NCBI RefSeq assembly: GCF_031326345.1
Contig: NZ_CP133671.1
Coordinates: 6,855,501 to 6,919,500 of the forward strand
Source of the DNA: Aureispira sp. CCB-E
GTDB lineage: Bacteria > Bacteroidota > Bacteroidia > Chitinophagales > Saprospiraceae
Length of the DNA stretch: 64,000 nt
Direction of reading: 5' to 3'
The notes beneath the pieces were generated by a model. The model had not been told where the DNA came from. It did no database searches and saw only the letters and a list, made by a program, of their open reading frames with translations. Positions 1 through 64,000 of this stretch are shown one piece after another (position 1 is the first letter of the stretch; every line of letters starts with the position of its first letter). Position numbers and translations under genes: made by a program.

Positions 1-746
1 CTCAGCCAGGTCCTGCTTCTTATAGCGTAGAACATCCCGATTGTTTTTCATATACATATGCTAACAATCAGTTTACTTTTACGCCTGATGCTGCTGCTTA
101 TGGTGAAATTTGTATTACTATTGCTCAAACATCCTGCAATATAGAAAAAACAGAGTGTATTACAGTAGCAAGAAATTGTGCCAATGATTTAACTTTTTCA
201 AGTGCTTCTCCCATAACCAATGAATATAATTCCGTTAATAATTATATTGTAGCTTCCGATGTTTCAACCAACACCTTTAGCAATGTAGAATTCAAGGCAG
301 GGAAAGCAGTTACTCTGGAGCCCGGTTTTTCTGCCAACGAAGTATTTTTAGCACATATAGGTCCCTGTTCTTGTTTACCTGAAGGGATTACAGGCTGTTT
401 CTATGGAAAATCTCGTTCTAGTAGATCCAACAGAAATGATGCAAGAAGTAATAAACTTGTCAATATTCCAGAACATAAAATGGAAACTATTTCTTCTGCT
501 CCTTCTGAAAGTACTTTTGGTATTTATCCCAATCCAACACAAGGAGTCTTTACTATTCATCTAGAAGAAGTATCCTCTGATGCTGTTGTTCAGGTTTTTG
601 ATCTAATGGGGCGTTTGCGAAAAACGGTTGCTATCAAGCACATTCAACAAACTATAGATGCTTCTGAATTGGAAAATGGAGTTTATATTGTTGTTCTTTC
701 TGGTCAAGAAAGATTACTCAAGGAAAAAATAATCCTTTCCAAATAG
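1..746 (+). CDS. C-terminal part of a T9SS-secreted protein (type A sorting domain)
   Basis: The reading frame is open from the window edge (first full codon at base 3), so the start lies outside. About 248 residues are visible. Roughly residues 60-125 look like a 3-coathanger stack (GCX-COOH) module: a beta segment with AGKAVTLEPGFSA followed by FLAHIGPC. After a basic, Ser/Asn-rich linker comes a typical type A T9SS sorting domain: YPNPTQGVFTIHL, then VFDLMGRL, then a final lysine-rich strand. The protein is therefore probably moved across the outer membrane by the type IX system and anchored or released there. Its N-terminal catalytic or adhesive part is not visible. An ATG at 480 is internal and is not the true start. 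A strong terminator follows. Confidence 0.85.
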   Translation, partial: QPGPASYSVEHPDCFSYTYANNQFTFTPDAAAYGEICITIAQTSCNIEKTECITVARNCANDLTFSSASPITNEYNSVNNYIVASDVSTNTFSNVEFKAGKAVTLEPGFSANEVFLAHIGPCSCLPEGITGCFYGKSRSSRSNRNDARSNKLVNIPEHKMETISSAPSESTFGIYPNPTQGVFTIHLEEVSSDAVVQVFDLMGRLRKTVAIKHIQQTIDASELENGVYIVVLSGQERLLKEKIILSK

Positions 747-820
747 AAACATACAAGCTTGTTTTCTAAAACATTAAATGTTTTAGTGGTTTAGTAATGA
801 AAAATATTTGCTAACTATAA

Positions 821-858
821 AAATCGACCGAAAAAAGTTTTTCGGTCGATTTATTTTT
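821..858 (+). terminator. Intrinsic terminator after the T9SS cargo gene
   Basis: Arms 821-835 and 838-852 are perfect reverse complements (core ATCGACCG/CGGTCGAT) and a T-rich tract follows. An A/T-rich tail on both sides means it could also stop transcription of the convergent aldo/keto reductase gene. Confidence 0.8.
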
Positions 859-985
859 TGATGCTATGCTAGTTTTACTCGTATAGCAACGTATTTTTCA
901 TAAAAAATATGCTATCAATAGTTAGCTGTACTCTCTTAACCAAAGAGAATTATCACCAAACTACTAATTCTATAAAAATTTCTAC

Positions 986-1972
986 CTAAAAAGCAGGACG
1001 TTCTGGCTTATTTCCAAGTACTTCTTCTATTGCGGCCATTACATCTGGAGTCATTTGATCCAACAAATCAATAGATGTTAATGTCTCTTGTAAATGATGC
1101 AATTTAGACGCGCCTAGGATAACCGTACTAACATTAGGATTGCTTAAACACCAAGCTACAGCTAGTTTTGCAACAGAGGTTCCCAAGTCATCGGCTACTT
1201 TGGACAAACCACGAACCGTATTCAGACGTTCTTCTGTCAAGGAGCGCTCTTTCAACCACTCTAAACCATCCATTCCTAATCGAGTATCCTCTGTACTTTT
1301 CCCATCAATATATTTATTCGTCAAAACACCAGATGCCAATGGAGACCAAATAGTTGTTCCTAATCCTACCGTCTTGTATATTTGAGAGAATTCTACTTCT
1401 ACTTTAGCTCTGTGAAACATATTGTATTGAGGTTGTTCCATAGTTGGTCCTATCAAGCCATATTTTTCGGCCACCATATGCGCCTCCATGATTTCTTGTG
1501 CCGACCATTCTGATGTTCCCCAATAAAAGATTTTTCCCTGCTGAATTAGTGTGTTCATCGTACGCACTGTCTCTTCTATTGGCGTATTTTTATCCGGACG
1601 ATGGCAGAAATACAAGTCTAAATACTCTACTTGCAAACGCTTTAAAGCAGCTTCACAAGCTTCTATCAAGTGCTTTCGGCTCAAACCAGTCTCATTCGGC
1701 AACGAGTTTCCATCCCCAAAATAGGCTTTACTTGACACCACATAAGAGCTTCTTCTCCACCCTTGCTTTTTCAGAATTTTTCCCATCACCAATTCTGATT
1801 TTCCACGAGCATAAATCTCTGCATTGTCAAAAAAGTTAACTCCTTTGTCATAAGCATCAACCATTAAATCTTCGGCAACATCATCTCCAATTTGTTTTCC
1901 AAAAGTCAACCAAGAACCTAAGGAAAGAGCACTTACTTGTAAACCTGATTTTCCTAATCTTCTATATTCCAT
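986..1972 (-). CDS. Aldo/keto reductase (voltage-gated K+ channel beta-subunit-like)
   Basis: This is a 328-residue cytosolic NADPH-dependent oxidoreductase of full family length. The expected tetrad is visible: Asp49 and Tyr54 in FFDNAEIYARGKSE, Lys82 in VVSSKAYFG and His124 in LYFCHRPD. The N-terminal YRRLGKSGLQVSALSLG and the late ILGASKLHHLQE cofactor-binding segment place it nearest the AKR6/KCNAB-like group (bacterial YghZ-like), which reduces aldehydes and ketones. The substrate cannot be read from sequence. It is monocistronic, with its own promoter-like element upstream. Confidence 0.9.
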   Translation of the reverse strand: MEYRRLGKSGLQVSALSLGSWLTFGKQIGDDVAEDLMVDAYDKGVNFFDNAEIYARGKSELVMGKILKKQGWRRSSYVVSSKAYFGDGNSLPNETGLSRKHLIEACEAALKRLQVEYLDLYFCHRPDKNTPIEETVRTMNTLIQQGKIFYWGTSEWSAQEIMEAHMVAEKYGLIGPTMEQPQYNMFHRAKVEVEFSQIYKTVGLGTTIWSPLASGVLTNKYIDGKSTEDTRLGMDGLEWLKERSLTEERLNTVRGLSKVADDLGTSVAKLAVAWCLSNPNVSTVILGASKLHHLQETLTSIDLLDQMTPDVMAAIEEVLGNKPERPAF

Positions 1973-2024
1973 TATGATAATTTTTTAGGCTTTGTTTGTA
2001 AAATGATTCCATCTTTTTCCTTTA

Positions 2025-2056
2025 CAAACATATCCTTATGAGTGATTATTTTACAA
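2025..2056 (-). promoter_or_regulatory. Bacteroidota-type promoter for the aldo/keto reductase
   Basis: Read on the minus strand there is TTG (2054-2056), 21 bases, then TATGTTTG (2025-2032), matching the -33/-7 TTG...TAnnTTTG pattern of the phylum. It would give a leader of about 45 bases before the start codon at 1972. Confidence 0.5.
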
Positions 2057-2064
2057 TTACGTTT

Positions 2065-2109
2065 CTAAACAACAAAAGCCGCTTATCTGTTGATACAAAT
2101 AGCGACTTT
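2065..2109 (-). terminator. Probable terminator after the acetyltransferase gene
   Basis: Arms 2075-2083 and 2101-2109 pair over nine bases. The one non-Watson-Crick pair is G-U only when read on the minus strand. A T-rich run follows on that strand, consistent with the stop codon at 2134. Confidence 0.5.
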
Positions 2110-2133
2110 ATTCTATTTTTTATAAGAACATTT

Positions 2134-2721
2134 TTAAGCTAAAATTCTAGACTCTCCCTTTTTCAACGCCTTCTGCCCTTCTTCTGTATTTAGGACTTGC
2201 TCCAAAGAAATAATTTCTTTGGCAGGCTCTTGATAATCCCTTAACATTAGTTGCCACCACCCTACTCGGTGCGATTTTCCTAGCTTGTATCCCACATTGT
2301 CATACACCCCCACAGGATGAAAACCAAAACGCTCGTGAAAATTAACACTTGGTATATTGGGGAGTGTAATACCCGCCAATACACTGCGATAATTTTGGCA
2401 TTTGAGTAATTCAATTAAAGACGAATATAAAGCTGTGCCATATTTTTTAGTTTTAGAATCTTCCCGAATATAAACGGACATCTCCCTAGTCCATTTATAC
2501 GCCTCTTTGGCGCGGTGGGCACTAGCGTAAGCATACCCTAGTACTTCTCCATTCGATTCATAGACCAAGCACGGTGCTTCTTTCTGAATGGTTTGAATTT
2601 TTTTTGTAAACTCTACTAAGGTGGGGACCTTCATATCAAATGTAACAGCAGTATTTTCTACAAAAGGAGCATAAATAGCCAACATTTCGGCTATATCTGA
2701 CTCTTGAGCGATACGAATCAT
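2134..2721 (-). CDS. GNAT-family N-acetyltransferase, phosphinothricin acetyltransferase-like
   Basis: This 195-residue protein resembles the Pat/Bar (MnaT) branch of GNAT enzymes, which transfer acetyl from acetyl-CoA to the amino group of small amino-acid analogues. It shows IRIAQESDIAEMLAIYAPF at the start, a beta-bulge and acetyl-CoA-binding stretch near residues 83-105 (a KKYGTAL variant of the usual Q/RxxGxG/A loop), and the conserved NIPSVNFHERFGFHPVG segment near 122-138. The C-terminus is about 25 residues longer than usual and lysine/glutamate rich. It is likely a cytosolic detoxification enzyme or methionine-derivative acetylase. The substrate is inferred only from the family. Confidence 0.8.
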   Translation of the reverse strand: MIRIAQESDIAEMLAIYAPFVENTAVTFDMKVPTLVEFTKKIQTIQKEAPCLVYESNGEVLGYAYASAHRAKEAYKWTREMSVYIREDSKTKKYGTALYSSLIELLKCQNYRSVLAGITLPNIPSVNFHERFGFHPVGVYDNVGYKLGKSHRVGWWQLMLRDYQEPAKEIISLEQVLNTEEGQKALKKGESRILA

Positions 2722-3199
2722 AGTGTTATCTTTTCTTAGGTGTTCTGTAGGACAAAATATTGGTTATCAAAAGAATATTACCAATACTATAACAATACAC
2801 TTTATTTTAAGTAAAAAAGCATTCTCCATAGTTAGTAATTTTCTATATCTTTTGCAATTTTCTAGCCTATATTTTTTTCATTTTCTTTAACAAATAATTA
2901 AATTTTATATTCTTATTCTTATTACTCCATACCAACATCGTATTCAATTGATTACCAATCAGAACAACTCCGACATCACAAAACAACAAAACATTGATAA
3001 TCAACAAAATACAACATCACTTTATGCCAACTGAGTCTACCGAGAAAGCTTTTGTTAGTCACACATAGGAGCTATTTACGATCGCAGCGAGCTACAACGT
3101 AGCCTTATCAGAGGTAGTAACCGATCTAATCTACGAAGTATTAAAACGCTATTAAAAAAAGCGCAATACTACATTTCCCCCTTCAAGTCATGAAAAAAT
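2722..3199. other. Intergenic spacer, 478 bases, no gene seen
   Basis: A/T-rich spacer between two minus-strand genes, without an ORF of coding character. It carries one copy (3131-3140, inverted) of the TACTTCGTRG word that recurs in other spacers of this window, plus short imperfect palindromes around 3075-3110. No clear promoter was recognised for the acetyltransferase gene. Confidence 0.5.
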
Positions 3200-4228
3200 C
3201 TATTTAAAAAGACAGTTCTGAAGTTGTTTTTCTAAAATATCCCTTCTTAAATGCTTTCCAATAAATACTATTTTGGTAACTCTTTCTTCTCCTTCGTTCC
3301 AATCATCTCCTGCAGTAAAGACACACATTTGCTTCACCGATTGTACAATAGTTCGTTTATCTTGGTATTGGAAATTCATAATCCCCTTGACGCGATATAA
3401 ATGTTTCCCTTGGATCATTAAAAGAACATTCAACCAATGTCTAAATTTTAAAACATCTAAGGGTTCTTTAATTATAAAACTTTGCGTGACAATATCACTG
3501 TGATGATGATGATGTTCATGATCATGTGCAGGACAAGATGCATCACATTCGTGATCGTGGTCGTGATTATGATCGTGATGATGATGTGCATGAGCCTCAT
3601 TTAATTTTCGCTCAACCTGATGAACATCATAGGCATTCAAAGTCAATAAATTAGAGGACACCTTTCCATAGTCACAATGCGTAATTGCCGCAAAAGAATT
3701 CGCTTGTTTAAGAATTGTTTCCAATTGTTTGATATAATCCGCAGAGACTTCACTAGCCTTATTGATAACGATATAATCTGCAAACGTAAGTTGACGTTTG
3801 GCCTCTTCTCGATCTTTCAGAATATCTTCTGCATGATGTGCATCTACCAAACAAATTGTGGCATCCAAACGAAAACGACTTTGAATAGCTGGTTCTGCTA
3901 CAAAAGCAGCCGCAACTCCATCTGGCTCGGCAATTCCAGTCGTCTCAACAATCAAATGATCAAACTCATGTTCACCATTGACCAAGTCTACCAATGTCTG
4001 CACCAACTCACCATTTAGGGTACAACAAATACAGCCATTAGACATTTCAAAAATACCACTATCTGCTCCTACTACCAACTCATTATCAATTCCTATATCT
4101 CCAAACTCATTTTCAATAATAGCAAATTTTGTATTAGGGTTGGTAGAAATTAGATGATTCAGTACAGTTGTTTTTCCTGCACCTAAAAAACCTGTTAGTA
4201 TGGTCACGGGAACCCTATCTTCACTCAT
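3200..4228 (-). CDS. COG0523 (CobW/YjiA/ZagA-type) G3E GTPase, putative zinc metallochaperone
   Basis: This is a 342-residue cytosolic GTPase that delivers or inserts metal. Visible features are Walker A GFLGAGKT (13-20), switch region ENEFGDIGID (39-48), the diagnostic metal-binding CICC (66-69), ETTGIAEP near 95-102, NKAS (156-159) as the guanine-recognition motif in place of NKxD, and a C-terminal CobW domain. Residues 213-243 are a His/Asp/Cys-rich insert that also carries Cys229 and Cys232. Such inserts are typical of Zur-regulated zinc chaperones. No Zur box was recognisable upstream and no cobalt-chelatase genes adjoin it, so zinc allocation is the best guess. Cobalt or nitrile hydratase maturation are alternatives. 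Confidence 0.85.
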   Translation of the reverse strand: MSEDRVPVTILTGFLGAGKTTVLNHLISTNPNTKFAIIENEFGDIGIDNELVVGADSGIFEMSNGCICCTLNGELVQTLVDLVNGEHEFDHLIVETTGIAEPDGVAAAFVAEPAIQSRFRLDATICLVDAHHAEDILKDREEAKRQLTFADYIVINKASEVSADYIKQLETILKQANSFAAITHCDYGKVSSNLLTLNAYDVHQVERKLNEAHAHHHHDHNHDHDHECDASCPAHDHEHHHHHSDIVTQSFIIKEPLDVLKFRHWLNVLLMIQGKHLYRVKGIMNFQYQDKRTIVQSVKQMCVFTAGDDWNEGEERVTKIVFIGKHLRRDILEKQLQNCLFK

Positions 4229-4339
4229 TTTTTTTTATTTTAAGTATGCTTTTAAGTTCTTTGGTCATTCCCAAATACGAAAAATTTTATAAAATCTTAT
4301 TTATTGTTTTTTGATTACACCTTGGAAGGAAACAGATAA

Positions 4340-4960
4340 CTATCGACAGAAGTAAGAAGCAATATTTTCTGTTGTAATTTCAGTCAAAAACAAACGCTCG
4401 TACTGTTTTAATTTATTAAACACACTTTGGTCTGTTGAAATCAATTCAAATTCTGCCTTTCGGATCAGTGTTTCCATTTGAGTGGTTTCCCCTGCTACTT
4501 TTTTCTGCAAACAGCGAAAAACTTCTCCATCATCCAAATAAAAAACCGTTTGAGTCGAAACCTCCTCAGTTCCCTGCCAAACACCTTTTTCATAAACGGC
4601 TAAACTAAGCTCTTTTCCTCTATAGTAAAAACTAACAAACTCATTCCTCCCCTCTTCCGATAGCGCAAAACGCATTCCTTTCGTTTCTTGATTGTCTTTA
4701 ATATAAGTCAAAATCCCCCCCGCAAGATTATTACAAGCATAAGAAAGCTCTATGCGTTGAAAATCTTCTGAACTATCCACTACTTTTTGCAAAAGAGTTC
4801 GGTTCGCGACTTTATTTTCCAAGGCACGCTGCTCTGGAGACATGATCTTTTCAGGTACAATCAAACTTGCTTCTGGAGCATCTTTTAATGTGTCTGAAGA
4901 AACCGTTTCCACACAAGAAGTTAACAAAATTAGACAAAGAAAGGTTATAAGTTTCGACAT
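4340..4960 (-). CDS. Uncharacterised lipoprotein
   Basis: This 206-residue protein has a short N-terminal hydrophobic segment ending in a lipobox (LLTSC, Cys16), so it should be lipid-anchored in the envelope. The mature part is mixed alpha/beta with no motif I recognise. It includes a mid-region with FVSFYYRGKELSLAVYEKGVW and an acidic stretch, and ends FCR. It stands alone between the metallochaperone gene (110 bases downstream) and the protease gene. No function is assigned. Confidence 0.7.
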   Translation of the reverse strand: MSKLITFLCLILLTSCVETVSSDTLKDAPEASLIVPEKIMSPEQRALENKVANRTLLQKVVDSSEDFQRIELSYACNNLAGGILTYIKDNQETKGMRFALSEEGRNEFVSFYYRGKELSLAVYEKGVWQGTEEVSTQTVFYLDDGEVFRCLQKKVAGETTQMETLIRKAEFELISTDQSVFNKLKQYERLFLTEITTENIASYFCR

Positions 4961-5070
4961 GTTGTCGGTTTGATGATTCTACAAAATAATCTCCATTTCG
5001 AGTTACGTACTTCTGTACAATATAAATTACCAAATTAATGCTTTTTAGGTAGAAGGGCAAATATTTTTAT

Positions 5071-5111
5071 AAACAAAAAAGAATGGTTGCACCTACCAAA
5101 GTGCAACCATT
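5071..5111 (-). terminator. Intrinsic terminator after the M43 protease gene
   Basis: Arms 5082-5092 and 5101-5111 (AATGGTTGCAC/GTGCAACCATT) are perfectly complementary. On the minus strand the stem is followed by a T-rich run. Confidence 0.8.
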
Positions 5112-5178
5112 TAATATAGTTATCTTAAAAGTACTTTGCAAAAAGACAACTACTCGAACCTATTTTATACAAATCACA

Positions 5179-7407
5179 TTATTCAATTACTAATTTACTG
5201 CTTTGGATACCATCTTTGTTTTTTACATTAATCAAGTACAATCCTGCTGATAATGTCCGAACATCCAATTGGTTTTTATTAACACCTTCTATCAATTCTA
5301 CAGACTGTGCGGGCATTACCTCTTGCCCCAATGCATTAAGAATGGATACGGTTACTTGTTCTACTACCTTTGAGTTAATTTCTAGTGTTACCACCTTATC
5401 TTGAGCAATTGGGTTAGGGTAAACATTTAGGGTAGATAATGGCGTATTCAAACTGGTAACAGAAGTACTAAGCCCCGTCTCAAACAGCACTTCACTAGAA
5501 CTCGTATTGGGATCGCAGAAACTCACAGCATTCAAAGGAGTTACTTTCCATTCGTATTTGCTACTAGGCTTTAGGGAAACTGATAAATTAGGACTCGTAA
5601 CAATAAAATCTAATTTGTCACCATTTAGCAACGGGTTTCCTAATGCATCGACTTGATACACATAAACATGATAAGACGTAGCCCCTGTTATAGCATTCCA
5701 CGAAAAGTTAACCGTATTATTAGGCGTTGTTATATTTTGTACTGGGTAAATAGTAGCAACTTGGCTGGTTATTAATGTCGCTGTAGGTGCTGGATACCTA
5801 GTTGCCAAACCTCTAGATGCAATATCCAACTGCATGGCTACGGCTTGTTCTGCGGAGAATGTATTTTTACAATTTGTACTGTAATAACTCATAATATTTT
5901 CTGAAGATGTTCCCGTTACTGTTGTATAAGGAGCCTCCAATTTGATATCAAAAGTGCAACCTGCAATCGTGCTCTTTTGTTTGTACAAATTCGAGGCAGG
6001 AAGTGTTGTGATTCCAGGAGGCAATGGTGTTGCCACTTGAATAGTCCAAGACTCTGATGCAACCAGTCCTGTTATTTTATGATATAATCTTTCTTCAACT
6101 TCAACAGTAATACCACTAGAAATAGTTGTAGTCCCTGAATTTAGCAACTCCAAAGAAGACATTTCTGTTGTATAAGCTCCTCCTGGAATAACTCTATATT
6201 CTGCGGGTACAGTTGCTGACTTAGAAACATCGGGAGAACCGCTTACCACGATATTTTGATCTAAATAGTAATCTCCCATAGAAATATGTCCTATTTTAAC
6301 CTGATCCATTCCAAGACCTATTAAGTTCGAATTTGTCTGTAAGTTGTAATCTGTTGTATCGGAATTTCCTATAGTATCTTTCCACATAATAGTTGGCGTG
6401 CCTCCTTGCGGCGTAAAAGAGGTTTCAACAAGTAACAAAGTTTTGGGAGGAAAATATGTACCTACAAAAGCATTTGTTGTTAACAACTCTGTAAAAGCAG
6501 GATCATCCTCTTTCATACTAAAACGTGTGGCAGGACGAATTAAATCTGGACGAAACAGTTTTCCTGTAGGGTCGACTGCTGCAGATGCATGCTCGCAAAA
6601 ATGTGTTCCTCTATTGTAAACACCTCTATAATATCCAAACAAATAACTAGGATCTGTGTCACAAAATCCATCGCCTGCGATTTGACAATTTTCTTGCCCT
6701 CCTGTTCTTGGCAATCGCTCTACGATAGCACCATTAGGTAATTTTTTAGGCGTAATTCCATTAGAATTAGCCGTTACTGTGTTATAATCTTGGCGTTCCC
6801 ACCCCGCAAAAGTATGTGGTAAAGAGAAAAAATGCCCAGCTTCATGTGTTAAGGTATAAGAATAACCATTAACAGCATCTTGAATGGCATAAATAGCATC
6901 GAGATTAGGATCATAATACCCCAAAATTGTTCCACCTTGTGGACTGATAATTTCATTACCAATAAATATGTTCACGACACCGGGCTCTTTTAGTAAACCC
7001 ATAAAATAAGACCCCATACCACTATTTTCATCATTCGTATACAATAAATCTTTATTAATAAAATTAATGGGCTTGTACATATAAAACTCTACATTGATAG
7101 GGGCAAAATCTGAATTTAACTTGCAAAGGTTATCAAGCACATCTTGTACCTTTTCTCCCCCTGTTCCATCTGTTTTATTGACAATATGAAATTGAACAGG
7201 AATATACACCGTATTGTTGCCACTGCGAGCTTGATTATAACGGGACATTAAACTACTATGTTGCCTTCTATTATCTAACATTCGTTGTTTAATTTTTTCC
7301 CCATATTCGTAAGAGGTTCCGCAATCCAAATGTTGTGCTTGCAACCAAAAACTCGTTGCCATTAAGAGTAATACAACTCTAAATGCTTGTAAAAAGTAGT
7401 ATGTCAT
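5179..7407 (-). CDS. Secreted M43 (pappalysin-like) metalloprotease with T9SS type A sorting domain
   Basis: This is a 742-residue extracellular zinc peptidase. A signal peptide runs to about residue 25 (LQAQ). The catalytic domain carries HEAGHFFSLPH (188-198), matching HExxHxxGxxH except that the conserved Gly is Ser. The downstream ENIMSYYSTNC supplies the methionine-turn typical of metzincins. A fibronectin III-like module follows around residues 555-645. The last 80 residues form a type A T9SS domain (YPNPIAQDKVVTLEI...SSKLVIE). Cysteines around the active-site region suggest disulfides. It probably digests proteins outside the cell, and an attached rather than free form cannot be excluded. 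It lies downstream of the giant surface protein but has its own terminator. Confidence 0.88.
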   Translation of the reverse strand: MTYYFLQAFRVVLLLMATSFWLQAQHLDCGTSYEYGEKIKQRMLDNRRQHSSLMSRYNQARSGNNTVYIPVQFHIVNKTDGTGGEKVQDVLDNLCKLNSDFAPINVEFYMYKPINFINKDLLYTNDENSGMGSYFMGLLKEPGVVNIFIGNEIISPQGGTILGYYDPNLDAIYAIQDAVNGYSYTLTHEAGHFFSLPHTFAGWERQDYNTVTANSNGITPKKLPNGAIVERLPRTGGQENCQIAGDGFCDTDPSYLFGYYRGVYNRGTHFCEHASAAVDPTGKLFRPDLIRPATRFSMKEDDPAFTELLTTNAFVGTYFPPKTLLLVETSFTPQGGTPTIMWKDTIGNSDTTDYNLQTNSNLIGLGMDQVKIGHISMGDYYLDQNIVVSGSPDVSKSATVPAEYRVIPGGAYTTEMSSLELLNSGTTTISSGITVEVEERLYHKITGLVASESWTIQVATPLPPGITTLPASNLYKQKSTIAGCTFDIKLEAPYTTVTGTSSENIMSYYSTNCKNTFSAEQAVAMQLDIASRGLATRYPAPTATLITSQVATIYPVQNITTPNNTVNFSWNAITGATSYHVYVYQVDALGNPLLNGDKLDFIVTSPNLSVSLKPSSKYEWKVTPLNAVSFCDPNTSSSEVLFETGLSTSVTSLNTPLSTLNVYPNPIAQDKVVTLEINSKVVEQVTVSILNALGQEVMPAQSVELIEGVNKNQLDVRTLSAGLYLINVKNKDGIQSSKLVIE

Positions 7408-7610
7408 CGTTCCTTAATTTTGTAATAATGTGTTGCAAAGAGGTACTTCTTATTTTTATAATGTGCATAGGGCTCCTTCTATTGCAACTCTCTAACTAAA
7501 AAATATTATTACTTAAATATAAAGGAAACTCAAAACAGATAAAAGCACAGAAATCAAGCTTTCTCATTTTAGACAACATCAAAACTTCGATTTTTAAAAG
7601 CTTCTAATAT

Positions 7611-7653
7611 TTTTTTCTCAAAAAAAAAAGCTGCCTGAAATCATCAGGCAGCT
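7611..7653 (-). terminator. Intrinsic terminator after the giant surface-protein gene
   Basis: Arms 7629-7638 and 7644-7653 (AGCTGCCTGA/TCAGGCAGCT) are perfect with a five-base loop. A run of more than nine A on the plus strand gives a U-tract on the minus-strand transcript. Confidence 0.88.
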
Positions 7654-7676
7654 CTTATTTATGGATCGTTTTGTGT

Positions 7677-10600
7677 TTAACGTTGTAACATGATGTATCC
7701 AGAATATTGGTCTCCTACTCTACCTTCATCTGGGTTTGACCCAGTACCAGTATAGCTAGTATCGTTCAACTTTAAGATATAGAAGTACGTTCCATCTGGC
7801 AAATCTTGTCCATTAAATTGACCATTCCATCCCGTTGGAGCCCCTTCATAAACTAATGTTCCCCATCGAGAGAAAATTTGCATGGTCGCATTCGGATAAT
7901 TATTGGCACAACGAACAACTACCTCGTCATTTATGCCATCTCCATTAGGAGAAATTCCTTGCGGAATGAAGCACTCAAAATCAGTAGTTACTTCAATTCG
8001 TACTTGTACTGTATCGCAACTATTCGGACATTGAACATCGCAAATAGAGTAGTACATTGTATCAATACCAAAGAATCCAGAACGAGGATAATAATTTAAA
8101 GTTCCTGTAGCTTGATTCAATCGAATCACGCCTCCTTTGGTACTATCAATAACAGATAACAGATAGCCACTTGCATTTGGATTATCATTGATAATAATAC
8201 TATTACCACCATTGGTAGCTCCTGTTAGAGAATCTCTAAATTCAATTGTAAAGTAATCATCTCCACCAGTAGGAATAGCTTCATATGCTACAATTGCCGT
8301 ATCTCCTGTTGCAGAAGGACAACCATTCATTGAAACGGTTAACATATAATTACCAGCACTTGCTCCTGACAAGAATAATTGACCAATAGTCGTTGTATCA
8401 ATAGTTCCTGATGGACTTTCCCAGTAATACAATACTGGAGGGAAATTATATGTAGAAGTATCTTGCAACTCTAACAAATCTCCTGCACACAATGGCTCTG
8501 TATAGAAAACATCTGGTTGAGGTGGTGTTGGGCTAATCACAACATTTACAGTACCAGTGTTCGAACAATTGTTCACATCAGTAATAGTCAATGTGTACAG
8601 ACCAGCAAATGCTTGCGTTGTATTTGGTCTTGTTGGATTAGGTAATGTTGTATTAAATCCTGCTGGGCCAGACCAATTGTAAGTATTTCCTGGTGCATTA
8701 TTTAATAATGTCAAAGTTTGACCTTCACAAGGCAAGTTTGCTGTTGGCACTGGTGCTACTGGTAAATCCAAAACATCAAAATTAAATCCAACTGCTGAAC
8801 TATCAAAACAAATTGCTGGTCCTTCTATAACTTGTATAGACATAGAATATACCCCACTATCGGCAGCAGACATATTTGGTATAATCAAAGAATCAGGACT
8901 ATTAGAAATCAAATTCCCATTAAAATACCAATTGTAAGTAATTGTTGTTCCAATGTAAGTAGCTCTATTAGCTAAGTAGATAGTAGCACTATCGCCATCA
9001 CAAGGTTGTACACCAGTCAAGACAGGAGGCTGAACTTCGTTCACATCTAAATAAACAGAATCAGAAGCAGGACATCCATTTCCTGATGGTGGTGTGATGG
9101 TAAATATTTGCCATCCTTCATTAGCAATTGTTACGTTTGATACGACCGTATCTCTTGTTGTTGGATCAGAAGTTATTGGTCCTGCTGGACCTGTCCATGC
9201 ATAAGAGTAGTTGATACCATTTGGTGGCACACTAGCGCTCAATGGCAATACATCTCCTTCACAAAGCACTGTATCTTGTGTTGGCAACAAAATTGTTGGG
9301 CGCTCCAAGAATACTCTTGCTGTATCTTGACAAGTTCCCATATTACCACTATGATCAATTGCTGTTACGGTAAAGACTACATTTCCAAGATCCGTACAAG
9401 TAATTGTATCAGGTGTCACAAATATGGTATCAATACCACAGTTATCACCAGCCGAGTTGATGACACCAAATGGATTAGAAGTATTTGCTTGCAACACAAC
9501 ACTACCAGCATTGGTTAAGTTCACATTGACTCCTCTACAATTTAATGCAGGCGGTGTTGTATCTCTTACGGTTATTGTTGCTGTACATGAATCTACATTT
9601 CCATTCACATCAGTTACAACCAATGTAACAACATTTTGTCCAGTATCAGCACAAGTATATTGAATAGAACTAGCCCCATTATTAAACAGTATGCTATTGA
9701 TTCCACAAGTATCAAAACTACCATTATCCACTTGAGAGGCTTGTAATGTTGCCGTTCCACTTACATTACTCAAATAAAGGTCAATATCTTGACAACTCAC
9801 CACAGGAGGTGTTTCGTCTTCGATAAGAAGTGTTACGGTGCAGTTCGTTGTATTACCCGCCGCATCGGCTACTGTCAGTAATGCAGGTGTTGGAATTCCA
9901 GCTCTAGTACAATCAAATGTATCAACAGCGACTCCATTAATTAAATGAGATACAATACCACAGTTATCAAAACTAGCACTATCCAATTGATTGGCATCGA
10001 CTGCTGCAATTCCATTAGCATTTAATAGGATTGGCAACGAACCATAACAAAGTGCCGTTGGATCAGTATTGTCTGCGATTGTAAAGTTGGCAGTACAAGT
10101 ACTACTATTTCCTGATGGGTCTGTCAAAGTCAAGACTGCTTGACGTTGACCAAGACTATCACAATCGTAAGTAATGCTAGTTTGCCCATTAATCAAGGTA
10201 TCCACAATGGAACAGTTATCTACGTTAAATGAGTTCAATTGCGATCCTGTAATTTCAACTACTCCTGCCGCATTCAAAGACAGTGTTCCTAATGAAGCAC
10301 ATACTGGATTTCCTTGCGCTGGTGCAATTGTATCTAATACACGAACCAGTGCGTTACATTCATCAAAGTTACCACTTGGGTCTTCTACTCTAATTACTAC
10401 TTGATGAGTAATATTGATATCGGCACATGTAAAGGTTGTATCTGTCAATCCATCAATATACCAAGTTAAAATGGTACATGAGTCTGAAGCACCTAATGCT
10501 AGGTCTTCAGGATCAACATTTACCAAACCATTTTGTCCCAAATAAACTGATTGAGTTGTCCCTGTACAGATTAAATCTGGATCAGTTTGATCAATTACGT

Positions 10601-13600
10601 CGATGTTTGCCACACAAGTACTTGTATTTCCGTATTGATCGGTTACGCTCAAAGTAGCCGTGGTTGGTGAACCAACATTGCTACAATAGAAGGTATCTCT
10701 CGATTGCCCATTAATAGCATAAGTCAAATTAAAGGAACCACAGTTATCAAAACTATTGCTATCAATTTGGTTGGGTGTCACTTCTACAAAGCCATTAGGA
10801 TCGAGTACAGCAACAAATGATGTACAATTGGCTACAGGAGGAATGGTGTCTAATACTTCAATAGTTGCTACGCAATCATCGGATAACCCTGCCGCATCGG
10901 TTACTGTCAAGGTTGCTTGCTGCGATACCCCAACATTATTACAAGTAAAAATAATCGAATCTTGTCCGTTAATCAACCAAGATACAATACCACAGTTATC
11001 AAAACTAGCACTATCAATTTGCTGTGCTTGCACCCAAACATTACCGACTGGATTTAAGTATACTGGTATCGTTGGACAAATAGCAACAGGTGTTGTTGTA
11101 TCACTAATATTAACAATTGCATTACAAGCTGAAGATTGATTTCCTGATTGATCAATAGCAATCACCTGAATTTGGTTACCACCAATATCCGCACAAGTAA
11201 AGTTTAAGGTATCCAATCCGTTTCCAAGAATTGAATCAATACTACAGTTATCATTAGAACTTACTAACAAACTACTAGCTGCAATTGAAGCTTGCCCCGA
11301 AGAATCCAAGGTCAAGTTGGTTATAAATCGACAGTTAACAGTTGGATTCGTTAAATCTTGTACATCTACAATGGCATGACAAGTATCTGAATTTCCATTT
11401 TGGTCTATGACCGTTAGTACTGCTGTATTTTGTCCAATCATAGAACAAGTAAACGTATCTCTTGCTTGACCATTGATTAGGTAAGATGTTATACTACAAT
11501 TATCACTACTTGGATTAGACGTACTATTTAAATCAAATGCATTCGCAAAGAACTCTCCTGTATTTCCAGAAAGTACAGCATTGATTGGTCCTCCACATCT
11601 AGCAATAGGTGCCACTGTATCTTGTATTGTTATGGTTGAAATACAAGTATCCATATTTCCTGAAGAGTCCGCCACTGTAAAGGTTACTGTAAACGGTGCA
11701 CTGATAACATTACAGCCAAATGACAAGCTATCTTGACCATTGATCTTAAAGCTGCTAGAATCAATACCACAATCATCAGAACTTCCAAAATCCAGTTCAA
11801 TTGCATAAATCGTTACAAAACCGTTAGAACCTATTTGTGCCGTATAGCTACTTCTACAAACAGCATTCGGTGGAGTACAATCTTGTACTGTTACCGAAGC
11901 ATGACAGGTATCCGTATTTCCATTGACATCCTGACGTTCTAGAATAACTGTTTGTATTCCCAAATCGGCGCAAGTAAAGATAACGTTATTAGAACCATTG
12001 ATCGTTTGTATCGCAGATAAACCACAAGCATCGGTTGTTCCTCCATCTACATCGGCGGCTGTAACATTCACAAATCCTCCGCTAACACAAACAGATGTAT
12101 CACGACAAACCATTGTAGGCGGAATTGTATCTAACACTTCAATATTTCCATTACAAGAACTTGAATTTCCATTAACATCAACTACTGTCAACGTTACGGC
12201 ATTAAATGGTCCCACGTCTGCACAAGTCAAAGTATCTGGGTTGGTAAAAGTTGTATCAATGCCACAAGCCTCTATAACATTTGCTGTTATCCAAGCTGGA
12301 TCTACTGGTAATAATCCGTTTGCATCCAAGTATTGTGTCGTAATACCACAAGTAATAGATGGAGCAGTTACATCTTGAATATTGACTGTTGCAGTACAAC
12401 TAGAAGAATTTCCACTTGCATCAGTTGCCACTATATTAATAGTATTTGCTCCTACATCTGCACAGGTATAATTAACCGTTGTTCCTCCATTCAAGGTCAA
12501 AGAGTTAATACCACAAGCATCTGAAGCACTGTATAAACCAGCTGTAGCAGAATCGACAGTAGCATTACCAAAAGCATCTAAATCAACTGTAATTGTATTA
12601 CAAGAAAGCGTTGGAGATACAGTATCTAAAACAGTTAAAGTTGTTGTACAAGAATCTGTATTACCGTTGACGTCTGTTGCTATTAAGGTAATAGCATGTG
12701 TTCCCACATCGTTACAAGTTACTAAGTTCGGTGCCCCTCTAAAACTCAAGTTAGCAATTGTACAATTGTCAGTTGTTCCTCCATCAAACATAGATGCATT
12801 CACAGGTGCTACTCCTCCTTGGCTCAAATTTAGAGTAACTGGTTGACAAGCCATATTTGGTCTTACAGTATCAACAACATTCACTTGAGCAGAGCAGTTA
12901 TTAGTATTACCACTTTGATCTTCTACAGTCAAAATAACGCTATTAGGGCTACTATTAACATGGGAACAATCAAATGTATCTTGTGAAGCAGTGTAACCAA
13001 CAACATTACAGTTATCAGTGCTTCCCCCATCCAAATCAACTGGATTTAAAACGGCAATTCCAGCAGTATCTAAAAATAATTGAACTGGCGTTGTTGTACA
13101 AATTGCTGTTGGGTCAACATCATCTACTACAGTAATCGTAGAAGGACATGTTGCCGTATTACTACTAGGATCTTGCATAAATACTGTCGCCACATTTGGT
13201 CCTAAGTTAGCACAAGTAAATGTAATTGAATCTTGCCCATTGACTAACATGGTATCAATTGAACAATTATCAAAACTACCTGGTGCTAAGTCAGTAGCCG
13301 CTAAGGTTATAGTACCATTCGCATTTAGTTGAGCTGTTGGGTTAGAACAGAATGGTGTAGGATCTGTTGTATCCGCCACATTTACTGTCGCAGTACAAGT
13401 ACCTGCATTTCCACTAGAATCGGTTACGGTTAGTGTAATTGTATTGCTTCCTATATCGGAACAATTAAATGTAGATTGGCTTAATGTTCTATTAGCTATT
13501 GCACAATTATCAAAACTACCATTATCAATAGCAGCAATCGTAGTTGAAACCGTACTACCTACTAAGAATAAATTTATAGGCGTTGGTCTACAAATAGCCA

Positions 13601-16600
13601 CTGGTGCAACTGTATCAACAACCGTTACTTGTGTCGTACAAGAATCTGTATTACCACTTTGGTCAGTTACAACCATGGTAACAATATGGGTATTGTTTGG
13701 TATATCACCACAATCAAATACTGTTTTAGACAAAGTATAAGTAGCAATATTACAGTTGTCTGAACTATTGTTATTAACATCAGCAACCGTCAAATTACCA
13801 TTGCTTGTTACAGCATCTAGTATTACAGTTACCATGCTATTACAAGAAGCATTGGGTGCGGTAACATCTTGTACTAAAACAGTTGTTGTACAAGAATCTG
13901 CGTTTCCACTTTGATCGGTTCCAGTTAGTGTTACGTTGTTAATTCCTATATTGGCACAGGTCATATTAACAAAAGGACCATTATTAATGGTATAAGTAGG
14001 TACACTACAATTGTCTGAACTTCCTCCATTAATATCATTAGGAAGAACAATCGCATTTCCAGTACCATCCAATTGAACGGTATCTGGGCGACAAACTAAG
14101 TTAGGCGGTGTACTATCTCTAACTATAACTGTAGTATTACAAGTAGAACAATTATTAGAACCATCACAAACTGTTAGTGTAACAGGATTTGGATTCGTTC
14201 CTAAGTTAGCAGAAGTAAAAGTAGCATTTGGCAAACCTCCAACTCTAAATCTTAAAGAACTGCTACAGTTATCAGTACTACCGTTATTAAACGTTGCCGC
14301 AGGTACAGAAGCAAAACAAGTATTATCTAAGTATATTGTACGAATATTAGGTGCAATACAATTGGCAACAGGTGTTATCGTATCTAGTATTGTAATATTT
14401 GCCGAGCACTGGGCTGTATTACCAGCACCATCTCTAATCAATAGTTGTGCTGTATTCACACCAACTTGGTTACAGCTATACGTTACGGATGGCAAGTTAT
14501 TAATTCGTCTTGTGAACGAACAATTGTCTGAACTTCCTGCATCAATATCTGTTGGGAAAGCTGTCACTACGCCTGAAGCATTTAAGTATAAAGTCGTATC
14601 GTGACACAACGCAGTTGGATTGATATTATCTGCTACAATTACATTTGCTACACAAGTATTTTGATTCCCCGATTCGTCCAAAACAGAGAGTGTTACTGCT
14701 GTATTACCAATATTGGCACAAGTAAAGAAGAATGAATCGACACCATTCACTAACATTGTATCCAAACCACAGATATCTGAGCTACCATTATTTACATTGG
14801 CAGGTACAACAAACCCATTTCCAGAAGCATCTAGTTGAACGGTAAAAGGAACTGGACGACAACTTGCTGTTGGTGCAACAGTATCTTCAACAGTTACTGT
14901 TGTTTGACAAGTCGCTGTATTTCCAGTTGCATCTCGAACAACAACCGTAACGGAACGTGGTCCTATACTATCACAATTATAAATAATATTAGTACCTCCA
15001 CCTTGGAAACTAGTCGTAACAGAACCACAGTTATCTCCTGTAGCAGGAAATGCCAATACATCATTTGGTGTAATAGCTACTGTTCCTGAAGCCCCTAAGT
15101 AGGCATTGGTAATTTGGCAAGAAGCCGTTGGTGGTGTATTATCTACTACCGTTACAGTACTTGGACAAGATGCCGTATTACCAGAAGAGTCTCTTACGGT
15201 TAAAACAGCTCCCAATGTTCCAACATCTGTACAAGTATATACTTGGTTAGGAGATCCATTAATAAGATATTCTACCAATCCACAGTTATCGGTACTAGAT
15301 GAATCTATATTAGCAGGTGTCACTGTTGCTAAACCATTAGCACCTAGTGTAGCGACATAGTTAGATTCGCACAGAGCTGTTGGCATTACGGTATCAACGA
15401 CATTAACAACCGTATTACAAGACCCCGTATTCCCTGATGCATCTCGAACAATCAGTGTTGTCGGTTGTGGTGTGAAGATTGCCGAACAAGTAAAATTAGC
15501 AGAAGTAATTCCGACTACATTTACAAAGCTATCAACCACACTACAATTATCTGTACTACCTGCGCTCAATTCTGCTGCTGTTACGGTTGCAAGACCTGCA
15601 TTATTCAAATAAACTGTGGGCGTTGCACAGTTGGCCACAGGATCAATATTATCGACAACAGTAACATTAGAAGCACAAGTACTTTGATTTCCATAAGCAT
15701 CCTCTACTGTTAAAATAACTTGATTTGGATTGGTTGCAATATCAGCACAATCAAACGTTGTTGTTGGATTTCCATTAATAAAGAAATCTAGGTTATTACC
15801 TGTACAAACATCTGTACTATTATTATTCAAGCTATCCGCCACTAATGTTGCTACACCTGAAGCATCCAAGTTGACTGTAAAATTTCTACAGATTGCTGTT
15901 GGAGGAAAAGTATCTAAGATTGTTACTGTTGCTGTACAAGAGTCAACATTACCACTAGGATCAAATACATGCAATGTAACAGTTGGATTCGTTCCAATGT
16001 CTGAACAGTTGTAAGATATACTCGCCACACCGTTGATATCTCGGCTAAGAATCGAGCAAGAATCTACAGAGCCATTGTCTACATCCGAAGCGAATAAGGT
16101 TCCATTTCCAGCAGCATTAAGATAAACCGTTACATTTTGACAAACTGCTGTTGGTGGAACTTGATCTACCACAACAACAATTGCATTATCACAAGTATCT
16201 AAATTACCAGAAGCATCTGAAACGATTAAAGAAACCGTATCTATTCCCAAATCGGCGCAAGTATACACAGGGTCGGGACCAGTATGCACATTAATCCAAC
16301 GTCCAGTAATCGGTGGACAAACATCAAAACTACCATTGTCTAACCGAATAGCAGGCATTGTAAATGGTCCATTTCCTACAAACGCAGTATCTTGACCACA
16401 AACAGCTGTTGGTGGAATGGTATCTATAATGTTAACAATAACACGACACGAATCCATATTGCCACTAGGATCTACTCCTCTAACAAAAAATTGTTGCGGT
16501 CCTGTTACACAATTAAAATCGACAAAAGGTCGCCACGGGCTACCTGGAGTTATATTTCTTACTTCTTGCGTTACGGGACCACAGTTATCTGTCATTGGAA

Positions 16601-17594
16601 CCGAAGTTGCATAAAAAGTATCTCTACCATTGGCATCTAAATACAGATCCGTAAAGATGGTTCCGAATGGTTGAGAACAATATGGGATTACTGGTGGTGT
16701 GTTATCTGTAACATTTACCAAACTCACACAATTATCAACATTTCCCAGATTATCTCTGATTGTCATGGTCACTGGCACTCGTGCTGCTAGGTTAGAACAA
16801 TTGACCGTAGCTGGCGTAAATGTAATATCATCTACTAAACAAGAGACATCACTCAAACTATCTAAATCGGGAAATTCAAACGTATGCACACCTGTCGCTC
16901 CCAAATTAACAGTAGGAAAAGCTTGACAGGTTGCCGATAAAGAAGCTGGATCACAAGTTATCAAAGTAATACAGTAAGAATGTATACACAAAGCAGGAGA
17001 ACTATTTCCTGGGAGGTCATCGATAGCTCCCACTGACCAGTTTCCTCCAGGCGTTTGACCACGATAAAAACTTAAAGGATCGTTGTTTGGTGCGATGGTG
17101 TCAGAACCTGTTGGCGTCACTGGAATTACAGAAGATGCCCCATCTCGAAATACGGTTCTAGTCGTAATTACGTTGGATGTTCCTACAAAGGTATTGGTTG
17201 TTCCAGCAAAACCAGAAGTTGCATTGGAAGCTGCCAAATAACGAGCCCCTCCAATAGGTCCTGCAATTTGAAATCCTACATCGCCTAAGTTTACAGGGCT
17301 TCCAGTAGGAGAAGTACAAGAGCCATCGTCTGTTTTTGACCAGACAATCTCTACGATAACATCGGCAACCACATGACCAACAGGTATTTGCCCTGCGCCT
17401 GGTCCTACTGTAAAGTTTACAGAAGGAAGCAATGTTCCTGATGTGTTGGTATAACTTAGCGTTGGACCAGAATAACATTCTGTTGTAATTCGTTGAAAGT
17501 TCGTCGTTTGAGCATTGAGATGATTAAAACTCAACACCATAAAAACAACGACCAAAAACCTACAACAATGCGATAAGGTAAATTTCTTTTTCAT
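7677..17594 (-). CDS. Giant T9SS-secreted surface protein with about 30 HYR-like Cys-patterned repeats
   Basis: The protein has 3305 residues. In order: signal peptide (about 1-29); a proprotein-convertase P-domain-like jelly roll (about 55-215, containing GGNWSVGAIDDLPGN); about 30 tandem modules of 80-90 residues (from about 223 to 2765); four PKD/Ig-like modules of the type CEGDxL...YxWxGPxG...Y.L.V; one cadherin/tandem-95-like module (SGFFGIDTMYYSICD); and a type B T9SS C-terminal domain (FIPQGISPNGDGINDE...WGTLVYEG...LPDGTYFY). Each repeat follows a plan like xPTAxC, then D/SDNC, then F-T-C-A-D-I-G, then D-xSGN-xx-C, giving four cysteines per module. It is likely a long disulfide-stiffened adhesin or filament at the cell surface, comparable in plan to SprB-type adhesins. 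The exact ligand is unknown. Confidence 0.9.
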   Translation of the reverse strand: MKKKFTLSHCCRFLVVVFMVLSFNHLNAQTTNFQRITTECYSGPTLSYTNTSGTLLPSVNFTVGPGAGQIPVGHVVADVIVEIVWSKTDDGSCTSPTGSPVNLGDVGFQIAGPIGGARYLAASNATSGFAGTTNTFVGTSNVITTRTVFRDGASSVIPVTPTGSDTIAPNNDPLSFYRGQTPGGNWSVGAIDDLPGNSSPALCIHSYCITLITCDPASLSATCQAFPTVNLGATGVHTFEFPDLDSLSDVSCLVDDITFTPATVNCSNLAARVPVTMTIRDNLGNVDNCVSLVNVTDNTPPVIPYCSQPFGTIFTDLYLDANGRDTFYATSVPMTDNCGPVTQEVRNITPGSPWRPFVDFNCVTGPQQFFVRGVDPSGNMDSCRVIVNIIDTIPPTAVCGQDTAFVGNGPFTMPAIRLDNGSFDVCPPITGRWINVHTGPDPVYTCADLGIDTVSLIVSDASGNLDTCDNAIVVVVDQVPPTAVCQNVTVYLNAAGNGTLFASDVDNGSVDSCSILSRDINGVASISYNCSDIGTNPTVTLHVFDPSGNVDSCTATVTILDTFPPTAICRNFTVNLDASGVATLVADSLNNNSTDVCTGNNLDFFINGNPTTTFDCADIATNPNQVILTVEDAYGNQSTCASNVTVVDNIDPVANCATPTVYLNNAGLATVTAAELSAGSTDNCSVVDSFVNVVGITSANFTCSAIFTPQPTTLIVRDASGNTGSCNTVVNVVDTVMPTALCESNYVATLGANGLATVTPANIDSSSTDNCGLVEYLINGSPNQVYTCTDVGTLGAVLTVRDSSGNTASCPSTVTVVDNTPPTASCQITNAYLGASGTVAITPNDVLAFPATGDNCGSVTTSFQGGGTNIIYNCDSIGPRSVTVVVRDATGNTATCQTTVTVEDTVAPTASCRPVPFTVQLDASGNGFVVPANVNNGSSDICGLDTMLVNGVDSFFFTCANIGNTAVTLSVLDESGNQNTCVANVIVADNINPTALCHDTTLYLNASGVVTAFPTDIDAGSSDNCSFTRRINNLPSVTYSCNQVGVNTAQLLIRDGAGNTAQCSANITILDTITPVANCIAPNIRTIYLDNTCFASVPAATFNNGSTDNCSSSLRFRVGGLPNATFTSANLGTNPNPVTLTVCDGSNNCSTCNTTVIVRDSTPPNLVCRPDTVQLDGTGNAIVLPNDINGGSSDNCSVPTYTINNGPFVNMTCANIGINNVTLTGTDQSGNADSCTTTVLVQDVTAPNASCNSMVTVILDAVTSNGNLTVADVNNNSSDNCNIATYTLSKTVFDCGDIPNNTHIVTMVVTDQSGNTDSCTTQVTVVDTVAPVAICRPTPINLFLVGSTVSTTIAAIDNGSFDNCAIANRTLSQSTFNCSDIGSNTITLTVTDSSGNAGTCTATVNVADTTDPTPFCSNPTAQLNANGTITLAATDLAPGSFDNCSIDTMLVNGQDSITFTCANLGPNVATVFMQDPSSNTATCPSTITVVDDVDPTAICTTTPVQLFLDTAGIAVLNPVDLDGGSTDNCNVVGYTASQDTFDCSHVNSSPNSVILTVEDQSGNTNNCSAQVNVVDTVRPNMACQPVTLNLSQGGVAPVNASMFDGGTTDNCTIANLSFRGAPNLVTCNDVGTHAITLIATDVNGNTDSCTTTLTVLDTVSPTLSCNTITVDLDAFGNATVDSATAGLYSASDACGINSLTLNGGTTVNYTCADVGANTINIVATDASGNSSSCTATVNIQDVTAPSITCGITTQYLDANGLLPVDPAWITANVIEACGIDTTFTNPDTLTCADVGPFNAVTLTVVDVNGNSSSCNGNIEVLDTIPPTMVCRDTSVCVSGGFVNVTAADVDGGTTDACGLSAIQTINGSNNVIFTCADLGIQTVILERQDVNGNTDTCHASVTVQDCTPPNAVCRSSYTAQIGSNGFVTIYAIELDFGSSDDCGIDSSSFKINGQDSLSFGCNVISAPFTVTFTVADSSGNMDTCISTITIQDTVAPIARCGGPINAVLSGNTGEFFANAFDLNSTSNPSSDNCSITSYLINGQARDTFTCSMIGQNTAVLTVIDQNGNSDTCHAIVDVQDLTNPTVNCRFITNLTLDSSGQASIAASSLLVSSNDNCSIDSILGNGLDTLNFTCADIGGNQIQVIAIDQSGNQSSACNAIVNISDTTTPVAICPTIPVYLNPVGNVWVQAQQIDSASFDNCGIVSWLINGQDSIIFTCNNVGVSQQATLTVTDAAGLSDDCVATIEVLDTIPPVANCTSFVAVLDPNGFVEVTPNQIDSNSFDNCGSFNLTYAINGQSRDTFYCSNVGSPTTATLSVTDQYGNTSTCVANIDVIDQTDPDLICTGTTQSVYLGQNGLVNVDPEDLALGASDSCTILTWYIDGLTDTTFTCADINITHQVVIRVEDPSGNFDECNALVRVLDTIAPAQGNPVCASLGTLSLNAAGVVEITGSQLNSFNVDNCSIVDTLINGQTSITYDCDSLGQRQAVLTLTDPSGNSSTCTANFTIADNTDPTALCYGSLPILLNANGIAAVDANQLDSASFDNCGIVSHLINGVAVDTFDCTRAGIPTPALLTVADAAGNTTNCTVTLLIEDETPPVVSCQDIDLYLSNVSGTATLQASQVDNGSFDTCGINSILFNNGASSIQYTCADTGQNVVTLVVTDVNGNVDSCTATITVRDTTPPALNCRGVNVNLTNAGSVVLQANTSNPFGVINSAGDNCGIDTIFVTPDTITCTDLGNVVFTVTAIDHSGNMGTCQDTARVFLERPTILLPTQDTVLCEGDVLPLSASVPPNGINYSYAWTGPAGPITSDPTTRDTVVSNVTIANEGWQIFTITPPSGNGCPASDSVYLDVNEVQPPVLTGVQPCDGDSATIYLANRATYIGTTITYNWYFNGNLISNSPDSLIIPNMSAADSGVYSMSIQVIEGPAICFDSSAVGFNFDVLDLPVAPVPTANLPCEGQTLTLLNNAPGNTYNWSGPAGFNTTLPNPTRPNTTQAFAGLYTLTITDVNNCSNTGTVNVVISPTPPQPDVFYTEPLCAGDLLELQDTSTYNFPPVLYYWESPSGTIDTTTIGQLFLSGASAGNYMLTVSMNGCPSATGDTAIVAYEAIPTGGDDYFTIEFRDSLTGATNGGNSIIINDNPNASGYLLSVIDSTKGGVIRLNQATGTLNYYPRSGFFGIDTMYYSICDVQCPNSCDTVQVRIEVTTDFECFIPQGISPNGDGINDEVVVRCANNYPNATMQIFSRWGTLVYEGAPTGWNGQFNGQDLPDGTYFYILKLNDTSYTGTGSNPDEGRVGDQYSGYIMLQR
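9300..16930 (-). repeat. About 30 tandem protein-coding modules of about 250 bases
   Basis: Counting the proline-cysteine junctions (PPTAVC, PPTASC, DPTALC and similar) gives about 30 units, most 82-86 residues long. All are diverged at the DNA level, so this is an old array and not a recent expansion. The first two and last one are the most irregular. Units retain Cys at the start, in D-N-C, in T-C-A-D and before the closing strand. Confidence 0.88.
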
Positions 17595-17628
17595 ATATTT
17601 CTATAATTTTCTGTGCATACTTAAGGAA

Positions 17629-17636
17629 CAAAAATA
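17629..17636 (-). promoter_or_regulatory. Possible -7 element for the giant surface-protein gene
   Basis: On the minus strand this reads TATTTTTG (TAnnTTTG) about 35 bases before the start codon. No good TTG was found at the expected -33 position, so confidence is low. Confidence 0.3.
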
Positions 17637-18138
17637 AAACAAATTAGCACATTCTTCTAATTTGAACTGGAGTTTTGGAATTTAGTTTTTGTCAATGCTT
17701 TTTTTTGTCAAAAGTTTGATTCTGTCATCTAAGTTAAAAACCTGAAAACAAAGCATCCAACTACTTTTAATGGGTTCTATTTTTCACTCCAAATAGCTTC
17801 TAAAAGCATCTGCTTTTTGTTGTATTTTTTCCTATTTTCTACCTATATATTGGGTATATGGAATGACCTCGAAAGAGGTAACCGTTTAGAAAGAAAATAT
17901 TTTTTATTTTTTCGTTTGTTCTTCCATTAATTATCTGCCATCAACAAAATTGATTGCTGCCAATAGTTTTAGTCATAATATTGTATTCGTCAGCTCTAAA
18001 ATAAAATTCCTCTGTTTTCCTCTTATTTATGAGAAGAAGCTTATTTTTACAGAAGCTTTTTAGCCTCCCTTTTGAAGTCATGTTGTTCCATTCTTTTTTA
18101 GGGAAATATTGTGCAAAATGTAGACAGGTACTACAGAG

Positions 18139-18171
18139 TTGTTCCTTTTTAGTCGATAAGGTCTAAGTTTG
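18139..18171 (+). promoter_or_regulatory. Candidate promoter for the 18.3 kb lipoprotein gene
   Basis: TTG (18139-18141), 22 bases, then TAAGTTTG (18164-18171). This fits the phylum's -33/-7 elements with slightly long spacing and would leave a leader of about 100 bases. Confidence 0.4.
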
Positions 18172-18275
18172 GCACCTAGGTCGACACTTACTGTTCACAA
18201 CCTTTTTTATACATTGTCATTATAATTCATTCACACCAAGAAGTTTTTAACGACTTCTACACAAAACTAACTTCG

Positions 18276-18746
18276 ATGCGTTCTACTACCCTTATATTAT
18301 CGTCCTTTTTACTTAGTTTATTATTATTTACTTTTAGTTGTACCAACTATATTAGCTGTGGAGGAGATAAAGAAGCTTTTGTAGACAATTTTTACAATTT
18401 TATAGAAGAGTTAACCAATGAGCAAAAACAAGGAACGATCTCCGATAGTCAGTGGGAAAGTTATGATGCTAAGTTTAAGAAATTAACCGAAGAATGTTTT
18501 CCTCAGTTTGAAAAAGAGCTTACCACAACGGACCAATTAGGGGTTGCCGCTTCTGTCGCAACTTATTATTATGCCAAACATGGAATGGGCGCCATGATAA
18601 AATTAGCACAGGCAGAACTAGCCATTCAAAAAGTATTGTTAGAAATAGATTATACCGTTTTATTTAATGCTGCCACAGAAATTCTCAATAATCCTGATGA
18701 AATTCATCAAATCATGGATGATTTAGAAAAGCGTTATGGGAAATAA
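18276..18746 (+). CDS. Uncharacterised alpha-helical lipoprotein
   Basis: This 156-residue protein has a hydrophobic signal ending in a lipobox (FTFSC, Cys22) followed by CGGDKEAFVDNFYNFIEEL. The mature part is predicted almost entirely helical. An acidic stretch (residues about 35-80) contains TISDSQWESYDAKFKKLTEEC, and a Tyr/Ala-rich helix (YYYAKHGMGAMIKLAQAELA) follows. The first half resembles small periplasmic helical lipoproteins common in Bacteroidota, but I do not recognise a named family. It is likely attached to the inner leaflet of the outer membrane. The gene is monocistronic and converges with the RNase Z gene 42 bases away. Confidence 0.7.
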   Translation: MRSTTLILSSFLLSLLLFTFSCTNYISCGGDKEAFVDNFYNFIEELTNEQKQGTISDSQWESYDAKFKKLTEECFPQFEKELTTTDQLGVAASVATYYYAKHGMGAMIKLAQAELAIQKVLLEIDYTVLFNAATEILNNPDEIHQIMDDLEKRYGK

Positions 18747-18788
18747 GTTCGAGCACCTGTAAAATTAGTAGTTATTACCATAAGAATA

Positions 18789-19700
18789 CTAACTGCTCTC
18801 TATGCTGATTTTCTTTCCTTCTTCAGCCAAAAAACTGTCCTTAAACACAGCCCTTGCCTCTGCTAACAAAGGCTCTAAATTGCTGTATCGAGATGAAAAA
18901 TGACCTAGAATCAATTGTTTTACCTTTGCTTGTGCCGCTATAGTAGCAGCCTGTTTTGCTGTCGTGTGCATTGTTTTTTCAGCCTTGAGTAACATATCGT
19001 GCATAAATGTTGCTTCATGGTACAATATATCGACCCCTTTTATTAAGGGAATTATAGCTTCTGAATAGATTGTATCGGAACAATAAGCAAATTTCCGAGG
19101 GGCTGTACGAGCTTTGGTTAATTCTTGATGGGGAATAATACGACCATCCGCCAATGTATAACCTGCGCCTTTTTTGATGGCAGGAATAGCTGTATGTGGA
19201 ATTTGATAAGCATCGATTTTTTCCTTTATGATATTAGCTGGACGTTCTTTTTCTACAAACAAAAAGCCATGACAGGGCGCTCGATGCACCAAGGGAATCG
19301 AATGAACTGTAACCGCACTATTCTCAAACAATACGGTTGACTTCGTAGAGTCTGTGGTATGAAAATGCAATGGGAATCGTAAGGTTGTTCCTAGTTGAAT
19401 TTCAACGATTGCTTGCAAATCTTCTGGGCTGTATATGTGCAAAGGCTTCTTTCTCCCGATTAAGTCATAGGTCATTAGTAATCCAACCAAACCAAAGGTA
19501 TGATCGCCATGCAAATGGCTAATGAAGATATGGTTGATTTTGCTTTTCTTGACTTGGAATTTCAACATTCTAAATTGTGTCCCTTCACCACAATCAATCA
19601 AAAAAGATTCTTTCCCTATTGTTAGTACTTGAGCAGACAAATGCCTTCCATGAGCAGGAGTAGCAGCATTGGTTCCCAAGATTTGCAATTCAAAGTTCAT
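18789..19700 (-). CDS. rnz: Ribonuclease Z (tRNA 3' processing endonuclease)
   Basis: This 303-residue cytosolic metallo-beta-lactamase-fold nuclease cleaves the 3' trailer from tRNA precursors. It has ELQILGTNAATPAHGRHLSA at the start, FLIDCGEGTQFRM near 33-45, the zinc motif SHLHGDH (H62, H64, D66, H67), a later VHRAPCHGF, YCSDT (zinc-bridging Asp) and ILGHFSSRY, and the helical arm region between. The length is normal for the short bacterial form. It is preceded by a terminator that separates it from the STAS gene upstream. Confidence 0.95.
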   Translation of the reverse strand: MNFELQILGTNAATPAHGRHLSAQVLTIGKESFLIDCGEGTQFRMLKFQVKKSKINHIFISHLHGDHTFGLVGLLMTYDLIGRKKPLHIYSPEDLQAIVEIQLGTTLRFPLHFHTTDSTKSTVLFENSAVTVHSIPLVHRAPCHGFLFVEKERPANIIKEKIDAYQIPHTAIPAIKKGAGYTLADGRIIPHQELTKARTAPRKFAYCSDTIYSEAIIPLIKGVDILYHEATFMHDMLLKAEKTMHTTAKQAATIAAQAKVKQLILGHFSSRYSNLEPLLAEARAVFKDSFLAEEGKKISIESS

Positions 19701-19710
19701 ATTTCTATCC

Positions 19711-19767
19711 TATAAAGCAAAAAGCACCCATAAACATTTCAAACAAGGAAATGCTTATGAGTGCTTT
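19711..19767 (-). terminator. Intrinsic terminator after the STAS gene
   Basis: The 20-base arms 19721-19740 and 19748-19767 pair with two exceptions, both of which become G-U pairs when read on the minus strand. A U-rich tail follows on that strand, so it belongs to the STAS gene and insulates rnz. Confidence 0.82.
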
Positions 19768-19807
19768 AATATTTTTTATGGTTGTTGTTGAAGAGACTAT
19801 TCGATGA

Positions 19808-20206
19808 TTAATCTTCTTCCTCTTCAGTCGTTTTTTCACTTCCTAGTTCGCTCTTAAATGCTTCCATCATAACATATTTAACAGCATCACTCAAGGTCTC
19901 TTTAATTGTCAATACACTATCTAGTCTAGAAATTGTGATTAGCATTTTAACGCTAGGGTGTACTAACCCTGTTAAAACAAAAGCATTTCCAGATTCTGCC
20001 CACAGACGATTTCCTGTCAATATGGCACTCAATCCTGAAGAATCGACAAACTTAGTGTTTGACAAATCCATGATTAAATTTTTAATACCTGCATTGTGCA
20101 GTACAATAAGTTCTGCTTTTAAATCTGGTGCTTTCAGAGAATTTAAATTTTCTTCTGCAAGGGTCAAAACCGCGTAATCATCTTTCTTATCAACAGAATA
20201 TTTCAT
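19808..20206 (-). CDS. STAS-domain protein, anti-sigma-factor antagonist type
   Basis: This 132-residue cytosolic protein is one STAS domain (about 1-115) of the SpoIIAA/RsbV kind. It has the strand LIMDLSNTKFVDSSGLSAIL with the phosphorylatable Ser in DSSGL (55-59), then FVLTGLVHPSVKMLITISRLDSVL. An acidic C-terminal tail (SEKTTEEEED) is added. Family members bind an anti-sigma/Ser kinase and are switched by phosphorylation. No kinase or sigma gene adjoins it, so the partner is unknown. In gliding Bacteroidota such stand-alone STAS proteins are common. Confidence 0.88.
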   Translation of the reverse strand: MKYSVDKKDDYAVLTLAEENLNSLKAPDLKAELIVLHNAGIKNLIMDLSNTKFVDSSGLSAILTGNRLWAESGNAFVLTGLVHPSVKMLITISRLDSVLTIKETLSDAVKYVMMEAFKSELGSEKTTEEEED

Positions 20207-20754
20207 AAAATTTGGTATTTCTTTATCAAAAATAAATGTACTAAATTTTTTATTTCTCCAAATAATATTGAAGTAACAAAACTTTTTAATAAAATTTTTA
20301 GTGTATTAACATAGGCACACAACAAATAACTACCTTTTAATCAACCTAGTAAGGCTTCTTTTGTTTCTATACACTATACAATAGTACTGCAAAAGTAAGT
20401 AAGTTATTGGCTAATGTAATCAATTTTCTATAAAAAATACAAAATTAGCTTGGCACTATTTTCGTCAGTAATTACAAAGTAGACGTTATTATATTATAAT
20501 AGACAAATACCTGACAAAATTGTTGCGAGATAGATAGAAACTATTATTAGATATCGTAGATAAAAGACAAAAAAAAATCAAAAATTTTCCTTTTCTGAAA
20601 ATATTCTCTACCTTTCTTTGTAAGAAAACGAGGACAAAACTTTTTGACTAAAATTATTGTTCTTGTTAGGAACACGTCAAATTAGAAATCATAATACCCA
20701 TAAATCTAAAACTATTTACTAGACCCTTGGTCTAGCAATTTATAAACTAAAGAT
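20207..20754. other. Divergent intergenic region, 548 bases
   Basis: A/T-rich region between the STAS gene (minus) and clpC (plus). It has a possible STAS promoter at its left edge. No CIRCE element or other heat-shock operator and no convincing TAnnTTTG was found for clpC. No ORF or structured RNA was recognised. Confidence 0.45.
20227..20262 (-). promoter_or_regulatory. Possible promoter of the STAS gene
   Basis: Minus strand: TTTG (20259-20262), 24 bases, TATTTTTG (20227-20234). The spacing is longer than the usual 19-21 bases and the leader would be only about 15 bases. Confidence 0.3.
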
Positions 20755-23307
20755 ATGCCTAACAACAGATTTTCTCCCAAAGTAAAAGAGATCATCTCAC
20801 ATAGTAGAGAAGAAGCTCTTAAGTTTGGTCATGATTACATAGGTACAGAGCATCTTTTATTAGGAGTATTAAAAGAGCCTACTAGCCTAGCTGTCCGTGT
20901 TTTAGAATCACTTAATGTGGATTCACATCAATTAAGTGTTGCTGTTGAGAATTCAATTAATCAAAACACCAATACATTACCTACTTCTTATAATATTGGG
21001 AATTTACCGTTAACAAAGCAAGCTGAAAAGGTTTTAAAGGTAACTTTTTTGGAAGCTAAGCTACTAAAAAGTGAGCTTATTGGAACAGAACACATTTTGC
21101 TATCTGTTCTAAAACACAAAGACAACTTAGCAGCTCGTGTATTACTACAATTTAATGTCTCTTATGATGTTTTCAAAACAGAATTAGAATTTGTAGGCAC
21201 TGAAATTAATCCTGATATCACTTCTGATTTGCCTGGTGGCGAATTTGACGATGAAGAAGAAAGTGCTGGTAGCGGTGGAGATTCTGGTCCTCAATCTCGT
21301 GGTAGAGGAAAAGGAAAATCGCATACGCCTGTTTTGGATAATTTTGGACGAGACATTTCAAAACTTGCTGAAGAAGATAAATTAGATCCTATTATTGGTA
21401 GAGAAGTAGAAATCGAACGTGTTTCTCAAATTTTGTCTAGACGAAAAAAGAACAACCCTATTTTGATTGGGGAGCCTGGTGTTGGTAAAACAGCAGTAGT
21501 CGAAGGATTGGCGCTACGTATCCACCAACGCAAAGTTTCTCGTACGCTTTTTAACAAACGTATTGTGATGTTGGACTTGGCTGCACTAGTGGCTGGAACC
21601 AAATATCGTGGTCAGTTTGAAGAACGAATGAAAGCGATTATGACAGAACTAGAAAAATCACGGGATGTCATTCTATTTATTGATGAAATTCACACGATTG
21701 TAGGGGCCGGTGGTGCAACAGGATCGTTGGATGCTTCTAATATATTTAAACCAGCCTTAGCTCGTGGTGAATTGCAATGTATTGGTGCTTCTACACTTGA
21801 CGAATATCGTCAATATATTGAAAAAGATGGTGCTTTGGATCGTCGTTTCCAAAAAGTGGTTATTGACCCTCCTACACCTGAAGAAGCCGTTCATATTTTG
21901 CACAATATCAAAGAGAAATACGAAGAGTTTCATCATGTATTATACTCTGATGATGCGATTGAGGCTTGTGTGAAGTTGAGTGATCGCTATATTTCTGACC
22001 GTTTCTTGCCAGACAAAGCTATTGATGTTATGGATGAAGTAGGGGCTCGCGTCCATCTTAAAAACATCCATGTTCCTAAACACATTGTTCAATTAGAAGA
22101 TGAAATCGAACAAACCAAGGAACACAAAAATCAAGCGGTTCGAGATCAAGAATATGAAAAAGCTGCTAATTATCGTGACAAAGAGTCTAAATTGATCCGT
22201 CAATTGGAACAGGCAAAAAAACAATGGGATGAAGAGGCTAAAACAAAACGTTATCCTGTTGAAGAAGCCGACATCGCTGAAGTAGTTTCTATGATGACTG
22301 GCATTCCTGTAAGTAGTGTTGCAGAGAACGAAAGCCATAAATTGTTGAGTATGACAACGGATCTGCAAGGTGAGGTTATCGGACAAGACGAAGCAATTCT
22401 AAAAGTAACCAAAGCAATTCAACGCAATCGTGTTGGACTAAAAGATCCCAACAAACCAATTGGTACCTTCATTTTCTTGGGACCTACTGGAGTTGGAAAA
22501 ACAGAATTGGCAAAAGTATTGGCTCGTCAACTATTTACATCTGAGGATTCTTTGATTAGAATTGACATGAGTGAATACATGGAGAAATTTGCTGTTAGTC
22601 GTCTTATCGGTGCGCCTCCAGGTTATGTAGGCTACGAAGAAGGGGGACAATTGACAGAAAAAGTACGCCGCAAGCCTTACTCAGTTATTTTATTGGACGA
22701 AATTGAAAAAGCACATCCCGACATCTTTAATATCTTGTTGCAAGTGTTAGATGATGGTCAATTGACAGATGGTCTAGGTAGAAAAGTAGATTTCAAAAAT
22801 ACACTGATTATCATGACCTCTAATGTTGGTGCTCGCCGCCTAAAAGACTTTGGTCAAGGGGTTGGTTTTGCAACTCAGGCTCGAAAAGAAGATTCTGACA
22901 ATAATGCGAAAAGTGTTATTCAAGGAGCATTAAAACGTACGTTCTCGCCAGAGTTCCTAAACAGGATTGATGATGTAATTGTCTTTAACAGCTTAGATCA
23001 AGCAGATATTTTCCGCATTATCGATATTACCTTAAAAGATTTGTACAAACGTATCCAAGAACTAGGCTATAGCTTAGAATTGGACGAAAAAGCGAAAAAA
23101 TTCTTGTCAGAAAAAGGCTACGATCCTCAATTTGGAGCTAGACCGTTGAACAGAGCTATTCAAAAATACTTGGAAGATCCTTTGGCAGAATTTATCTTGA
23201 ACAATCAAGCTACTTTAGAGGAAGGGGCAACCTTGATTGCAACTTTGGGCGAAGAAGATGAAATGATTATTACAGTTAAGAAAAAGAAAAAATCTACTAA
23301 AAAATAG
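20755..23307 (+). CDS. clpC: ClpC-type AAA+ unfoldase, ATP-binding subunit of Clp protease
   Basis: This 850-residue cytosolic hexameric unfoldase feeds proteins to ClpP. It has two N-terminal Clp_N repeats ([13 protein letters not shown]...[13 protein letters not shown] and a second [13 protein letters not shown]), an acidic-glycine linker (about 155-190), AAA-1 with Walker A GEPGVGKT (239-246) and Walker [11 protein letters not shown], a UVR/coiled-coil middle domain (about 448-490), AAA-2 with GPTGVGKTE (about 576) and [11 protein letters not shown], and a ClpB_D2-small C-terminal domain. The C-terminus ends in KKKKKSTKK, an unusually basic tail. The short middle domain and UVR motif distinguish it from ClpB. 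Confidence 0.95.
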
Positions 23308-23331
23308 ATTTTAATAAGAATACAATAATGT

Positions 23332-23369
23332 ATGCCAACACTCCCAAAAGTGTTGGCATTTTGTTTTTA
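23332..23369 (+). terminator. Intrinsic terminator after clpC
   Basis: Arms 23332-23342 and 23349-23359 (ATGCCAACACT/AGTGTTGGCAT) have a six-base loop and are followed by TTTTGTTTTT. Confidence 0.88.
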
Positions 23370-23455
23370 GAAAAAATGCCTCAAAGCAAGCATTTTAGGA
23401 TGAGAACTTTGAATCAATTATCTTTTTTTCTGTAGAAAAAAGTTATTTTTAATGC

Positions 23456-25189
23456 ATGAAGCAACGAATTACCTTATATAGCATCGATGACTTGGAAACT
23501 GTAGATGACTACGAAGAAATTGTTTGTATTCGGACAAATAGTTACTACAAATCTAAGCGTTTTGGCGAGTTAATTAGTAAATGTATTAACCTCGAAGAAC
23601 TTTATTTTTTAGAGAGTTACTTTAGAGTCACTATTCCCGCTTCTATCCTGACACTTCCTAAACTACAAACATTGGTATTTAGAGGAGTAGAAGCAAATGC
23701 TATTTTGCCCTCCATCGGAAAGTTAAAAAGCTTAAAAACCTTGGGCTTGCAGGAGCATTCTTTGTCCTCCATCCCTCGATCCCTTGCTGATCTTCCTCGC
23801 CTCGAAGAATTGGATTTTAATGGCTCTCATTTTGAAAACGACATACACGAATGGGCTGTCCTTAACTCTATTAAATCATTAAAATACGTCAATTTATTGC
23901 GTGCCAAACTAAAAGCACTTCCTGTAGAGATTGCAGAGCTGCATACTTTATCTGAGTTGGCACTTCCTAAAAAACTTTATAATCAACTAATTAAAAAGCA
24001 TCCTATTTTTTGTGCTAACATCCCTTATTTGTATGGTCATAGCACATTAGAAAAGAAGTATTACTATAATTTATTAAACATTTGCCGAAAACATCAATTT
24101 GATTGGACTTTTAGAGCTGTTTTGTTCAATTTGTTAGCTGGTAATATGACCAAATTAGATCGTTTTGTTACGCAAGAAATGATTTTGAAAACAACTGATA
24201 TTAAGTTGTTGGAGATTATTAGGCTCAAAGCTTTAGAGTATTATCACAATAGATGGACAAAAAATACGACTTCTCCCCTTCTAAAAGGTGCACAACTAGC
24301 TGTTGCTGGCAAAATTGGCATTAACAAACAAGAGTTGCGCAAAAAACTGAAAGCACAAGGAATTAAATACAGTTCTAAAATAACATCCAAAACTACCCAT
24401 CTACTGCTAGGGCAACTATCTCATGGTGCTTATCTAGATGCTTTGGAGCAACAAATACCAATTTTATCAGAACAATATGTTTTGAATTTTATCAATAGTA
24501 ATTCGGAGCAATACTTAGTAGATGATGCAGATGTCAACACGGAGCATATTGGGCAACTATTGTTATCTGGTCAAGATGAAAATATTTTATTAGCCTTAAC
24601 GCTGTTCAAACAGGGAGGTTTTCCGATGGAATTGCTTACAGAGTTGTTCTTGGCGCATCGACAAACCGATAACAATGCCATACATCGAGAGTCAGAACGT
24701 CTAATTCGGCAATATGGCTCTATTAATCTTGTCGATGAGCTCAAAAAAAATCAAGTCATTTTTTCAAAATATGCATCTGAGGTAGGTATAAAACGCAAAT
24801 TAAGAAGCTTGCAAAGGCGTACAGAACTGGACTGCTTAAAAATAGCTTGGCACGGATACAAAACCTATAAAAAAGGGTTTACCTTTCTTTTGTCAGAACT
24901 CCCTCAAAAAGAAAGCATTGAACTACTTAGAGAACGCGTCAAAGACAAGCAATTGTCTCTTTCTCAAATTGGTCTAACAACCTTGCCAACTTCGCTCTTT
25001 GAATTAGATGAATTGGAAATCTTAGATTTATCTTACAACTATCAATTGCGATCTATTTCTACTAAATTGCTCCCCAAACTCAACCAATTAAAAGTCCTGA
25101 TCTTAAAAGGGAATTATAATCTTTTAGAAAACAAAAAATTACTCGAAAAAATAAAAGAATTAATACCCAACTTGCAATTAAAATTATAG
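23456..25189 (+). CDS. Leucine-rich-repeat protein with an internal BRCT domain
   Basis: This 577-residue protein has no signal peptide and is probably cytosolic. The N-terminal LRR block (about 40-175) has units such as LPKLQTLVFRGVEAN and LPRLEELDFNGSHF. A helical region follows (about 195-270). Residues about 275-347 match a DNA-ligase-type BRCT domain: LKGAQLAVAGKIG, LKAQGIKYSSKITSKTTHLLLG, IPILSEQYVLNFI. A helical, armadillo-like stretch (about 365-490) and a second LRR block (about 493-577, LTTLPTSLFELDELEILDLSYN) complete it. BRCT domains usually bind phosphopeptides or DNA ends. The combination suggests a scaffold linking a protein-binding solenoid to nucleic acid or phospho-protein recognition. 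The function is unknown. Confidence 0.75.
   Translation: MKQRITLYSIDDLETVDDYEEIVCIRTNSYYKSKRFGELISKCINLEELYFLESYFRVTIPASILTLPKLQTLVFRGVEANAILPSIGKLKSLKTLGLQEHSLSSIPRSLADLPRLEELDFNGSHFENDIHEWAVLNSIKSLKYVNLLRAKLKALPVEIAELHTLSELALPKKLYNQLIKKHPIFCANIPYLYGHSTLEKKYYYNLLNICRKHQFDWTFRAVLFNLLAGNMTKLDRFVTQEMILKTTDIKLLEIIRLKALEYYHNRWTKNTTSPLLKGAQLAVAGKIGINKQELRKKLKAQGIKYSSKITSKTTHLLLGQLSHGAYLDALEQQIPILSEQYVLNFINSNSEQYLVDDADVNTEHIGQLLLSGQDENILLALTLFKQGGFPMELLTELFLAHRQTDNNAIHRESERLIRQYGSINLVDELKKNQVIFSKYASEVGIKRKLRSLQRRTELDCLKIAWHGYKTYKKGFTFLLSELPQKESIELLRERVKDKQLSLSQIGLTTLPTSLFELDELEILDLSYNYQLRSISTKLLPKLNQLKVLILKGNYNLLENKKLLEKIKELIPNLQLKL
24278..24496 (+). other. BRCT domain embedded between LRR blocks
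   Basis: It covers residues about 275-347 of the LRR protein. The G-K/G-x-L, GIKYSSKITSKTTHLLLG and PILSEQYVLNFI stretches follow the order and spacing of NAD-dependent ligase BRCT domains. Confidence 0.65.
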
Positions 25190-25199
25190 GGATGGTGTC

Positions 25200-26399
25200 T
25201 TATGACGTCATGTTTTGTATTTCTTCAAAATAGCGTTTTATAATAGCCTGTTCATCAAACTCTTGCAAAGCCATTTCTCGTCCCACTTTCCCCATATTTT
25301 TTCTTTCTTCATCTGTCAAGTTGTACATTTTTAACATCGCACTGGCTAACGCTTCTGCATCCTTCACAGGAACTAGAAATCCATTTTTAGTATCTTGAAT
25401 TGTTTCTCTACAACCTGCGGTGTCTGTTGTGATAATTGGCTTAGCCATTGCTAAACTCTCCAGCATAACTCTAGGCAACCCTTCTCTGTAAGAAGGCAAA
25501 ACCACAACATCTGCTTCTTGCATAATCGAGCGTACGTCCTTCGAAACACCCCAATAACGAATCGTTCCATTGGCTTCTTGCTCTGCTACTTCTTCTTTGT
25601 TAACAGCAGAGGGATTGCCATCATCAATCGCTCCAACTACCCAAATTTCTGTATCAGGGCACTGTTTTTTAAACTTCTGTGCCGCTTCAAACAATTCATT
25701 GATTCCTTTATCATACAACAAACGCCCCACAAATAGGTAAATTAATTTGTCATAGGTCTTTTGTTTGGGCATGGGTTTAAAATGACTGGTATTAATCCCA
25801 GAACCTTTGATTAGAGTAGTTTTGGAAGCAGGACACAAGGTCAAATTTTCAAATAGTTTTTTATCATCTCGATTCTGAAAGGCAATGCGTGTCCCAGATT
25901 TGAAGGCTGTCTTGTACAGCAATTTTACAATTTTATTTACCCAACCTTCTTTCAAAAAGCTATATCCCAATCCCGTCACCGTTGAAATGCTCTTTACCTT
26001 AGCTCTTCCTGCTGCTAAGCATCCATAAATATTAGGTTTAATGGTATACTGCAACACAACATCTAGTTCTTTGGAGCTATAAATTTGATACAATTCATAT
26101 CCAAAACGCATGTCTTGAATCGGATTTACTCCTTTTCTACTTAAGTATTGAACGGGAACAAATTGGCACCCTGTTGCTTCTATTGCTGGTACAAAATCGT
26201 CAACTGGAGCAATAGCATAAACCTCGTGCCCTGCCGCTAATAAAGCTTTGACCAACCCCAATCGGAAGTTGTATATATTCCATGCTGTATTTAAAACAAT
26301 TCCTATTTTTAGTTGCTTATTCACACTTTCTATTATTACATTACTTTGTTTAGTAGTTCGTTGATTTTTTACTTTTTTACCAAAAAGATAAAAAAGCAC
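25200..26399 (-). CDS. Glycosyltransferase family 4 (GT-B fold)
   Basis: This 399-residue enzyme transfers a sugar from a nucleotide donor, probably to a lipid-linked oligosaccharide or polysaccharide at the inner membrane. The N-terminal Rossmann half has KIGIVLNTAWNIYNFRLGLVKALLAAGHEVYAIAP and STVTGLGYSFL. The C-terminal donor half has LFVGRLLYDKGINELFEAA and the EX7E-type EGLPRVMLESLAMAKPIITTD. The overall pattern is that of capsule and O-antigen GT4 enzymes. The first 26 residues are poorly conserved-looking. A GTG at codon 26 would place the start right before the domain, so the true start may be there. It converges with the LRR gene. Confidence 0.85.
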   Translation of the reverse strand: MLFYLFGKKVKNQRTTKQSNVIIESVNKQLKIGIVLNTAWNIYNFRLGLVKALLAAGHEVYAIAPVDDFVPAIEATGCQFVPVQYLSRKGVNPIQDMRFGYELYQIYSSKELDVVLQYTIKPNIYGCLAAGRAKVKSISTVTGLGYSFLKEGWVNKIVKLLYKTAFKSGTRIAFQNRDDKKLFENLTLCPASKTTLIKGSGINTSHFKPMPKQKTYDKLIYLFVGRLLYDKGINELFEAAQKFKKQCPDTEIWVVGAIDDGNPSAVNKEEVAEQEANGTIRYWGVSKDVRSIMQEADVVVLPSYREGLPRVMLESLAMAKPIITTDTAGCRETIQDTKNGFLVPVKDAEALASAMLKMYNLTDEERKNMGKVGREMALQEFDEQAIIKRYFEEIQNMTS

Positions 26400-26694
26400 A
26401 TTTATATTAGTTTTTCAACGAACTATTGTTTGTTGGAAAGCCCCATCAATTTAGCTCCGTGGCACTTCGCGAGCACTTTGCTTTTAGTTAGCAACGCTGC
26501 TACTAGTTTGTGCTGCCTTCCTTTTATTTATTTCCCCCTTCTCAAAGGTACATTAAAATGCTTGAGTTTTATTTTTGCACTAGATACAATATTTGCGTAC
26601 CTTTATATTTTCATCATACACCCAAGGGATAACTTTAAATTGGTGACGCAACATCCTCTTAATCTTTCAAGCACAAAATACAGCTTTATCTAGT

Positions 26695-28095
26695 ATGTTT
26701 TTACTTGCATGGCAAATACTTTATACGAAAGATTTTATCTTATTGCCTTTTTTCTTGGTGATCTGGGTGCTCATTTTCTATTTCTACCGAAACAGAAAGT
26801 ACTCCAACGATATTATAAAAAAATATTTTCTACCTGCATTAGGTCTTCGCTTGTTGGGAGCCATCCTAACCGCATTGATGTATCAATATTATTATGGTTA
26901 TGGAGATACTTTTTTTTATTTCTTTGGTGCAAGAGATATTTACAATGCCATGCTCAACAATCCAGGAACCGCTTACGAGCTTATTGCCGTTGACTATAAA
27001 CAGTGGTCCTTAGAAGCTTACAATTCGGTTACTTTACGTGGCTTCTTTGTCAATCCGAAAGAGGCAATGGTAATTAAATTGGCAGGAATTGTTAGCCCAT
27101 TAGGGTTTGGCACTTATATAGGCACCTCCTTTGCTTTAACTGTCTTTAGTTTTTTAGGTTGTTGGGCAATGTATCGAGTTTTTTATGACCTCGTTCCTCA
27201 CTTACATTTTCCAATAGCACTTGCCGTTTTATTTTTGCCCTCTATGTGGTTTTGGAGCACAGGTATCATGAAAGATTCTATTGTTATTGGAGCCTTAGGC
27301 TTTTTTGTTAATGGTATTTATTATAGTTTGATTAGCAAAAAGAAAAAAATACTGCGTTCTATCTTTTTTATTATCATGGGAGCTTTCTTGATGAAAAATA
27401 TTAAGGTATATGTTTTGGTCGCTATTTTTCCAGCAACTGTTGTTTGGGTCTTTTTTATGATCAAAGAGCGCATCAAAAATGATACTTTAAGAAAATTAGC
27501 GACCCCTATTTTTTTTGGCGTAGGAGCCTTAGGAGGCGTAATTGTTATACAACAACTGGGCAGCGTTTTTTCAGAATATACTTTAGAAGGTTTCTTGGAA
27601 GAAGCGGCAAAGGTTCAGTGGTGGTTAAAGCTGAGTACAGAACGAGACAATGGCACAGGGTATGATTTAGGAGTTTTAGACCCTTCTTTAGGTGGTTTAA
27701 TTGCCACATTTCCCAAAGCAGTTAACGTAGCTCTTTTTCGTCCCTATCCTTGGGAAGCCACAAAGATCATCGTTTTGCCATCAGCGGCCGAAGCCTTATT
27801 TACGTTAGGTTTCACCATCTACGTATTTTTTAAAGTAGGTGTTTTTAAAACGTTAAAAGCCATATTCAGTGATCCTGTTATTCTGTTCTGTTTAATTTTT
27901 GCGATTATTTTTGCCTTTGCAGTTGGCTTCACTTCCTTTAATTTTGGTGCCTTAGCTCGGTATAAAATTCCTTGTTTACCATTTTATTACATTGCTATGG
28001 TTTTGTTATTGGACAAAGTGCGAAAGCCTAAAGTTGCTCCGCCACCACCACTTTCAAGTCCCAATACAACAATACAAACGGCATCTCTAAACTAG
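26695..28095 (+). CDS. Polytopic membrane protein, possibly polysaccharide polymerase/GT-C-like
   Basis: This 466-residue inner-membrane protein has about ten to eleven hydrophobic segments and a large loop around residues 85-130 and 300-345. Recognisable stretches are GYGDTFFYFFGARDIYN in the first outer loop, PSMWFWSTGIMKDS, and a late FNFGALARYKIPCLPFYY. The layout, with acidic residue in the first loop and many aromatic residues, resembles GT-C glycosyltransferases and Wzy-like polymerases of Bacteroidota. Its neighbours, a GT4 enzyme and a polysaccharide deacetylase, support a role in surface glycan building. The family is not named and the substrate is unknown. Confidence 0.65.
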   Translation: MFLLAWQILYTKDFILLPFFLVIWVLIFYFYRNRKYSNDIIKKYFLPALGLRLLGAILTALMYQYYYGYGDTFFYFFGARDIYNAMLNNPGTAYELIAVDYKQWSLEAYNSVTLRGFFVNPKEAMVIKLAGIVSPLGFGTYIGTSFALTVFSFLGCWAMYRVFYDLVPHLHFPIALAVLFLPSMWFWSTGIMKDSIVIGALGFFVNGIYYSLISKKKKILRSIFFIIMGAFLMKNIKVYVLVAIFPATVVWVFFMIKERIKNDTLRKLATPIFFGVGALGGVIVIQQLGSVFSEYTLEGFLEEAAKVQWWLKLSTERDNGTGYDLGVLDPSLGGLIATFPKAVNVALFRPYPWEATKIIVLPSAAEALFTLGFTIYVFFKVGVFKTLKAIFSDPVILFCLIFAIIFAFAVGFTSFNFGALARYKIPCLPFYYIAMVLLLDKVRKPKVAPPPPLSSPNTTIQTASLN

Positions 28096-28104
28096 GGTAT
28101 TGCT

Positions 28105-28740
28105 CTAGCTTTCGTCTTCTATAGTTATAGCCTCAAAAGTAAATCCTTGTCGATGATAATGTTCTAATAACTTCGGCAATACATAGGACAAATGCTGCCA
28201 TGATTTTTGGCTATCGTGCAAAACTATGATAGAACCATTTTTAGCTGACTGACATACATTTTGCCAACACTGTTCTCCTGTTATAGAAGCATCAAAATCG
28301 CCTGCCAAAACTTCCCACATTACAATCTTATAATCCTTGCGTAGTTCCTTGGCTTGCTGCCATTTTAGGCGCCCATAAGGAGGTCTAAAAAGCTTGCTTT
28401 CGACTTGTTCCCTACATGCCGTAACATTTGTGATGTAATCTTGGTGTTTTGTTTTCCAACCATTGACATGATTAAAAGTATGGTTTCCGACTTGATGTCC
28501 TTCATTTAAAATCCGTTGATAAATTGCTTTGTTTTTTTGCACATTGGCACCAACACAAAAGAAAGTTGCTTTGGCCTTATATGCTCTAAGTTGATCCAAC
28601 ACCCAAGGCGTTATTTGTGGAATCGGACCATCATCAAATGTCAAATAAAGTTGTTTTTTATTTTGCACTGTTGCCCCTCTCCACAGATAGGCTGGAAAAA
28701 GTTTTTGAAACCACTTTGGAACCTTAATTGGATAATACAT
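28105..28740 (-). CDS. Polysaccharide deacetylase (NodB homology domain)
   Basis: This 211-residue metal-dependent N- or O-deacetylase is of carbohydrate esterase family 4 type. The NodB motifs are present: LTFDDGP with D36/D37, the metal His pair in GNHTFNHVNG (H87, H91), FRPPYGR (119-124), WEVLAGDFD and IIVLHDS (H175). There is no clear signal peptide. A hydrophobic stretch near the N-terminus (FQKLFPAYLW) may act as a membrane association site. It likely trims acetyl groups from peptidoglycan or an exopolysaccharide, in keeping with the neighbouring glycosyltransferase and membrane protein. Confidence 0.9.
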   Translation of the reverse strand: MYYPIKVPKWFQKLFPAYLWRGATVQNKKQLYLTFDDGPIPQITPWVLDQLRAYKAKATFFCVGANVQKNKAIYQRILNEGHQVGNHTFNHVNGWKTKHQDYITNVTACREQVESKLFRPPYGRLKWQQAKELRKDYKIVMWEVLAGDFDASITGEQCWQNVCQSAKNGSIIVLHDSQKSWQHLSYVLPKLLEHYHRQGFTFEAITIEDES

Positions 28741-28779
28741 AGTTGTTGGAGTTTGATACTATCGGCTCGACGTAGGTTA

Positions 28780-29331
28780 TTATTCAACTAGAGGATTAAT
28801 TAAAGCATATCTTATATGGTCTTGCCAATGTCCATCAATTTTTAACAAAGCCTTACAAATCCCTTCTTTTTCAAAGCCCAACTTTTCTACTACTCGAATA
28901 GATCCCTTATTGACAGGCAATATATTAGCCTCTATCCGATGCAAGTTCAACACTTCAAAAACATAACGATTGGTTGCTTCCAAAGCCTCTGTTGCGACCC
29001 CCATACCATTCCAAGTTTCAGATATATTATATCCTACACAACAATATTGAGCAACTCCTCTTTGAATTTGAGAATAGGTAATGGTGCCTATTAGCTCATC
29101 AGTTATAGGATGTAATACTATAAAAGGAAGCAAAACTCCTTTTTGATAATGATCGAGCGAAACAACAATACTGGCTTCTACATATTCTAATTGAAATCGA
29201 TTGGGCGCATACGTTGGCATCCAAGGTTTAAAAAAAGCTTTGTTCTTACTATAATACTGCTGAAGTTTCGCTGCATCCTTTTTTCCCAATAATCGGATTA
29301 CCCACCGTTTAGATTCGATCATCTTTTTCAT
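28780..29331 (-). CDS. GNAT acetyltransferase, RimJ/RimL (ribosomal-protein-alanine)-like
   Basis: This 183-residue GNAT enzyme starts with WVIRLLGKKDAAKLQQYY and has YNISETWNGMGVATEALEATNRYVF (the acetyl-CoA pyrophosphate loop NGMGVA near residues 105-110) and HRIEANILPVNKGSIRVVEKLGFEKEGICK. The last is a hallmark of RimJ/RimL relatives that acetylate protein N-termini or amino sugars and antibiotics. It lies 39 bases upstream of the deacetylase gene and 15 bases downstream of the cytochrome gene on the same strand, so co-transcription is likely. Confidence 0.85.
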   Translation of the reverse strand: MKKMIESKRWVIRLLGKKDAAKLQQYYSKNKAFFKPWMPTYAPNRFQLEYVEASIVVSLDHYQKGVLLPFIVLHPITDELIGTITYSQIQRGVAQYCCVGYNISETWNGMGVATEALEATNRYVFEVLNLHRIEANILPVNKGSIRVVEKLGFEKEGICKALLKIDGHWQDHIRYALINPLVE

Positions 29332-29346
29332 ACATCCTACTACTAT

Positions 29347-29646
29347 TTACTTTAAAGTCATTGTAAACTCTACAACTGCCTTTATTTCTTCTTCTGATAA
29401 CATTTCTTTGAATCCAGGCATAATGTTTCTACCATGTGTGACCACCTCTATTCGTTGCGCCGCATTCAAAGGCGAGTCAGGTAATTCTTTGGCGCCATTC
29501 ATTCCCATTCTACCATCGGTTCCATGGCAAGTCACACAACGTGTTTTATAAATCTCTACTCCTGAAATGGTTTGGGGTTTACTCTCGGGGGCAGAACAAG
29601 CCCATACATACCAACTCAGTATTATCAAAACAAATGTAATTCGCAT
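29347..29646 (-). CDS. Small cytochrome c lipoprotein (monoheme)
   Basis: This 99-residue exported protein has a hydrophobic leader ending in a lipobox-like VWAC (Cys17), so it is probably membrane-anchored. It has one heme-binding CVTCH (37-41) and Met76 in RNIMPGF as likely sixth ligand, characteristic of class I cytochrome c. The Gly/Asp loop after the heme (GTDGRMGMNGAKEL) fits a short electron shuttle. The redox partner is unknown. Confidence 0.88.
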   Translation of the reverse strand: MRITFVLIILSWYVWACSAPESKPQTISGVEIYKTRCVTCHGTDGRMGMNGAKELPDSPLNAAQRIEVVTHGRNIMPGFKEMLSEEEIKAVVEFTMTLK

Positions 29647-29815
29647 CTTTTTTATGATTATTGGGAACTCTTATTCATCGTTCCACATTATTTATTATAT
29701 TAGATAATGATTGATTCTCTATATTAATCATCGTTTGGCACACAAAATACTTAAAAAGGCTGGACAATATCTATTTTTAATCTTAATTAATAACCTTCTC
29801 AAAATATCAGCGTCT

Positions 29816-30796
29816 ATGGATCCATTTATTATTGTCACTGCGGTTGTTTTTCTGTTTTTTCTCTTTTCCACAGTAAAAGTAGTTCAAGAAAAATCAGCAA
29901 AAATTGTTCAACGCTTGGGTAGTTTTAACAGAATTTTACACCCAGGTATTAACTTTTGTGTTCCAATCTTAGAAACTGTTGCAGGAACCGTTAACCTCAA
30001 AGTTCAACAGTTGGACATCCATATTGAGACAAAAACAAAAGATGATGTATTTGTAAAACTACAAGTTTCGGTACATGTGCAAATCATGAAGAGTAAGGTA
30101 AAAGAAGCTTTCTATGAATTGGACGATCCATATAGTCAAATATCTTCGTATATTTTTGATACCGTTCGCGCTGAAGTTCCTAAATTAGAATTGGATGATG
30201 TATTTGCTCGTAAGGACGATATTGCTACAGCAGTAAAGACAGAGTTGTCTGAACATATGGAAAAATACGGTTATCGTATTGTCCAAACCTTGATTACTGA
30301 CATTGATCCCGATGCAATGGTAAAAGAATCTATGAACCGAATCAATGCTGCTAAACGCAACAAAGAGGCGATTTATGAAGATGCAGAAGGACGAAAAATT
30401 GCAAAAATTAAAGATGCGGAAGCCGATAAAGAATCCAAACGTTTGCAAGGAGAAGGGGTTGCCGAACAACGTTTAGCAATCATCAAAGGTTTTGCAGATT
30501 CTGTAGAAGATTTTAGCAACACACTTAACGATGTATCTCCAATTGAAATTATGCAGTTCGTTCTATTAACACAACATTACGATACCATCAAGGAAGTTGG
30601 AGAGAAAAACAGCTCTATTATTGTTCCTTATTCTCCTGGCAATTTACAAAATTTGCAACAACAACTTATGGAAGGTAATTTAATGGCTGATGAAATTAAT
30701 CGATTGAGTAAAGATCGTACTAAGATTCCCACTGTTAAGAAAACATTTGCTCAGAAAGAAAAGGATATTTTAGATATTAATAAAAGCTTAGATTAA
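29816..30796 (+). CDS. SPFH/Band 7 (stomatin/HflK-like) membrane protein
   Basis: This is a 326-residue protein from the ATG at 29816. An upstream TTG at 29711 would add 35 residues that look non-native, so I prefer the ATG. A single N-terminal membrane helix (PFIIVTAVVFLFFLFSTVKVV) is followed by the SPFH domain (VVQEKSAKIVQRLGSF...PILETV..VNLKVQQLDI..) and a coiled-coil/Ala-Glu-rich region (AEGRKIAKIKDAEADKESKRLQGEGVAEQRL). Oligomeric members organise membrane microdomains and regulate proteases such as FtsH. A strong terminator follows, so it is monocistronic. Confidence 0.9.
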   Translation: MDPFIIVTAVVFLFFLFSTVKVVQEKSAKIVQRLGSFNRILHPGINFCVPILETVAGTVNLKVQQLDIHIETKTKDDVFVKLQVSVHVQIMKSKVKEAFYELDDPYSQISSYIFDTVRAEVPKLELDDVFARKDDIATAVKTELSEHMEKYGYRIVQTLITDIDPDAMVKESMNRINAAKRNKEAIYEDAEGRKIAKIKDAEADKESKRLQGEGVAEQRLAIIKGFADSVEDFSNTLNDVSPIEIMQFVLLTQHYDTIKEVGEKNSSIIVPYSPGNLQNLQQQLMEGNLMADEINRLSKDRTKIPTVKKTFAQKEKDILDINKSLD

Positions 30797-30854
30797 GTGA
30801 CTGTCAAAAGGTGACCCTTTTGATCAATTACCAAACAATTATCAATAAGCTTCT

Positions 30855-30892
30855 AAAAGCGTTATGGAGAATAACTTCGTAACGCTTTTTTT
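30855..30892 (+). terminator. Intrinsic terminator after the SPFH gene
   Basis: Arms 30855-30864 and 30880-30889 (AAAAGCGTTA/TAACGCTTTT), flanked by A- and T-runs on both sides, so it may serve both strands. Confidence 0.82.
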
Positions 30893-30983
30893 ATGATGGC
30901 AATAATAAGTGTTGGAAGTTAATACTTGTGTTTATTTTCCACGAAGTAAAGTAATCTTTGGGCTGTATTTTTATTTCCAGATA

Positions 30984-31718
30984 CTAATGGTTAGCCTTCT
31001 TTCTTCTTAATCGTAATTTCTTGCTAGTAACACTAGGTGATAGCATTTCATGTCCCCAATACACTATCAAAGCAATCAAAAAACCTGTCAACATTCCCGT
31101 AGTTACATCTTTCAAAAAATGCTGAACCAAGTACATTCTAGAAAGTCCTACTAAGGTTGCCAGCAACAAACACAACATTTTAATCCATTTGTTGGGGATG
31201 AAAAATGCTAAAAGACTGTAAAATGCAAAAGCAGATGTTGTATGCCCAGAAGGAAAGCTAGTTGTCCATCCATCTAACAAAACAACATCAGGAACATAAT
31301 TCGGCAAATCGGGCTGCTCTAATAAATTATCAAAATAACGAACTGGGCGTTCATGGGCAAAGAAAACCTTTAAGGCATGACTAATTGTCAAAACCAATAT
31401 AGCATTTAGACAAATAGCCAAACTTCTTGAATAACCTGAAAACAATAGGACGATTGTAGCCAACAAGTACACATAGCCCTCTCCTATATAAGTGCAAAAG
31501 AGGAAAAATGTATTTTTTAGTTCGCTTCGATTTTCTGCAAAGAATAAAATCACATCTCCTTTGCTCAATACCCCCATCAAAAAATAACAAGCAATTCCCC
31601 AAAGCAATAAAAAACTCGCAATATACCATCTGTTTTCTGCTACAAAATGGTCAATTTGAGCTTGTAAATTGCGATCTGCTATTGTTAAATCAGATATGGT
31701 AGTTGCTTCTTTTGTCAT
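30984..31718 (-). CDS. PAP2-family membrane phosphatase
   Basis: This 244-residue polytopic protein has about six membrane segments. The three phosphatase motifs are complete: KVFFAHERP (K117, R124, P125), PSGH (156-159) and SRMYLVQHFLKD (R194, H200, D204). Such enzymes dephosphorylate phosphatidic acid, undecaprenyl diphosphate or lipid A at the periplasmic face. The substrate is not deducible. The C-terminus is basic (RLRRKKANH). No operon partner is evident. Confidence 0.88.
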   Translation of the reverse strand: MTKEATTISDLTIADRNLQAQIDHFVAENRWYIASFLLLWGIACYFLMGVLSKGDVILFFAENRSELKNTFFLFCTYIGEGYVYLLATIVLLFSGYSRSLAICLNAILVLTISHALKVFFAHERPVRYFDNLLEQPDLPNYVPDVVLLDGWTTSFPSGHTTSAFAFYSLLAFFIPNKWIKMLCLLLATLVGLSRMYLVQHFLKDVTTGMLTGFLIALIVYWGHEMLSPSVTSKKLRLRRKKANH

Positions 31719-31925
31719 TTTATCGTGGGGTATATTCGTTGGTAAATCTATTGCTTTGATTTGTAATTCGCTTTAGAGCATGCTTAAAACCGTATTAGCT
31801 TGATAAAAAACTTCTATTGATGTATACTTCGTGTCGTACAAAAGTTGTCAACATAGATACAATCTAGCGGGTAAAATTGTTCTTAGAGTATAGTAGGCTT
31901 TGCTGCTTTTTTTATTGGATATAAC

Positions 31926-33488
31926 TTATTTTCGGCTAAAAATCCCCTTAATCCATTGCAAAAGGTTTAGCACCTTTTCCATACTAATAAACCTTGAATC
32001 GTATAATGCTTTGTGGGTTAACATCAAGCCAAAAGGCAACAATACTAAATTAGGCAACCAAGATCCAACCCAACAGGGAACAGATAAACTTGTTGCCAAT
32101 CGCTCGCCAACTAAAAATAACACAAAAAACGACATAAAGAAGATAAAGGCTACCAATATTGGCCATCCAAAGCCTCCTTTTCGTATAATTGCTCCCATTG
32201 GGGCGCCAATAAATAAGAAAAGTAAACAAGCTAAAGCAAACGAAAATTTTTGATGAATTTCATTTTCGTGTTCTGCATGTATCTTTTCACTTGTTTTGCA
32301 ATACTTAGCAACGCCATTAGCCTGTCCTTTGACATTCTGACAAAAACCAGAAGCACGTTGATAGATATAATCTCGCTTGCTTTGTGGAATATAATCATAA
32401 AAATTATGAACGGTAGTATCCAATTCAACTTTAGGTGCATGTGCTGCATTTGGAGGGTAATAATGCTTGGCATATCTCGTCGGAATCATCTCTATAGTAT
32501 CTACTCCTGGCTCAGCTAAGCCCTCTCTTCGAAAGTGGAACATCGCATCTGCATTTCTTTTTAGCATTTCATAACGTTCCTCTCGCTTCTTGAACAAAGA
32601 GTCTATTGCCCGCAATAACTGCCTAGTTGTCAACAAACTATAATGCCCCTTAAACAAATCCTCATTGGTTTCATTAAACTCAAATTCGCTCATGTCAAAT
32701 AAAGTCGTATACGTGTCAAAGTTCATCTCTATGTGAGGGTAAGCATTGGGTTTCTTACTATCGGGATCCATTTCTTCGTAGCGAGTTCCATTCTTAAGTT
32801 TGACGACCAAAAAGCTTCTTTGAATTGTTGTGTCTTTGTTTATTATGGAATCTTGAATTGTTGCTTTTACCGTTGTTTGTAAGGTATCTCTAGCATAAAA
32901 CAATCCTCCTGATTCTGCATTGGTTTGTCCCTTATAACCAACAGTAGTGGTATGATCATAGATTTTCAGCCCTTTCAACACCTTTCCACTAGGTGCTTTT
33001 TTGTCTACAAAAATAGAAACCTTCTGAAAATCATCGTTAAACTGTCCCTCTTTGAATGAAAGAGCAGGCTTTTGTTTGCGAATATCATAGAGAGTAGACT
33101 TAAATTTAAGAGCCGTTACAGGGATCAATTGATCCGAAAATAGAAAGGAGACGCCTGCTAAGGTAAAGGCAAAAAAGATCAAAGGAGACATTACTCTAAA
33201 CAAAGACATTCCTGCCGATTTCATGGTTACCAGTTCGTAATGCTCGGCTAAATTTCCTAAAGTCATTACCGATGCAATCAAAACCCCAAAAACCATTGCA
33301 CGAGGAATCATTGCTAATGATTGGTAAAATAACAATTCAAAAATAATTGAAAGATCCAGTCCCTTGCCAATAATATCATCAATATATTTCCAAAGAAATT
33401 GCATGTTAAAGATAAACATAGCAACCAATGTCCAGATGATCAGAGGTGGCAAAAAGCTTCGTACAATTAATTTATCAATTTTCTTCAA
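31926..33488 (-). CDS. LptF/LptG-family permease (lipopolysaccharide export)
   Basis: This 520-residue inner-membrane protein has three N-terminal membrane helices (WTLVAMFIFNMQFLW; FELLFYQSLAMIPRAMVFGVLIASVMTLGNL; VMSPLIFFAFTLAGVSFLF), a large periplasmic beta-jellyroll region (about 130-420) and three C-terminal helices. The motif NLAEHYELVTMKSAGMSLFR near the first cytosolic loop is typical of LptF/LptG coupling helices. With LptB it would extract LPS from the inner membrane. It is longer than proteobacterial LptF/G mainly in the periplasmic part, as usual in Bacteroidota. Which of LptF or LptG it represents cannot be decided here. Confidence 0.9.
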   Translation of the reverse strand: MKKIDKLIVRSFLPPLIIWTLVAMFIFNMQFLWKYIDDIIGKGLDLSIIFELLFYQSLAMIPRAMVFGVLIASVMTLGNLAEHYELVTMKSAGMSLFRVMSPLIFFAFTLAGVSFLFSDQLIPVTALKFKSTLYDIRKQKPALSFKEGQFNDDFQKVSIFVDKKAPSGKVLKGLKIYDHTTTVGYKGQTNAESGGLFYARDTLQTTVKATIQDSIINKDTTIQRSFLVVKLKNGTRYEEMDPDSKKPNAYPHIEMNFDTYTTLFDMSEFEFNETNEDLFKGHYSLLTTRQLLRAIDSLFKKREERYEMLKRNADAMFHFRREGLAEPGVDTIEMIPTRYAKHYYPPNAAHAPKVELDTTVHNFYDYIPQSKRDYIYQRASGFCQNVKGQANGVAKYCKTSEKIHAEHENEIHQKFSFALACLLFLFIGAPMGAIIRKGGFGWPILVAFIFFMSFFVLFLVGERLATSLSVPCWVGSWLPNLVLLPFGLMLTHKALYDSRFISMEKVLNLLQWIKGIFSRK

Positions 33489-33735
33489 GTGGCAAAACAG
33501 TTATCAATTTTTCAAAAAAAATAGGTTATTTCAAGTGTTGTAGCTGTCGATATGTTATGCCTTTCCAACCAAACCATGTTATCAGCAAGCATCCATTTCT
33601 AAACATTGTTACGATTAAAAAGCAACTTCATAAATATAGAAAAAGCCACTCAAACAACAGGTGTTTAAATAGCTTTTGTATTATTTTTAGGTATTACATA
33701 AGTTTTCTTTAAGAAAACTAAAATTTACAGTGCAA

Positions 33736-34536
33736 TTATACCTGTGCTTTTTTCTTTGCCAATGCAGCATCAATATAGTCAAATGTTGATAAAATATCAG
33801 GTTTGCCATCTACAATAGCCACATCATGCTCAAAATGAGCAGAAGGTTTACCATCTCGAGTCAAAATTGTCCATCCATCCGACAGCTGCTTAATCTTAGC
33901 TGTTCCCATGTTAATCATTGGTTCAATAGCTAAGACCATTCCATTTTTCAACATCTTTCCCTTTCCTCTACGACCGTAGTTGGGTACTTGGGGTTCTTCG
34001 TGCATGGTGCGTCCTAAACCATGCCCTACCAATTCTTTTACGACTCCATAACGGTGCTTTTCGGCATAGCTTTGAATAGCATATCCAATATCACCAATAC
34101 GATTTCCTACACAACATTGTTCGATTCCTCGATAAAGGCTTTCTTTCGTAACTTCCAACAATTTTTCTACCTTAGGATCAATCTCTCCTACCCCAAACGT
34201 ATAAGCATGGTCTCCATAAAAACCATTCATCAATACGCCACAATCTACAGAAATAATATCTCCGTTCTCCAACGGAGTATCTGTCGGGATACCGTGGACT
34301 ACCTGTGCATTGGGTGACATACAAAGTGTATTTGGGAAATCATATAGTCCCAAAAACCCAGGAACTCCTCCATTATCACGAATAAACTCCTCTGCCAATT
34401 TATCAAGGTACAAGGTTGTTACTCCTGGCTCGATATGCTCTGCTATTAATCCAAGCGTTTTGGATACCAACTGAGCACTTTCTCGCATCAATTCTATCTC
34501 TTCCCTCGTTTTATATATGATTGGTGAATCAGCCAT
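33736..34536 (-). CDS. map: Methionine aminopeptidase, type I
   Basis: This 266-residue cytosolic metallopeptidase removes N-terminal Met from nascent proteins. All ligands are visible: D98 (ISVDCG), D109 (FYGDHAYTF), H172 (ELVGHGLGRTMHEEP), E205 (AIEPMIN) and E236 (FEHDVAIV), with the substrate-binding H81 in VVHGIP. The length is normal, with no zinc-finger extension. It lies between the LptF/G gene and a long spacer. Confidence 0.95.
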   Translation of the reverse strand: MADSPIIYKTREEIELMRESAQLVSKTLGLIAEHIEPGVTTLYLDKLAEEFIRDNGGVPGFLGLYDFPNTLCMSPNAQVVHGIPTDTPLENGDIISVDCGVLMNGFYGDHAYTFGVGEIDPKVEKLLEVTKESLYRGIEQCCVGNRIGDIGYAIQSYAEKHRYGVVKELVGHGLGRTMHEEPQVPNYGRRGKGKMLKNGMVLAIEPMINMGTAKIKQLSDGWTILTRDGKPSAHFEHDVAIVDGKPDILSTFDYIDAALAKKKAQV

Positions 34537-35242
34537 TTTTTTGTTCGTTATCTTATTTTTGGTGCCTACTTAATCATAACTTCGTGAATGTTTTTTTGCA
34601 AAAAACTCTTTATATCACAAAGTATTTTTTCGTAAGCCATCAACTATTTTATAATATATTACACTAATAATGCTCCGTTGCTTTTTTAGCTTCGACTTCA
34701 CGAGATCGCTTTGTTTTGTTACTGTGAACTTGCGAAGCTCAGTTTGCTGCTACTACATGGTTTCAACGGAGTAATAACTAAGCAATTGTTCGAAGAAATA
34801 TATCAACCACGCAATAACAACGTAGTCAAACAACCTTATTTTAGTCTTACTTTTTTCTCCCCACTTACTTAGAATAGTACTTCGCGGATTTTTTAGCTTT
34901 TTTGTAAAAAACCAAAAAAGTACCCTTACATCAATTTAATTATCAACTCCTTAAAGAACTAAGCAGCAAAAATATACTCTATTGATAATGATAATCAAAC
35001 TGATGCAATTTTCCCACGAAGTAATGTTAGAAACTTGAATATTTCATTTATTAAATGAGTTATTGACTACAAAAATACGCAAACGAAAAGGAATAGTAAA
35101 AAATTCTACACTTAAACTTTCCGTTGAGTTGTATTATCACTTATCATGCTGATTCACTTTTAATTGAAAAATAGCATTTGAGGCCTCTATTTTACTTAAC
35201 TTCGTGTCAACACACTGTTCTATTATTCTTAACTTATTTCTC
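34537..35242. other. Intergenic region with imperfect palindromic elements, 706 bases
   Basis: No coding region is apparent. A large imperfect hairpin spans 34673-34771: outer arms CTCCGTTG (34673-34680)/CAACGGAG (34764-34771), inner AGCTTCG...GAAGCT. The word ACTTCGTG or ACTTCGCG, or its complement, occurs at 34579, 34879, 35013 and 35199. Similar words appear in other spacers, so this looks like a patch of degenerate dispersed repeats. The map promoter was not identified. Confidence 0.5.
34673..34771. repeat. Imperfect palindromic intergenic element
   Basis: Inverted outer arms of eight bases enclose a second imperfect stem (34688-34701 with 34725-34740) and the word GCTGCTACTACATGGTTT. 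That word recurs in variant form at 47082-47097 and 47220-47237. Confidence 0.45.
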
Positions 35243-36151
35243 ATGCCTACCGCACCTGATGCCAATTCCTATCCCCCTAAAACACATGCCTATCTAAGTA
35301 TTCATATAGCCGTTCTCTTATTTGGAGGAGCAGGGTTGTTTGGAAAGCTAATTGACTTGCCTGCTGGTAGCATTGTCTTAGGTCGAGCATGCTTAGGCGC
35401 TCTATTTGTCTATTTTTTTAGTCAGCTATCCAACTTTTATCCTTCTCAGTCCTCTGTTCGTGTACAACAATTCCGTCCTCAATCAACCCAAGACTTTATT
35501 GTTTTTTGTTTACTAGGAATCATTTTAGCATTTCATTGGGTCGCTTTTTTTGAAGCGATCCAAAATTCAAGTGTCGCCATTGGTGTACTGACATTTTCTA
35601 CATTTCCGATTTTTACAACATTATTAGAACCATTCTTAAATCACGAACCCCTAAAAGCAACTAACCTTCTCTTAGCTTTCATCGTTTTTATAGGTGTTGC
35701 ATTGGTACTGCCTGATTTTGACTATAACAATCGTTATACACAAGGGGCACTGTGGGGGATTGCCTCTGGGGCTTCGTTTGCTGTTTTAACCTTACTAAGC
35801 AAACGTATGTTAAAGGGATATACAAGTCACTGTGTTTCTTTTTATCAAAATGGAATTGCCGCCATTTTTTTAATGCCTTTTTTTGCCCTTGATATTTTTG
35901 AAGGAACTACCCAAGATTGGCTTTATTTGCTTTTATTAGGAATTATATTTACAGCTATTGCGCATACACTATTCATTCACAGTATGCAAGCCTTAAAAGC
36001 AAGAACGGCTAGTTTAATAGCTAGCTTGGAACCGCTTTATGCCATCTTATTGGCTTGGCTTTTCTTAGGAGAAAGTCCTAGTCTCTATGTCTACTTAGGT
36101 GGCAGTATCATTCTAGCTGTTACTTTATATGTGATGATAAAAAACCAATGA
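35243..36151 (+). CDS. EamA/DMT-family transporter (drug/metabolite exporter)
   Basis: From the ATG at 35243 this is a 302-residue inner-membrane protein with ten hydrophobic helices in two EamA halves (about 20-145 and 165-300). I prefer this start over the GTG at 35204, which adds a non-conserved leader. Typical stretches are VLLFGGAGLFGKLIDLP, GILLAFHWVAFFEAIQNSSVAIGVLTFSTFPIFTTLLEP and, near the end, AHTLFIHSMQALKARTASLIASLEPLYAILLAWLFLGESPS. These proteins export amino acids, nucleobases or drugs. The substrate is unknown. Confidence 0.88.
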   Translation: MPTAPDANSYPPKTHAYLSIHIAVLLFGGAGLFGKLIDLPAGSIVLGRACLGALFVYFFSQLSNFYPSQSSVRVQQFRPQSTQDFIVFCLLGIILAFHWVAFFEAIQNSSVAIGVLTFSTFPIFTTLLEPFLNHEPLKATNLLLAFIVFIGVALVLPDFDYNNRYTQGALWGIASGASFAVLTLLSKRMLKGYTSHCVSFYQNGIAAIFLMPFFALDIFEGTTQDWLYLLLLGIIFTAIAHTLFIHSMQALKARTASLIASLEPLYAILLAWLFLGESPSLYVYLGGSIILAVTLYVMIKNQ

Positions 36152-36270
36152 ATAATGCCTTATTTTGAACTTGAAATTACTATATTTAATAGATTGTAAG
36201 AGTAATGAGTAGTTTTAAAAAAAAGCAATAAGCAACCAATACAAAAACTCGTATCAAAACAACGCTGCAT

Positions 36271-36702
36271 ATGTCAAAATCAATATGGTGGATTGGTTTG
36301 TCCGAAGAATGGGACGTCATTAGAAGAACTAGTTGGAATGACCCTAGACCTGCTATCATTCCTAACGTTCATCTTTGGATAAAAAAGATGGAAACAGATC
36401 GTTATATCCAAACCTCAGGAATGAAAAAACTCATGCTTTATGATTATACTGTTTGGGATAATCAATTTAGAAAACGAGAATTTTTCCCAATTAATAAATG
36501 GTCTTTGGTTGGCTTGAGTACTCCTGATGACATTAGGAGCCAACAGAAGCTCTATATTCACTTACAAGATCCTCTAAAAGAAGTCAAAAAAATTCTAGTA
36601 GATTCGGATAACAATTGGCAGCTTACCAAAGCATTTACAAAAATTGATTACAATATTTCGGTTTTGGATAGTTGGGCAGCTTATGAAAATCAAAAGATTT
36701 AA
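36271..36702 (+). CDS. Hypothetical protein, 143 residues
   Basis: Soluble, aromatic-rich protein with no signal peptide and no family I recognise. It contains WWIGLSEEWDVIRRTSWNDPRPAIIPNVHLWIKK near the start and KILVDSDNNWQLTKAFTKI later. Its gene ends four bases before the end of the convergent cobC gene. The base composition resembles its neighbours. The ATG at 36271 is the first reasonable start in the frame. Confidence 0.6.
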   Translation: MSKSIWWIGLSEEWDVIRRTSWNDPRPAIIPNVHLWIKKMETDRYIQTSGMKKLMLYDYTVWDNQFRKREFFPINKWSLVGLSTPDDIRSQQKLYIHLQDPLKEVKKILVDSDNNWQLTKAFTKIDYNISVLDSWAAYENQKI

Positions 36703-36706
36703 ACAC

Positions 36707-37270
36707 TCATTCTATTCTTATTAACTTATTATAGTGTTTGTCTTTTGTTATAAAGGCATGAACCACTCCTCCATATGCAATATCTATGCGAAATGAATTG
36801 GACAAAGGCAACTCTAGCATCCAGCTAAGAAAACTTCGAATAACACCAGCGTGTGTTACGACAGCAACAGGTGAATCGTTACGCTCCAATAAGTCTTCCC
36901 AGAAGACATTGGTGCGTTGATGCAGCTCCCTGTAACTCTCTCCATTTGGAGGGGCAACTTGTACAAAATCTTCCATCCAAGGGTTTAACTCTGACGGCGC
37001 AATATTGTTCCAAGCTTGTTGCTCCCAATTTCCAAAATTTAATTCCATCAAACGAGCGTCTACCTGTATATTATCAAAGAGTTTTGTAGCCAATTCTGTA
37101 CATCTACGAAGCGGACTAGAGTAACCATATTGAATGTCAGATGGCAATTTTTTTTGAACCAATTTTCGTTCTTTATCAAACAAAGTGGGCTCTACCCAAA
37201 CATCTGTTTGACCATAACAAATCCCCTTGGCAATAGAAGGTGTCGTATGTCGAATCAAATAAATTTCCAT
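36707..37270 (-). CDS. cobC: Histidine phosphatase, alpha-ribazole phosphatase-like
   Basis: This 187-residue protein (from the ATG at 37270; another ATG at 37282 adds four residues) belongs to the phosphoglycerate-mutase superfamily. It has the catalytic LIRHTTPS at the start, the substrate loop GYSSPLRRC, FGNWEQQAW and VVTHAGVIRSFL. Its gene overlaps the end of cobS. CobC removes the 5' phosphate of alpha-ribazole phosphate or adenosylcobalamin phosphate in nucleotide-loop assembly, which matches cobS and cobT next door. Other phosphatases of this family would look similar, so the assignment rests on motif plus context. Confidence 0.82.
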   Translation of the reverse strand: MEIYLIRHTTPSIAKGICYGQTDVWVEPTLFDKERKLVQKKLPSDIQYGYSSPLRRCTELATKLFDNIQVDARLMELNFGNWEQQAWNNIAPSELNPWMEDFVQVAPPNGESYRELHQRTNVFWEDLLERNDSPVAVVTHAGVIRSFLSWMLELPLSNSFRIDIAYGGVVHAFITKDKHYNKLIRIE

Positions 37271-38028
37271 AAACCAAGACAAAATAAAAGCGTTACTATT
37301 TCATTAATCTGCTGGGTAGCCCCCAAACAATCTCCTGTGTATCCTCCAATCCATTTTGTAAAATAGTGCGCTAAATACATTTTCATCATATAAACAGGAA
37401 TTAACACAAGCAATATCCAGCTACTTTGAAACCATAATAAAGCAGGAACAACCCAAAATGAACTGATCCACAAGCTAGATTTACTCAATTTTTTAGCAAT
37501 CGGTTTCACCTTACTTTTTGCATCTGCTCTAGAATATTCGTGTGTAAAAATCATTGTCACAGCACTAAATCGACTCAAAACATGTCCTAACACGATCGCT
37601 TTTAGAGCATACATCACATCTATTTGAAACAACTCTATTAAGACAAACACCTTTAACAAAAGCAGAATAATCATTCCTATAGCTCCATAGGCACCCACTC
37701 GGCTATCTTTCATTATCTCCAAGATTCTATCCTTTGTCCAACCTCCTCCAAAACCATCACAAACATCTGCAAAACCATCTTCATGAAATGCCCCTGTTAA
37801 TAATACACTATAAGCTAACGATAACAGAACCACAACAGAGATAGGCAGTAAAAAGTGGAGTCCGTAAATTAACAAAGCCGTTGTTCCTCCTACGATCCAA
37901 CCAATAAGTGGAAAATAACGAGTGGCTTGATTTAGATAATCTTCTGAATGATCTACCCAGCTAGGACAAGGTATTCGGGTATAAAACATTACTGCAGTAA
38001 AAAAGATATGAAGCTCCTGTTTAAGCAT
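37255..38028 (-). CDS. cobS: Adenosylcobinamide-GDP ribazoletransferase
   Basis: This 257-residue integral inner-membrane enzyme joins alpha-ribazole to adenosylcobinamide-GDP. Visible marks are FYTRIPCPSW, RYFPLIGWIVG, FHEDGFADVCDGFGGGWTKDRILEIMKDSRVGAYG (the DGxxDxxDG metal/substrate motif) and hydrophobic helices. The stop of cobT and start of cobS are only two bases apart, and cobC overlaps its 3' end, so the three are translated from one message. Confidence 0.93.
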   Translation of the reverse strand: MLKQELHIFFTAVMFYTRIPCPSWVDHSEDYLNQATRYFPLIGWIVGGTTALLIYGLHFLLPISVVVLLSLAYSVLLTGAFHEDGFADVCDGFGGGWTKDRILEIMKDSRVGAYGAIGMIILLLLKVFVLIELFQIDVMYALKAIVLGHVLSRFSAVTMIFTHEYSRADAKSKVKPIAKKLSKSSLWISSFWVVPALLWFQSSWILLVLIPVYMMKMYLAHYFTKWIGGYTGDCLGATQQINEIVTLLFCLGLWKFI

Positions 38029-38030
38029 AA

Positions 38031-39053
38031 CTATGATTTATTTTGCACACCTGCGCTTTCAAAACTTGCCATTTCATTCACAAACTGAACAGCACTTCTC
38101 ACCAACGGATAAGCCAAGGCACAGCCCGTTCCTTCTCCCAAACGCAAACCTAAATTTAACAGTGGCTTTGCATCTAAATACGTCAACATTCGACCATGCC
38201 CTTGTTCATCACTTTGATGACAAAAAATAGCATTTTCTTTTATTTTGGGGTTTATGTGATAAGCACACAAAAAAGCAGCGGTTGCTATAAAACCATCTAC
38301 TAAGATGAGCATATTTTTTTCATAGGCAGTTAACATAGCGCTACAAATTTGAGCAATTTCATAACCTCCAAAAAAGCACAAGGCTTCTTTGGCATCCTGA
38401 GGCTTGCGGTGATGCTTTTGAACCGCCTTCAGAATGTCCACTTTTCGTTGCAATTGTTCATCATCCAGCCCCGTGCCTCTACCTACACAGTCCTCTATTG
38501 GCAAGTCGCACAAAGCACTCATCAACAAACTAGCAGAAGAAGTATTTCCTATCCCCATTTCTCCAAAGCCCACTATATTACAACCTGATGCATACAACTC
38601 TAACAATATTGTATTGGCTTTGGTAAAACAGTCGTTCAGTTCTTTCTGGGACATTGCCATTCCTGTTAAGGAACTTTTCGTTCCCTTACTAATTTTGGCA
38701 TCAATAAGGCATGGGTCTGCCTCAAAATCAAAATTCACTCCAGCATCTATCACTTTAAACGTTATATCATTCTGACGGCAAAATACATTAATAGCAGCTC
38801 CTCCATTTAAAAAGTTGAGCACCATCTGAGCAGTTACTTCAGCAGGATAAGCACTTACACCATCTTGTGCAATGCCATGATCAGCAGCAAAAACCAATAA
38901 CGTTGGCTTGATTAACTGAGGACACAAAGTATTCTGTACGACACAAATTTGCTCTGCGAGTGTTTCTAAATATCCTAATGCTCCTAGTGGTTTGGTTTTA
39001 AAATTGATCTTGTGTTGAATTGCGTCTAACATTGTTGCATTTTTTGAGGTCAA
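38031..39053 (-). CDS. cobT: Nicotinate-nucleotide--dimethylbenzimidazole phosphoribosyltransferase
   Basis: This 340-residue cytosolic enzyme makes alpha-ribazole 5'-phosphate from nicotinate mononucleotide and the lower-ligand base. It has KPLGALGYLE, VFAADHGIAQDGVSAYPAEVT, GFGEMGIGNTSSASLL and the C-terminal LRLGEGTGCALAYPLV containing the general-base Glu. The first gene of the cobT-cobS-cobC operon. No cobU/cobP (kinase/guanylyltransferase) is in the window, so that step must be elsewhere. I saw no cobalamin riboswitch upstream. Confidence 0.93.
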   Translation of the reverse strand: MTSKNATMLDAIQHKINFKTKPLGALGYLETLAEQICVVQNTLCPQLIKPTLLVFAADHGIAQDGVSAYPAEVTAQMVLNFLNGGAAINVFCRQNDITFKVIDAGVNFDFEADPCLIDAKISKGTKSSLTGMAMSQKELNDCFTKANTILLELYASGCNIVGFGEMGIGNTSSASLLMSALCDLPIEDCVGRGTGLDDEQLQRKVDILKAVQKHHRKPQDAKEALCFFGGYEIAQICSAMLTAYEKNMLILVDGFIATAAFLCAYHINPKIKENAIFCHQSDEQGHGRMLTYLDAKPLLNLGLRLGEGTGCALAYPLVRSAVQFVNEMASFESAGVQNKS

Positions 39054-39566
39054 TGACTGTTTGCAAAGATAGCTTTAAAAATGCTCTATTAAAATTAGTT
39101 TTGTCACAAACTGTATAGAAAAAATTCTTTGGTAGCTTTCTAAAGCTATCTCATTAATTTCTCTAATCTAAGTTATTAAACCGTACACAAATTTTAAATA
39201 AGATTTTTGTATCTTCTTTTCTTGATAAAAGAAGCAAAATTAAGGGCTTAATTTACGCTTGGATGGCTTACTCTACTCGAATACTGCATTTGTCAAATGA
39301 TTGTTCCTTCGTCACAACTGACAAATGCGGACGTATTCTTCGTAGGCTTATTCTTTTGTACTACTAGTACAAGCCATCCCGATTTCCCAAGCTCCAATAT
39401 GCCCCTTCAAAGCAGGGTATAAGCTCTTTTTTGGAGTAGATTCCGTTTTTAATTCTTAAAAAGCAAATTTATATAACTATATAATACAAGCAGTTAGGCT
39501 GAAAAATTATAGGTAAAAAAATAGCCTTATTCTTAGATTTTTTTTCTGAACGATTACTTATACTCA
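39054..39566. other. Intergenic region with a chain of hairpins, 513 bases
   Basis: It lies between the ends of the macro-domain operon and the cobT start, both on the minus strand. Most of it (39213-39436) is described as a structured element. The flanks are A/T-rich and featureless. No B12-box-like conserved word was recognised. Confidence 0.5.
39213..39436. ncRNA. Highly structured intergenic element (candidate RNA or miniature repeat)
   Basis: Stems, all perfect unless stated: CTTCTTTT 39213-39220/39227-39234; GGATGGCTT 39261-39269/39371-39379 as outer stem; GAATAC 39279-39284/39333-39338; GCATTTGTCA 39286-39295/39319-39328 nested in it; CTCCAA 39392-39397/39431-39436; ATGCCC 39399-39404/GGGTAT near 39415-39420 with one G-U pair on the plus strand. 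That is far more pairing than the surrounding spacer shows, and there is no ORF. It could be a structured RNA, a 3' UTR of the eight-gene operon, or a non-autonomous repeat. Confidence 0.5.
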
Positions 39567-40016
39567 TTAAGCTTGATACAAAACAAAGGTATGATCCTCT
39601 CCTTCTAATTCTTCTCTAATAATTGTGGCAATAATGTTCCAATCTCCACCTGCCAACCCCGCTCCAATGGCTGGATAGGCTATCTTTTTTCCCTCAAATT
39701 GTTTTTTGATCTGTTTAAAAACAGCTCGTACCGCTTCATAGTCAACTTTTCTCCCAGTTCCTCTCCAATGATATTGCGTATAAGCGTTCACTACAATCAA
39801 GTTTTTATCCTCAATATTGGCAAAACTAAAGGTACCTAATTTATCCTTTGCCCCTTTTTCGGTTTTCAAATCAGCTTCATAAGCTTCTGGAAAATGCTTT
39901 TTTATACCTTTGGCAATTCCAGCCCCCATTGTACCATAGCAATTACATCCGTGTACAATTACCTCAAAGACTCCTTCTAATGCCAACTGAATTAAGTCTC
40001 CTGTTATTGTTTTCAT
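39567..40016 (-). CDS. Macro-domain protein (ADP-ribose-phosphate hydrolase type)
   Basis: This 149-residue cytosolic single macro domain has an N-terminal TGDLIQLALEGVFEVIVHGCNCYGTMGAGIAKGI with the ADP-ribose-binding Asn in GCN and the GxGIA loop, then VVNAYTQYHW, and AYPAIGAGLAGGDW as the second phosphate loop. The family closest in appearance is the Poa1p/ADP-ribose-1''-phosphatase-like group, which acts on ADP-ribose derivatives or ADP-ribosylated targets. It starts two bases from the end of the hydrolase gene and closes the export operon. Its role in that context is not obvious. Confidence 0.9.
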   Translation of the reverse strand: MKTITGDLIQLALEGVFEVIVHGCNCYGTMGAGIAKGIKKHFPEAYEADLKTEKGAKDKLGTFSFANIEDKNLIVVNAYTQYHWRGTGRKVDYEAVRAVFKQIKKQFEGKKIAYPAIGAGLAGGDWNIIATIIREELEGEDHTFVLYQA

Positions 40017-40018
40017 GT

Positions 40019-40831
40019 TTACGTTTTTGGTGAAGATAATTTCCTACCCTGCAAAAAGGCTTCTAGCTCTCGATTAAATAACTCTGGAGCATCCAAATTT
40101 ATAAAATGTCCAGCTCCTTTGATAGACTTTAGTTGAAAATTTCCCCTAGCTTGAAAAGCTTCAATTGTACTGTCTAGGCAAGCATTTATTTCCTTATCTT
40201 TTTCTCCTACTAATAATAAGGTAGGTGCTTTAGAATTCTTAATATCCATTAGATAATCAAAATTTGCTAAATGAGGCAGACAGTAAAGAATTGCCTTTTT
40301 AGAAGCTTTGGAAATCATAGTGGCTATTTTAGCTTGAGACAAGCTGGTGGTTCCTGCCAATCGAGACAAATTCGCTATTATTTGTATACTTAGAATTTGA
40401 TACAATATTTTCATACAAGCGACCAAAAACCTTGACTTTTTGAGCTTCCCTGTTGTTCCAAATAGCGTCAAAGAAAGCAAACGATTAGGGCTTTCCTTCA
40501 AAAACTCTAAGCCAACATTTCCTCCCATTGAATTACCAACATAATGCACCTTTGCTATCTTTAATAAATCAAGCACTTGTATAAGATCATTTTTTAATTG
40601 AGTCAATGAAAAGTTTTCTGGTAAAATGTCTAAAGGTACCGTTGAATTGCCATGCCCACAAAGGCTAATCGATAAAACTTGGTATTGGGCACTAAAATAA
40701 ATGTGCTGTTGTTCAAACTGACTTTGATTGGCTCCCAATCCATGTACAAAAAGAATGGTTTCAGAATGCTTACTTCCTGTCAAGCAATACTCTAACTTAT
40801 AGTTATTTAACTTAATAAGATCTTTCTTCAT
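40019..40831 (-). CDS. Alpha/beta hydrolase
   Basis: This 270-residue cytosolic hydrolase has HGLGANQSQFEQQ as the oxyanion region, nucleophile elbow GNSMGG (Ser101), acid in LLVGEKDKEI and the catalytic His in GAGHFINLDAPELF. It resembles the esterase/haloperoxidase-like branch (MhpC/BioH style). The substrate is unknown. Only six bases separate it from the beta-barrel gene, so it is part of the same operon and may act on the lipid or ester carried by the transporter (inference). Confidence 0.88.
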   Translation of the reverse strand: MKKDLIKLNNYKLEYCLTGSKHSETILFVHGLGANQSQFEQQHIYFSAQYQVLSISLCGHGNSTVPLDILPENFSLTQLKNDLIQVLDLLKIAKVHYVGNSMGGNVGLEFLKESPNRLLSLTLFGTTGKLKKSRFLVACMKILYQILSIQIIANLSRLAGTTSLSQAKIATMISKASKKAILYCLPHLANFDYLMDIKNSKAPTLLLVGEKDKEINACLDSTIEAFQARGNFQLKSIKGAGHFINLDAPELFNRELEAFLQGRKLSSPKT

Positions 40832-40837
40832 TGCTCT

Positions 40838-42085
40838 CTAAAAACTAAACTTAATTCTCAAAAAAGCTACTTGAACAGGACTAACATAATACCCATTGGA
40901 CTGATTTAATGAAATTTGTCCAACAATAGAAATATCCCACTTTTCATTGATGGTATACGCAAAATTAGGCGTTAAAAACAAGGCATGGCTTTCTCCTGGA
41001 CTATAAACAGCTGTCACTCCTACCGAAAAAATTTCTTTAATAGGTTGTGAAAAAGTAGCAAAAATAGAATAACGATAAGGATATAAATTTCTAGCAGATG
41101 GACGATAAGCAAATAAGGCATTAGAATTGGCATTGGTAGCGCCATTGCTGTTGTACATGAAACCCGCTACCAAATAGGTTTTGCTGCTGAATAAATAATC
41201 AAAACTCACTGTTCCTGTAAAACTATGCCGATTGCTAAGGGTATCGTTAATGTTGTAAAAGTAAGACAACTCTCCTTTAAAACCAGCTCCCTTTATATTG
41301 CCAGCCCAACCGCCTCCAACAACAAGGTTTTCTTCAACAATTCCAGCCAATACTTGAAAATCATATTCCCATTTATTGGTCTTCCACAAAAAAGCAGCCG
41401 TAGCATTTTCCCATCGTGTAAAAGCTTTGGCAGCAAATTCAATGCTAGAAGCAACCCCCGTAAAGTACTGAATGCGTAAAGCATCACTTCCTGGACGTTC
41501 TTCATAATCAAAATCTGTAAAAGAGTACGTGTTAAAAATATCGTTCGGATTCCAAATCGTATTGATTCCCCAATTGATTCGCTGTCGTCCTAATCGGATA
41601 TCCCAATTTCCCTTAGAATATTGAAAATAAAGACGATCCAATGTACTATGAATAACGGCACCTCGTTGGTCTAACAACACCCAAGACAAGTAATCATAAT
41701 AGCCATTTTTGAGGCTATCCCCACGAACAATTGTTTGTCCATAATTGGGTTGTAACTTAATATATTCTCCAAAGAACACACGGGTTCTCAAATCTGCCTT
41801 GAATGTAAAAGCATCGTTGATGTACCACCTAAAATTTAGACGATTGTGAATCAAGTTATCTTGCAACATCGCTTTTTGAGGCTGATGTATAAAATATACA
41901 GAAGTCAAATATTTCAGGTAGCCATTCAACGCCCAATTTTTAGGGACATTGGGATCTTTTTTCTTTTTTTTAGATCGTTGCTTTTTCGTAATTACACGGT
42001 CTAACTGGGTCGTGTCTTGACTAAAACTAAACGTTGGCAGAACAATAATCCCTACTAAAAAAAGCCAATATTTTAACATACCCAT
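40838..42085 (-). CDS. Outer-membrane beta-barrel protein (DUF1302-like porin)
   Basis: This 415-residue protein has a signal peptide (cleavage near FSFSQ, residue about 23). A basic segment (KKQRSKKKKKDPNVPKNW) is followed by regularly alternating strands and a terminal strand FLRIKFSF that fits a BAM signal. Its clearest stretch is LGRQRINWGINTIWNPNDIFN with DFDYEERPGSDALRIQYF, a motif combination seen in DUF1302-type barrels. The start codon overlaps the stop of the ATPase gene (TAATG), so translation is coupled. It is probably the outer-membrane exit of the transport system upstream, though a direct connection is unproven. Confidence 0.8.
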   Translation of the reverse strand: MGMLKYWLFLVGIIVLPTFSFSQDTTQLDRVITKKQRSKKKKKDPNVPKNWALNGYLKYLTSVYFIHQPQKAMLQDNLIHNRLNFRWYINDAFTFKADLRTRVFFGEYIKLQPNYGQTIVRGDSLKNGYYDYLSWVLLDQRGAVIHSTLDRLYFQYSKGNWDIRLGRQRINWGINTIWNPNDIFNTYSFTDFDYEERPGSDALRIQYFTGVASSIEFAAKAFTRWENATAAFLWKTNKWEYDFQVLAGIVEENLVVGGGWAGNIKGAGFKGELSYFYNINDTLSNRHSFTGTVSFDYLFSSKTYLVAGFMYNSNGATNANSNALFAYRPSARNLYPYRYSIFATFSQPIKEIFSVGVTAVYSPGESHALFLTPNFAYTINEKWDISIVGQISLNQSNGYYVSPVQVAFLRIKFSF

Positions 42086-42777
42086 TAGGAAGCAACTGTT
42101 TCGTCTGAGATAATTTTCCCATCTTCCAACGTAACAATACGACGTGCTCGATCAATAACACGCTGATCATGTGTGGAAAATAAGAAGGTAATGTTTTCTT
42201 CTTGATTTAATTGGGACATAATATCCAGCAAATCAGCCGTTGACTTGGAATCCAAATTAGCTGTCGGTTCATCCGCTAAGACAAACATCGGCTTGGATGC
42301 CAATGCTCGCGCAACAGCTACCCGTTGTTGTTGCCCCCCTGACAATTGTGCGGGTCTACGATCAATTTGATCTTCTAAACCTACGGCCTTCAAGAGTTCT
42401 TTGACCCTTGCCTCTCGTTCTTCTTGTGATTTACCTTGTAACAACATCACAAATTCCACGTTCTCCTTGGCGGTTAATACAGGAATTAAATTATAAGCTT
42501 GAAAGACAAAGCCAATATTTTGTTTTCTAAACTCAATCATCTCACTATCGGACAATTGTGCAATATCTTGGTTGCTCACCATAATATGACCACTCGTAGG
42601 AATATCTAAGCCACCAATTGCATTTAACAAAGTTGTTTTTCCCGATCCCGAAGGTCCGACCAATGCCGTAAATTCTCCTTGTCCTATTTCTAAATCTACC
42701 CCTCTCAACGCATGAACAGGAATCGTATCTGGATTATATGTTTTGGTAACCCCTTGCACTTTGATTACGTTCTCCAT
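42085..42777 (-). CDS. LolD/MacB-type ABC transporter ATPase
   Basis: This 230-residue cytosolic ATPase has Walker A GPSGSGKT (41-48), Q-loop VFQAYNLIPVLTA, signature LSGGQQQ (145-151), Walker B MFVLADEPT with catalytic E170, and H-loop STHD. The LIPVLTAKENV and GLEDQIDRRPAQ segments are typical of LolD and MacB ATPases that work with FtsX-fold permeases. Such proteins drive mechanical movement of lipoproteins or lipids in the periplasm and do not carry substrate through the membrane. It pairs with the two permease genes upstream in the same operon. Confidence 0.93.
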   Translation of the reverse strand: MENVIKVQGVTKTYNPDTIPVHALRGVDLEIGQGEFTALVGPSGSGKTTLLNAIGGLDIPTSGHIMVSNQDIAQLSDSEMIEFRKQNIGFVFQAYNLIPVLTAKENVEFVMLLQGKSQEEREARVKELLKAVGLEDQIDRRPAQLSGGQQQRVAVARALASKPMFVLADEPTANLDSKSTADLLDIMSQLNQEENITFLFSTHDQRVIDRARRIVTLEDGKIISDETVAS

Positions 42778-42886
42778 TTTATATTGATTATAATAGACTA
42801 CTTAGCTTACTAGATCATATCCTATTGGGTTGATGAAGTCGTCTATTGTGATTAAACTATTTGATAATAAGTATCTTTCAACGTTG

Positions 42887-44104
42887 CTACACCGTACGCA
42901 TAGCTTCGATTGGTTTTAATCGAGTTGCTTTAATAGCTGGATATAAGGCTGCTAAAATAGCGGTAATGGCAACCGCAATCGTAACTGCAAGAAAAGATGA
43001 AGCATCTAAGGTCAAGAAAACCTGATCGCTCAATCCAAACTTATCCATTCCTTTTCCATAAGCACTCAAATCAATCCCCTTGCTGCCGTAATAACTGACG
43101 GTTAGAAACCCTAGAAATAATCCCACAGGTGCAGCAATCATAGTTAAACAGAGAGTTTCTACCACAATCATCAAAAACACCTGTAAGCGTTTCATCCCTA
43201 CCGCCATTAGCATTCCCAACTCTTTTGTTCGCTCTAACACCGCCATTAACATAGTATTGATAATACCAAAAATTAATGCTAGCATTACGATAAAAATAAC
43301 CGCATAAGTTGAGACAGACATTTGAGACTCATACAAATTAACGTCAGGTGATATTTCCTTGTAATTTTGCACCAAAGCATTTGGAAAAGCAGCTGCTAAT
43401 GCCCGCTTAGTAGTATCCAAATCATCTAAGTCATTTAGTAGTAAAGCAACCTCGTGCGTAATTGGCGTTCCCCCCATCAAACGATTTAGGTCAGCTTGCC
43501 GAACAAAAACGTTGCTCTCCTCAAAAATAGCATTTCCAATTTCATAAATTCCAACTACTTTAAACGCCGCAGAAACACTTGTGCCATCCTTTTGTTGAAA
43601 GCTCAGAATAGGTTTTGATTTTAACTTAAGTTGCATTTTTTCAGCCAGCCGACTACTAATAAGAATCGGATTTTTACTCTTGGTAGCATCCAAATAACTT
43701 CCCTCTACCAATTTTTCATTTAGCCGAGTTAAGTTGGCTTCTTCTTCTGGCACTATACCTCTAATTTGAATCCCTCTAGACCCTCTCGCTGTGGCTAACA
43801 TTCCACTATTAATCGTTCTAGTAGCAAATGCTTTAACGGTCGAATTTTCTTTTAAATTGGCGACAATCGAAGGAGTATTTTCTAAGGTATACTGCACCTC
43901 TTTTTCATCCATAAATTTAGGATGATGCAACTGAATGTGTGAGATTTCATTCTCAATGGCACCACTTATGTAAGAATTGATAAACCCTGCCGTAAAGGAC
44001 AAAATAAATATCAACGCCCAGACACCAACCAAGACAGAGCCCATTACGGTAAAACTTCTAATTTTATTCCGCCAGATGTTCCGCCATGCTATTTTGAAAA
44101 TCAT
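42887..44104 (-). CDS. FtsX-like (LolC/LolE/MacB-type) permease, second copy
   Basis: This 405-residue inner-membrane protein has four helices: one near residue 20-45 after the basic amphipathic start FKIAWRNIWRNKIRSF, and three at the C-terminal end (about 275-395, with FGIINTMLMAVLERTKELGMLMAVGMKR as the coupling helix). A large periplasmic MacB-like core domain (about 48-265) lies between. The final LYPAIKATRLKPIEAMRTV is the standard FtsX end. It probably forms a heterodimer with the other permease, as LolC and LolE do. Confidence 0.92.
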   Translation of the reverse strand: MIFKIAWRNIWRNKIRSFTVMGSVLVGVWALIFILSFTAGFINSYISGAIENEISHIQLHHPKFMDEKEVQYTLENTPSIVANLKENSTVKAFATRTINSGMLATARGSRGIQIRGIVPEEEANLTRLNEKLVEGSYLDATKSKNPILISSRLAEKMQLKLKSKPILSFQQKDGTSVSAAFKVVGIYEIGNAIFEESNVFVRQADLNRLMGGTPITHEVALLLNDLDDLDTTKRALAAAFPNALVQNYKEISPDVNLYESQMSVSTYAVIFIVMLALIFGIINTMLMAVLERTKELGMLMAVGMKRLQVFLMIVVETLCLTMIAAPVGLFLGFLTVSYYGSKGIDLSAYGKGMDKFGLSDQVFLTLDASSFLAVTIAVAITAILAALYPAIKATRLKPIEAMRTV

Positions 44105-44126
44105 ATTATTATTATTTTGTTAAAAC

Positions 44127-44209
44127 AACGGTTATCACGAATAGATTTGCAAGCGCGTATTCATCAAAACGCTTTATCATAACAAGAACTACGTTTCGTG
44201 ACAATCGTT
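44127..44209. repeat. Imperfect inverted repeat between the two permease genes
   Basis: 15-base arms 44127-44141 and 44195-44209 match in 13 positions, with a nested AAGCG/CGCTT stem (44151-44155 and 44170-44174). It lies in the 134-base spacer inside the operon, so it may tune expression or RNA stability of the two permeases. Confidence 0.45.
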
Positions 44210-44238
44210 ATAAGCATAATCATTTATTAGGCAGTGCA

Positions 44239-45459
44239 TCAAGCACGCATTGCATCAATGGGTTTCATTTTCCAAATTTGAAGACAAGGATACAGAGCTA
44301 AAACAGTTGTAATACACACCACAATAATCCCTTGAGTATAAAAAATATCCACGTCTGTAGACGCTGGTAATTTTGCTTCGATTCCAAATTTGGCATAAGT
44401 TTCCGCCATGTCTCCTGTTACCACAATAGGATTAATAGATAAATAATACATCAATCCATAGGCTACAGCAATACCGACAAAAGCCCCTAACAGTCCCAAA
44501 AAGATCGTTTCTATCCATGTAATGAGTGCCAATTTACTCCGTTTCATGCCGATAGAAATTAAGACACCAAACTCTCGTTGGCGTTCTTTGGTCATCATCA
44601 GTATGACTCCTAGTATTCCAAAAGAAACAATAAAATATAGGATGAATACCGTAATCACATTACTACTTTCTTTTAAGTCTTTCATTTCCATCAACTCAGG
44701 CATCATTTTTTGCCAACTCAATACATCGTAAGCAGAAGCTGTATCTAGTGTTGACATTAGGCTACTCAATGCCAACTCGGCAGCATTTTTGTCGTTAATA
44801 TCTAAAACAGCAGTCGTTACTAAGTTGGGTGCTCCATAAAACCATTGTGCTACTTTTAAAGGCATATAGACCATCGTAGCACTCATATCTGGCGCTCCAA
44901 ACGAAACGATTCCTTTTATGGGATACTTCCCTGCTGCATTTACCCCTCTATAGCCTTGACTAATCAATACAATCGTATCTCCAACTCCTAATTTGAGTTT
45001 TTCTGCCAAACCTTCTCCAACAAGAACGGCTTCATCCTCTTTGGTCAAATAAGTTCCAGTCACGACTCGTTTGTCTAACCCTGTCAAAGCAGCTTCTTTT
45101 TGAGGAGCAATTCCTACCACCAAAGCACTTTTTGTAATTTTCTTGTAAGAAGCTAGGGCAAAAGATTCTAACCTTGGGGCAAGATCATTCACCCCAGAAG
45201 TTGCTTTTATGGTCGTCACCAAGTCTGGAGATAACTCAAAAGAATTATCTAAGAACCGTTCGTCCCAGTACCCTTTGTGTGTTACTTGGACATATCCCGT
45301 ATAGAAACTAACAGAATCATTGATCATTTTATCAAAAATACCTCGATTCATCGCTTCTATAGTAACAGCAAATAAAACGGCAAAAAAGATAGACGCTGCT
45401 GTAATTAGCGTCCTTCTTCGATTTCGCCAAATATTCCGCCACGCAATTTTAAGTATCAT
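44239..45459 (-). CDS. FtsX-like (LolC/LolE/MacB-type) permease, first copy
   Basis: This 406-residue inner-membrane protein has the same layout as the other permease: LKIAWRNIWRNRRRTLITA, a first helix, a periplasmic core domain, and three C-terminal helices with FGILGVILMMTKERQREFGVLISIGMKRSKL as the coupling segment. The C-terminus ends KMKPIDAMRA. The two permeases are clearly paralogous at their N-terminal and coupling segments but diverged in the periplasmic domain, as expected for a heteromeric pair with specialised partners. It lies 33 bases after the LolA-like gene. Confidence 0.92.
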   Translation of the reverse strand: MILKIAWRNIWRNRRRTLITAASIFFAVLFAVTIEAMNRGIFDKMINDSVSFYTGYVQVTHKGYWDERFLDNSFELSPDLVTTIKATSGVNDLAPRLESFALASYKKITKSALVVGIAPQKEAALTGLDKRVVTGTYLTKEDEAVLVGEGLAEKLKLGVGDTIVLISQGYRGVNAAGKYPIKGIVSFGAPDMSATMVYMPLKVAQWFYGAPNLVTTAVLDINDKNAAELALSSLMSTLDTASAYDVLSWQKMMPELMEMKDLKESSNVITVFILYFIVSFGILGVILMMTKERQREFGVLISIGMKRSKLALITWIETIFLGLLGAFVGIAVAYGLMYYLSINPIVVTGDMAETYAKFGIEAKLPASTDVDIFYTQGIIVVCITTVLALYPCLQIWKMKPIDAMRA

Positions 45460-45492
45460 TTTTTAACATTTTGTAGGATGAATAGATAGGTT

Positions 45493-46242
45493 CTATCGAA
45501 CGCGTTTCATATTCTGAGTAGAAAAGAACCGATCGTCAAATTTACTGTCAAATTCGAGGCTTGTATATTCCAATATGGTCTTATGACCTTCCTCATCAGC
45601 AGGGATAAGAACCATTTTAGCAGGCAATAATCGCCCTCCTATTTTCTTTATATTTTGACCATAATTGGTGTCCACCAATTCGCCATCTTCATCGTAGTGT
45701 TCCGTTTTTAAGTTAAGATAATCCTTTGCATCAATCCAAACAATTACTTTTCCCCAGACAACTGGTGCCTCTTCATTGGGAATCATTTCAATCTTATAGC
45801 ATTCTCTACCTTCGATAGTTTCTTTGCCCAATAATTCATGTTGATAATCATTAACAATAGAAGATTGGCGCACCAAATCATCGTTTTTAAAATCCGATCC
45901 CATCCAAGATTGCATCATCATAGAAGGAGGCATTTTAATGGTACGATCAATCGATGGTTGAAAATTCCACATCTCTTTTTCTCGTTTCAAGTAGGTAATT
46001 CCTTTTTCACGTGCTGGTGCCGTAATCAAAATCAAGGAATAATCAGCGCCATCTGCCCAACTTTTGAACTCCATTGTACGCGACCAAGTTGGACGAACTA
46101 TGGTCATTTTCATGCTAGACGTTATTCGCCCACCAAAAGCATTGTCGTCCATTTTTTGTACAATTTCTTTGGCAGATTGTCCATAACTAGCCATAAAGGT
46201 TCCTAGCCACAAAAAGCCCATTAATAGAATATTTTTCATCAT
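45493..46242 (-). CDS. LolA-like outer-membrane lipoprotein-sorting protein
   Basis: This 249-residue periplasmic protein has a cleavable signal peptide (MKNILLMGFLWLGTFMASYG, then QSAKEIVQKMDDNAFGG). The mature part shows the pattern of the LolA/LolB/RseB superfamily: an antiparallel sheet with SRTMEFKSWADGADYSLILITAPAREKGITYLKREKEMWNFQPS, a motif characteristic of the LolA_like (COG2834) branch, and later GKVIVWIDAKDYLNLKTEHYDEDGELV. Members bind acyl chains and shuttle lipoproteins or lipids across the periplasm. Its place before two permeases supports that. Confidence 0.88.
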   Translation of the reverse strand: MMKNILLMGFLWLGTFMASYGQSAKEIVQKMDDNAFGGRITSSMKMTIVRPTWSRTMEFKSWADGADYSLILITAPAREKGITYLKREKEMWNFQPSIDRTIKMPPSMMMQSWMGSDFKNDDLVRQSSIVNDYQHELLGKETIEGRECYKIEMIPNEEAPVVWGKVIVWIDAKDYLNLKTEHYDEDGELVDTNYGQNIKKIGGRLLPAKMVLIPADEEGHKTILEYTSLEFDSKFDDRFFSTQNMKRVR

Positions 46243-46349
46243 TTTTTTCGTTTAATTTATCAATATAGATAATGATTTTTTGATCATTTTAACGCCCCAA
46301 TCGATCTAACCACTTTTATAGTAAATACTAAAACACTTACTTTCTCTAC

Positions 46350-46940
46350 TCATTCATCTTCGTGAACCAACAAACCATAAAAAAAGAAATTCGTCAATTC
46401 CATTGTCAATTCTTGTGGACTATCATAATGCACCAACAAAGCATCGTCCAACACCATTTCTCTCATTTTTAGCAATTGATATCGCATAAATTCACGCTTA
46501 ATCCCAGGACGTACGTAGCCTTCTTTTTGAGCTTGTTCATAATCATCCAAAACCAAATCCATCATAACTTCTCCCTTAGCATAGATATATTCCAACAAAC
46601 CTAAGTCATTATTTTTATAAATATCTGTAATAAACTCTTGGCTGATATTTTTACTATTCCTTGCTTTGGCCAACAACGTCTCCTTTACTTTTTGAGCAAA
46701 TGGGATGTTTTGTTCCATAATGGCTTTGTATTCTTGTATTCCTTCTTCAAACACTAAATCTAAAATTGTTTTTGCCAAGTCTATTTTGTTGTCAAAAAAC
46801 TTATAAAAGGTCATTTTACTTGTTTTTGCTTCCTTACAAATTTCTTGTATAGATACTCGCTTGACACCATGTTTCCAGAATAACTCTTTCGCTGTTTTCA
46901 AAATAGCTTGACACTTCTTATTCTCTAAATCTCTACTCAT
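46350..46940 (-). CDS. TetR-family transcriptional regulator
   Basis: This 196-residue DNA-binding repressor has an N-terminal helix-turn-helix at about residues 10-55 (ILKTAKELFWKHGVKRVSIQEICKEAKTSKMTFYKFFDNKIDLA). The long C-terminal helical ligand domain is not similar to named subfamilies. It is the first gene of the operon and likely controls it. The upstream region carries repeated AAACGTAAAC sites overlapping the promoter, consistent with autoregulation. The inducer is unknown. A lipid or membrane-active compound would fit the operon. Confidence 0.92.
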   Translation of the reverse strand: MSRDLENKKCQAILKTAKELFWKHGVKRVSIQEICKEAKTSKMTFYKFFDNKIDLAKTILDLVFEEGIQEYKAIMEQNIPFAQKVKETLLAKARNSKNISQEFITDIYKNNDLGLLEYIYAKGEVMMDLVLDDYEQAQKEGYVRPGIKREFMRYQLLKMREMVLDDALLVHYDSPQELTMELTNFFFYGLLVHEDE

Positions 46941-46969
46941 ATACTTTTTCTAATCTTACATTCTCAAAC

Positions 46970-47024
46970 TTACGTTTTCAAATAAAAGTTCCTAAAAACG
47001 TAAACTAATACTACAAACGTAAAC
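46970..47024. promoter_or_regulatory. Candidate TetR operators: inverted and direct AAACGTAAAC repeats
   Basis: TTACGTTTT (46970-46978) and AAAACGTAA (46995-47003) form a perfect nine-base inverted repeat. AAACGTAAAC is repeated directly at 46996-47005 and 47015-47024, with centres 19 bases apart. The last copy overlaps the -7 element, a good position for repression by the adjacent TetR. Confidence 0.55.
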
Positions 47025-47044
47025 TTTTTTTATATGAATTCCAA
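47014..47044 (-). promoter_or_regulatory. Promoter of the TetR/Lol-like operon
   Basis: On the minus strand there is TTG (47042-47044), 20 bases, then TACGTTTG (47014-47021). This is an ideal Bacteroidota -33/-7 pair about 75 bases before the TetR start codon. Confidence 0.6.
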
Positions 47045-47404
47045 TTTTTTTAATTAATAGTCATCAATTTTTCTGTTACTACATGGTTTCTATAGACTTG
47101 TGCATTAGTATTAATTTTATTATTAGCTTTTTAGAGCGAAGGCAAAAAAATACACACATTCTTAATAATCAATAATTTATCACTAAAAAAATCACGCCAC
47201 ATAGTTAGTAGTTAGCTCCGCTGCTACTTCGTGGTTTTAGCGAACTATTGATAGTAGCAGCATAGCTAAAATGAAGAATAAGGAAAGGTGTTTAGACTAA
47301 GTTACTATTGTGGATGATGTATTGAATGGAATTTGGGGAAACACTTAAGGCAAGGATAAAACACCTAACGAACTCGGTTAAGTTCTGGTCATGTATAAAA
47401 ATAA

Positions 47405-47440
47405 AAAAAGAGACACTTGGGGAGTAAGCATCTCTATTCT
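47405..47440 (-). terminator. Terminator-like hairpin (left)
   Basis: AGAGA...TCTCT with inner ACT/AGT, and on the minus strand a U7 run directly after the stem. It resembles the hairpin at 47712-47752 in the shared words AGAGATGC and TCTCTTTTTTT. Confidence 0.45.
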
Positions 47441-47711
47441 AACCTTTCTAATAATTAAACTTTTATTCGGCAATAGATGATTAGAAAGTTGGGAAATTGG
47501 GACAATTCTATTTTTATCTCAAGTAGTTGGTTATGGTCTTATGAAACAAATTCCAATCTCCAACTTCTAATCTTCATCATCTATTATAGTTACTTTTCCA
47601 CACTAGTAAAAGGAATCAATCCGTCTTTAGGTCTTAAATTGCAGGATGATGCTCCTATACATCGTCGCATGGTTATCTTTAATAAGTTGACTAAAATGCT
47701 GACTGCTGAAA
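47441..47711 (-). ncRNA. Candidate structured RNA, second unit
   Basis: It contains a long imperfect hairpin: AATAGATGA 47472-47480 with 47577-47585 (nine bases), TTAGAA 47481-47486 with 47565-47570, GTTGG 47488-47492 with 47560-47564, ATTGG 47496-47500 with 47553-47557. It ends at the left terminator-like hairpin if read on the minus strand. No promoter of its own was found, so it may arise by read-through from the first unit, and the strand is not certain. Confidence 0.35.
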
Positions 47712-47752
47712 AAAAGAGATAACCTTCGTATTCCTACAAAGGCATCTCTTCA
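47712..47752 (-). terminator. Intrinsic terminator (right)
   Basis: AAGAGAT/ATCTCTT with inner CCTT/AAGG. On the minus strand a U7 run follows. On the plus strand there is no U-run. Confidence 0.6.
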
Positions 47753-48060
47753 AATTTAAGACAGACAGATAAGACAACTTGCATTGTTTCTTTTTCAAAT
47801 AGGTTTGGGTTTAGTTCCCTACTCTTTAGGCGATTAGGCTCTCAGATTTTCTCAGAAACCCTAATTGCCCTTTGAGTAAAAACTAATCAAGCTTCATGGA
47901 TTTTGGGTTTTTAGGTATTGTGTTCTGGGTACTTTAATTGTATTACAATATCTTAGCTATGAATATCAATTAGGGTCAAACTCTACTTGAATCTTTGTGT
48001 TTATTTAAGTGAGTTTTTTTTTAGAACTTAATTATTATTAGGAAGCATTTCCTCCTAACG
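47712..48060 (-). ncRNA. Candidate structured RNA of about 350 bases
   Basis: Bounded by a good minus-strand promoter (48067-48098) and a minus-strand terminator (47712-47752), with no ORF of coding character on that strand. Within it TACTC/GAGTA (47820-47824/47874-47878) encloses GGCGATTAGG/CCTAATTGCC (47829-47838/47860-47869, one non-canonical pair), and GGAA/TTCC forms a small 5' hairpin near 48040-48052. None of the tmRNA, RNase P, SRP or 6S signature words were recognised. The single odd pair would be G-U on the plus strand, which is a point against the minus-strand reading. Confidence 0.45.
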
Positions 48061-48066
48061 ACAGGT

Positions 48067-48098
48067 CAAATATAAAGCAGCTTTTTGGTAGTTCCAAA
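48067..48098 (-). promoter_or_regulatory. Minus-strand promoter for the candidate RNA
   Basis: Read on the minus strand: TTTG (48095-48098), 20 bases, TATATTTG (48067-48074). Both elements and the spacing match the phylum's housekeeping promoter, with transcription expected to begin near 48060. Confidence 0.55.
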
Positions 48099-48117
48099 TT
48101 TTTTTGTGATTTTTTTG

Positions 48118-48260
48118 CTTATTTTTATCAAAAATATAATCAAATTAATTCAAAATAAACTACAAAAAACAACCAAACACCACACAAAAACCTAAAAACC
48201 AACACAATAACCAAATAAACACCATTTTACATTTACAAATAAAAAATCTATCTTTTTTAT
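48118..48260. other. 143-base tract without a single G on the plus strand
   Basis: Reading base by base from 48118 to 48260 there is no G, and there is a C/A-rich core (ACAACCAAACACCACAC and similar). It lies directly upstream of the fumarylacetoacetase-family gene and of the candidate RNA promoter on the other strand. Confidence 0.8.
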
Positions 48261-48371
48261 GCTAACATCAATTTTATGTTGATGTTAAGTTCTTTTAGTT
48301 CATATTTTTTAGTTTATTGTAAAAATGAAATTATCTACTTTAATCAAAAACAAAGTTAGCATACATACGTT

Positions 48372-48986
48372 ATGAAAATTATTTGTGTTGGTCGCAACTA
48401 TGCTGCCCATGCCGCAGAACTCAACAATCCTGTTCCTCAAACACCACTTTTATTTCTAAAACCAGATACTGCTCAGCTACTAGATGGCTATCCACTGTTT
48501 TATCCTGACTTTACCAAAGACTTGCATTATGAAGTAGAGGTCCTACTCAAAATATGTAAAAACGGTAAGCATATTGCACCAGAATTTGCGTCTACTTATT
48601 ACAAGGAAGTATCGGTAGGCATTGACTTTACTGCACGTGACATACAAGATGCCTGCAAAAAAAAGGGACACCCTTGGGAAATTGCAAAAGCATGGAACCA
48701 TTCAGCAGCAATTGGTCGTTTTATTCCCATCGAAGAAGCTCGAAACCAACATGGAGAGATTGAGTTTTCTCTCACTAAAAATGGGGAAACAGTACAACAA
48801 GGCATTAGCAGTGATATGCTGACAGGCTTTGATGATTTGATTGCTTATATTTCAAAATATTTTATGCTACTGCGAGGTGATGTTATCTTTACAGGAACTC
48901 CTAAAGGTGTCGGTCCAGTGCAAATTGGAGATAAATTAGAGGGCTTTATTGGAAAACAATCGCTGCTCAACTGTTCTATTAAATAA
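48372..48986 (+). CDS. Fumarylacetoacetate hydrolase-family protein (FAHD1-like)
   Basis: This 204-residue cytosolic metal-dependent hydrolase/decarboxylase has KIICVGRNYAAHAAEL at the start, LFLKPDTA, the metal ligands E54 and E56 in HYEVEVLL, GIDFTARDIQD, and the closing VIFTGTPKGVGP. It is short, consisting only of the catalytic FAH domain, and closest in appearance to acylpyruvase/oxaloacetate decarboxylase FAHD1-like proteins. The gene is monocistronic with a strong terminator downstream. The role in aromatic or oxaloacetate metabolism is inferred from the family. Confidence 0.9.
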   Translation: MKIICVGRNYAAHAAELNNPVPQTPLLFLKPDTAQLLDGYPLFYPDFTKDLHYEVEVLLKICKNGKHIAPEFASTYYKEVSVGIDFTARDIQDACKKKGHPWEIAKAWNHSAAIGRFIPIEEARNQHGEIEFSLTKNGETVQQGISSDMLTGFDDLIAYISKYFMLLRGDVIFTGTPKGVGPVQIGDKLEGFIGKQSLLNCSIK

Positions 48987-49046
48987 ATACGCAATAAAGT
49001 GATACTTTATAAAACTTATTATTAATTCTCATGCGAACTAATAATT

Positions 49047-49107
49047 AAAAAAGGATTTGGACTCTTAAAAGCAGCAAAAATTGCCAAACAGTCCAAATCC
49101 TTTTTTT
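49047..49107. terminator. Bidirectional terminator between convergent genes
   Basis: The 16-base arms 49047-49062 and 49091-49106 (AAAAAAGGATTTGGAC/GTCCAAATCCTTTTTT) flank a loop of 28 bases. A- and T-runs allow use on both strands. Confidence 0.85.
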
Positions 49108-49169
49108 AGGGTTCTTTACCTTAAACAATAAGTTACATCGTTTTTATAGAATTTTTTCTGGACAATTAC

Positions 49170-50240
49170 TTATTTTTCAAAAAAAATAGGGTTGTTTAAA
49201 AACTCATGATCCGTCAACGTTTTCAAAAAAGCAATTATCGCTTCTTTTTCTGAAGCAGATAGCGGAATTCCCAAATTCCCATTAGCTTGTATTAGCTCTG
49301 AAGCAAGGGTAGCAGAATTAACAAGTCCATCGCTGTAATGCTCCAACACTTCTTCTAAGGTAAAGAATTTTGCATTGTGCATATAAGGAGCAGTCACCGC
49401 TACATTTCGCAAACTAGGAACTTTGAATTTTCCTATATCCAATGGATTTGCAGAGATTCGTGCACGTCCTGAATCTGAAAAAACACTATCTATACCATTG
49501 TTAAAATAGGCTTGGTTGGTAAATAAAATTCCAGCGTGACAATGCTCACAATGCTCATCAAACAAACGCAACCCTTTTAATTCTTGTTCGGTTAAGTTCG
49601 CCTCTCCTTGCAGATGAGCATCATATTTAGAATGATTCGATACCATTAACAGCATAAATTGCGCTAGTGCATCCATCAATAAAGGCATATTAATTTCCGT
49701 TGTCTTAAAAGCAGCTTGAAAAAGAGCAGGATACTCTGGAGCGTTTTTAATTTTAGCAATAACAGCAGCAATGCCTTCTCCCATTTCTACAGGGTTTTCA
49801 ATTGCATTAATCGGCACAAAATCTAAGTGCGTCACTCCCCCATCCCAAAAGAACTCTTGCATGAAAGCTAAATTGGCTAAACTAGGAGCATTTCGAGTGC
49901 CTACCAACCCACTAATCCCTATACTAAATGGATTCGATGGAAGATCTGCAAATGAAAAAGACTGTTTGTGGCAAGAACTACAGGAAGTACTCTCATCTAC
50001 AGATAAAATAGGGTCAAAGAACAGCTTCTTTCCTAGCTCAAATCCTTCTTTTGTGATTTCGTTATTATAAAAAGTATAAGTAGGCTCAGGAAAATTACTT
50101 GGCGCTACAAATTTATATGGTTCCTTAGCTGTAGTTATTTTGTCTTCTTGACAAGCTGTCATTCCAAACAACAAACCTACACACCCTATTAGCAAGTAGC
50201 TAATAGGGTATCTAGATTTTTTAGAATAGATAAACGACAT
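49170..50240 (-). CDS. Diheme MauG/MbnH-type cytochrome c peroxidase family protein
   Basis: This 356-residue exported lipoprotein (lipobox MTAC, Cys30) has two heme-binding sites: CSSCH (87-91) and CEHCH (231-235). Between and after them are GTRNAPSLANLAF, FWDGG, VEMGEG, KVPSLRNVAVTAPYMHNAKF and LEEVLEHYSDG, the standard CcpA/MauG signature. The preceding gene, ending one base before its start, encodes an MbnP-family protein. That makes it most likely an MbnH-type enzyme, which modifies a Trp of MbnP rather than acting as a simple peroxidase. Confidence 0.9.
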   Translation of the reverse strand: MSFIYSKKSRYPISYLLIGCVGLLFGMTACQEDKITTAKEPYKFVAPSNFPEPTYTFYNNEITKEGFELGKKLFFDPILSVDESTSCSSCHKQSFSFADLPSNPFSIGISGLVGTRNAPSLANLAFMQEFFWDGGVTHLDFVPINAIENPVEMGEGIAAVIAKIKNAPEYPALFQAAFKTTEINMPLLMDALAQFMLLMVSNHSKYDAHLQGEANLTEQELKGLRLFDEHCEHCHAGILFTNQAYFNNGIDSVFSDSGRARISANPLDIGKFKVPSLRNVAVTAPYMHNAKFFTLEEVLEHYSDGLVNSATLASELIQANGNLGIPLSASEKEAIIAFLKTLTDHEFLNNPIFFEK

Positions 50241-51059
50241 TTAGTTCCCGTGTATGCCGTGTACCATAAATGCATCTTCTAAACTATGGGCAATGTCTGC
50301 GCCTGCTGCTGGGCTCATCACCATATTGGTAGTCGAAAAATCTACTGCATGATGACCATCCAATACAGCTAAAAGGTTCATTATGATATGAGCTTCCAAA
50401 TCTGAACTTTCCGTCACTTCGGCATTCGTAGGAAAGTCCAATGTTATGCGTTTCACGTTATTTGTCAAACTAACATTACCTGCAATTTCTTTCCATCCAC
50501 CTATGTGAAATCTAAACGTGTTGTCTGCTCTAGTAGATGCAGGCGAAGTACCTTCCATTTTATAAAAAATATATCCTGAATCCCAATTCCACAACCATCC
50601 GCCATTGGCTGGATCTAAAACACCTCCTGTTGCACCATCTTGTACATAATCGGCTTCAACACCTAATGTAAAAGTGATTTTGTTATATGTTCCAACTGGT
50701 ACATTTTTTAATGTAATCGATTGTGAGTTAGCATCGGATTCCAATACTTGATAAAAACCGTTCACTTCGGCTGCTGTAGCTCCTGTTGTTACCTCATCAG
50801 AATAAGTTTCCCCATTCGGACCTGTCAATTCAATACGAGAAACATAATATCCTAACTTTTGAAGGTTAAACTTTTGACTCATTTGAGTAGAAAACGGATA
50901 GTCTGTACTTCCTTCTGCACTCAAAGTCACAGCATCTGATCCTACCTTATTATCAAATTCTAAACTAAACTGACCATACTTGCTTGTCTCTTTTTCGCAA
51001 GCAGTAAAGGAGAATAAAAGTATTGTCAAACCCAATAAAACATATGATAAATTTTTCAT
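50241..51059 (-). CDS. MbnP-family lipoprotein
   Basis: This 272-residue lipoprotein (lipobox FTAC, Cys21) has a mature part matching MbnP: GQFSLEFDNKVGSDAVTL, FNLQKLGYYVSRIEL, GTYNKITFTLGVEADYV, WNWDSGYIFYKMEGTSP with the likely modified Trp region, FRFHIGGWK, and the C-terminal IMNLLAVLDGHHAVDFS. In methanotroph MbnP, its MbnH partner converts a Trp to kynurenine and the product binds copper. Here it is translated directly before the MbnH-like gene, so the pair should act together in the envelope. Copper binding is inferred from the family. Confidence 0.88.
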   Translation of the reverse strand: MKNLSYVLLGLTILLFSFTACEKETSKYGQFSLEFDNKVGSDAVTLSAEGSTDYPFSTQMSQKFNLQKLGYYVSRIELTGPNGETYSDEVTTGATAAEVNGFYQVLESDANSQSITLKNVPVGTYNKITFTLGVEADYVQDGATGGVLDPANGGWLWNWDSGYIFYKMEGTSPASTRADNTFRFHIGGWKEIAGNVSLTNNVKRITLDFPTNAEVTESSDLEAHIIMNLLAVLDGHHAVDFSTTNMVMSPAAGADIAHSLEDAFMVHGIHGN

Positions 51060-51425
51060 TTTTTTTAAATTTTAAGTTGTTTTGAATAGTAGTTAGCCAC
51101 ACTATTACAATGTAGTTTTAACAAACTATTCCTATAATAAAAATCCGTCCTACGATTCTGCATCACAGAACAATAGGTTCTCCTAGACTTATCTTTCTAT
51201 CATGATGGTATTATATAATAACACCCGTCATTCTAAAAGATAAACCTCAAAACATACATTATACTTGAAGGTACTACTTGTCAATAATCCACTTAATTAG
51301 ACGGAGTTAGGCGATTTTATCTTTCTCCAATTTTCGGAACCAATAAAATCGACATAAATAGTACCTCTGAAGCCTATATGAAGGCATATAGATCAGTTAT
51401 AAAATGTAGTTATAATACTCAAAAT
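51060..51425. other. Intergenic region with nested inverted repeats, 366 bases
   Basis: It lies between the small cysteine protein gene and MbnP on the minus strand. CGATTTTAT (51312-51320) pairs perfectly with 51343-51351, and an outer GGTACT/AGTACC (51270-51275/51360-51365) with near-complementary flanks encloses it. A variant of the window's dispersed word (ATGTAGTTTTAAC near 51110-51122) also occurs. No ORF is seen. Confidence 0.5.
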
Positions 51426-51821
51426 TTAAAAACAGGTAGGCGGTCGGAGTACCTTAGTTATCCATAGCCTAGCGTACAAGCCCATATCTTCGAAAAAAAT
51501 GGTTTTGGCTATTTGAACAACATGAACAGGCGAATAATAAGATGAGAATGAAAATGGTTTTGATTCTTGTGGTATAAAGAAATCAAAAAATTGTACTTTC
51601 TTCAATGACAAAGGACTATCTTCTGATTCTTGTTGTTTTTTTATTTGCTTTTTTAGATAACACTTACCATCACACTCTAAAGCAGGTTTTTGTTTATTTT
51701 CACATAGTGTTGAAGCAATATATCTTTGATTACATTTGAAACTGACAAATGTAATAATGGTTTTTGAGGTATGAGAGACCAACAATACCAATAATAATAT
51801 ATTAAGAAGATATTTCAACAA
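51426..51821 (-). CDS. Small cysteine-containing membrane protein, function unknown
   Basis: This 131-residue protein has an N-terminal hydrophobic helix (LNILLLVLLVSHTSKTIITFVSF), then the cysteine pattern C30, C40, C50 and C54, with CDGKCYLKK as its most distinctive part. I have the impression of a recurrent Bacteroidota family with C-N-Q-x-Y-I-A and C-x-G-K-C-x-L-K-K, often near copper genes, but cannot name it. Its gene comes before MbnP and MbnH on the same strand, 366 bases away. A metal-binding or membrane redox role is inference only. Confidence 0.6.
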   Translation of the reverse strand: MLKYLLNILLLVLLVSHTSKTIITFVSFKCNQRYIASTLCENKQKPALECDGKCYLKKQIKKQQESEDSPLSLKKVQFFDFFIPQESKPFSFSSYYSPVHVVQIAKTIFFEDMGLYARLWITKVLRPPTCF

Positions 51822-52009
51822 TAGAGGAAATTAACCAATAAATTAGGTTTCTGAACAATTAAGGGAATACTTAATCGAATAAATGTAGTTCAAAAGATTA
51901 AACTGTGCAACAATGTACACTTTTTTAACAGCAAAAAGGCATTTTTTTCTCAAAAAAAAGCGGCTCCATACCTTTTAATATTTTCCTTAAAAAAATTGGA
52001 AAAAAATGT

Positions 52010-52017
52010 TATTTTTG
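52010..52017 (+). promoter_or_regulatory. Possible -7 element for the acyl-CoA dehydrogenase gene
   Basis: TATTTTTG fits TAnnTTTG, and the leader would be about 90 bases. No TTG at the proper distance was found upstream. Confidence 0.3.
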
Positions 52018-52112
52018 TGTGCCCTAAAAAGGCAGTTATTTGTAGTTTTAGATTTGGTGAAACTACGAATTAATGAATATTAATTTTGTCCGTATTATAA
52101 AAATTGATTGTG

Positions 52113-53270
52113 ATGAATACAGATTATATGACTCCAGATACGTCTGAAGACCTACAAATGATTCGCGAAAGTGCGCGTAATTTTGCAGAAAAACATATCC
52201 GTCCACATGTAATGGAATGGGATGAAGCGCAACATTTTCCTAAAGACTTATTCCACAAAATGGGTGAGCAAGGATTCATGGGAGTCTTGGTTCCTGAAGA
52301 ATATGGGGGCTCTGGCTTGGGATATCAAGAATACATTACAATTATAGAAGAGACGACAAAAGTATGTAGCTCTATTGGGTTGTCTCTTGCTGCACACAAC
52401 TCTTTGGGAACAAACCACATTTTGTCGTTTGGTACTGAAGAGCAAAAACAAAAGTACTTGCCTAAATTAGCATCTGGTGAACACATTGCTTTTTGGGGAT
52501 TGACAGAAGCAAACACAGGTTCTGACGCAGGAAGAATGCAGTGTGTTGCTAAAAAAGATGGCGATTATTATGTCATCAATGGTACTAAAAACTGGATTAC
52601 ACATGGTCGTTCTGGTGATGTAGGGGTTGTAATCGTTCGTACAGGTGAGCCTTTGGATAGTCACGGCATGAGTGCCTTTATTATCGAACGTGATATGGAA
52701 GGTTTTTCTGGTGGTAAAAAAGAGAACAAGTTGGGGATGCGTGCTTCAGAAACTGCGGAACTAATCTTTGACAACTGTCGTGTACACAAAAGCCAATTAC
52801 TTGGTAAAGAGGGAGAAGGTTTTATCCAATCTATGAAAATACTAGATGGTGGGCGTATTTCTATTGGTGCTTTGTCATTGGGAATTGCCAAAGGTTCTTA
52901 CGATGCTGCCTTGAAATACTCTAAAGAGCGAGAGCAATTTGGCAAACCAATTTCTAGCTTCCAAGCAATTTCTTTCAAGTTGGCAGATATGGCTACTGAA
53001 ATTGAAGCATCTGAGTTGTTGATTCGCAAAGCAGGACATCTAAAAGATAACCATTTGCCTGTTACTAAAATTTCAGCTATGGCCAAGTACTATGCCTCTG
53101 AAGCTTGTGTAAGAGCAGCTACTGAAGCAGTGCAAATTCATGGTGGATATGGTTTCACGAAAGATTTTCCAGTTGAAAAATTCTTCCGTGACTGTAAACT
53201 ATGTACTATCGGTGAAGGAACATCAGAAATTCAAAAACTAGTTATTTCTAGAAAAATCTTAAAAGACTAA
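52113..53270 (+). CDS. Acyl-CoA dehydrogenase
   Basis: This is a 385-residue flavoprotein of fatty-acid or branched-chain acyl-CoA oxidation. I use the ATG at 52113 since TTG at 52104 only adds three residues. Landmarks are the N-terminal FAEKHIRPHVMEWDE, WGLTEANTGSDAGRMQCVA (FAD/substrate segment), NGTKNWITHGRSGDVGVV, KLGMRASETAELIFDNCRVH, LDGGRISIGALSLGIAKGSYD, QIHGGYGF and TIGEGTSEIQKLVISRKIL with the catalytic Glu position of the short-chain type. The length is normal. It is soluble and should be tetrameric. A terminator follows. Confidence 0.95.
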   Translation: MNTDYMTPDTSEDLQMIRESARNFAEKHIRPHVMEWDEAQHFPKDLFHKMGEQGFMGVLVPEEYGGSGLGYQEYITIIEETTKVCSSIGLSLAAHNSLGTNHILSFGTEEQKQKYLPKLASGEHIAFWGLTEANTGSDAGRMQCVAKKDGDYYVINGTKNWITHGRSGDVGVVIVRTGEPLDSHGMSAFIIERDMEGFSGGKKENKLGMRASETAELIFDNCRVHKSQLLGKEGEGFIQSMKILDGGRISIGALSLGIAKGSYDAALKYSKEREQFGKPISSFQAISFKLADMATEIEASELLIRKAGHLKDNHLPVTKISAMAKYYASEACVRAATEAVQIHGGYGFTKDFPVEKFFRDCKLCTIGEGTSEIQKLVISRKILKD

Positions 53271-53360
53271 AACCAATTTTGAGATTGATACAGTGCTACT
53301 TTATACTGTTATCAAACCAATCAAAAGATCTGTTTTTAGTTAAAAAATACAATCTACCTA

Positions 53361-53392
53361 GAACCTGTTAATATTTAACAGGTTCTTTTTTC
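53361..53392 (+). terminator. Intrinsic terminator after the acyl-CoA dehydrogenase gene
   Basis: GAACCTGTTAA (53361-53371) pairs with 53375-53385 and is followed by TTTTTTCTTTTT. Confidence 0.88.
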
Positions 53393-53452
53393 TTTTTAAA
53401 AGAATCGTGCCTATTTTGCCCTCCAATCTCTCAAAACAAAAATACCAACTCA

Positions 53453-54157
53453 ATGAAACGATATTTTTATAGTGTAATCGCCCTTTTGTTATATTGCTCT
53501 TTCACACAAGCCCAACAAATGGGTTTTGGAGCAAAAGGAGGCTTGTTAGTTGGCACACAACAAAGTAAACGTGCTTTAATTTCTTATCATGCTGACCTTG
53601 TTTTTGAATCAATGGGAAAATGGCAAGGCGAAAACACCCCTCGACGCTTGGGTTTTGTCGCGCAATTGGGATACCACAGAAGAGGGGCTTCTTATAATTC
53701 TGGTTTCTTTGGCACCAATACCTTTGTTGTCAACGATCTTTTTCACAATATTTCTTTAGCTACCTTATTAAAAGGAAATTTTAGGCTTAGCCCAAGTGTT
53801 TTGCCTTATTATGCAGCAGGGGTTCGATTAGATGTAACAGTCGCCAACGATGTTGTTAATAATTTGGATGCTCAAGGTGTTACGCCACTTAATTTTGGAT
53901 TTTGGTTGGGTGCTGGCATTGACTGGGAACCTCCTAAATTACCATTTGGCTTATTTTTTGAAATCAATGTAAGTCCTGATGTAACGCCACAAGTGTTTTT
54001 CAGGCGGGGAACACAGGTGCAATATGTAGATCCGTTTAGATCAACTACTTCTGTTAGAACATTTAGTGAAGATTATAAAATTATCAACCTAAGTATTGAA
54101 GTTACCCTTGGAGTTAAGTTTATTATTAGAAAAGACGTAGAACCAGAGAGCTATTAG
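53453..54157 (+). CDS. Outer-membrane beta-barrel (porin-like) protein
   Basis: This 234-residue protein has a signal peptide (MKRYFYSVIALLLYCSFTQA, cleaved before QQMGFGAKGG) and a small eight- to ten-strand barrel: FGAKGGLLVGTQQS, RRLGFVAQLGYHRRGASY, LPYYAAGVRLDVTV, FGFWLGAGIDWEPP and NLSIEVTLGVKFIIRK near the end. The fold type is the PorT/OMP_b-brl family common in Bacteroidota. The specific function is unknown. The first half faces outward with a NSGFFGTNTFVV loop. Confidence 0.8.
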   Translation: MKRYFYSVIALLLYCSFTQAQQMGFGAKGGLLVGTQQSKRALISYHADLVFESMGKWQGENTPRRLGFVAQLGYHRRGASYNSGFFGTNTFVVNDLFHNISLATLLKGNFRLSPSVLPYYAAGVRLDVTVANDVVNNLDAQGVTPLNFGFWLGAGIDWEPPKLPFGLFFEINVSPDVTPQVFFRRGTQVQYVDPFRSTTSVRTFSEDYKIINLSIEVTLGVKFIIRKDVEPESY

Positions 54158-54168
54158 GCTCTCTTTTG
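54145..54168 (+). terminator. Terminator overlapping the stop codon of the porin-like gene
   Basis: AGAGAGC (54145-54151) pairs with GCTCTCT (54158-54164). The stop codon sits in the loop and TTTG follows. Confidence 0.6.
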
Positions 54169-54292
54169 TGCACAGTATAAGCTGTTGAGTTTATTTTCTT
54201 TTGCTGCAATTTCTTGCTTTACTAGTTTCAAAACATGAATCCAACTATAATTCGTTACAACTTGTTTTAACAGTAGGTTTAAATACTAGTTT

Positions 54293-54673
54293 ATGAGTTT
54301 AATTGTCGTACAATATTTTTATGATTTGCCAGCATTGTCTTTAGCTAAAAGGCAATTAGAAGCTGCTGGTATTGAAACGGTCACTAGAGATGAATTGACC
54401 TTGCAGGTATACAGTATAGAAGCAAGAGCGACTGGAGGCGCTAAATTGCTGGTTCACAAAAAGGATTATGCAAAAGCTTCTCAAATTTTGATAGAAGGAG
54501 GGTTTATTACAGCCAATGAAAACCCAAAAGATTTCTGGATTGTAGATTTTCTAGACACTCTTTCAAGACCCATTCCGGGGGTAAAACAGCTTCCAAAAGA
54601 GCTTCGTATTGTTATCGTTTGCTTTATTCTCATTGCTATTCCCTTTGGCTTAGCATTGCTTATGTCTATTTAA
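54293..54673 (+). CDS. DUF2007-domain membrane protein
   Basis: This 126-residue protein has an N-terminal DUF2007-like domain (about 1-75): VVQYFYDLPALSLAKRQLEAAGIETVTRDE and LLVHKKDYAKASQILIEGG. The fold is related to PII-like small signalling domains, though without proven function. The C-terminal 25 residues form one membrane helix (LRIVIVCFILIAIPFGLALLMSI), so the domain should be tethered to the inner membrane. It ends just before the convergent MFS gene. Confidence 0.85.
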   Translation: MSLIVVQYFYDLPALSLAKRQLEAAGIETVTRDELTLQVYSIEARATGGAKLLVHKKDYAKASQILIEGGFITANENPKDFWIVDFLDTLSRPIPGVKQLPKELRIVIVCFILIAIPFGLALLMSI

Positions 54674-54682
54674 AAACATAGT

Positions 54683-55951
54683 TTAGGATGTCTCACTGTC
54701 TTCTTGATAAAGCTCTGGAGCTGCTTTTTTCATACGTTCGTAATCTTTGATCAACCAATAATACACCAAGGTAGCAACACCATACATAACGACTGTCATC
54801 ATAAAAATATTCACATAAGCAACTTCCCAAGCTCTCAAAACACCAAAAATAACAGAGCTAAAAAACCAAGCTCCCGACCAAATAGATGCATTTAAAGCGC
54901 CCATCATTTCTTGATTTCGTTCTCCAACATAATACATTGTCATTTCGGTAATCGCAGGTGAAGCAACTTGCATCAATGGTTGACGAATCAAAAAGGCCAC
55001 TACCGCTATCATAGCAGCCCATTCCCAATTGGCATACCACTCTGTTGACGCCATAATAAACAAAGCGCCAACAGCCAAAGTTTGAAAACCATTGACAACT
55101 ACATTGTAGCCCCATTTTCGTCGAATTGCAGGGACAAATAGCATGACAATAGTTACCAATACAAAGCTCAAAGAGCCAAACAAAGAAAATGCTTTGGAAT
55201 CAATACCGTGCACGCCCAAGAAAAATAAATTGATAAATGGAATGGTTAAGCCTGCTCCTGTTGCAATTAATATAGTTGGAAAAACAGCGATACCTATTTT
55301 CTTCCACTCATAAGCATGCAAAAAGGTTTGAATAGGCACACGATTCGAGATATTTTCCTTTACCTTAATTTTAGAAACAAACCAAACACTTGTAAAGCCT
55401 AACAAACCAAATACTTTTAAGACTGTTCCCTCTGTAAAAAAATTAGGCGCAATAGAATTTAAAATATAATTCAACATACCTGAGACAAAAGCCGTTGCAC
55501 TAAATACTTGAAAATAAAGCGTAACTGCTTCTGAATGTCGTTCTTTAGGCGTATTTAATATAATAAATGGCATTGCTGTTACACTAATACAAATTGTTCC
55601 CATTCCAAACAAAAAAACCAATACATAGACCATTTTTGTATAACCGTATTCCAAAGCGAATAGAACAGACAAAATGAATGTTGGTGTAATAACAGAAGCT
55701 AAACGAAAAAATTTAAGTAGTTCTCTCCCTTTTATTAATAATCCTAATGGAAAGGCAAATAAGACAACCGCAGCATACTTATAAGAAATTAAATGTGCTA
55801 TTTCACTATCGACATAACCTAATTTTTTTAAATGAAAATTGAACAATATGAACAGGGATGCGTCTATCAATTGTATAAAGAACACCGCCCCCATTAGGTA
55901 AAGAATGTGAGAAGGAACTTTAGCAAAATCACTAAGTATTCTTTTTATCAT
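54683..55951 (-). CDS. MFS transporter
   Basis: This 422-residue inner-membrane protein has twelve predicted helices. The loop between helices 2 and 3 shows GLLIKGRELLKFFR in place of the classic G-x-L-a-D-r. Later features are RKWGYNVVVNGFQTLAVGALF, LIRQPLMQVASPAITEMTMYYVGERNQEMMGALNASIWSGAWFFSS and a charged, acidic C-terminus. The substrate is unknown. By layout it resembles the poorly characterised Bacteroidota MFS permeases and not a drug exporter with known motif. Confidence 0.88.
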   Translation of the reverse strand: MIKRILSDFAKVPSHILYLMGAVFFIQLIDASLFILFNFHLKKLGYVDSEIAHLISYKYAAVVLFAFPLGLLIKGRELLKFFRLASVITPTFILSVLFALEYGYTKMVYVLVFLFGMGTICISVTAMPFIILNTPKERHSEAVTLYFQVFSATAFVSGMLNYILNSIAPNFFTEGTVLKVFGLLGFTSVWFVSKIKVKENISNRVPIQTFLHAYEWKKIGIAVFPTILIATGAGLTIPFINLFFLGVHGIDSKAFSLFGSLSFVLVTIVMLFVPAIRRKWGYNVVVNGFQTLAVGALFIMASTEWYANWEWAAMIAVVAFLIRQPLMQVASPAITEMTMYYVGERNQEMMGALNASIWSGAWFFSSVIFGVLRAWEVAYVNIFMMTVVMYGVATLVYYWLIKDYERMKKAAPELYQEDSETS

Positions 55952-56127
55952 AACAATTGTTTCCTATTTTTTAGATATTAACGTAGTTCAAAACTTGGTT
56001 CAAATGTACAGCGTTTTGCTTTAAATAGTAGATGTTGTATCAAAATCTTTAATCATGCCTTTGTCTTATTAGTACTTATTTTAAATAGAAAAATATCCTA
56101 TCATTATCCTAATAAAAATGTCAAACT

Positions 56128-56880
56128 ATGTTATTGGAATCTATTCTTACAGTTATTATTATCAATACAATTGGTTTCGTTTGGGGATACACCCAACAAA
56201 GCGATAAAGCTACCGACTTATTTTATAGCATTAGTTTTGCTTCTTTGACAGGAGTGTTGTGGTTTCAAGGAGCCAATAGCTGGATGCACCACTTATTGCT
56301 CCTTATGATTATGAGTTGGAGCATTCGGTTAGGAAGCTATCTATTTAAACGTATCCATGCTATGAATAAAGACGATCGTTTTGATAAATTACGGCAGAAT
56401 TTCATTCGTTTTGCTGGTTTTTGGTTACTTCAAGCAAGTAGTGTTTTAATTTTATCCATCCCTATTATTATCATTTACCAAACCCCTAATATCATTTTAA
56501 CACCAATTCATGTTTTAGGTCTGTTGATTTGGTTGTTTGGTTTTATTATAGAAACGATTGCCGATCAACAAAAATTTACTTTTCGTCAAAATCCAACTAA
56601 TAATGGACAATTCATACAATCTGGACTCTGGCAGTATGTACAACATCCCAATTATACAGGTGAAATTCTTTGTTGGATAGGGATTTTTATTTGCGCTACA
56701 CCTTCTCTACAGAAATGGGAATGGTTAGCAATTATTAGTCCCCTTTGGATTATTTTTCTATTAGTTTTTGTTAGTGGAATTCCTTTGCTACAAAAGGCAG
56801 CACAAAAAAAATACGGCCACCTAGAAAGTTATCAAAACTACCAAAAGAATACTTCTTTATTAGTTCCCTTTTTATACTAA
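56128..56880 (+). CDS. DUF1295 (steroid 5-alpha-reductase-like) membrane protein
   Basis: This 250-residue polytopic protein has about six helices. It has the characteristic DxRFDKLRQN, GFIIETIADQQKFTFRQNPTN, WQYVQHPNYTGEILCWIGIF and LLVFVSGIPLLQKAAQKKYGHLESYQNYQKNT stretches of the DUF1295 family, related to isoprenylcysteine methyltransferases and steroid 5-alpha reductases. An NADPH-dependent reductase acting on a lipid is plausible but not shown. It lies 68 bases upstream of the TPR gene on the same strand, so the two may be co-transcribed. Confidence 0.85.
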   Translation: MLLESILTVIIINTIGFVWGYTQQSDKATDLFYSISFASLTGVLWFQGANSWMHHLLLLMIMSWSIRLGSYLFKRIHAMNKDDRFDKLRQNFIRFAGFWLLQASSVLILSIPIIIIYQTPNIILTPIHVLGLLIWLFGFIIETIADQQKFTFRQNPTNNGQFIQSGLWQYVQHPNYTGEILCWIGIFICATPSLQKWEWLAIISPLWIIFLLVFVSGIPLLQKAAQKKYGHLESYQNYQKNTSLLVPFLY

Positions 56881-56948
56881 ATTCCCTATCTTTCATTGTA
56901 GGAAAAAATTAATGAGAATACGACTCTCTCTAATTCAAAACCATAACA

Positions 56949-58652
56949 ATGGATAAAATTCAACTCATAGAAGCCTTAGAAACGGCTGTAATAAATTATC
57001 AATACGACACCTTCGAAACGCTTTCCAAACAGGCTGTTTCTGAATATCCTAATGAAGCTTTTGGTTATTATTATTTGGCCAAATCCCTTTTACTAGAGTC
57101 TATTCCTCGTTATGATGAAGCAGAAGTTTGTTTGGCAAAAGCATTAGAATTTGAACCGAATAATCTGGACTATCTACTTCAATTTGGTCAATTAAAACAG
57201 CTTTTAGGACGCTTTGATGATGCTCAAATAATTTGGGGTAAAATCTTGAAACGCGACCCCAAAAATCCAACCGCTTTAATTGCTAAAGCCAGTTTCTTAA
57301 TTACACAATACCAAGAATACCAACAAGGTTTGGAGCTAATCAATCAAGCTATTTTGGTGCAACCAGAAGAATTATCCGCTTACTTATACCGAGCTGACGC
57401 ATTGAGTGGACTAGGGCAGCACGAAGCAGCATTAATTGATATTGATTTATTTTTGGCATCTCAACAAGAATTTAGTGAAGTAGGGGTTTTATCCAAAATT
57501 AATATTCTAAAAGAATTAGGTCGTGTCGAAGCTACATTTCCGTTGTACGAGCAAATTATAGAAAATGCTCCTAATAATCACATGCATCAATTCAACTATG
57601 GGCAAAGTTTATTGGATCAAAATAAGTTTGCCCAAGCTGTAGAACATTTAACATTAGCAACAGCATTAGTAGAAGAAAAACACGCTATGTTTTATAGAGT
57701 GTTGGGACAAGCCTGCTTATACGCCCTTCAACTAGAAGATGCGTTGGTGGCTCTACAAACTTGTATCGAATTAGCCCCAGAAGAAACGGAAGCTTTCTTA
57801 ATGCTTATTGAAACAAAAATTGAACTAGCTCAATTTGAAGAAGCCCTAACAGACGTGGTAACCTTGCTAAAAAAGGCAGGTGATGACAAAAGCTTAACAG
57901 ACCGAGCAACTTTGCTAAAAGGGGCTGCATTACTAGGATTAAAAAAATATCAAGAAGCCGAAGCCACTTATACTACTCTTGCCAAAACAAAGGGCTTACG
58001 CCAAAAAGATGCACTTTATGGCTTGGGTACTGTTTTCTATGAACAAGGAGACCCTAATAAGGCCTATCGTTTTATGAAAGCAGCTAAAGTTGGGCATCAT
58101 GATTTGGCACAGGAATATATCAATGCTTATTTGCAGGAGTTCGTTGAAGAAATGAAGGAACGTTCGTTAAAAGCGAATGAAAATGAATTTTCTAAAAATG
58201 AAGCTTCGCCTGTCCTTCAACAATTATTTGGCAAGTTGTGGAAATTTTCAGATTTAAAAAGTAAAAAGTTAGAAGATTGGCCCGAAGAGCAAGTACAAAA
58301 TGTCAAGAATACATTATCTGCATTTTCTATGGTCTTGACAGAGAAAGGGGCAATTTTAGTTTCTGACAACAAAGAGGAATTGTTAACTTATAGAATAAAA
58401 AAAGAAGCTACAACAGGTGCTTTAGTTGAGTTCTTGCCCTTAGATAATTTCCCTAGTTTTGTCGCAAAACTTAAGCTAGATGCAGATGGATTTAGCTTTA
58501 GCAAAGAGGAAAATGAAGTGCTATTTTTGCAAGCACAGGATTTAAGCAATGTCCCCTCTCAGTTGGCGGAAAACTATAAAAAGCATTTGCAAAAAGAGTC
58601 TGTAGCTTATTTGGGAGCAAAAGCCCAACCTATTCTTGCCAAACTATTGTAA
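56949..58652 (+). CDS. Tetratricopeptide-repeat protein
   Basis: This 567-residue protein has no signal peptide. About nine or ten TPR units occupy residues 1-390 (for example AFGYYYLAKSLLLESIPRYDEAEVCLAKALEFEPNN, and DALYGLGTVFYEQGDPNKAYRFMKAAKVGHHD). After a lysine/glutamate-rich linker (about 395-425), a C-terminal mixed alpha/beta domain runs from 430 to 567 with no family I recognise. It probably scaffolds protein complexes in the cytosol. The function is unknown. A terminator follows. Confidence 0.82.
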   Translation: MDKIQLIEALETAVINYQYDTFETLSKQAVSEYPNEAFGYYYLAKSLLLESIPRYDEAEVCLAKALEFEPNNLDYLLQFGQLKQLLGRFDDAQIIWGKILKRDPKNPTALIAKASFLITQYQEYQQGLELINQAILVQPEELSAYLYRADALSGLGQHEAALIDIDLFLASQQEFSEVGVLSKINILKELGRVEATFPLYEQIIENAPNNHMHQFNYGQSLLDQNKFAQAVEHLTLATALVEEKHAMFYRVLGQACLYALQLEDALVALQTCIELAPEETEAFLMLIETKIELAQFEEALTDVVTLLKKAGDDKSLTDRATLLKGAALLGLKKYQEAEATYTTLAKTKGLRQKDALYGLGTVFYEQGDPNKAYRFMKAAKVGHHDLAQEYINAYLQEFVEEMKERSLKANENEFSKNEASPVLQQLFGKLWKFSDLKSKKLEDWPEEQVQNVKNTLSAFSMVLTEKGAILVSDNKEELLTYRIKKEATTGALVEFLPLDNFPSFVAKLKLDADGFSFSKEENEVLFLQAQDLSNVPSQLAENYKKHLQKESVAYLGAKAQPILAKLL

Positions 58653-58662
58653 ACATCAATAA

Positions 58663-58701
58663 AATGGCTCTAAAGTTACAATGTGTAATTTTAGAGCCAT
58701 T
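58663..58701 (+). terminator. Intrinsic terminator after the TPR gene
   Basis: The 18-base arms 58663-58680 and 58684-58701 (AATGGCTCTAAA.../...TTTAGAGCCATT) have one non-canonical pair that is G-U on the plus strand. The T-run is moderate. It also lies close to the convergent 58.7 kb gene. Confidence 0.7.
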
Positions 58702-58733
58702 ATCTAATCTATTTTTATTGCCAATTTTGCGTT

Positions 58734-60512
58734 TTAGAACAAGCTACCAATCCATCCTTCTTCATCAAATGGATTTAAGTCCCAATTGGTTGGATTTACG
58801 GTATCCACAACCGATTGAGCAGCTTCTTCAATAGCCTCTTTGACATCTTTCAAATAAGCTTTCACCTTGGGGTGAATTCCTATTGTATACTTTCCAGAAG
58901 CACCGATATAGGCATATTTTTTATTAACCATATCAAATGTCAACGTATATCCAGGTGTAGTTGCTGTCAACAAATTGAGGCGTCCTAATGGATAATAAAT
59001 TGTTTGTTCTACAACAGACGTGCTAGACAAATAAGCAGGAACGTATTTTAGAATGCGATTAGGTATAGGCGTCTCCAAATACAAACGCGCTGACATATCA
59101 ATATTTAAAGTAGCAGGAACTACTTTGGCATGAACAACGGCATTTTTAAAACTAAAACTAAGACTTGCTAAAGCATTAATACTTGGTCCCCCCTGTACAC
59201 CTCCTTCTATAGATACATCCCCTACCAAAGGAACATCAAATCCAATTTCAATTCCAACACCTGCATAAACTTTTCCTGACAAGCCTCCTTTTCCAATTGC
59301 TCCTAAGCCTTTTCGTTCGGCATTTAATTTGGCTGTTAAATCAGCTTGTATACTCAACGCCAAGCTAACACATCCCCAAAATGGTCCAACCTTTGCTGTT
59401 TGCTTGCCTGTTTTTAATAATGTTCCTGTCCAAGGAGAATGCACACGCAAAAATGCATCTACAACAGGTCCTACTGTTTTTTCAACCTCTTCTTCTGCTA
59501 CTCGGATAAACATTGTCAACATTTTGCGTTTGAAATCCTTGATAATTTTCTTAAACTCAGGATGCTGCGCAATTTGTTGTACCAGTTCTTTCAGTATATC
59601 TTTGATTTTTCGACCAGCCAGACCACTTTGCAAAGTAGCAATTAAGGCATCCTTAGCAATCTGCGTCAATATTTTTAAGCCATTTTCAGAGGTTAAACGC
59701 TTGATTTCTGCTTTAATAATAATAGCTGATTCCTTAACCAATCGGATACTAAGGTTCTTGGCTAGTTCTACCGACCAATGAGGACCTGCTTTTTTCTTTG
59801 TTTCTTGTAATGCTTTAGGAATAAGTGCCTTGGCTTCTTCCTTCATATCAAACTCAATCTTAATTTTGATTTGAGCTTCAAACAAGTCCAGTATCTTATT
59901 AATAAACTCTTCTAATTTACCCTCTGCAATATCAACAACACCATCTTTGACAATCTCTAGCAAGTTCTCCCATTCACCATCAACAGCCCCATCTACAACA
60001 TCTTTTAAAACTTCGGCTATTTTTTCGTTTTTAACATGCTTATCAATTACCTCCCCTGCTTTATCTTTAGCACCATCTTTAACCACATCAACTACGCCAT
60101 CAAAATCACCATCCATTGTTCGGTCGATCACGTCTTTAGCAGTTCTAGCAAGTGTTTCATCTTTGACTTTTTCATCAATGATTTCGTCTACTTTTTCTTG
60201 TGCAAGGTCTTTGACATGATCGATAGCCTCATCCGTTTTTCCTTCTGCAACATCCTCCACAATATCTTTTACTTTACCTAAAACCTCAGGATTAACTAAA
60301 TCCGAGGCATTGGTAGCTTCTATTAATTTTTCTTCTGCCTCTTTAATCTTATCCTCAATTTTGTCCAATTGTTTTTCTAATAACTTGATCAATTTTTTCG
60401 TCAAGAAATTAGACTCTTTAGGCATTTTGCCTAAGATTTCTTGCTTCAACTCTCTAAGGCGTTCCAATTCTTTTTGCCCTTCTTCAAGTGCTTTTGATTT
60501 TACTACTGGCAT
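58734..60512 (-). CDS. Hypothetical protein with three 44-residue helical repeats and a glycine-rich C-terminal region
   Basis: This 592-residue protein has no signal peptide and no known family recognised. An N-terminal coiled coil (about 5-68, heptad-like LERLRELKQEILGK) leads to three repeats of 44 residues (77-120, 121-164, 165-208), each containing K-D-h-h-D-x-x-x-x-G and V-K-D. A basic-helical middle (about 215-375) follows. Then comes a glycine-rich, beta-like stretch (about 400-480, KVYAGVGIEIGFDVPLVGDVS) and the final helical tail ending EEGWIGSLF. The lack of a signal peptide argues for a cytosolic or injected/released protein. It is the second gene of a two-gene operon. The function is unknown. 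Confidence 0.65.
   Translation of the reverse strand: MPVVKSKALEEGQKELERLRELKQEILGKMPKESNFLTKKLIKLLEKQLDKIEDKIKEAEEKLIEATNASDLVNPEVLGKVKDIVEDVAEGKTDEAIDHVKDLAQEKVDEIIDEKVKDETLARTAKDVIDRTMDGDFDGVVDVVKDGAKDKAGEVIDKHVKNEKIAEVLKDVVDGAVDGEWENLLEIVKDGVVDIAEGKLEEFINKILDLFEAQIKIKIEFDMKEEAKALIPKALQETKKKAGPHWSVELAKNLSIRLVKESAIIIKAEIKRLTSENGLKILTQIAKDALIATLQSGLAGRKIKDILKELVQQIAQHPEFKKIIKDFKRKMLTMFIRVAEEEVEKTVGPVVDAFLRVHSPWTGTLLKTGKQTAKVGPFWGCVSLALSIQADLTAKLNAERKGLGAIGKGGLSGKVYAGVGIEIGFDVPLVGDVSIEGGVQGGPSINALASLSFSFKNAVVHAKVVPATLNIDMSARLYLETPIPNRILKYVPAYLSSTSVVEQTIYYPLGRLNLLTATTPGYTLTFDMVNKKYAYIGASGKYTIGIHPKVKAYLKDVKEAIEEAAQSVVDTVNPTNWDLNPFDEEGWIGSLF
59889..60284 (-). repeat. Three in-frame 44-residue repeats
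   Basis: Aligned by hand they begin VLGKVKDIVEDVAEG, LARTAKDVIDRTMDG and IAEVLKDVVDGAVDG. Each has VKD about 24 residues in and is exactly 44 residues long, giving a 132-base DNA period. Charge and hydrophobicity suggest a bundle of amphipathic helices. Confidence 0.75.
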
Positions 60513-60574
60513 AATGGTTATGATTTCATAATATTCAGAGACGTTCTATGGCCTTTAGAATATTGGGGGTAAGT

Positions 60575-61531
60575 CTAATTAAATAATGCGTTTAACAATT
60601 CATCTCCTCCTTTAATAATTTGAGAAGTAGCATTTGAGATTTCGTCCTTTGTTTTATTAAAGTTTTTCCAAATAGATTCCGTTTCTTTCATAGCATAATC
60701 CAATAGCTCCTTCAATCGCTTAACCTCTTCGGTATCTCCTTGTTCTGTTTTGACATCTTCTTGTGCCTCGATTAACCCCAAAAGACTATCTATAGCCGTT
60801 TTAATTTTGGTTAATTTTGGAATTTGATTCAGAATAGAGTTGTAATGTTTGTCAATTTTCTGTTGAATTTCAGAACCAGCTTTTTCATAAACAGCTTTCA
60901 AGTCTTCCAACTTGGAAAACAAATCATTGATAGTATCAGCATCTTTAGAAGAAACCTTTTTTGCTTTAATATTCGGAATAATCACTTTAGGCAAAGCCTC
61001 TTTTAGAATTCCTGTTACTCCCAATATAAGTTCTTTAATTTGAGCAGGAGCTGTTTTATCATCAGGAGTTGAGGTAGGAGTATCCTCTACAGTCGTTCCA
61101 TCGGTAGGCACATTGTCTCCTTCTTCTATTGTCCCAACAACTTTTAATCCTTTCTCGACAAGGTCGAATAGTGGGCGAGCAGCTGCTTCTATTTTAGCTG
61201 GATTTTTCAACCCTTTAGAAATGTCAAAAGTCACCTCTAGTAGTCCATCGCTATTTTTTTTCGTAGAAACTTTTCCCAAAGCTACTTTACATGCCGATTT
61301 TTTTAAACTAGTATCTTTAAGATTTTTCCAAACTTTAAAGGCACTTTCTGCTTCTTTATATTTAAGAAAAGGAATAAAGGCACAAGTCTTTTTGGCGGTA
61401 CCGATATCAAAAATAGTCAAAATCAAACCGCCCTTTGATTTGTTCAATACAGCATCTTTGAAATACTGTCGTTTATAATCGTTATATTTTAGTGCTTTCA
61501 AAGCTTTGAAGTCAAAATCTTCTTTTGTCAT
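60575..61531 (-). CDS. Hypothetical protein, first gene of the two-gene module
   Basis: This 318-residue soluble protein has no signal peptide. The N-terminal 150 residues are mixed alpha/beta (TKEDFDFKALKALKYNDYKRQYF, LLEVTFDISKGLKNPAKIEAAARPLFDLVEKG). They are followed by an acidic, Thr/Pro-rich linker (about 158-190, GTTVEDTPTSTPDDKTAP) and a helical C-terminal half with coiled-coil character (LFSKLEDLKAVYEKAG to DEISNATSQIIKG). I do not recognise the family. It lies 62 bases upstream of the 592-residue protein gene and seems to share its transcript. Confidence 0.65.
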   Translation of the reverse strand: MTKEDFDFKALKALKYNDYKRQYFKDAVLNKSKGGLILTIFDIGTAKKTCAFIPFLKYKEAESAFKVWKNLKDTSLKKSACKVALGKVSTKKNSDGLLEVTFDISKGLKNPAKIEAAARPLFDLVEKGLKVVGTIEEGDNVPTDGTTVEDTPTSTPDDKTAPAQIKELILGVTGILKEALPKVIIPNIKAKKVSSKDADTINDLFSKLEDLKAVYEKAGSEIQQKIDKHYNSILNQIPKLTKIKTAIDSLLGLIEAQEDVKTEQGDTEEVKRLKELLDYAMKETESIWKNFNKTKDEISNATSQIIKGGDELLNALFN

Positions 61532-61553
61532 TTGCTATTAGTTTTTAATTAAA

Positions 61554-61561
61554 CAAATTTA
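61554..61561 (-). promoter_or_regulatory. Possible -7 element of the two-gene module
   Basis: Minus strand TAAATTTG fits TAnnTTTG about 23 bases before the start at 61531. The nearest TTTG upstream is 27 bases away, too far for a good -33 element. Confidence 0.3.
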
Positions 61562-61725
61562 GACGAGCTAATGATACGACTTTTAAAGCAAAAAAACAAG
61601 GATTTTTTTCAATTAAAACCCTATAGAAGATTATTGTTTTTAGGGCTTGTGTAGTTCATTTTTTTTCGTTAGATTTATAAGTTTTATCTACTTTATGCCA
61701 TTTTTTCACCTCGGTTTGGCACCAT

Positions 61726-61764
61726 AAAAAAGCGTTTAGAGATTGAATCTCTAAACGCTTTTTG
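61726..61764 (-). terminator. Intrinsic terminator after the OmpA-like gene
   Basis: AAAAAGCGTTTAGAGATT (61727-61744) and its reverse complement (61746-61763) form an 18-base stem. Both ends carry A/T runs. Confidence 0.88.
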
Positions 61765-61791
61765 TCATTTTATACTAAATGAAATTCTATC

Positions 61792-64000
61792 TTAAAAATC
61801 ATTTGTAGATGATTCTATGCTTTCAACTTCTCCCTCTACATTAGGTGCACTAGGGCAATTTGTACAAGGGTTTGTTTTTATATTGGCTGGACGTTTTGAT
61901 TTCCCGTCACCAAACTTAGGTGGCACATATTCAATAATCATAAATTCTGTACGACGGTTTTCTTGGTGTTGCTCTTCATTACATTCTACCCCATCATAAC
62001 AATCATTAATCATAATTTCCTCTCCCATTCCTTTAGCTCTTAAACGGCTCTTATCAATTCCTTTATCCATTAAATAACGAATAACAGATTCCGCTCTTCG
62101 TTTTGACAAACGCTTATTATAGCCTTTTTTCCCTCGTGCATCTGTATGAGAAGTAATTTTAATTTTAGCTTCTGGATACGCTTGAAGAATCGTTATCAAA
62201 TCATCCAAACCTGCTCTAGCATCTCTTCTAATATCCGCTCTATCAAAGTCATAATAAATATTAACCAACTCTGCTGTTCCCACACTAGGACGTTCTGTTC
62301 TTATACCATCTTTATCTATATCAACAATCCTATCATCTGCCCCAATTTCTTTTGCTGATCCATCACAATATTCTACTCGAACACCTCCATCTGGAAGGGC
62401 TATAGAATCCTTCACACATTTTTCTGAATCAGGATCTATATTTACATCTGTTATTCCACCTCCTATCGTGTCATTATCACAATTAGGACCATAACAATAC
62501 AAAGGAATCGACTGAACAATCGCACCGTTGGTATCAACAACACCATTGGCTACGGCACCTGGACCACACTCCGTTCCTGTCTTAAAGGTCACCGAACCTT
62601 TGGTAAAGCCAGGTTTTTCGACAGTTACACGAATATCGCAATCCTCTCGGACATCTCTAAACAAGTATTTCCCCTCTATATCTGTGTAAACAGAAAGTTC
62701 GTCCTCTTCCCCGCCACAATAAGAACGCATACGAACCAATGCGCTATCAACAGGTTCATTAGTTAAACCATCTACAATTGTTCCCGATACGCTAAAAATA
62801 CACTCTAATTTTAATGGAATTTGCACATACAAGGTCTTTCCTGGAGGTTCATTCTTGGAAGACAAACGTACCGAATTAGGTTGATACCCTAATTTTTCTG
62901 CGGCAAAGTCACAGGCCTTATTTAATGGCAATTCCATGATTACTTTACCATCTTGATTGGTCAAGAAGTTTTGTACTTCGGAACAAGGTGTAAAGACATC
63001 CGCAGCTTCAATAGGCATTTTGGTTTCTTCATCAAACACGTTAATTTCAACAGTAACAGATAACTTGGTAAATGTATAAATATCATCCCCACCTTTTCCT
63101 TTTCGGTTTGAAGAAAAATAACCGTGTGTTTGCTCATCGTTAATAATAAAACCAAAATCATCATCTACGGTGTTAATAGGATACCCCAAATTAATAGGGT
63201 CCGTCCAAGCACCATAATTTTCTTTTGTTTTATAAATATCCAGTCCTCCCAGTCCAACTAAACCATTTGAAGCAAAATACAAGGTCCCACTTTCATGATG
63301 AAAAGGGAATACCTCATTTCCTTCTGTATTTACAGTCGGTCCCAAGTTAACAGGGGGCGACCAGCGACCATCTTCTAAATAAGACACATACAAATCGTAT
63401 CCTCCAAAACCACCTGGCATATCTGACGAAAAGAACAACATTTCACCATCGTCAGAAAGCGAAGGGTGCAAGACAGAGTATTCATCACTGTTAAACGGCA
63501 ATGAACGAGGCTCTGTATATTTGCTTGGACTTCCTTTTGATTGATAGACCTTTAAACGAATGACGCCATCATCTGATTTGCCCATATTAGAGCGTGTATA
63601 GTAAATTTCATTAAACTCTGCATTAAAGGTCAATGGTCCATCGTGAAATTTAGAGCTCAAGCCTTTGCTAAACTTTTCTACTTTACCATAGTTATACGTA
63701 TACTCCTCAGGCTCTCCTATTTGGTTTCTTTTAACCGTATAAATTTCTGTAAACGGCTTGTTCTCTTCTTCACTCCAGCGATTGAATCGTTTTACATACG
63801 CCTTGCGATCTCTAGCTGAAACAAACACCAAATCATTTTTAAAGTAAGCAGGTGAAAATTCGTCATTTTCTGTATTGACTTCATCAACAGGACTTACTTT
63901 ATAAAGTTTGCCTGACGCTCTCAAATCCTGAACTACATTCTCTTCACAAGACTTAATCAACCACATCGCTTGTGTGTTGTTCGGCTCTATCTGATTCACA
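61792..64000 (-). CDS. OmpA-family protein with TPR, PD40 and CRD modules (PorE-like), 5' end outside the window
   Basis: The frame is open to the right edge, so the first codon is not in view. The apparent GTG at 63999 is probably not the start. About 735 residues are visible: the end of a TPR (NNTQAMWLIKSCEEN), four to five PD40/WD40-like blades (DEFSPAYFKNDLVFVSAR; SLSDDGEMLFFSSDMPGGFGGYDLYVS; FHHESGTLYFASNGLVGLGGLDIYK), two carboxypeptidase-regulatory-like modules (about 310-500) and a C-terminal OmpA peptidoglycan-binding domain (IYYDFDRADIRRDARAGLDDL, TSHTDARGKKGYNKRLSKRRAESV). This order is that of PorE, a lipoprotein of the T9SS trans-envelope complex that binds peptidoglycan, but the family has many paralogues. 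Confidence 0.88.
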   Translation of the reverse strand, partial: VNQIEPNNTQAMWLIKSCEENVVQDLRASGKLYKVSPVDEVNTENDEFSPAYFKNDLVFVSARDRKAYVKRFNRWSEEENKPFTEIYTVKRNQIGEPEEYTYNYGKVEKFSKGLSSKFHDGPLTFNAEFNEIYYTRSNMGKSDDGVIRLKVYQSKGSPSKYTEPRSLPFNSDEYSVLHPSLSDDGEMLFFSSDMPGGFGGYDLYVSYLEDGRWSPPVNLGPTVNTEGNEVFPFHHESGTLYFASNGLVGLGGLDIYKTKENYGAWTDPINLGYPINTVDDDFGFIINDEQTHGYFSSNRKGKGGDDIYTFTKLSVTVEINVFDEETKMPIEAADVFTPCSEVQNFLTNQDGKVIMELPLNKACDFAAEKLGYQPNSVRLSSKNEPPGKTLYVQIPLKLECIFSVSGTIVDGLTNEPVDSALVRMRSYCGGEEDELSVYTDIEGKYLFRDVREDCDIRVTVEKPGFTKGSVTFKTGTECGPGAVANGVVDTNGAIVQSIPLYCYGPNCDNDTIGGGITDVNIDPDSEKCVKDSIALPDGGVRVEYCDGSAKEIGADDRIVDIDKDGIRTERPSVGTAELVNIYYDFDRADIRRDARAGLDDLITILQAYPEAKIKITSHTDARGKKGYNKRLSKRRAESVIRYLMDKGIDKSRLRAKGMGEEIMINDCYDGVECNEEQHQENRRTEFMIIEYVPPKFGDGKSKRPANIKTNPCTNCPSAPNVEGEVESIESSTNDF

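Follow-up and report, generated by a model that had tools for sequence, protein, structure and literature searches.

Organization of the locus

The window, i.e. the whole stretch of 64,000 nucleotides that was analysed, belongs to a 7.39 Mb genome of the genus Aureispira (G000). One of its gene-free stretches carries on the minus strand a predicted small RNA gene, named here RNA A, followed by a second structured element, B (Table 1). The TetR-family gene is encoded in the same strand as RNA A and begins ~460 bases past the terminator of B.

Table 1. Features of the RNA A locus. Positions are those of the window; features of RNA A and element B are predictions.
Feature	Positions	Strand	Remarks
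Gene-free stretch	46941-48371		flanked by a TetR-family gene and a FAH-family gene
TetR-family gene (PF00440)	46350-46940	minus	
FAH-family gene (PF01557)	48372-48986	plus	divergent from RNA A and retained beside it
Promoter of RNA A, TTTG-N20-TATATTTG	48067-48098	minus	-33/-7 type of Bacteroidota
RNA A, predicted sRNA transcript (~352 nt)	47709-48060	minus	from promoter to terminator; folding; homologues
5' hairpin P1 (GUUAGGA..UCCUAAU)	48037-48059	minus	absent from G001
Main hairpin P2	47812-47885	minus	pair changes on both sides; replaced by unrelated stems in G004 and G007
Small hairpin P3, ACAAUGCAAGUUGU	47774-47787	minus	four alignable species; seed bases 1-4 form its 3' arm
Putative seed (CU-rich strand), UUGUCUUAUCUGUCUGUCUU	47758-47777	minus	
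Seed core, 14 nt, UUGUCUYAUYUGUC	47764-47777	minus	also present in g66 and G430
Rho-independent terminator of RNA A with U7 tract	47709-47750	minus	stem pairs counted over 7 sequences
Element B, second structured element	47403-47700	minus	four species only; no recognizable promoter
Long hairpin of B	47474-47583	minus	
Conserved strand preceding the terminator of B, AAAAGUUUAAUUAUUAGAAAGGUUAGAA	47437-47464	minus	
Rho-independent terminator of B	47403-47435	minus	

The putative promoter of RNA A matches exactly the element that a preliminary description, made from the window sequence, had placed there. It belongs to the TTTG/TAnnTTTG promoters described in Bacteroides (PMC2483708). TTTG-N20-TATATTTG occurs 6 times in the window versus 3.3 expected, a number that is not significant alone. 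The complete element is present upstream of RNA A in G000, G040, G006, G001, G003 and G007, and with a spacing of one base less (TTTG-N19-TATATTTG) in G430. G004, G279 and G002 have a TAnnTTTG box with no exact TTTG at the required spacing, their -33 part being imperfect.

The terminator hairpin of the preliminary description was found at 47743-47722 (minus strand) together with its U7 tract. Its end had been set at 47712; since the tract occupies 47709-47715, RNA A is predicted to end near 47709. The second terminator-like hairpin claimed further downstream was also found (47435-47409, minus strand). Four terminator-like sites lie between 45500 and 50000 versus 2.4 in shuffled sequences, which alone is not significant either. 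The earlier reading that the stretch holds no credible protein gene stood: the ORF at 47477-47722 has no counterpart of at least 60 aa in the corresponding loci L002, L003 and L004. No ATG-initiated ORF of at least 20 aa was found in seven of the ten RNA A sequences, and those present in G003, G004 and G007 look unrelated to one another. RNA A has, as sRNA genes do, a predicted promoter of its own in the conserved -33/-7 element, a Rho-independent terminator whose pairing is kept and no conserved protein-coding frame. Its length across species varies from ~130 to 456 nt.

Two repeats lie nearby. Positions 47205-47255 hold a dispersed repeat of ~45 bp (consensus TAGTAGTTAGCTACGCTGCTACTTCGTGGTTTCAACGAACTATTG) that is matched at no fewer than 42 other places in the own genome (40 of the 367 first-look candidates were scored) and, over shorter lengths, in G006, G001 and G003. 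Eight aligned copies differ in their flanks, and the window copy is accompanied by an inverted arm with which it forms a long hairpin (z -4.2); the repeat is REP- or MITE-like. An inverted repeat at 49047-49106 (AAAAAAGGATTTGGACT..AGTCCAAATCCTTTTTT), between the FAH gene and the cytochrome c peroxidase gene that converges on it, resembles a terminator acting in both directions.

Conservation within Aureispira

The FAH-family gene was found in all nine genomes of the genus and RNA A in eight of them: seven times divergently upstream of FAH and, in G002, elsewhere. Searches with the spacer gave 78% identity over ~930 bases in G006 and strong matches in G001 and G003, each beside FAH. Alignment of these homologous spacers, which the preliminary description had called for, revealed conservation in all three: the promoter is nearly invariant, the stretch of seed and terminator is invariant, and insertions and deletions run through the remainder. 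In G004 and G007 the strand CUUAUCUGUCUGUCUU directly precedes a terminator upstream of FAH and the other spacer sequence is hardly recognizable; an unrelated hairpin stands upstream of the motif and the -7 box is ~240-270 bases before it.

G002 has a different gene close upstream of FAH. Its RNA copy, located at another site by a 16-mer search, measures ~168 nt in all and comprises the TATATTTG box, a shared UUCAUAGCUAA block, the motif with one change at its end and the terminator. The gene divergent from this copy presumably codes for pyruvate dehydrogenase E2. No copy of RNA A was detectable in G005 (99% complete) by pattern search or with the R1 model described below.

One RNA A copy was accepted per genome. 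An exact scan of genome contigs for CTTATCTGTCTGTCTTAAAT, in a sample that possibly leaves aside the own genome and very near ones, gave three stretches, all from Aureispira. When up to 3 mismatches were allowed in 396 genomes sampled from the order, G001, G004, G006 and G007 not being among them, 8 genomes had a match; the matches in G000, G040 and G003 are the RNA and the other five look by eye like coding sequence. Phage and plasmid collections gave no match.

The genes around FAH vary within the genus (L002, L017, L028-L031) and RNA A mostly stays with FAH. We take the variable genes to be TetR, restriction-modification-like, cystathionine beta-synthase-like and M3 peptidase-like. In G006, as in the window, TetR follows RNA A on the strand of the RNA. 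Same-strand genes also follow it in G001, G003, G004 and G002 and are unrelated between species: presumably restriction-modification-like in G001 and cystathionine beta-synthase-like in G004, with small ORFs coming next in G003 and G002. Outside the genus, g66 and G430 have an opposite-strand gene in this place (tRNA-Met and ORF 824-1153 of L100, respectively).

Occurrence beyond the genus

A model of the RNA 3' end (R1), built from seven Aureispira sequences, was run with stricter filters on 398 genomes of the family. It gave matches with E up to 0.1 in 19 genomes. Those accepted are in three genomes of genus g66 and in eight of the nine Aureispira genomes, the latter including the seven used to build R1. 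In g66 (29 bits) UUGUCUCAUUUGUCUGUCU and a terminator are positioned divergently upstream of FAH. The matches in G243, G426, G334, G446, G533, G191, G364 and G614 were rejected on reading their sequence, several of them having scores above g66 (34.8 bits in G446, 33.4 in G614, 31.5 in G191, and others). Extra weak matches in G000 (32.5 bits) and G040 (34.9 bits) correspond to an ordinary terminator behind a gene. Since rejected matches score higher than g66 (up to 34.9 bits), acceptance of the latter rests on synteny with FAH, which played no part in the R1 search.

Inspection of FAH upstream regions identified UUGUCUUAUCUGUC followed by a terminator in G430 (genus g195), whose FAH is 70% identical. 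For a systematic scan of such regions, FAH was found in 132 of 140 genomes; three Aureispira were set aside and 107 of the other 129 were taken (27 loci plus 80 fetched stretches, of which three measured less than 700 bases). Two could not be oriented and 105 were scanned. The 14-mer core was present without mismatch in two of these loci outside Aureispira, those of G430 and G279; two further loci had it with 2 mismatches, the same number as on the opposite strand. Note that the g66 match to the core pattern is partly circular because its Y positions derive from these genomes; compared to the Aureispira letters, G430 has no mismatch and g66 has two, both pyrimidine swaps. Among 148 relatives of G430 the 14-mer TTGTCTYATYTGTC occurs in 20 genomes at 23 places, about equal to the reversed control. 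A terminator hairpin, judged by eye, follows it only in G430 and G279, and no genome was added. The features shared outside Aureispira are the motif, the terminator, the promoter box and synteny only.

Folding and covariation

The minus strand of 47712-48062 folds with z -4.4, none of 100 shuffles being as good, and the plus strand of the same segment with z -2.7. An alignment of four species (the window's species, G006, G001 and G003) gave an alifold energy of -58.2 kcal/mol for RNA A on the minus strand versus -18.6 (sd 3.3) in column shuffles (z -12.2), compared to z -4.6 on the plus strand. This agrees with the minus-strand assignment, which had been provisional. The column shuffle does not preserve dinucleotides and the z-scores of both RNA A and B run high; the contrast between strands is therefore more telling than the values. 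Folding of single sequences was better for the RNA strand than for the opposite one in G000, G040, G006, G001, G003, G004, G007 and G002. G430 and G279 fold weakly (z -1.9 and -1.8 versus -2.6 and -2.5 on their opposite strands).

In the four-row alignment 97.5% of cells pair and four pairs have changes on both sides, values attained by 8 to 16 of 500 shuffles for a structure that came from the same alignment. The terminator stem, counted over seven rows, is 89.5% paired, has three pairs with both-side changes (attained by 34 of 500 shuffles) and a covariation score of 0.267 versus 0.195 (0 of 500 shuffles); its further pair types are not above shuffles (439 of 500 attain them). These covariation figures come from few related sequences and from shuffle controls that ignore relatedness. 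The seed is unpaired in the four-species consensus except for its first four bases, engaged in P3; three further seed bases are paired in the full-length consensus. The strong internal stems stressed in the preliminary description are borne out in that the RNA A fold surpasses shuffles, but the constant part of the molecule is the short strand before the terminator and not the big stems.

Element B

The element downstream of RNA A is structured and ends at a terminator, but lacks a recognizable promoter and was recognized in four species only. In these its alifold z-score is -10.6 on the minus strand and -5.4 on the plus strand; the minus strand of 47405-47700 alone reaches only z -1.9. A block within B at 47644-47676 (AUAACCAUGCGACGAUGUAUAGGAGCAUCAUCC, minus strand) is nearly invariant in the four species and partly pairs with the following stretch in the consensus fold, with no conserved frame seen. 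Probably B is either a separate RNA built along the same lines, with a hairpin, a conserved strand and a terminator, or the 3' portion of a transcript that reads through from A.

Known RNA families and candidate targets

The Rfam covariance-model check proposed in the preliminary description gave nothing at gathering score in the window, where sub-threshold matches were recorded with E up to 10. The best of these at the locus was DUF3800-I, on B (26.5 bits, cut-off 44.2). In the three relatives, at E up to 10, GibS (RF04182) matched B of G006 (35.1 bits, cut-off 115). Both matches are taken as chance or general terminator likeness. GibS was not among the matches to RNA A up to E 10. Likewise the matches listed up to E 10 for the locus and for the three relatives included no 6S-type family, and no covariance-model match to RNase P RNA or tmRNA was found at the locus. 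The genes for the last two lie elsewhere in the genome; the preliminary description had seen no signature words of either at the locus. In the own genome 6S RNA (RF00013) was not found and RF01705 gave no match, the search control for the latter giving none either. The open-access papers searched yielded no report of an sRNA in Aureispira and none naming 6S RNA together with Saprospira.

The complement of 16 seed bases was matched with up to 2 mismatches at 37 places in nine genomes. Eight are the RNA itself, and the 29 others show no excess over the reversed control (41). Pairing of the seed with FAH start regions ranks in the best tenth of shuffles in three of nine species (G006, G007 and G430), at different places, and is ordinary in the other six; FAH mRNA is not convincing as a target.

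Interpretation

The comparison supports a structured RNA read from the minus strand with its own predicted promoter and terminator, as the preliminary description had proposed: RNA A is present in eight of nine genus genomes, its 3' end is syntenic in two further genera, G002 has a copy at a different site, folding is strand-specific and Rfam has no match. On these grounds we regard as supported at sequence level the unit itself, its strand, the way it is conserved and, from G002, that it does not depend on FAH. Beyond that we infer that it is transcribed, that the seed is accessible inside cells and that it pairs with mRNAs. We consider it reasonably probable (roughly 60%) that RNA A is an autonomous, non-coding, trans-acting sRNA gene with the CU-rich strand as its seed. 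RNA A would be transcribed leftward from a housekeeping-type Bacteroidota promoter and end at its own terminator. Its variable 5' part (P1, P2) may be a scaffold or stabiliser open to lengthening, replacement or loss. The working part would be the CU-rich stretch UUGUCUUAUCUGUC(UGUCUU) that directly precedes the terminator; as a seed it may pair with mRNAs, one or several, in their start regions, perhaps assisted by an RNA-binding protein.

A single frozen strand next to the terminator, with the rest free to vary, fits an sRNA seed or a protein-binding strand. By analogy, pairing with mRNAs would be our first choice, with protein binding as the second. In the latter case the CU-rich strand would be the site of an RNA-binding protein that RNA A titrates or guides. 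This is possible, if doubtful: the motif repeats UGUC, complementary targets are not above control, the two pyrimidine swaps of g66 would be easily tolerated by a protein, and RbpB of Bacteroides reportedly prefers single-stranded parts of sRNAs for binding (PMC11697453). No protein is linked to the locus, however, and a run of at least 16 bases that are the same throughout Aureispira is long for a protein site on single-stranded RNA. It is unlikely that A and B form one RNA of ~650 nt in which the A terminator acts as a partial stop or processing point. The missing promoter of B and its position directly behind A in its four species would agree with it, but nothing resembling B was seen after A in G004, G007, G002, G430 or g66, and A has a strong terminator with preserved stem pairing.

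Adjacency to FAH in seven of nine genus genomes, g66 and G430 could suggest a cis element controlling this divergent gene, and the same-strand gene found downstream in the window, G006, G001, G003, G004 and G002 an untranslated leader with attenuator (for TetR in the window). RNA A points away from FAH without overlapping it, and seed pairing with FAH stands out in so few species (three of nine). Two terminators separate A from TetR. The downstream genes differ between species, being on the opposite strand in g66 and G430, and the G002 copy stands apart from FAH, which is still present; together these points argue against a leader or cis element, which we regard as very unlikely. Conserved DNA that yields no functional transcript, or an mRNA for a small peptide, is hardly credible: a mini-frame ATGAAGCTTGAT with its stop is conserved in four species, but there is no conserved longer ORF, folding is strand-specific, the promoter and terminator are kept while the remainder turns over, and G002 has its copy at another site. 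Least credible is that RNA A is a divergent form of a housekeeping RNA like 6S; the failure to find RF00013 in the own genome would leave room for this. Against it stand the lack of 6S-type matches up to E 10, the location of RNase P RNA and tmRNA elsewhere, a length varying between ~130 and 456 nt and a consensus fold that is not one long closed rod.

Returning to the trans-acting sRNA, its retention next to one and the same enzyme gene in three related genera and the lack of any Rfam match make RNA A probably a real and so far unstudied regulator. Slightly more likely than not, it represents an sRNA family, not described before, that Aureispira shares with two genera related to it; a strand of 14-20 nt is here essentially frozen while length, stems and genomic address change. 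This would imply a strongly conserved partner, either one core mRNA or an RNA-binding protein. The frozen strand provides a handle on whether RNA regulation in this group uses pairing or an RNA-binding protein, and RNA A is an example of an sRNA traceable across genera by synteny when little beyond 14 bases stays recognizable.

Comparison with known systems

6S RNA (RF00013) is likewise intergenic and of comparable length in some species, but RNA A has no covariance-model match to it, no long closed rod and a strongly variable length. The DonS-type sRNAs of Bacteroides are, like RNA A, encoded divergently beside protein genes (PMC11697453). Their neighbour is there a polysaccharide utilization locus, whereas that of RNA A codes for a FAH-family enzyme on which there is no sign of action. 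The FopS/GibS sRNAs of Bacteroides thetaiotaomicron, also a member of Bacteroidota, are treated in the same paper (PMC11697453). GibS has no Rfam match to RNA A, and FopS counts 14 paralogues in one genome, in contrast to the one accepted copy of RNA A per genome. FopS sRNAs carry a conserved single-stranded seed before the terminator, and RNA A is alike in build to them, a likeness drawn from their description that does not imply membership.
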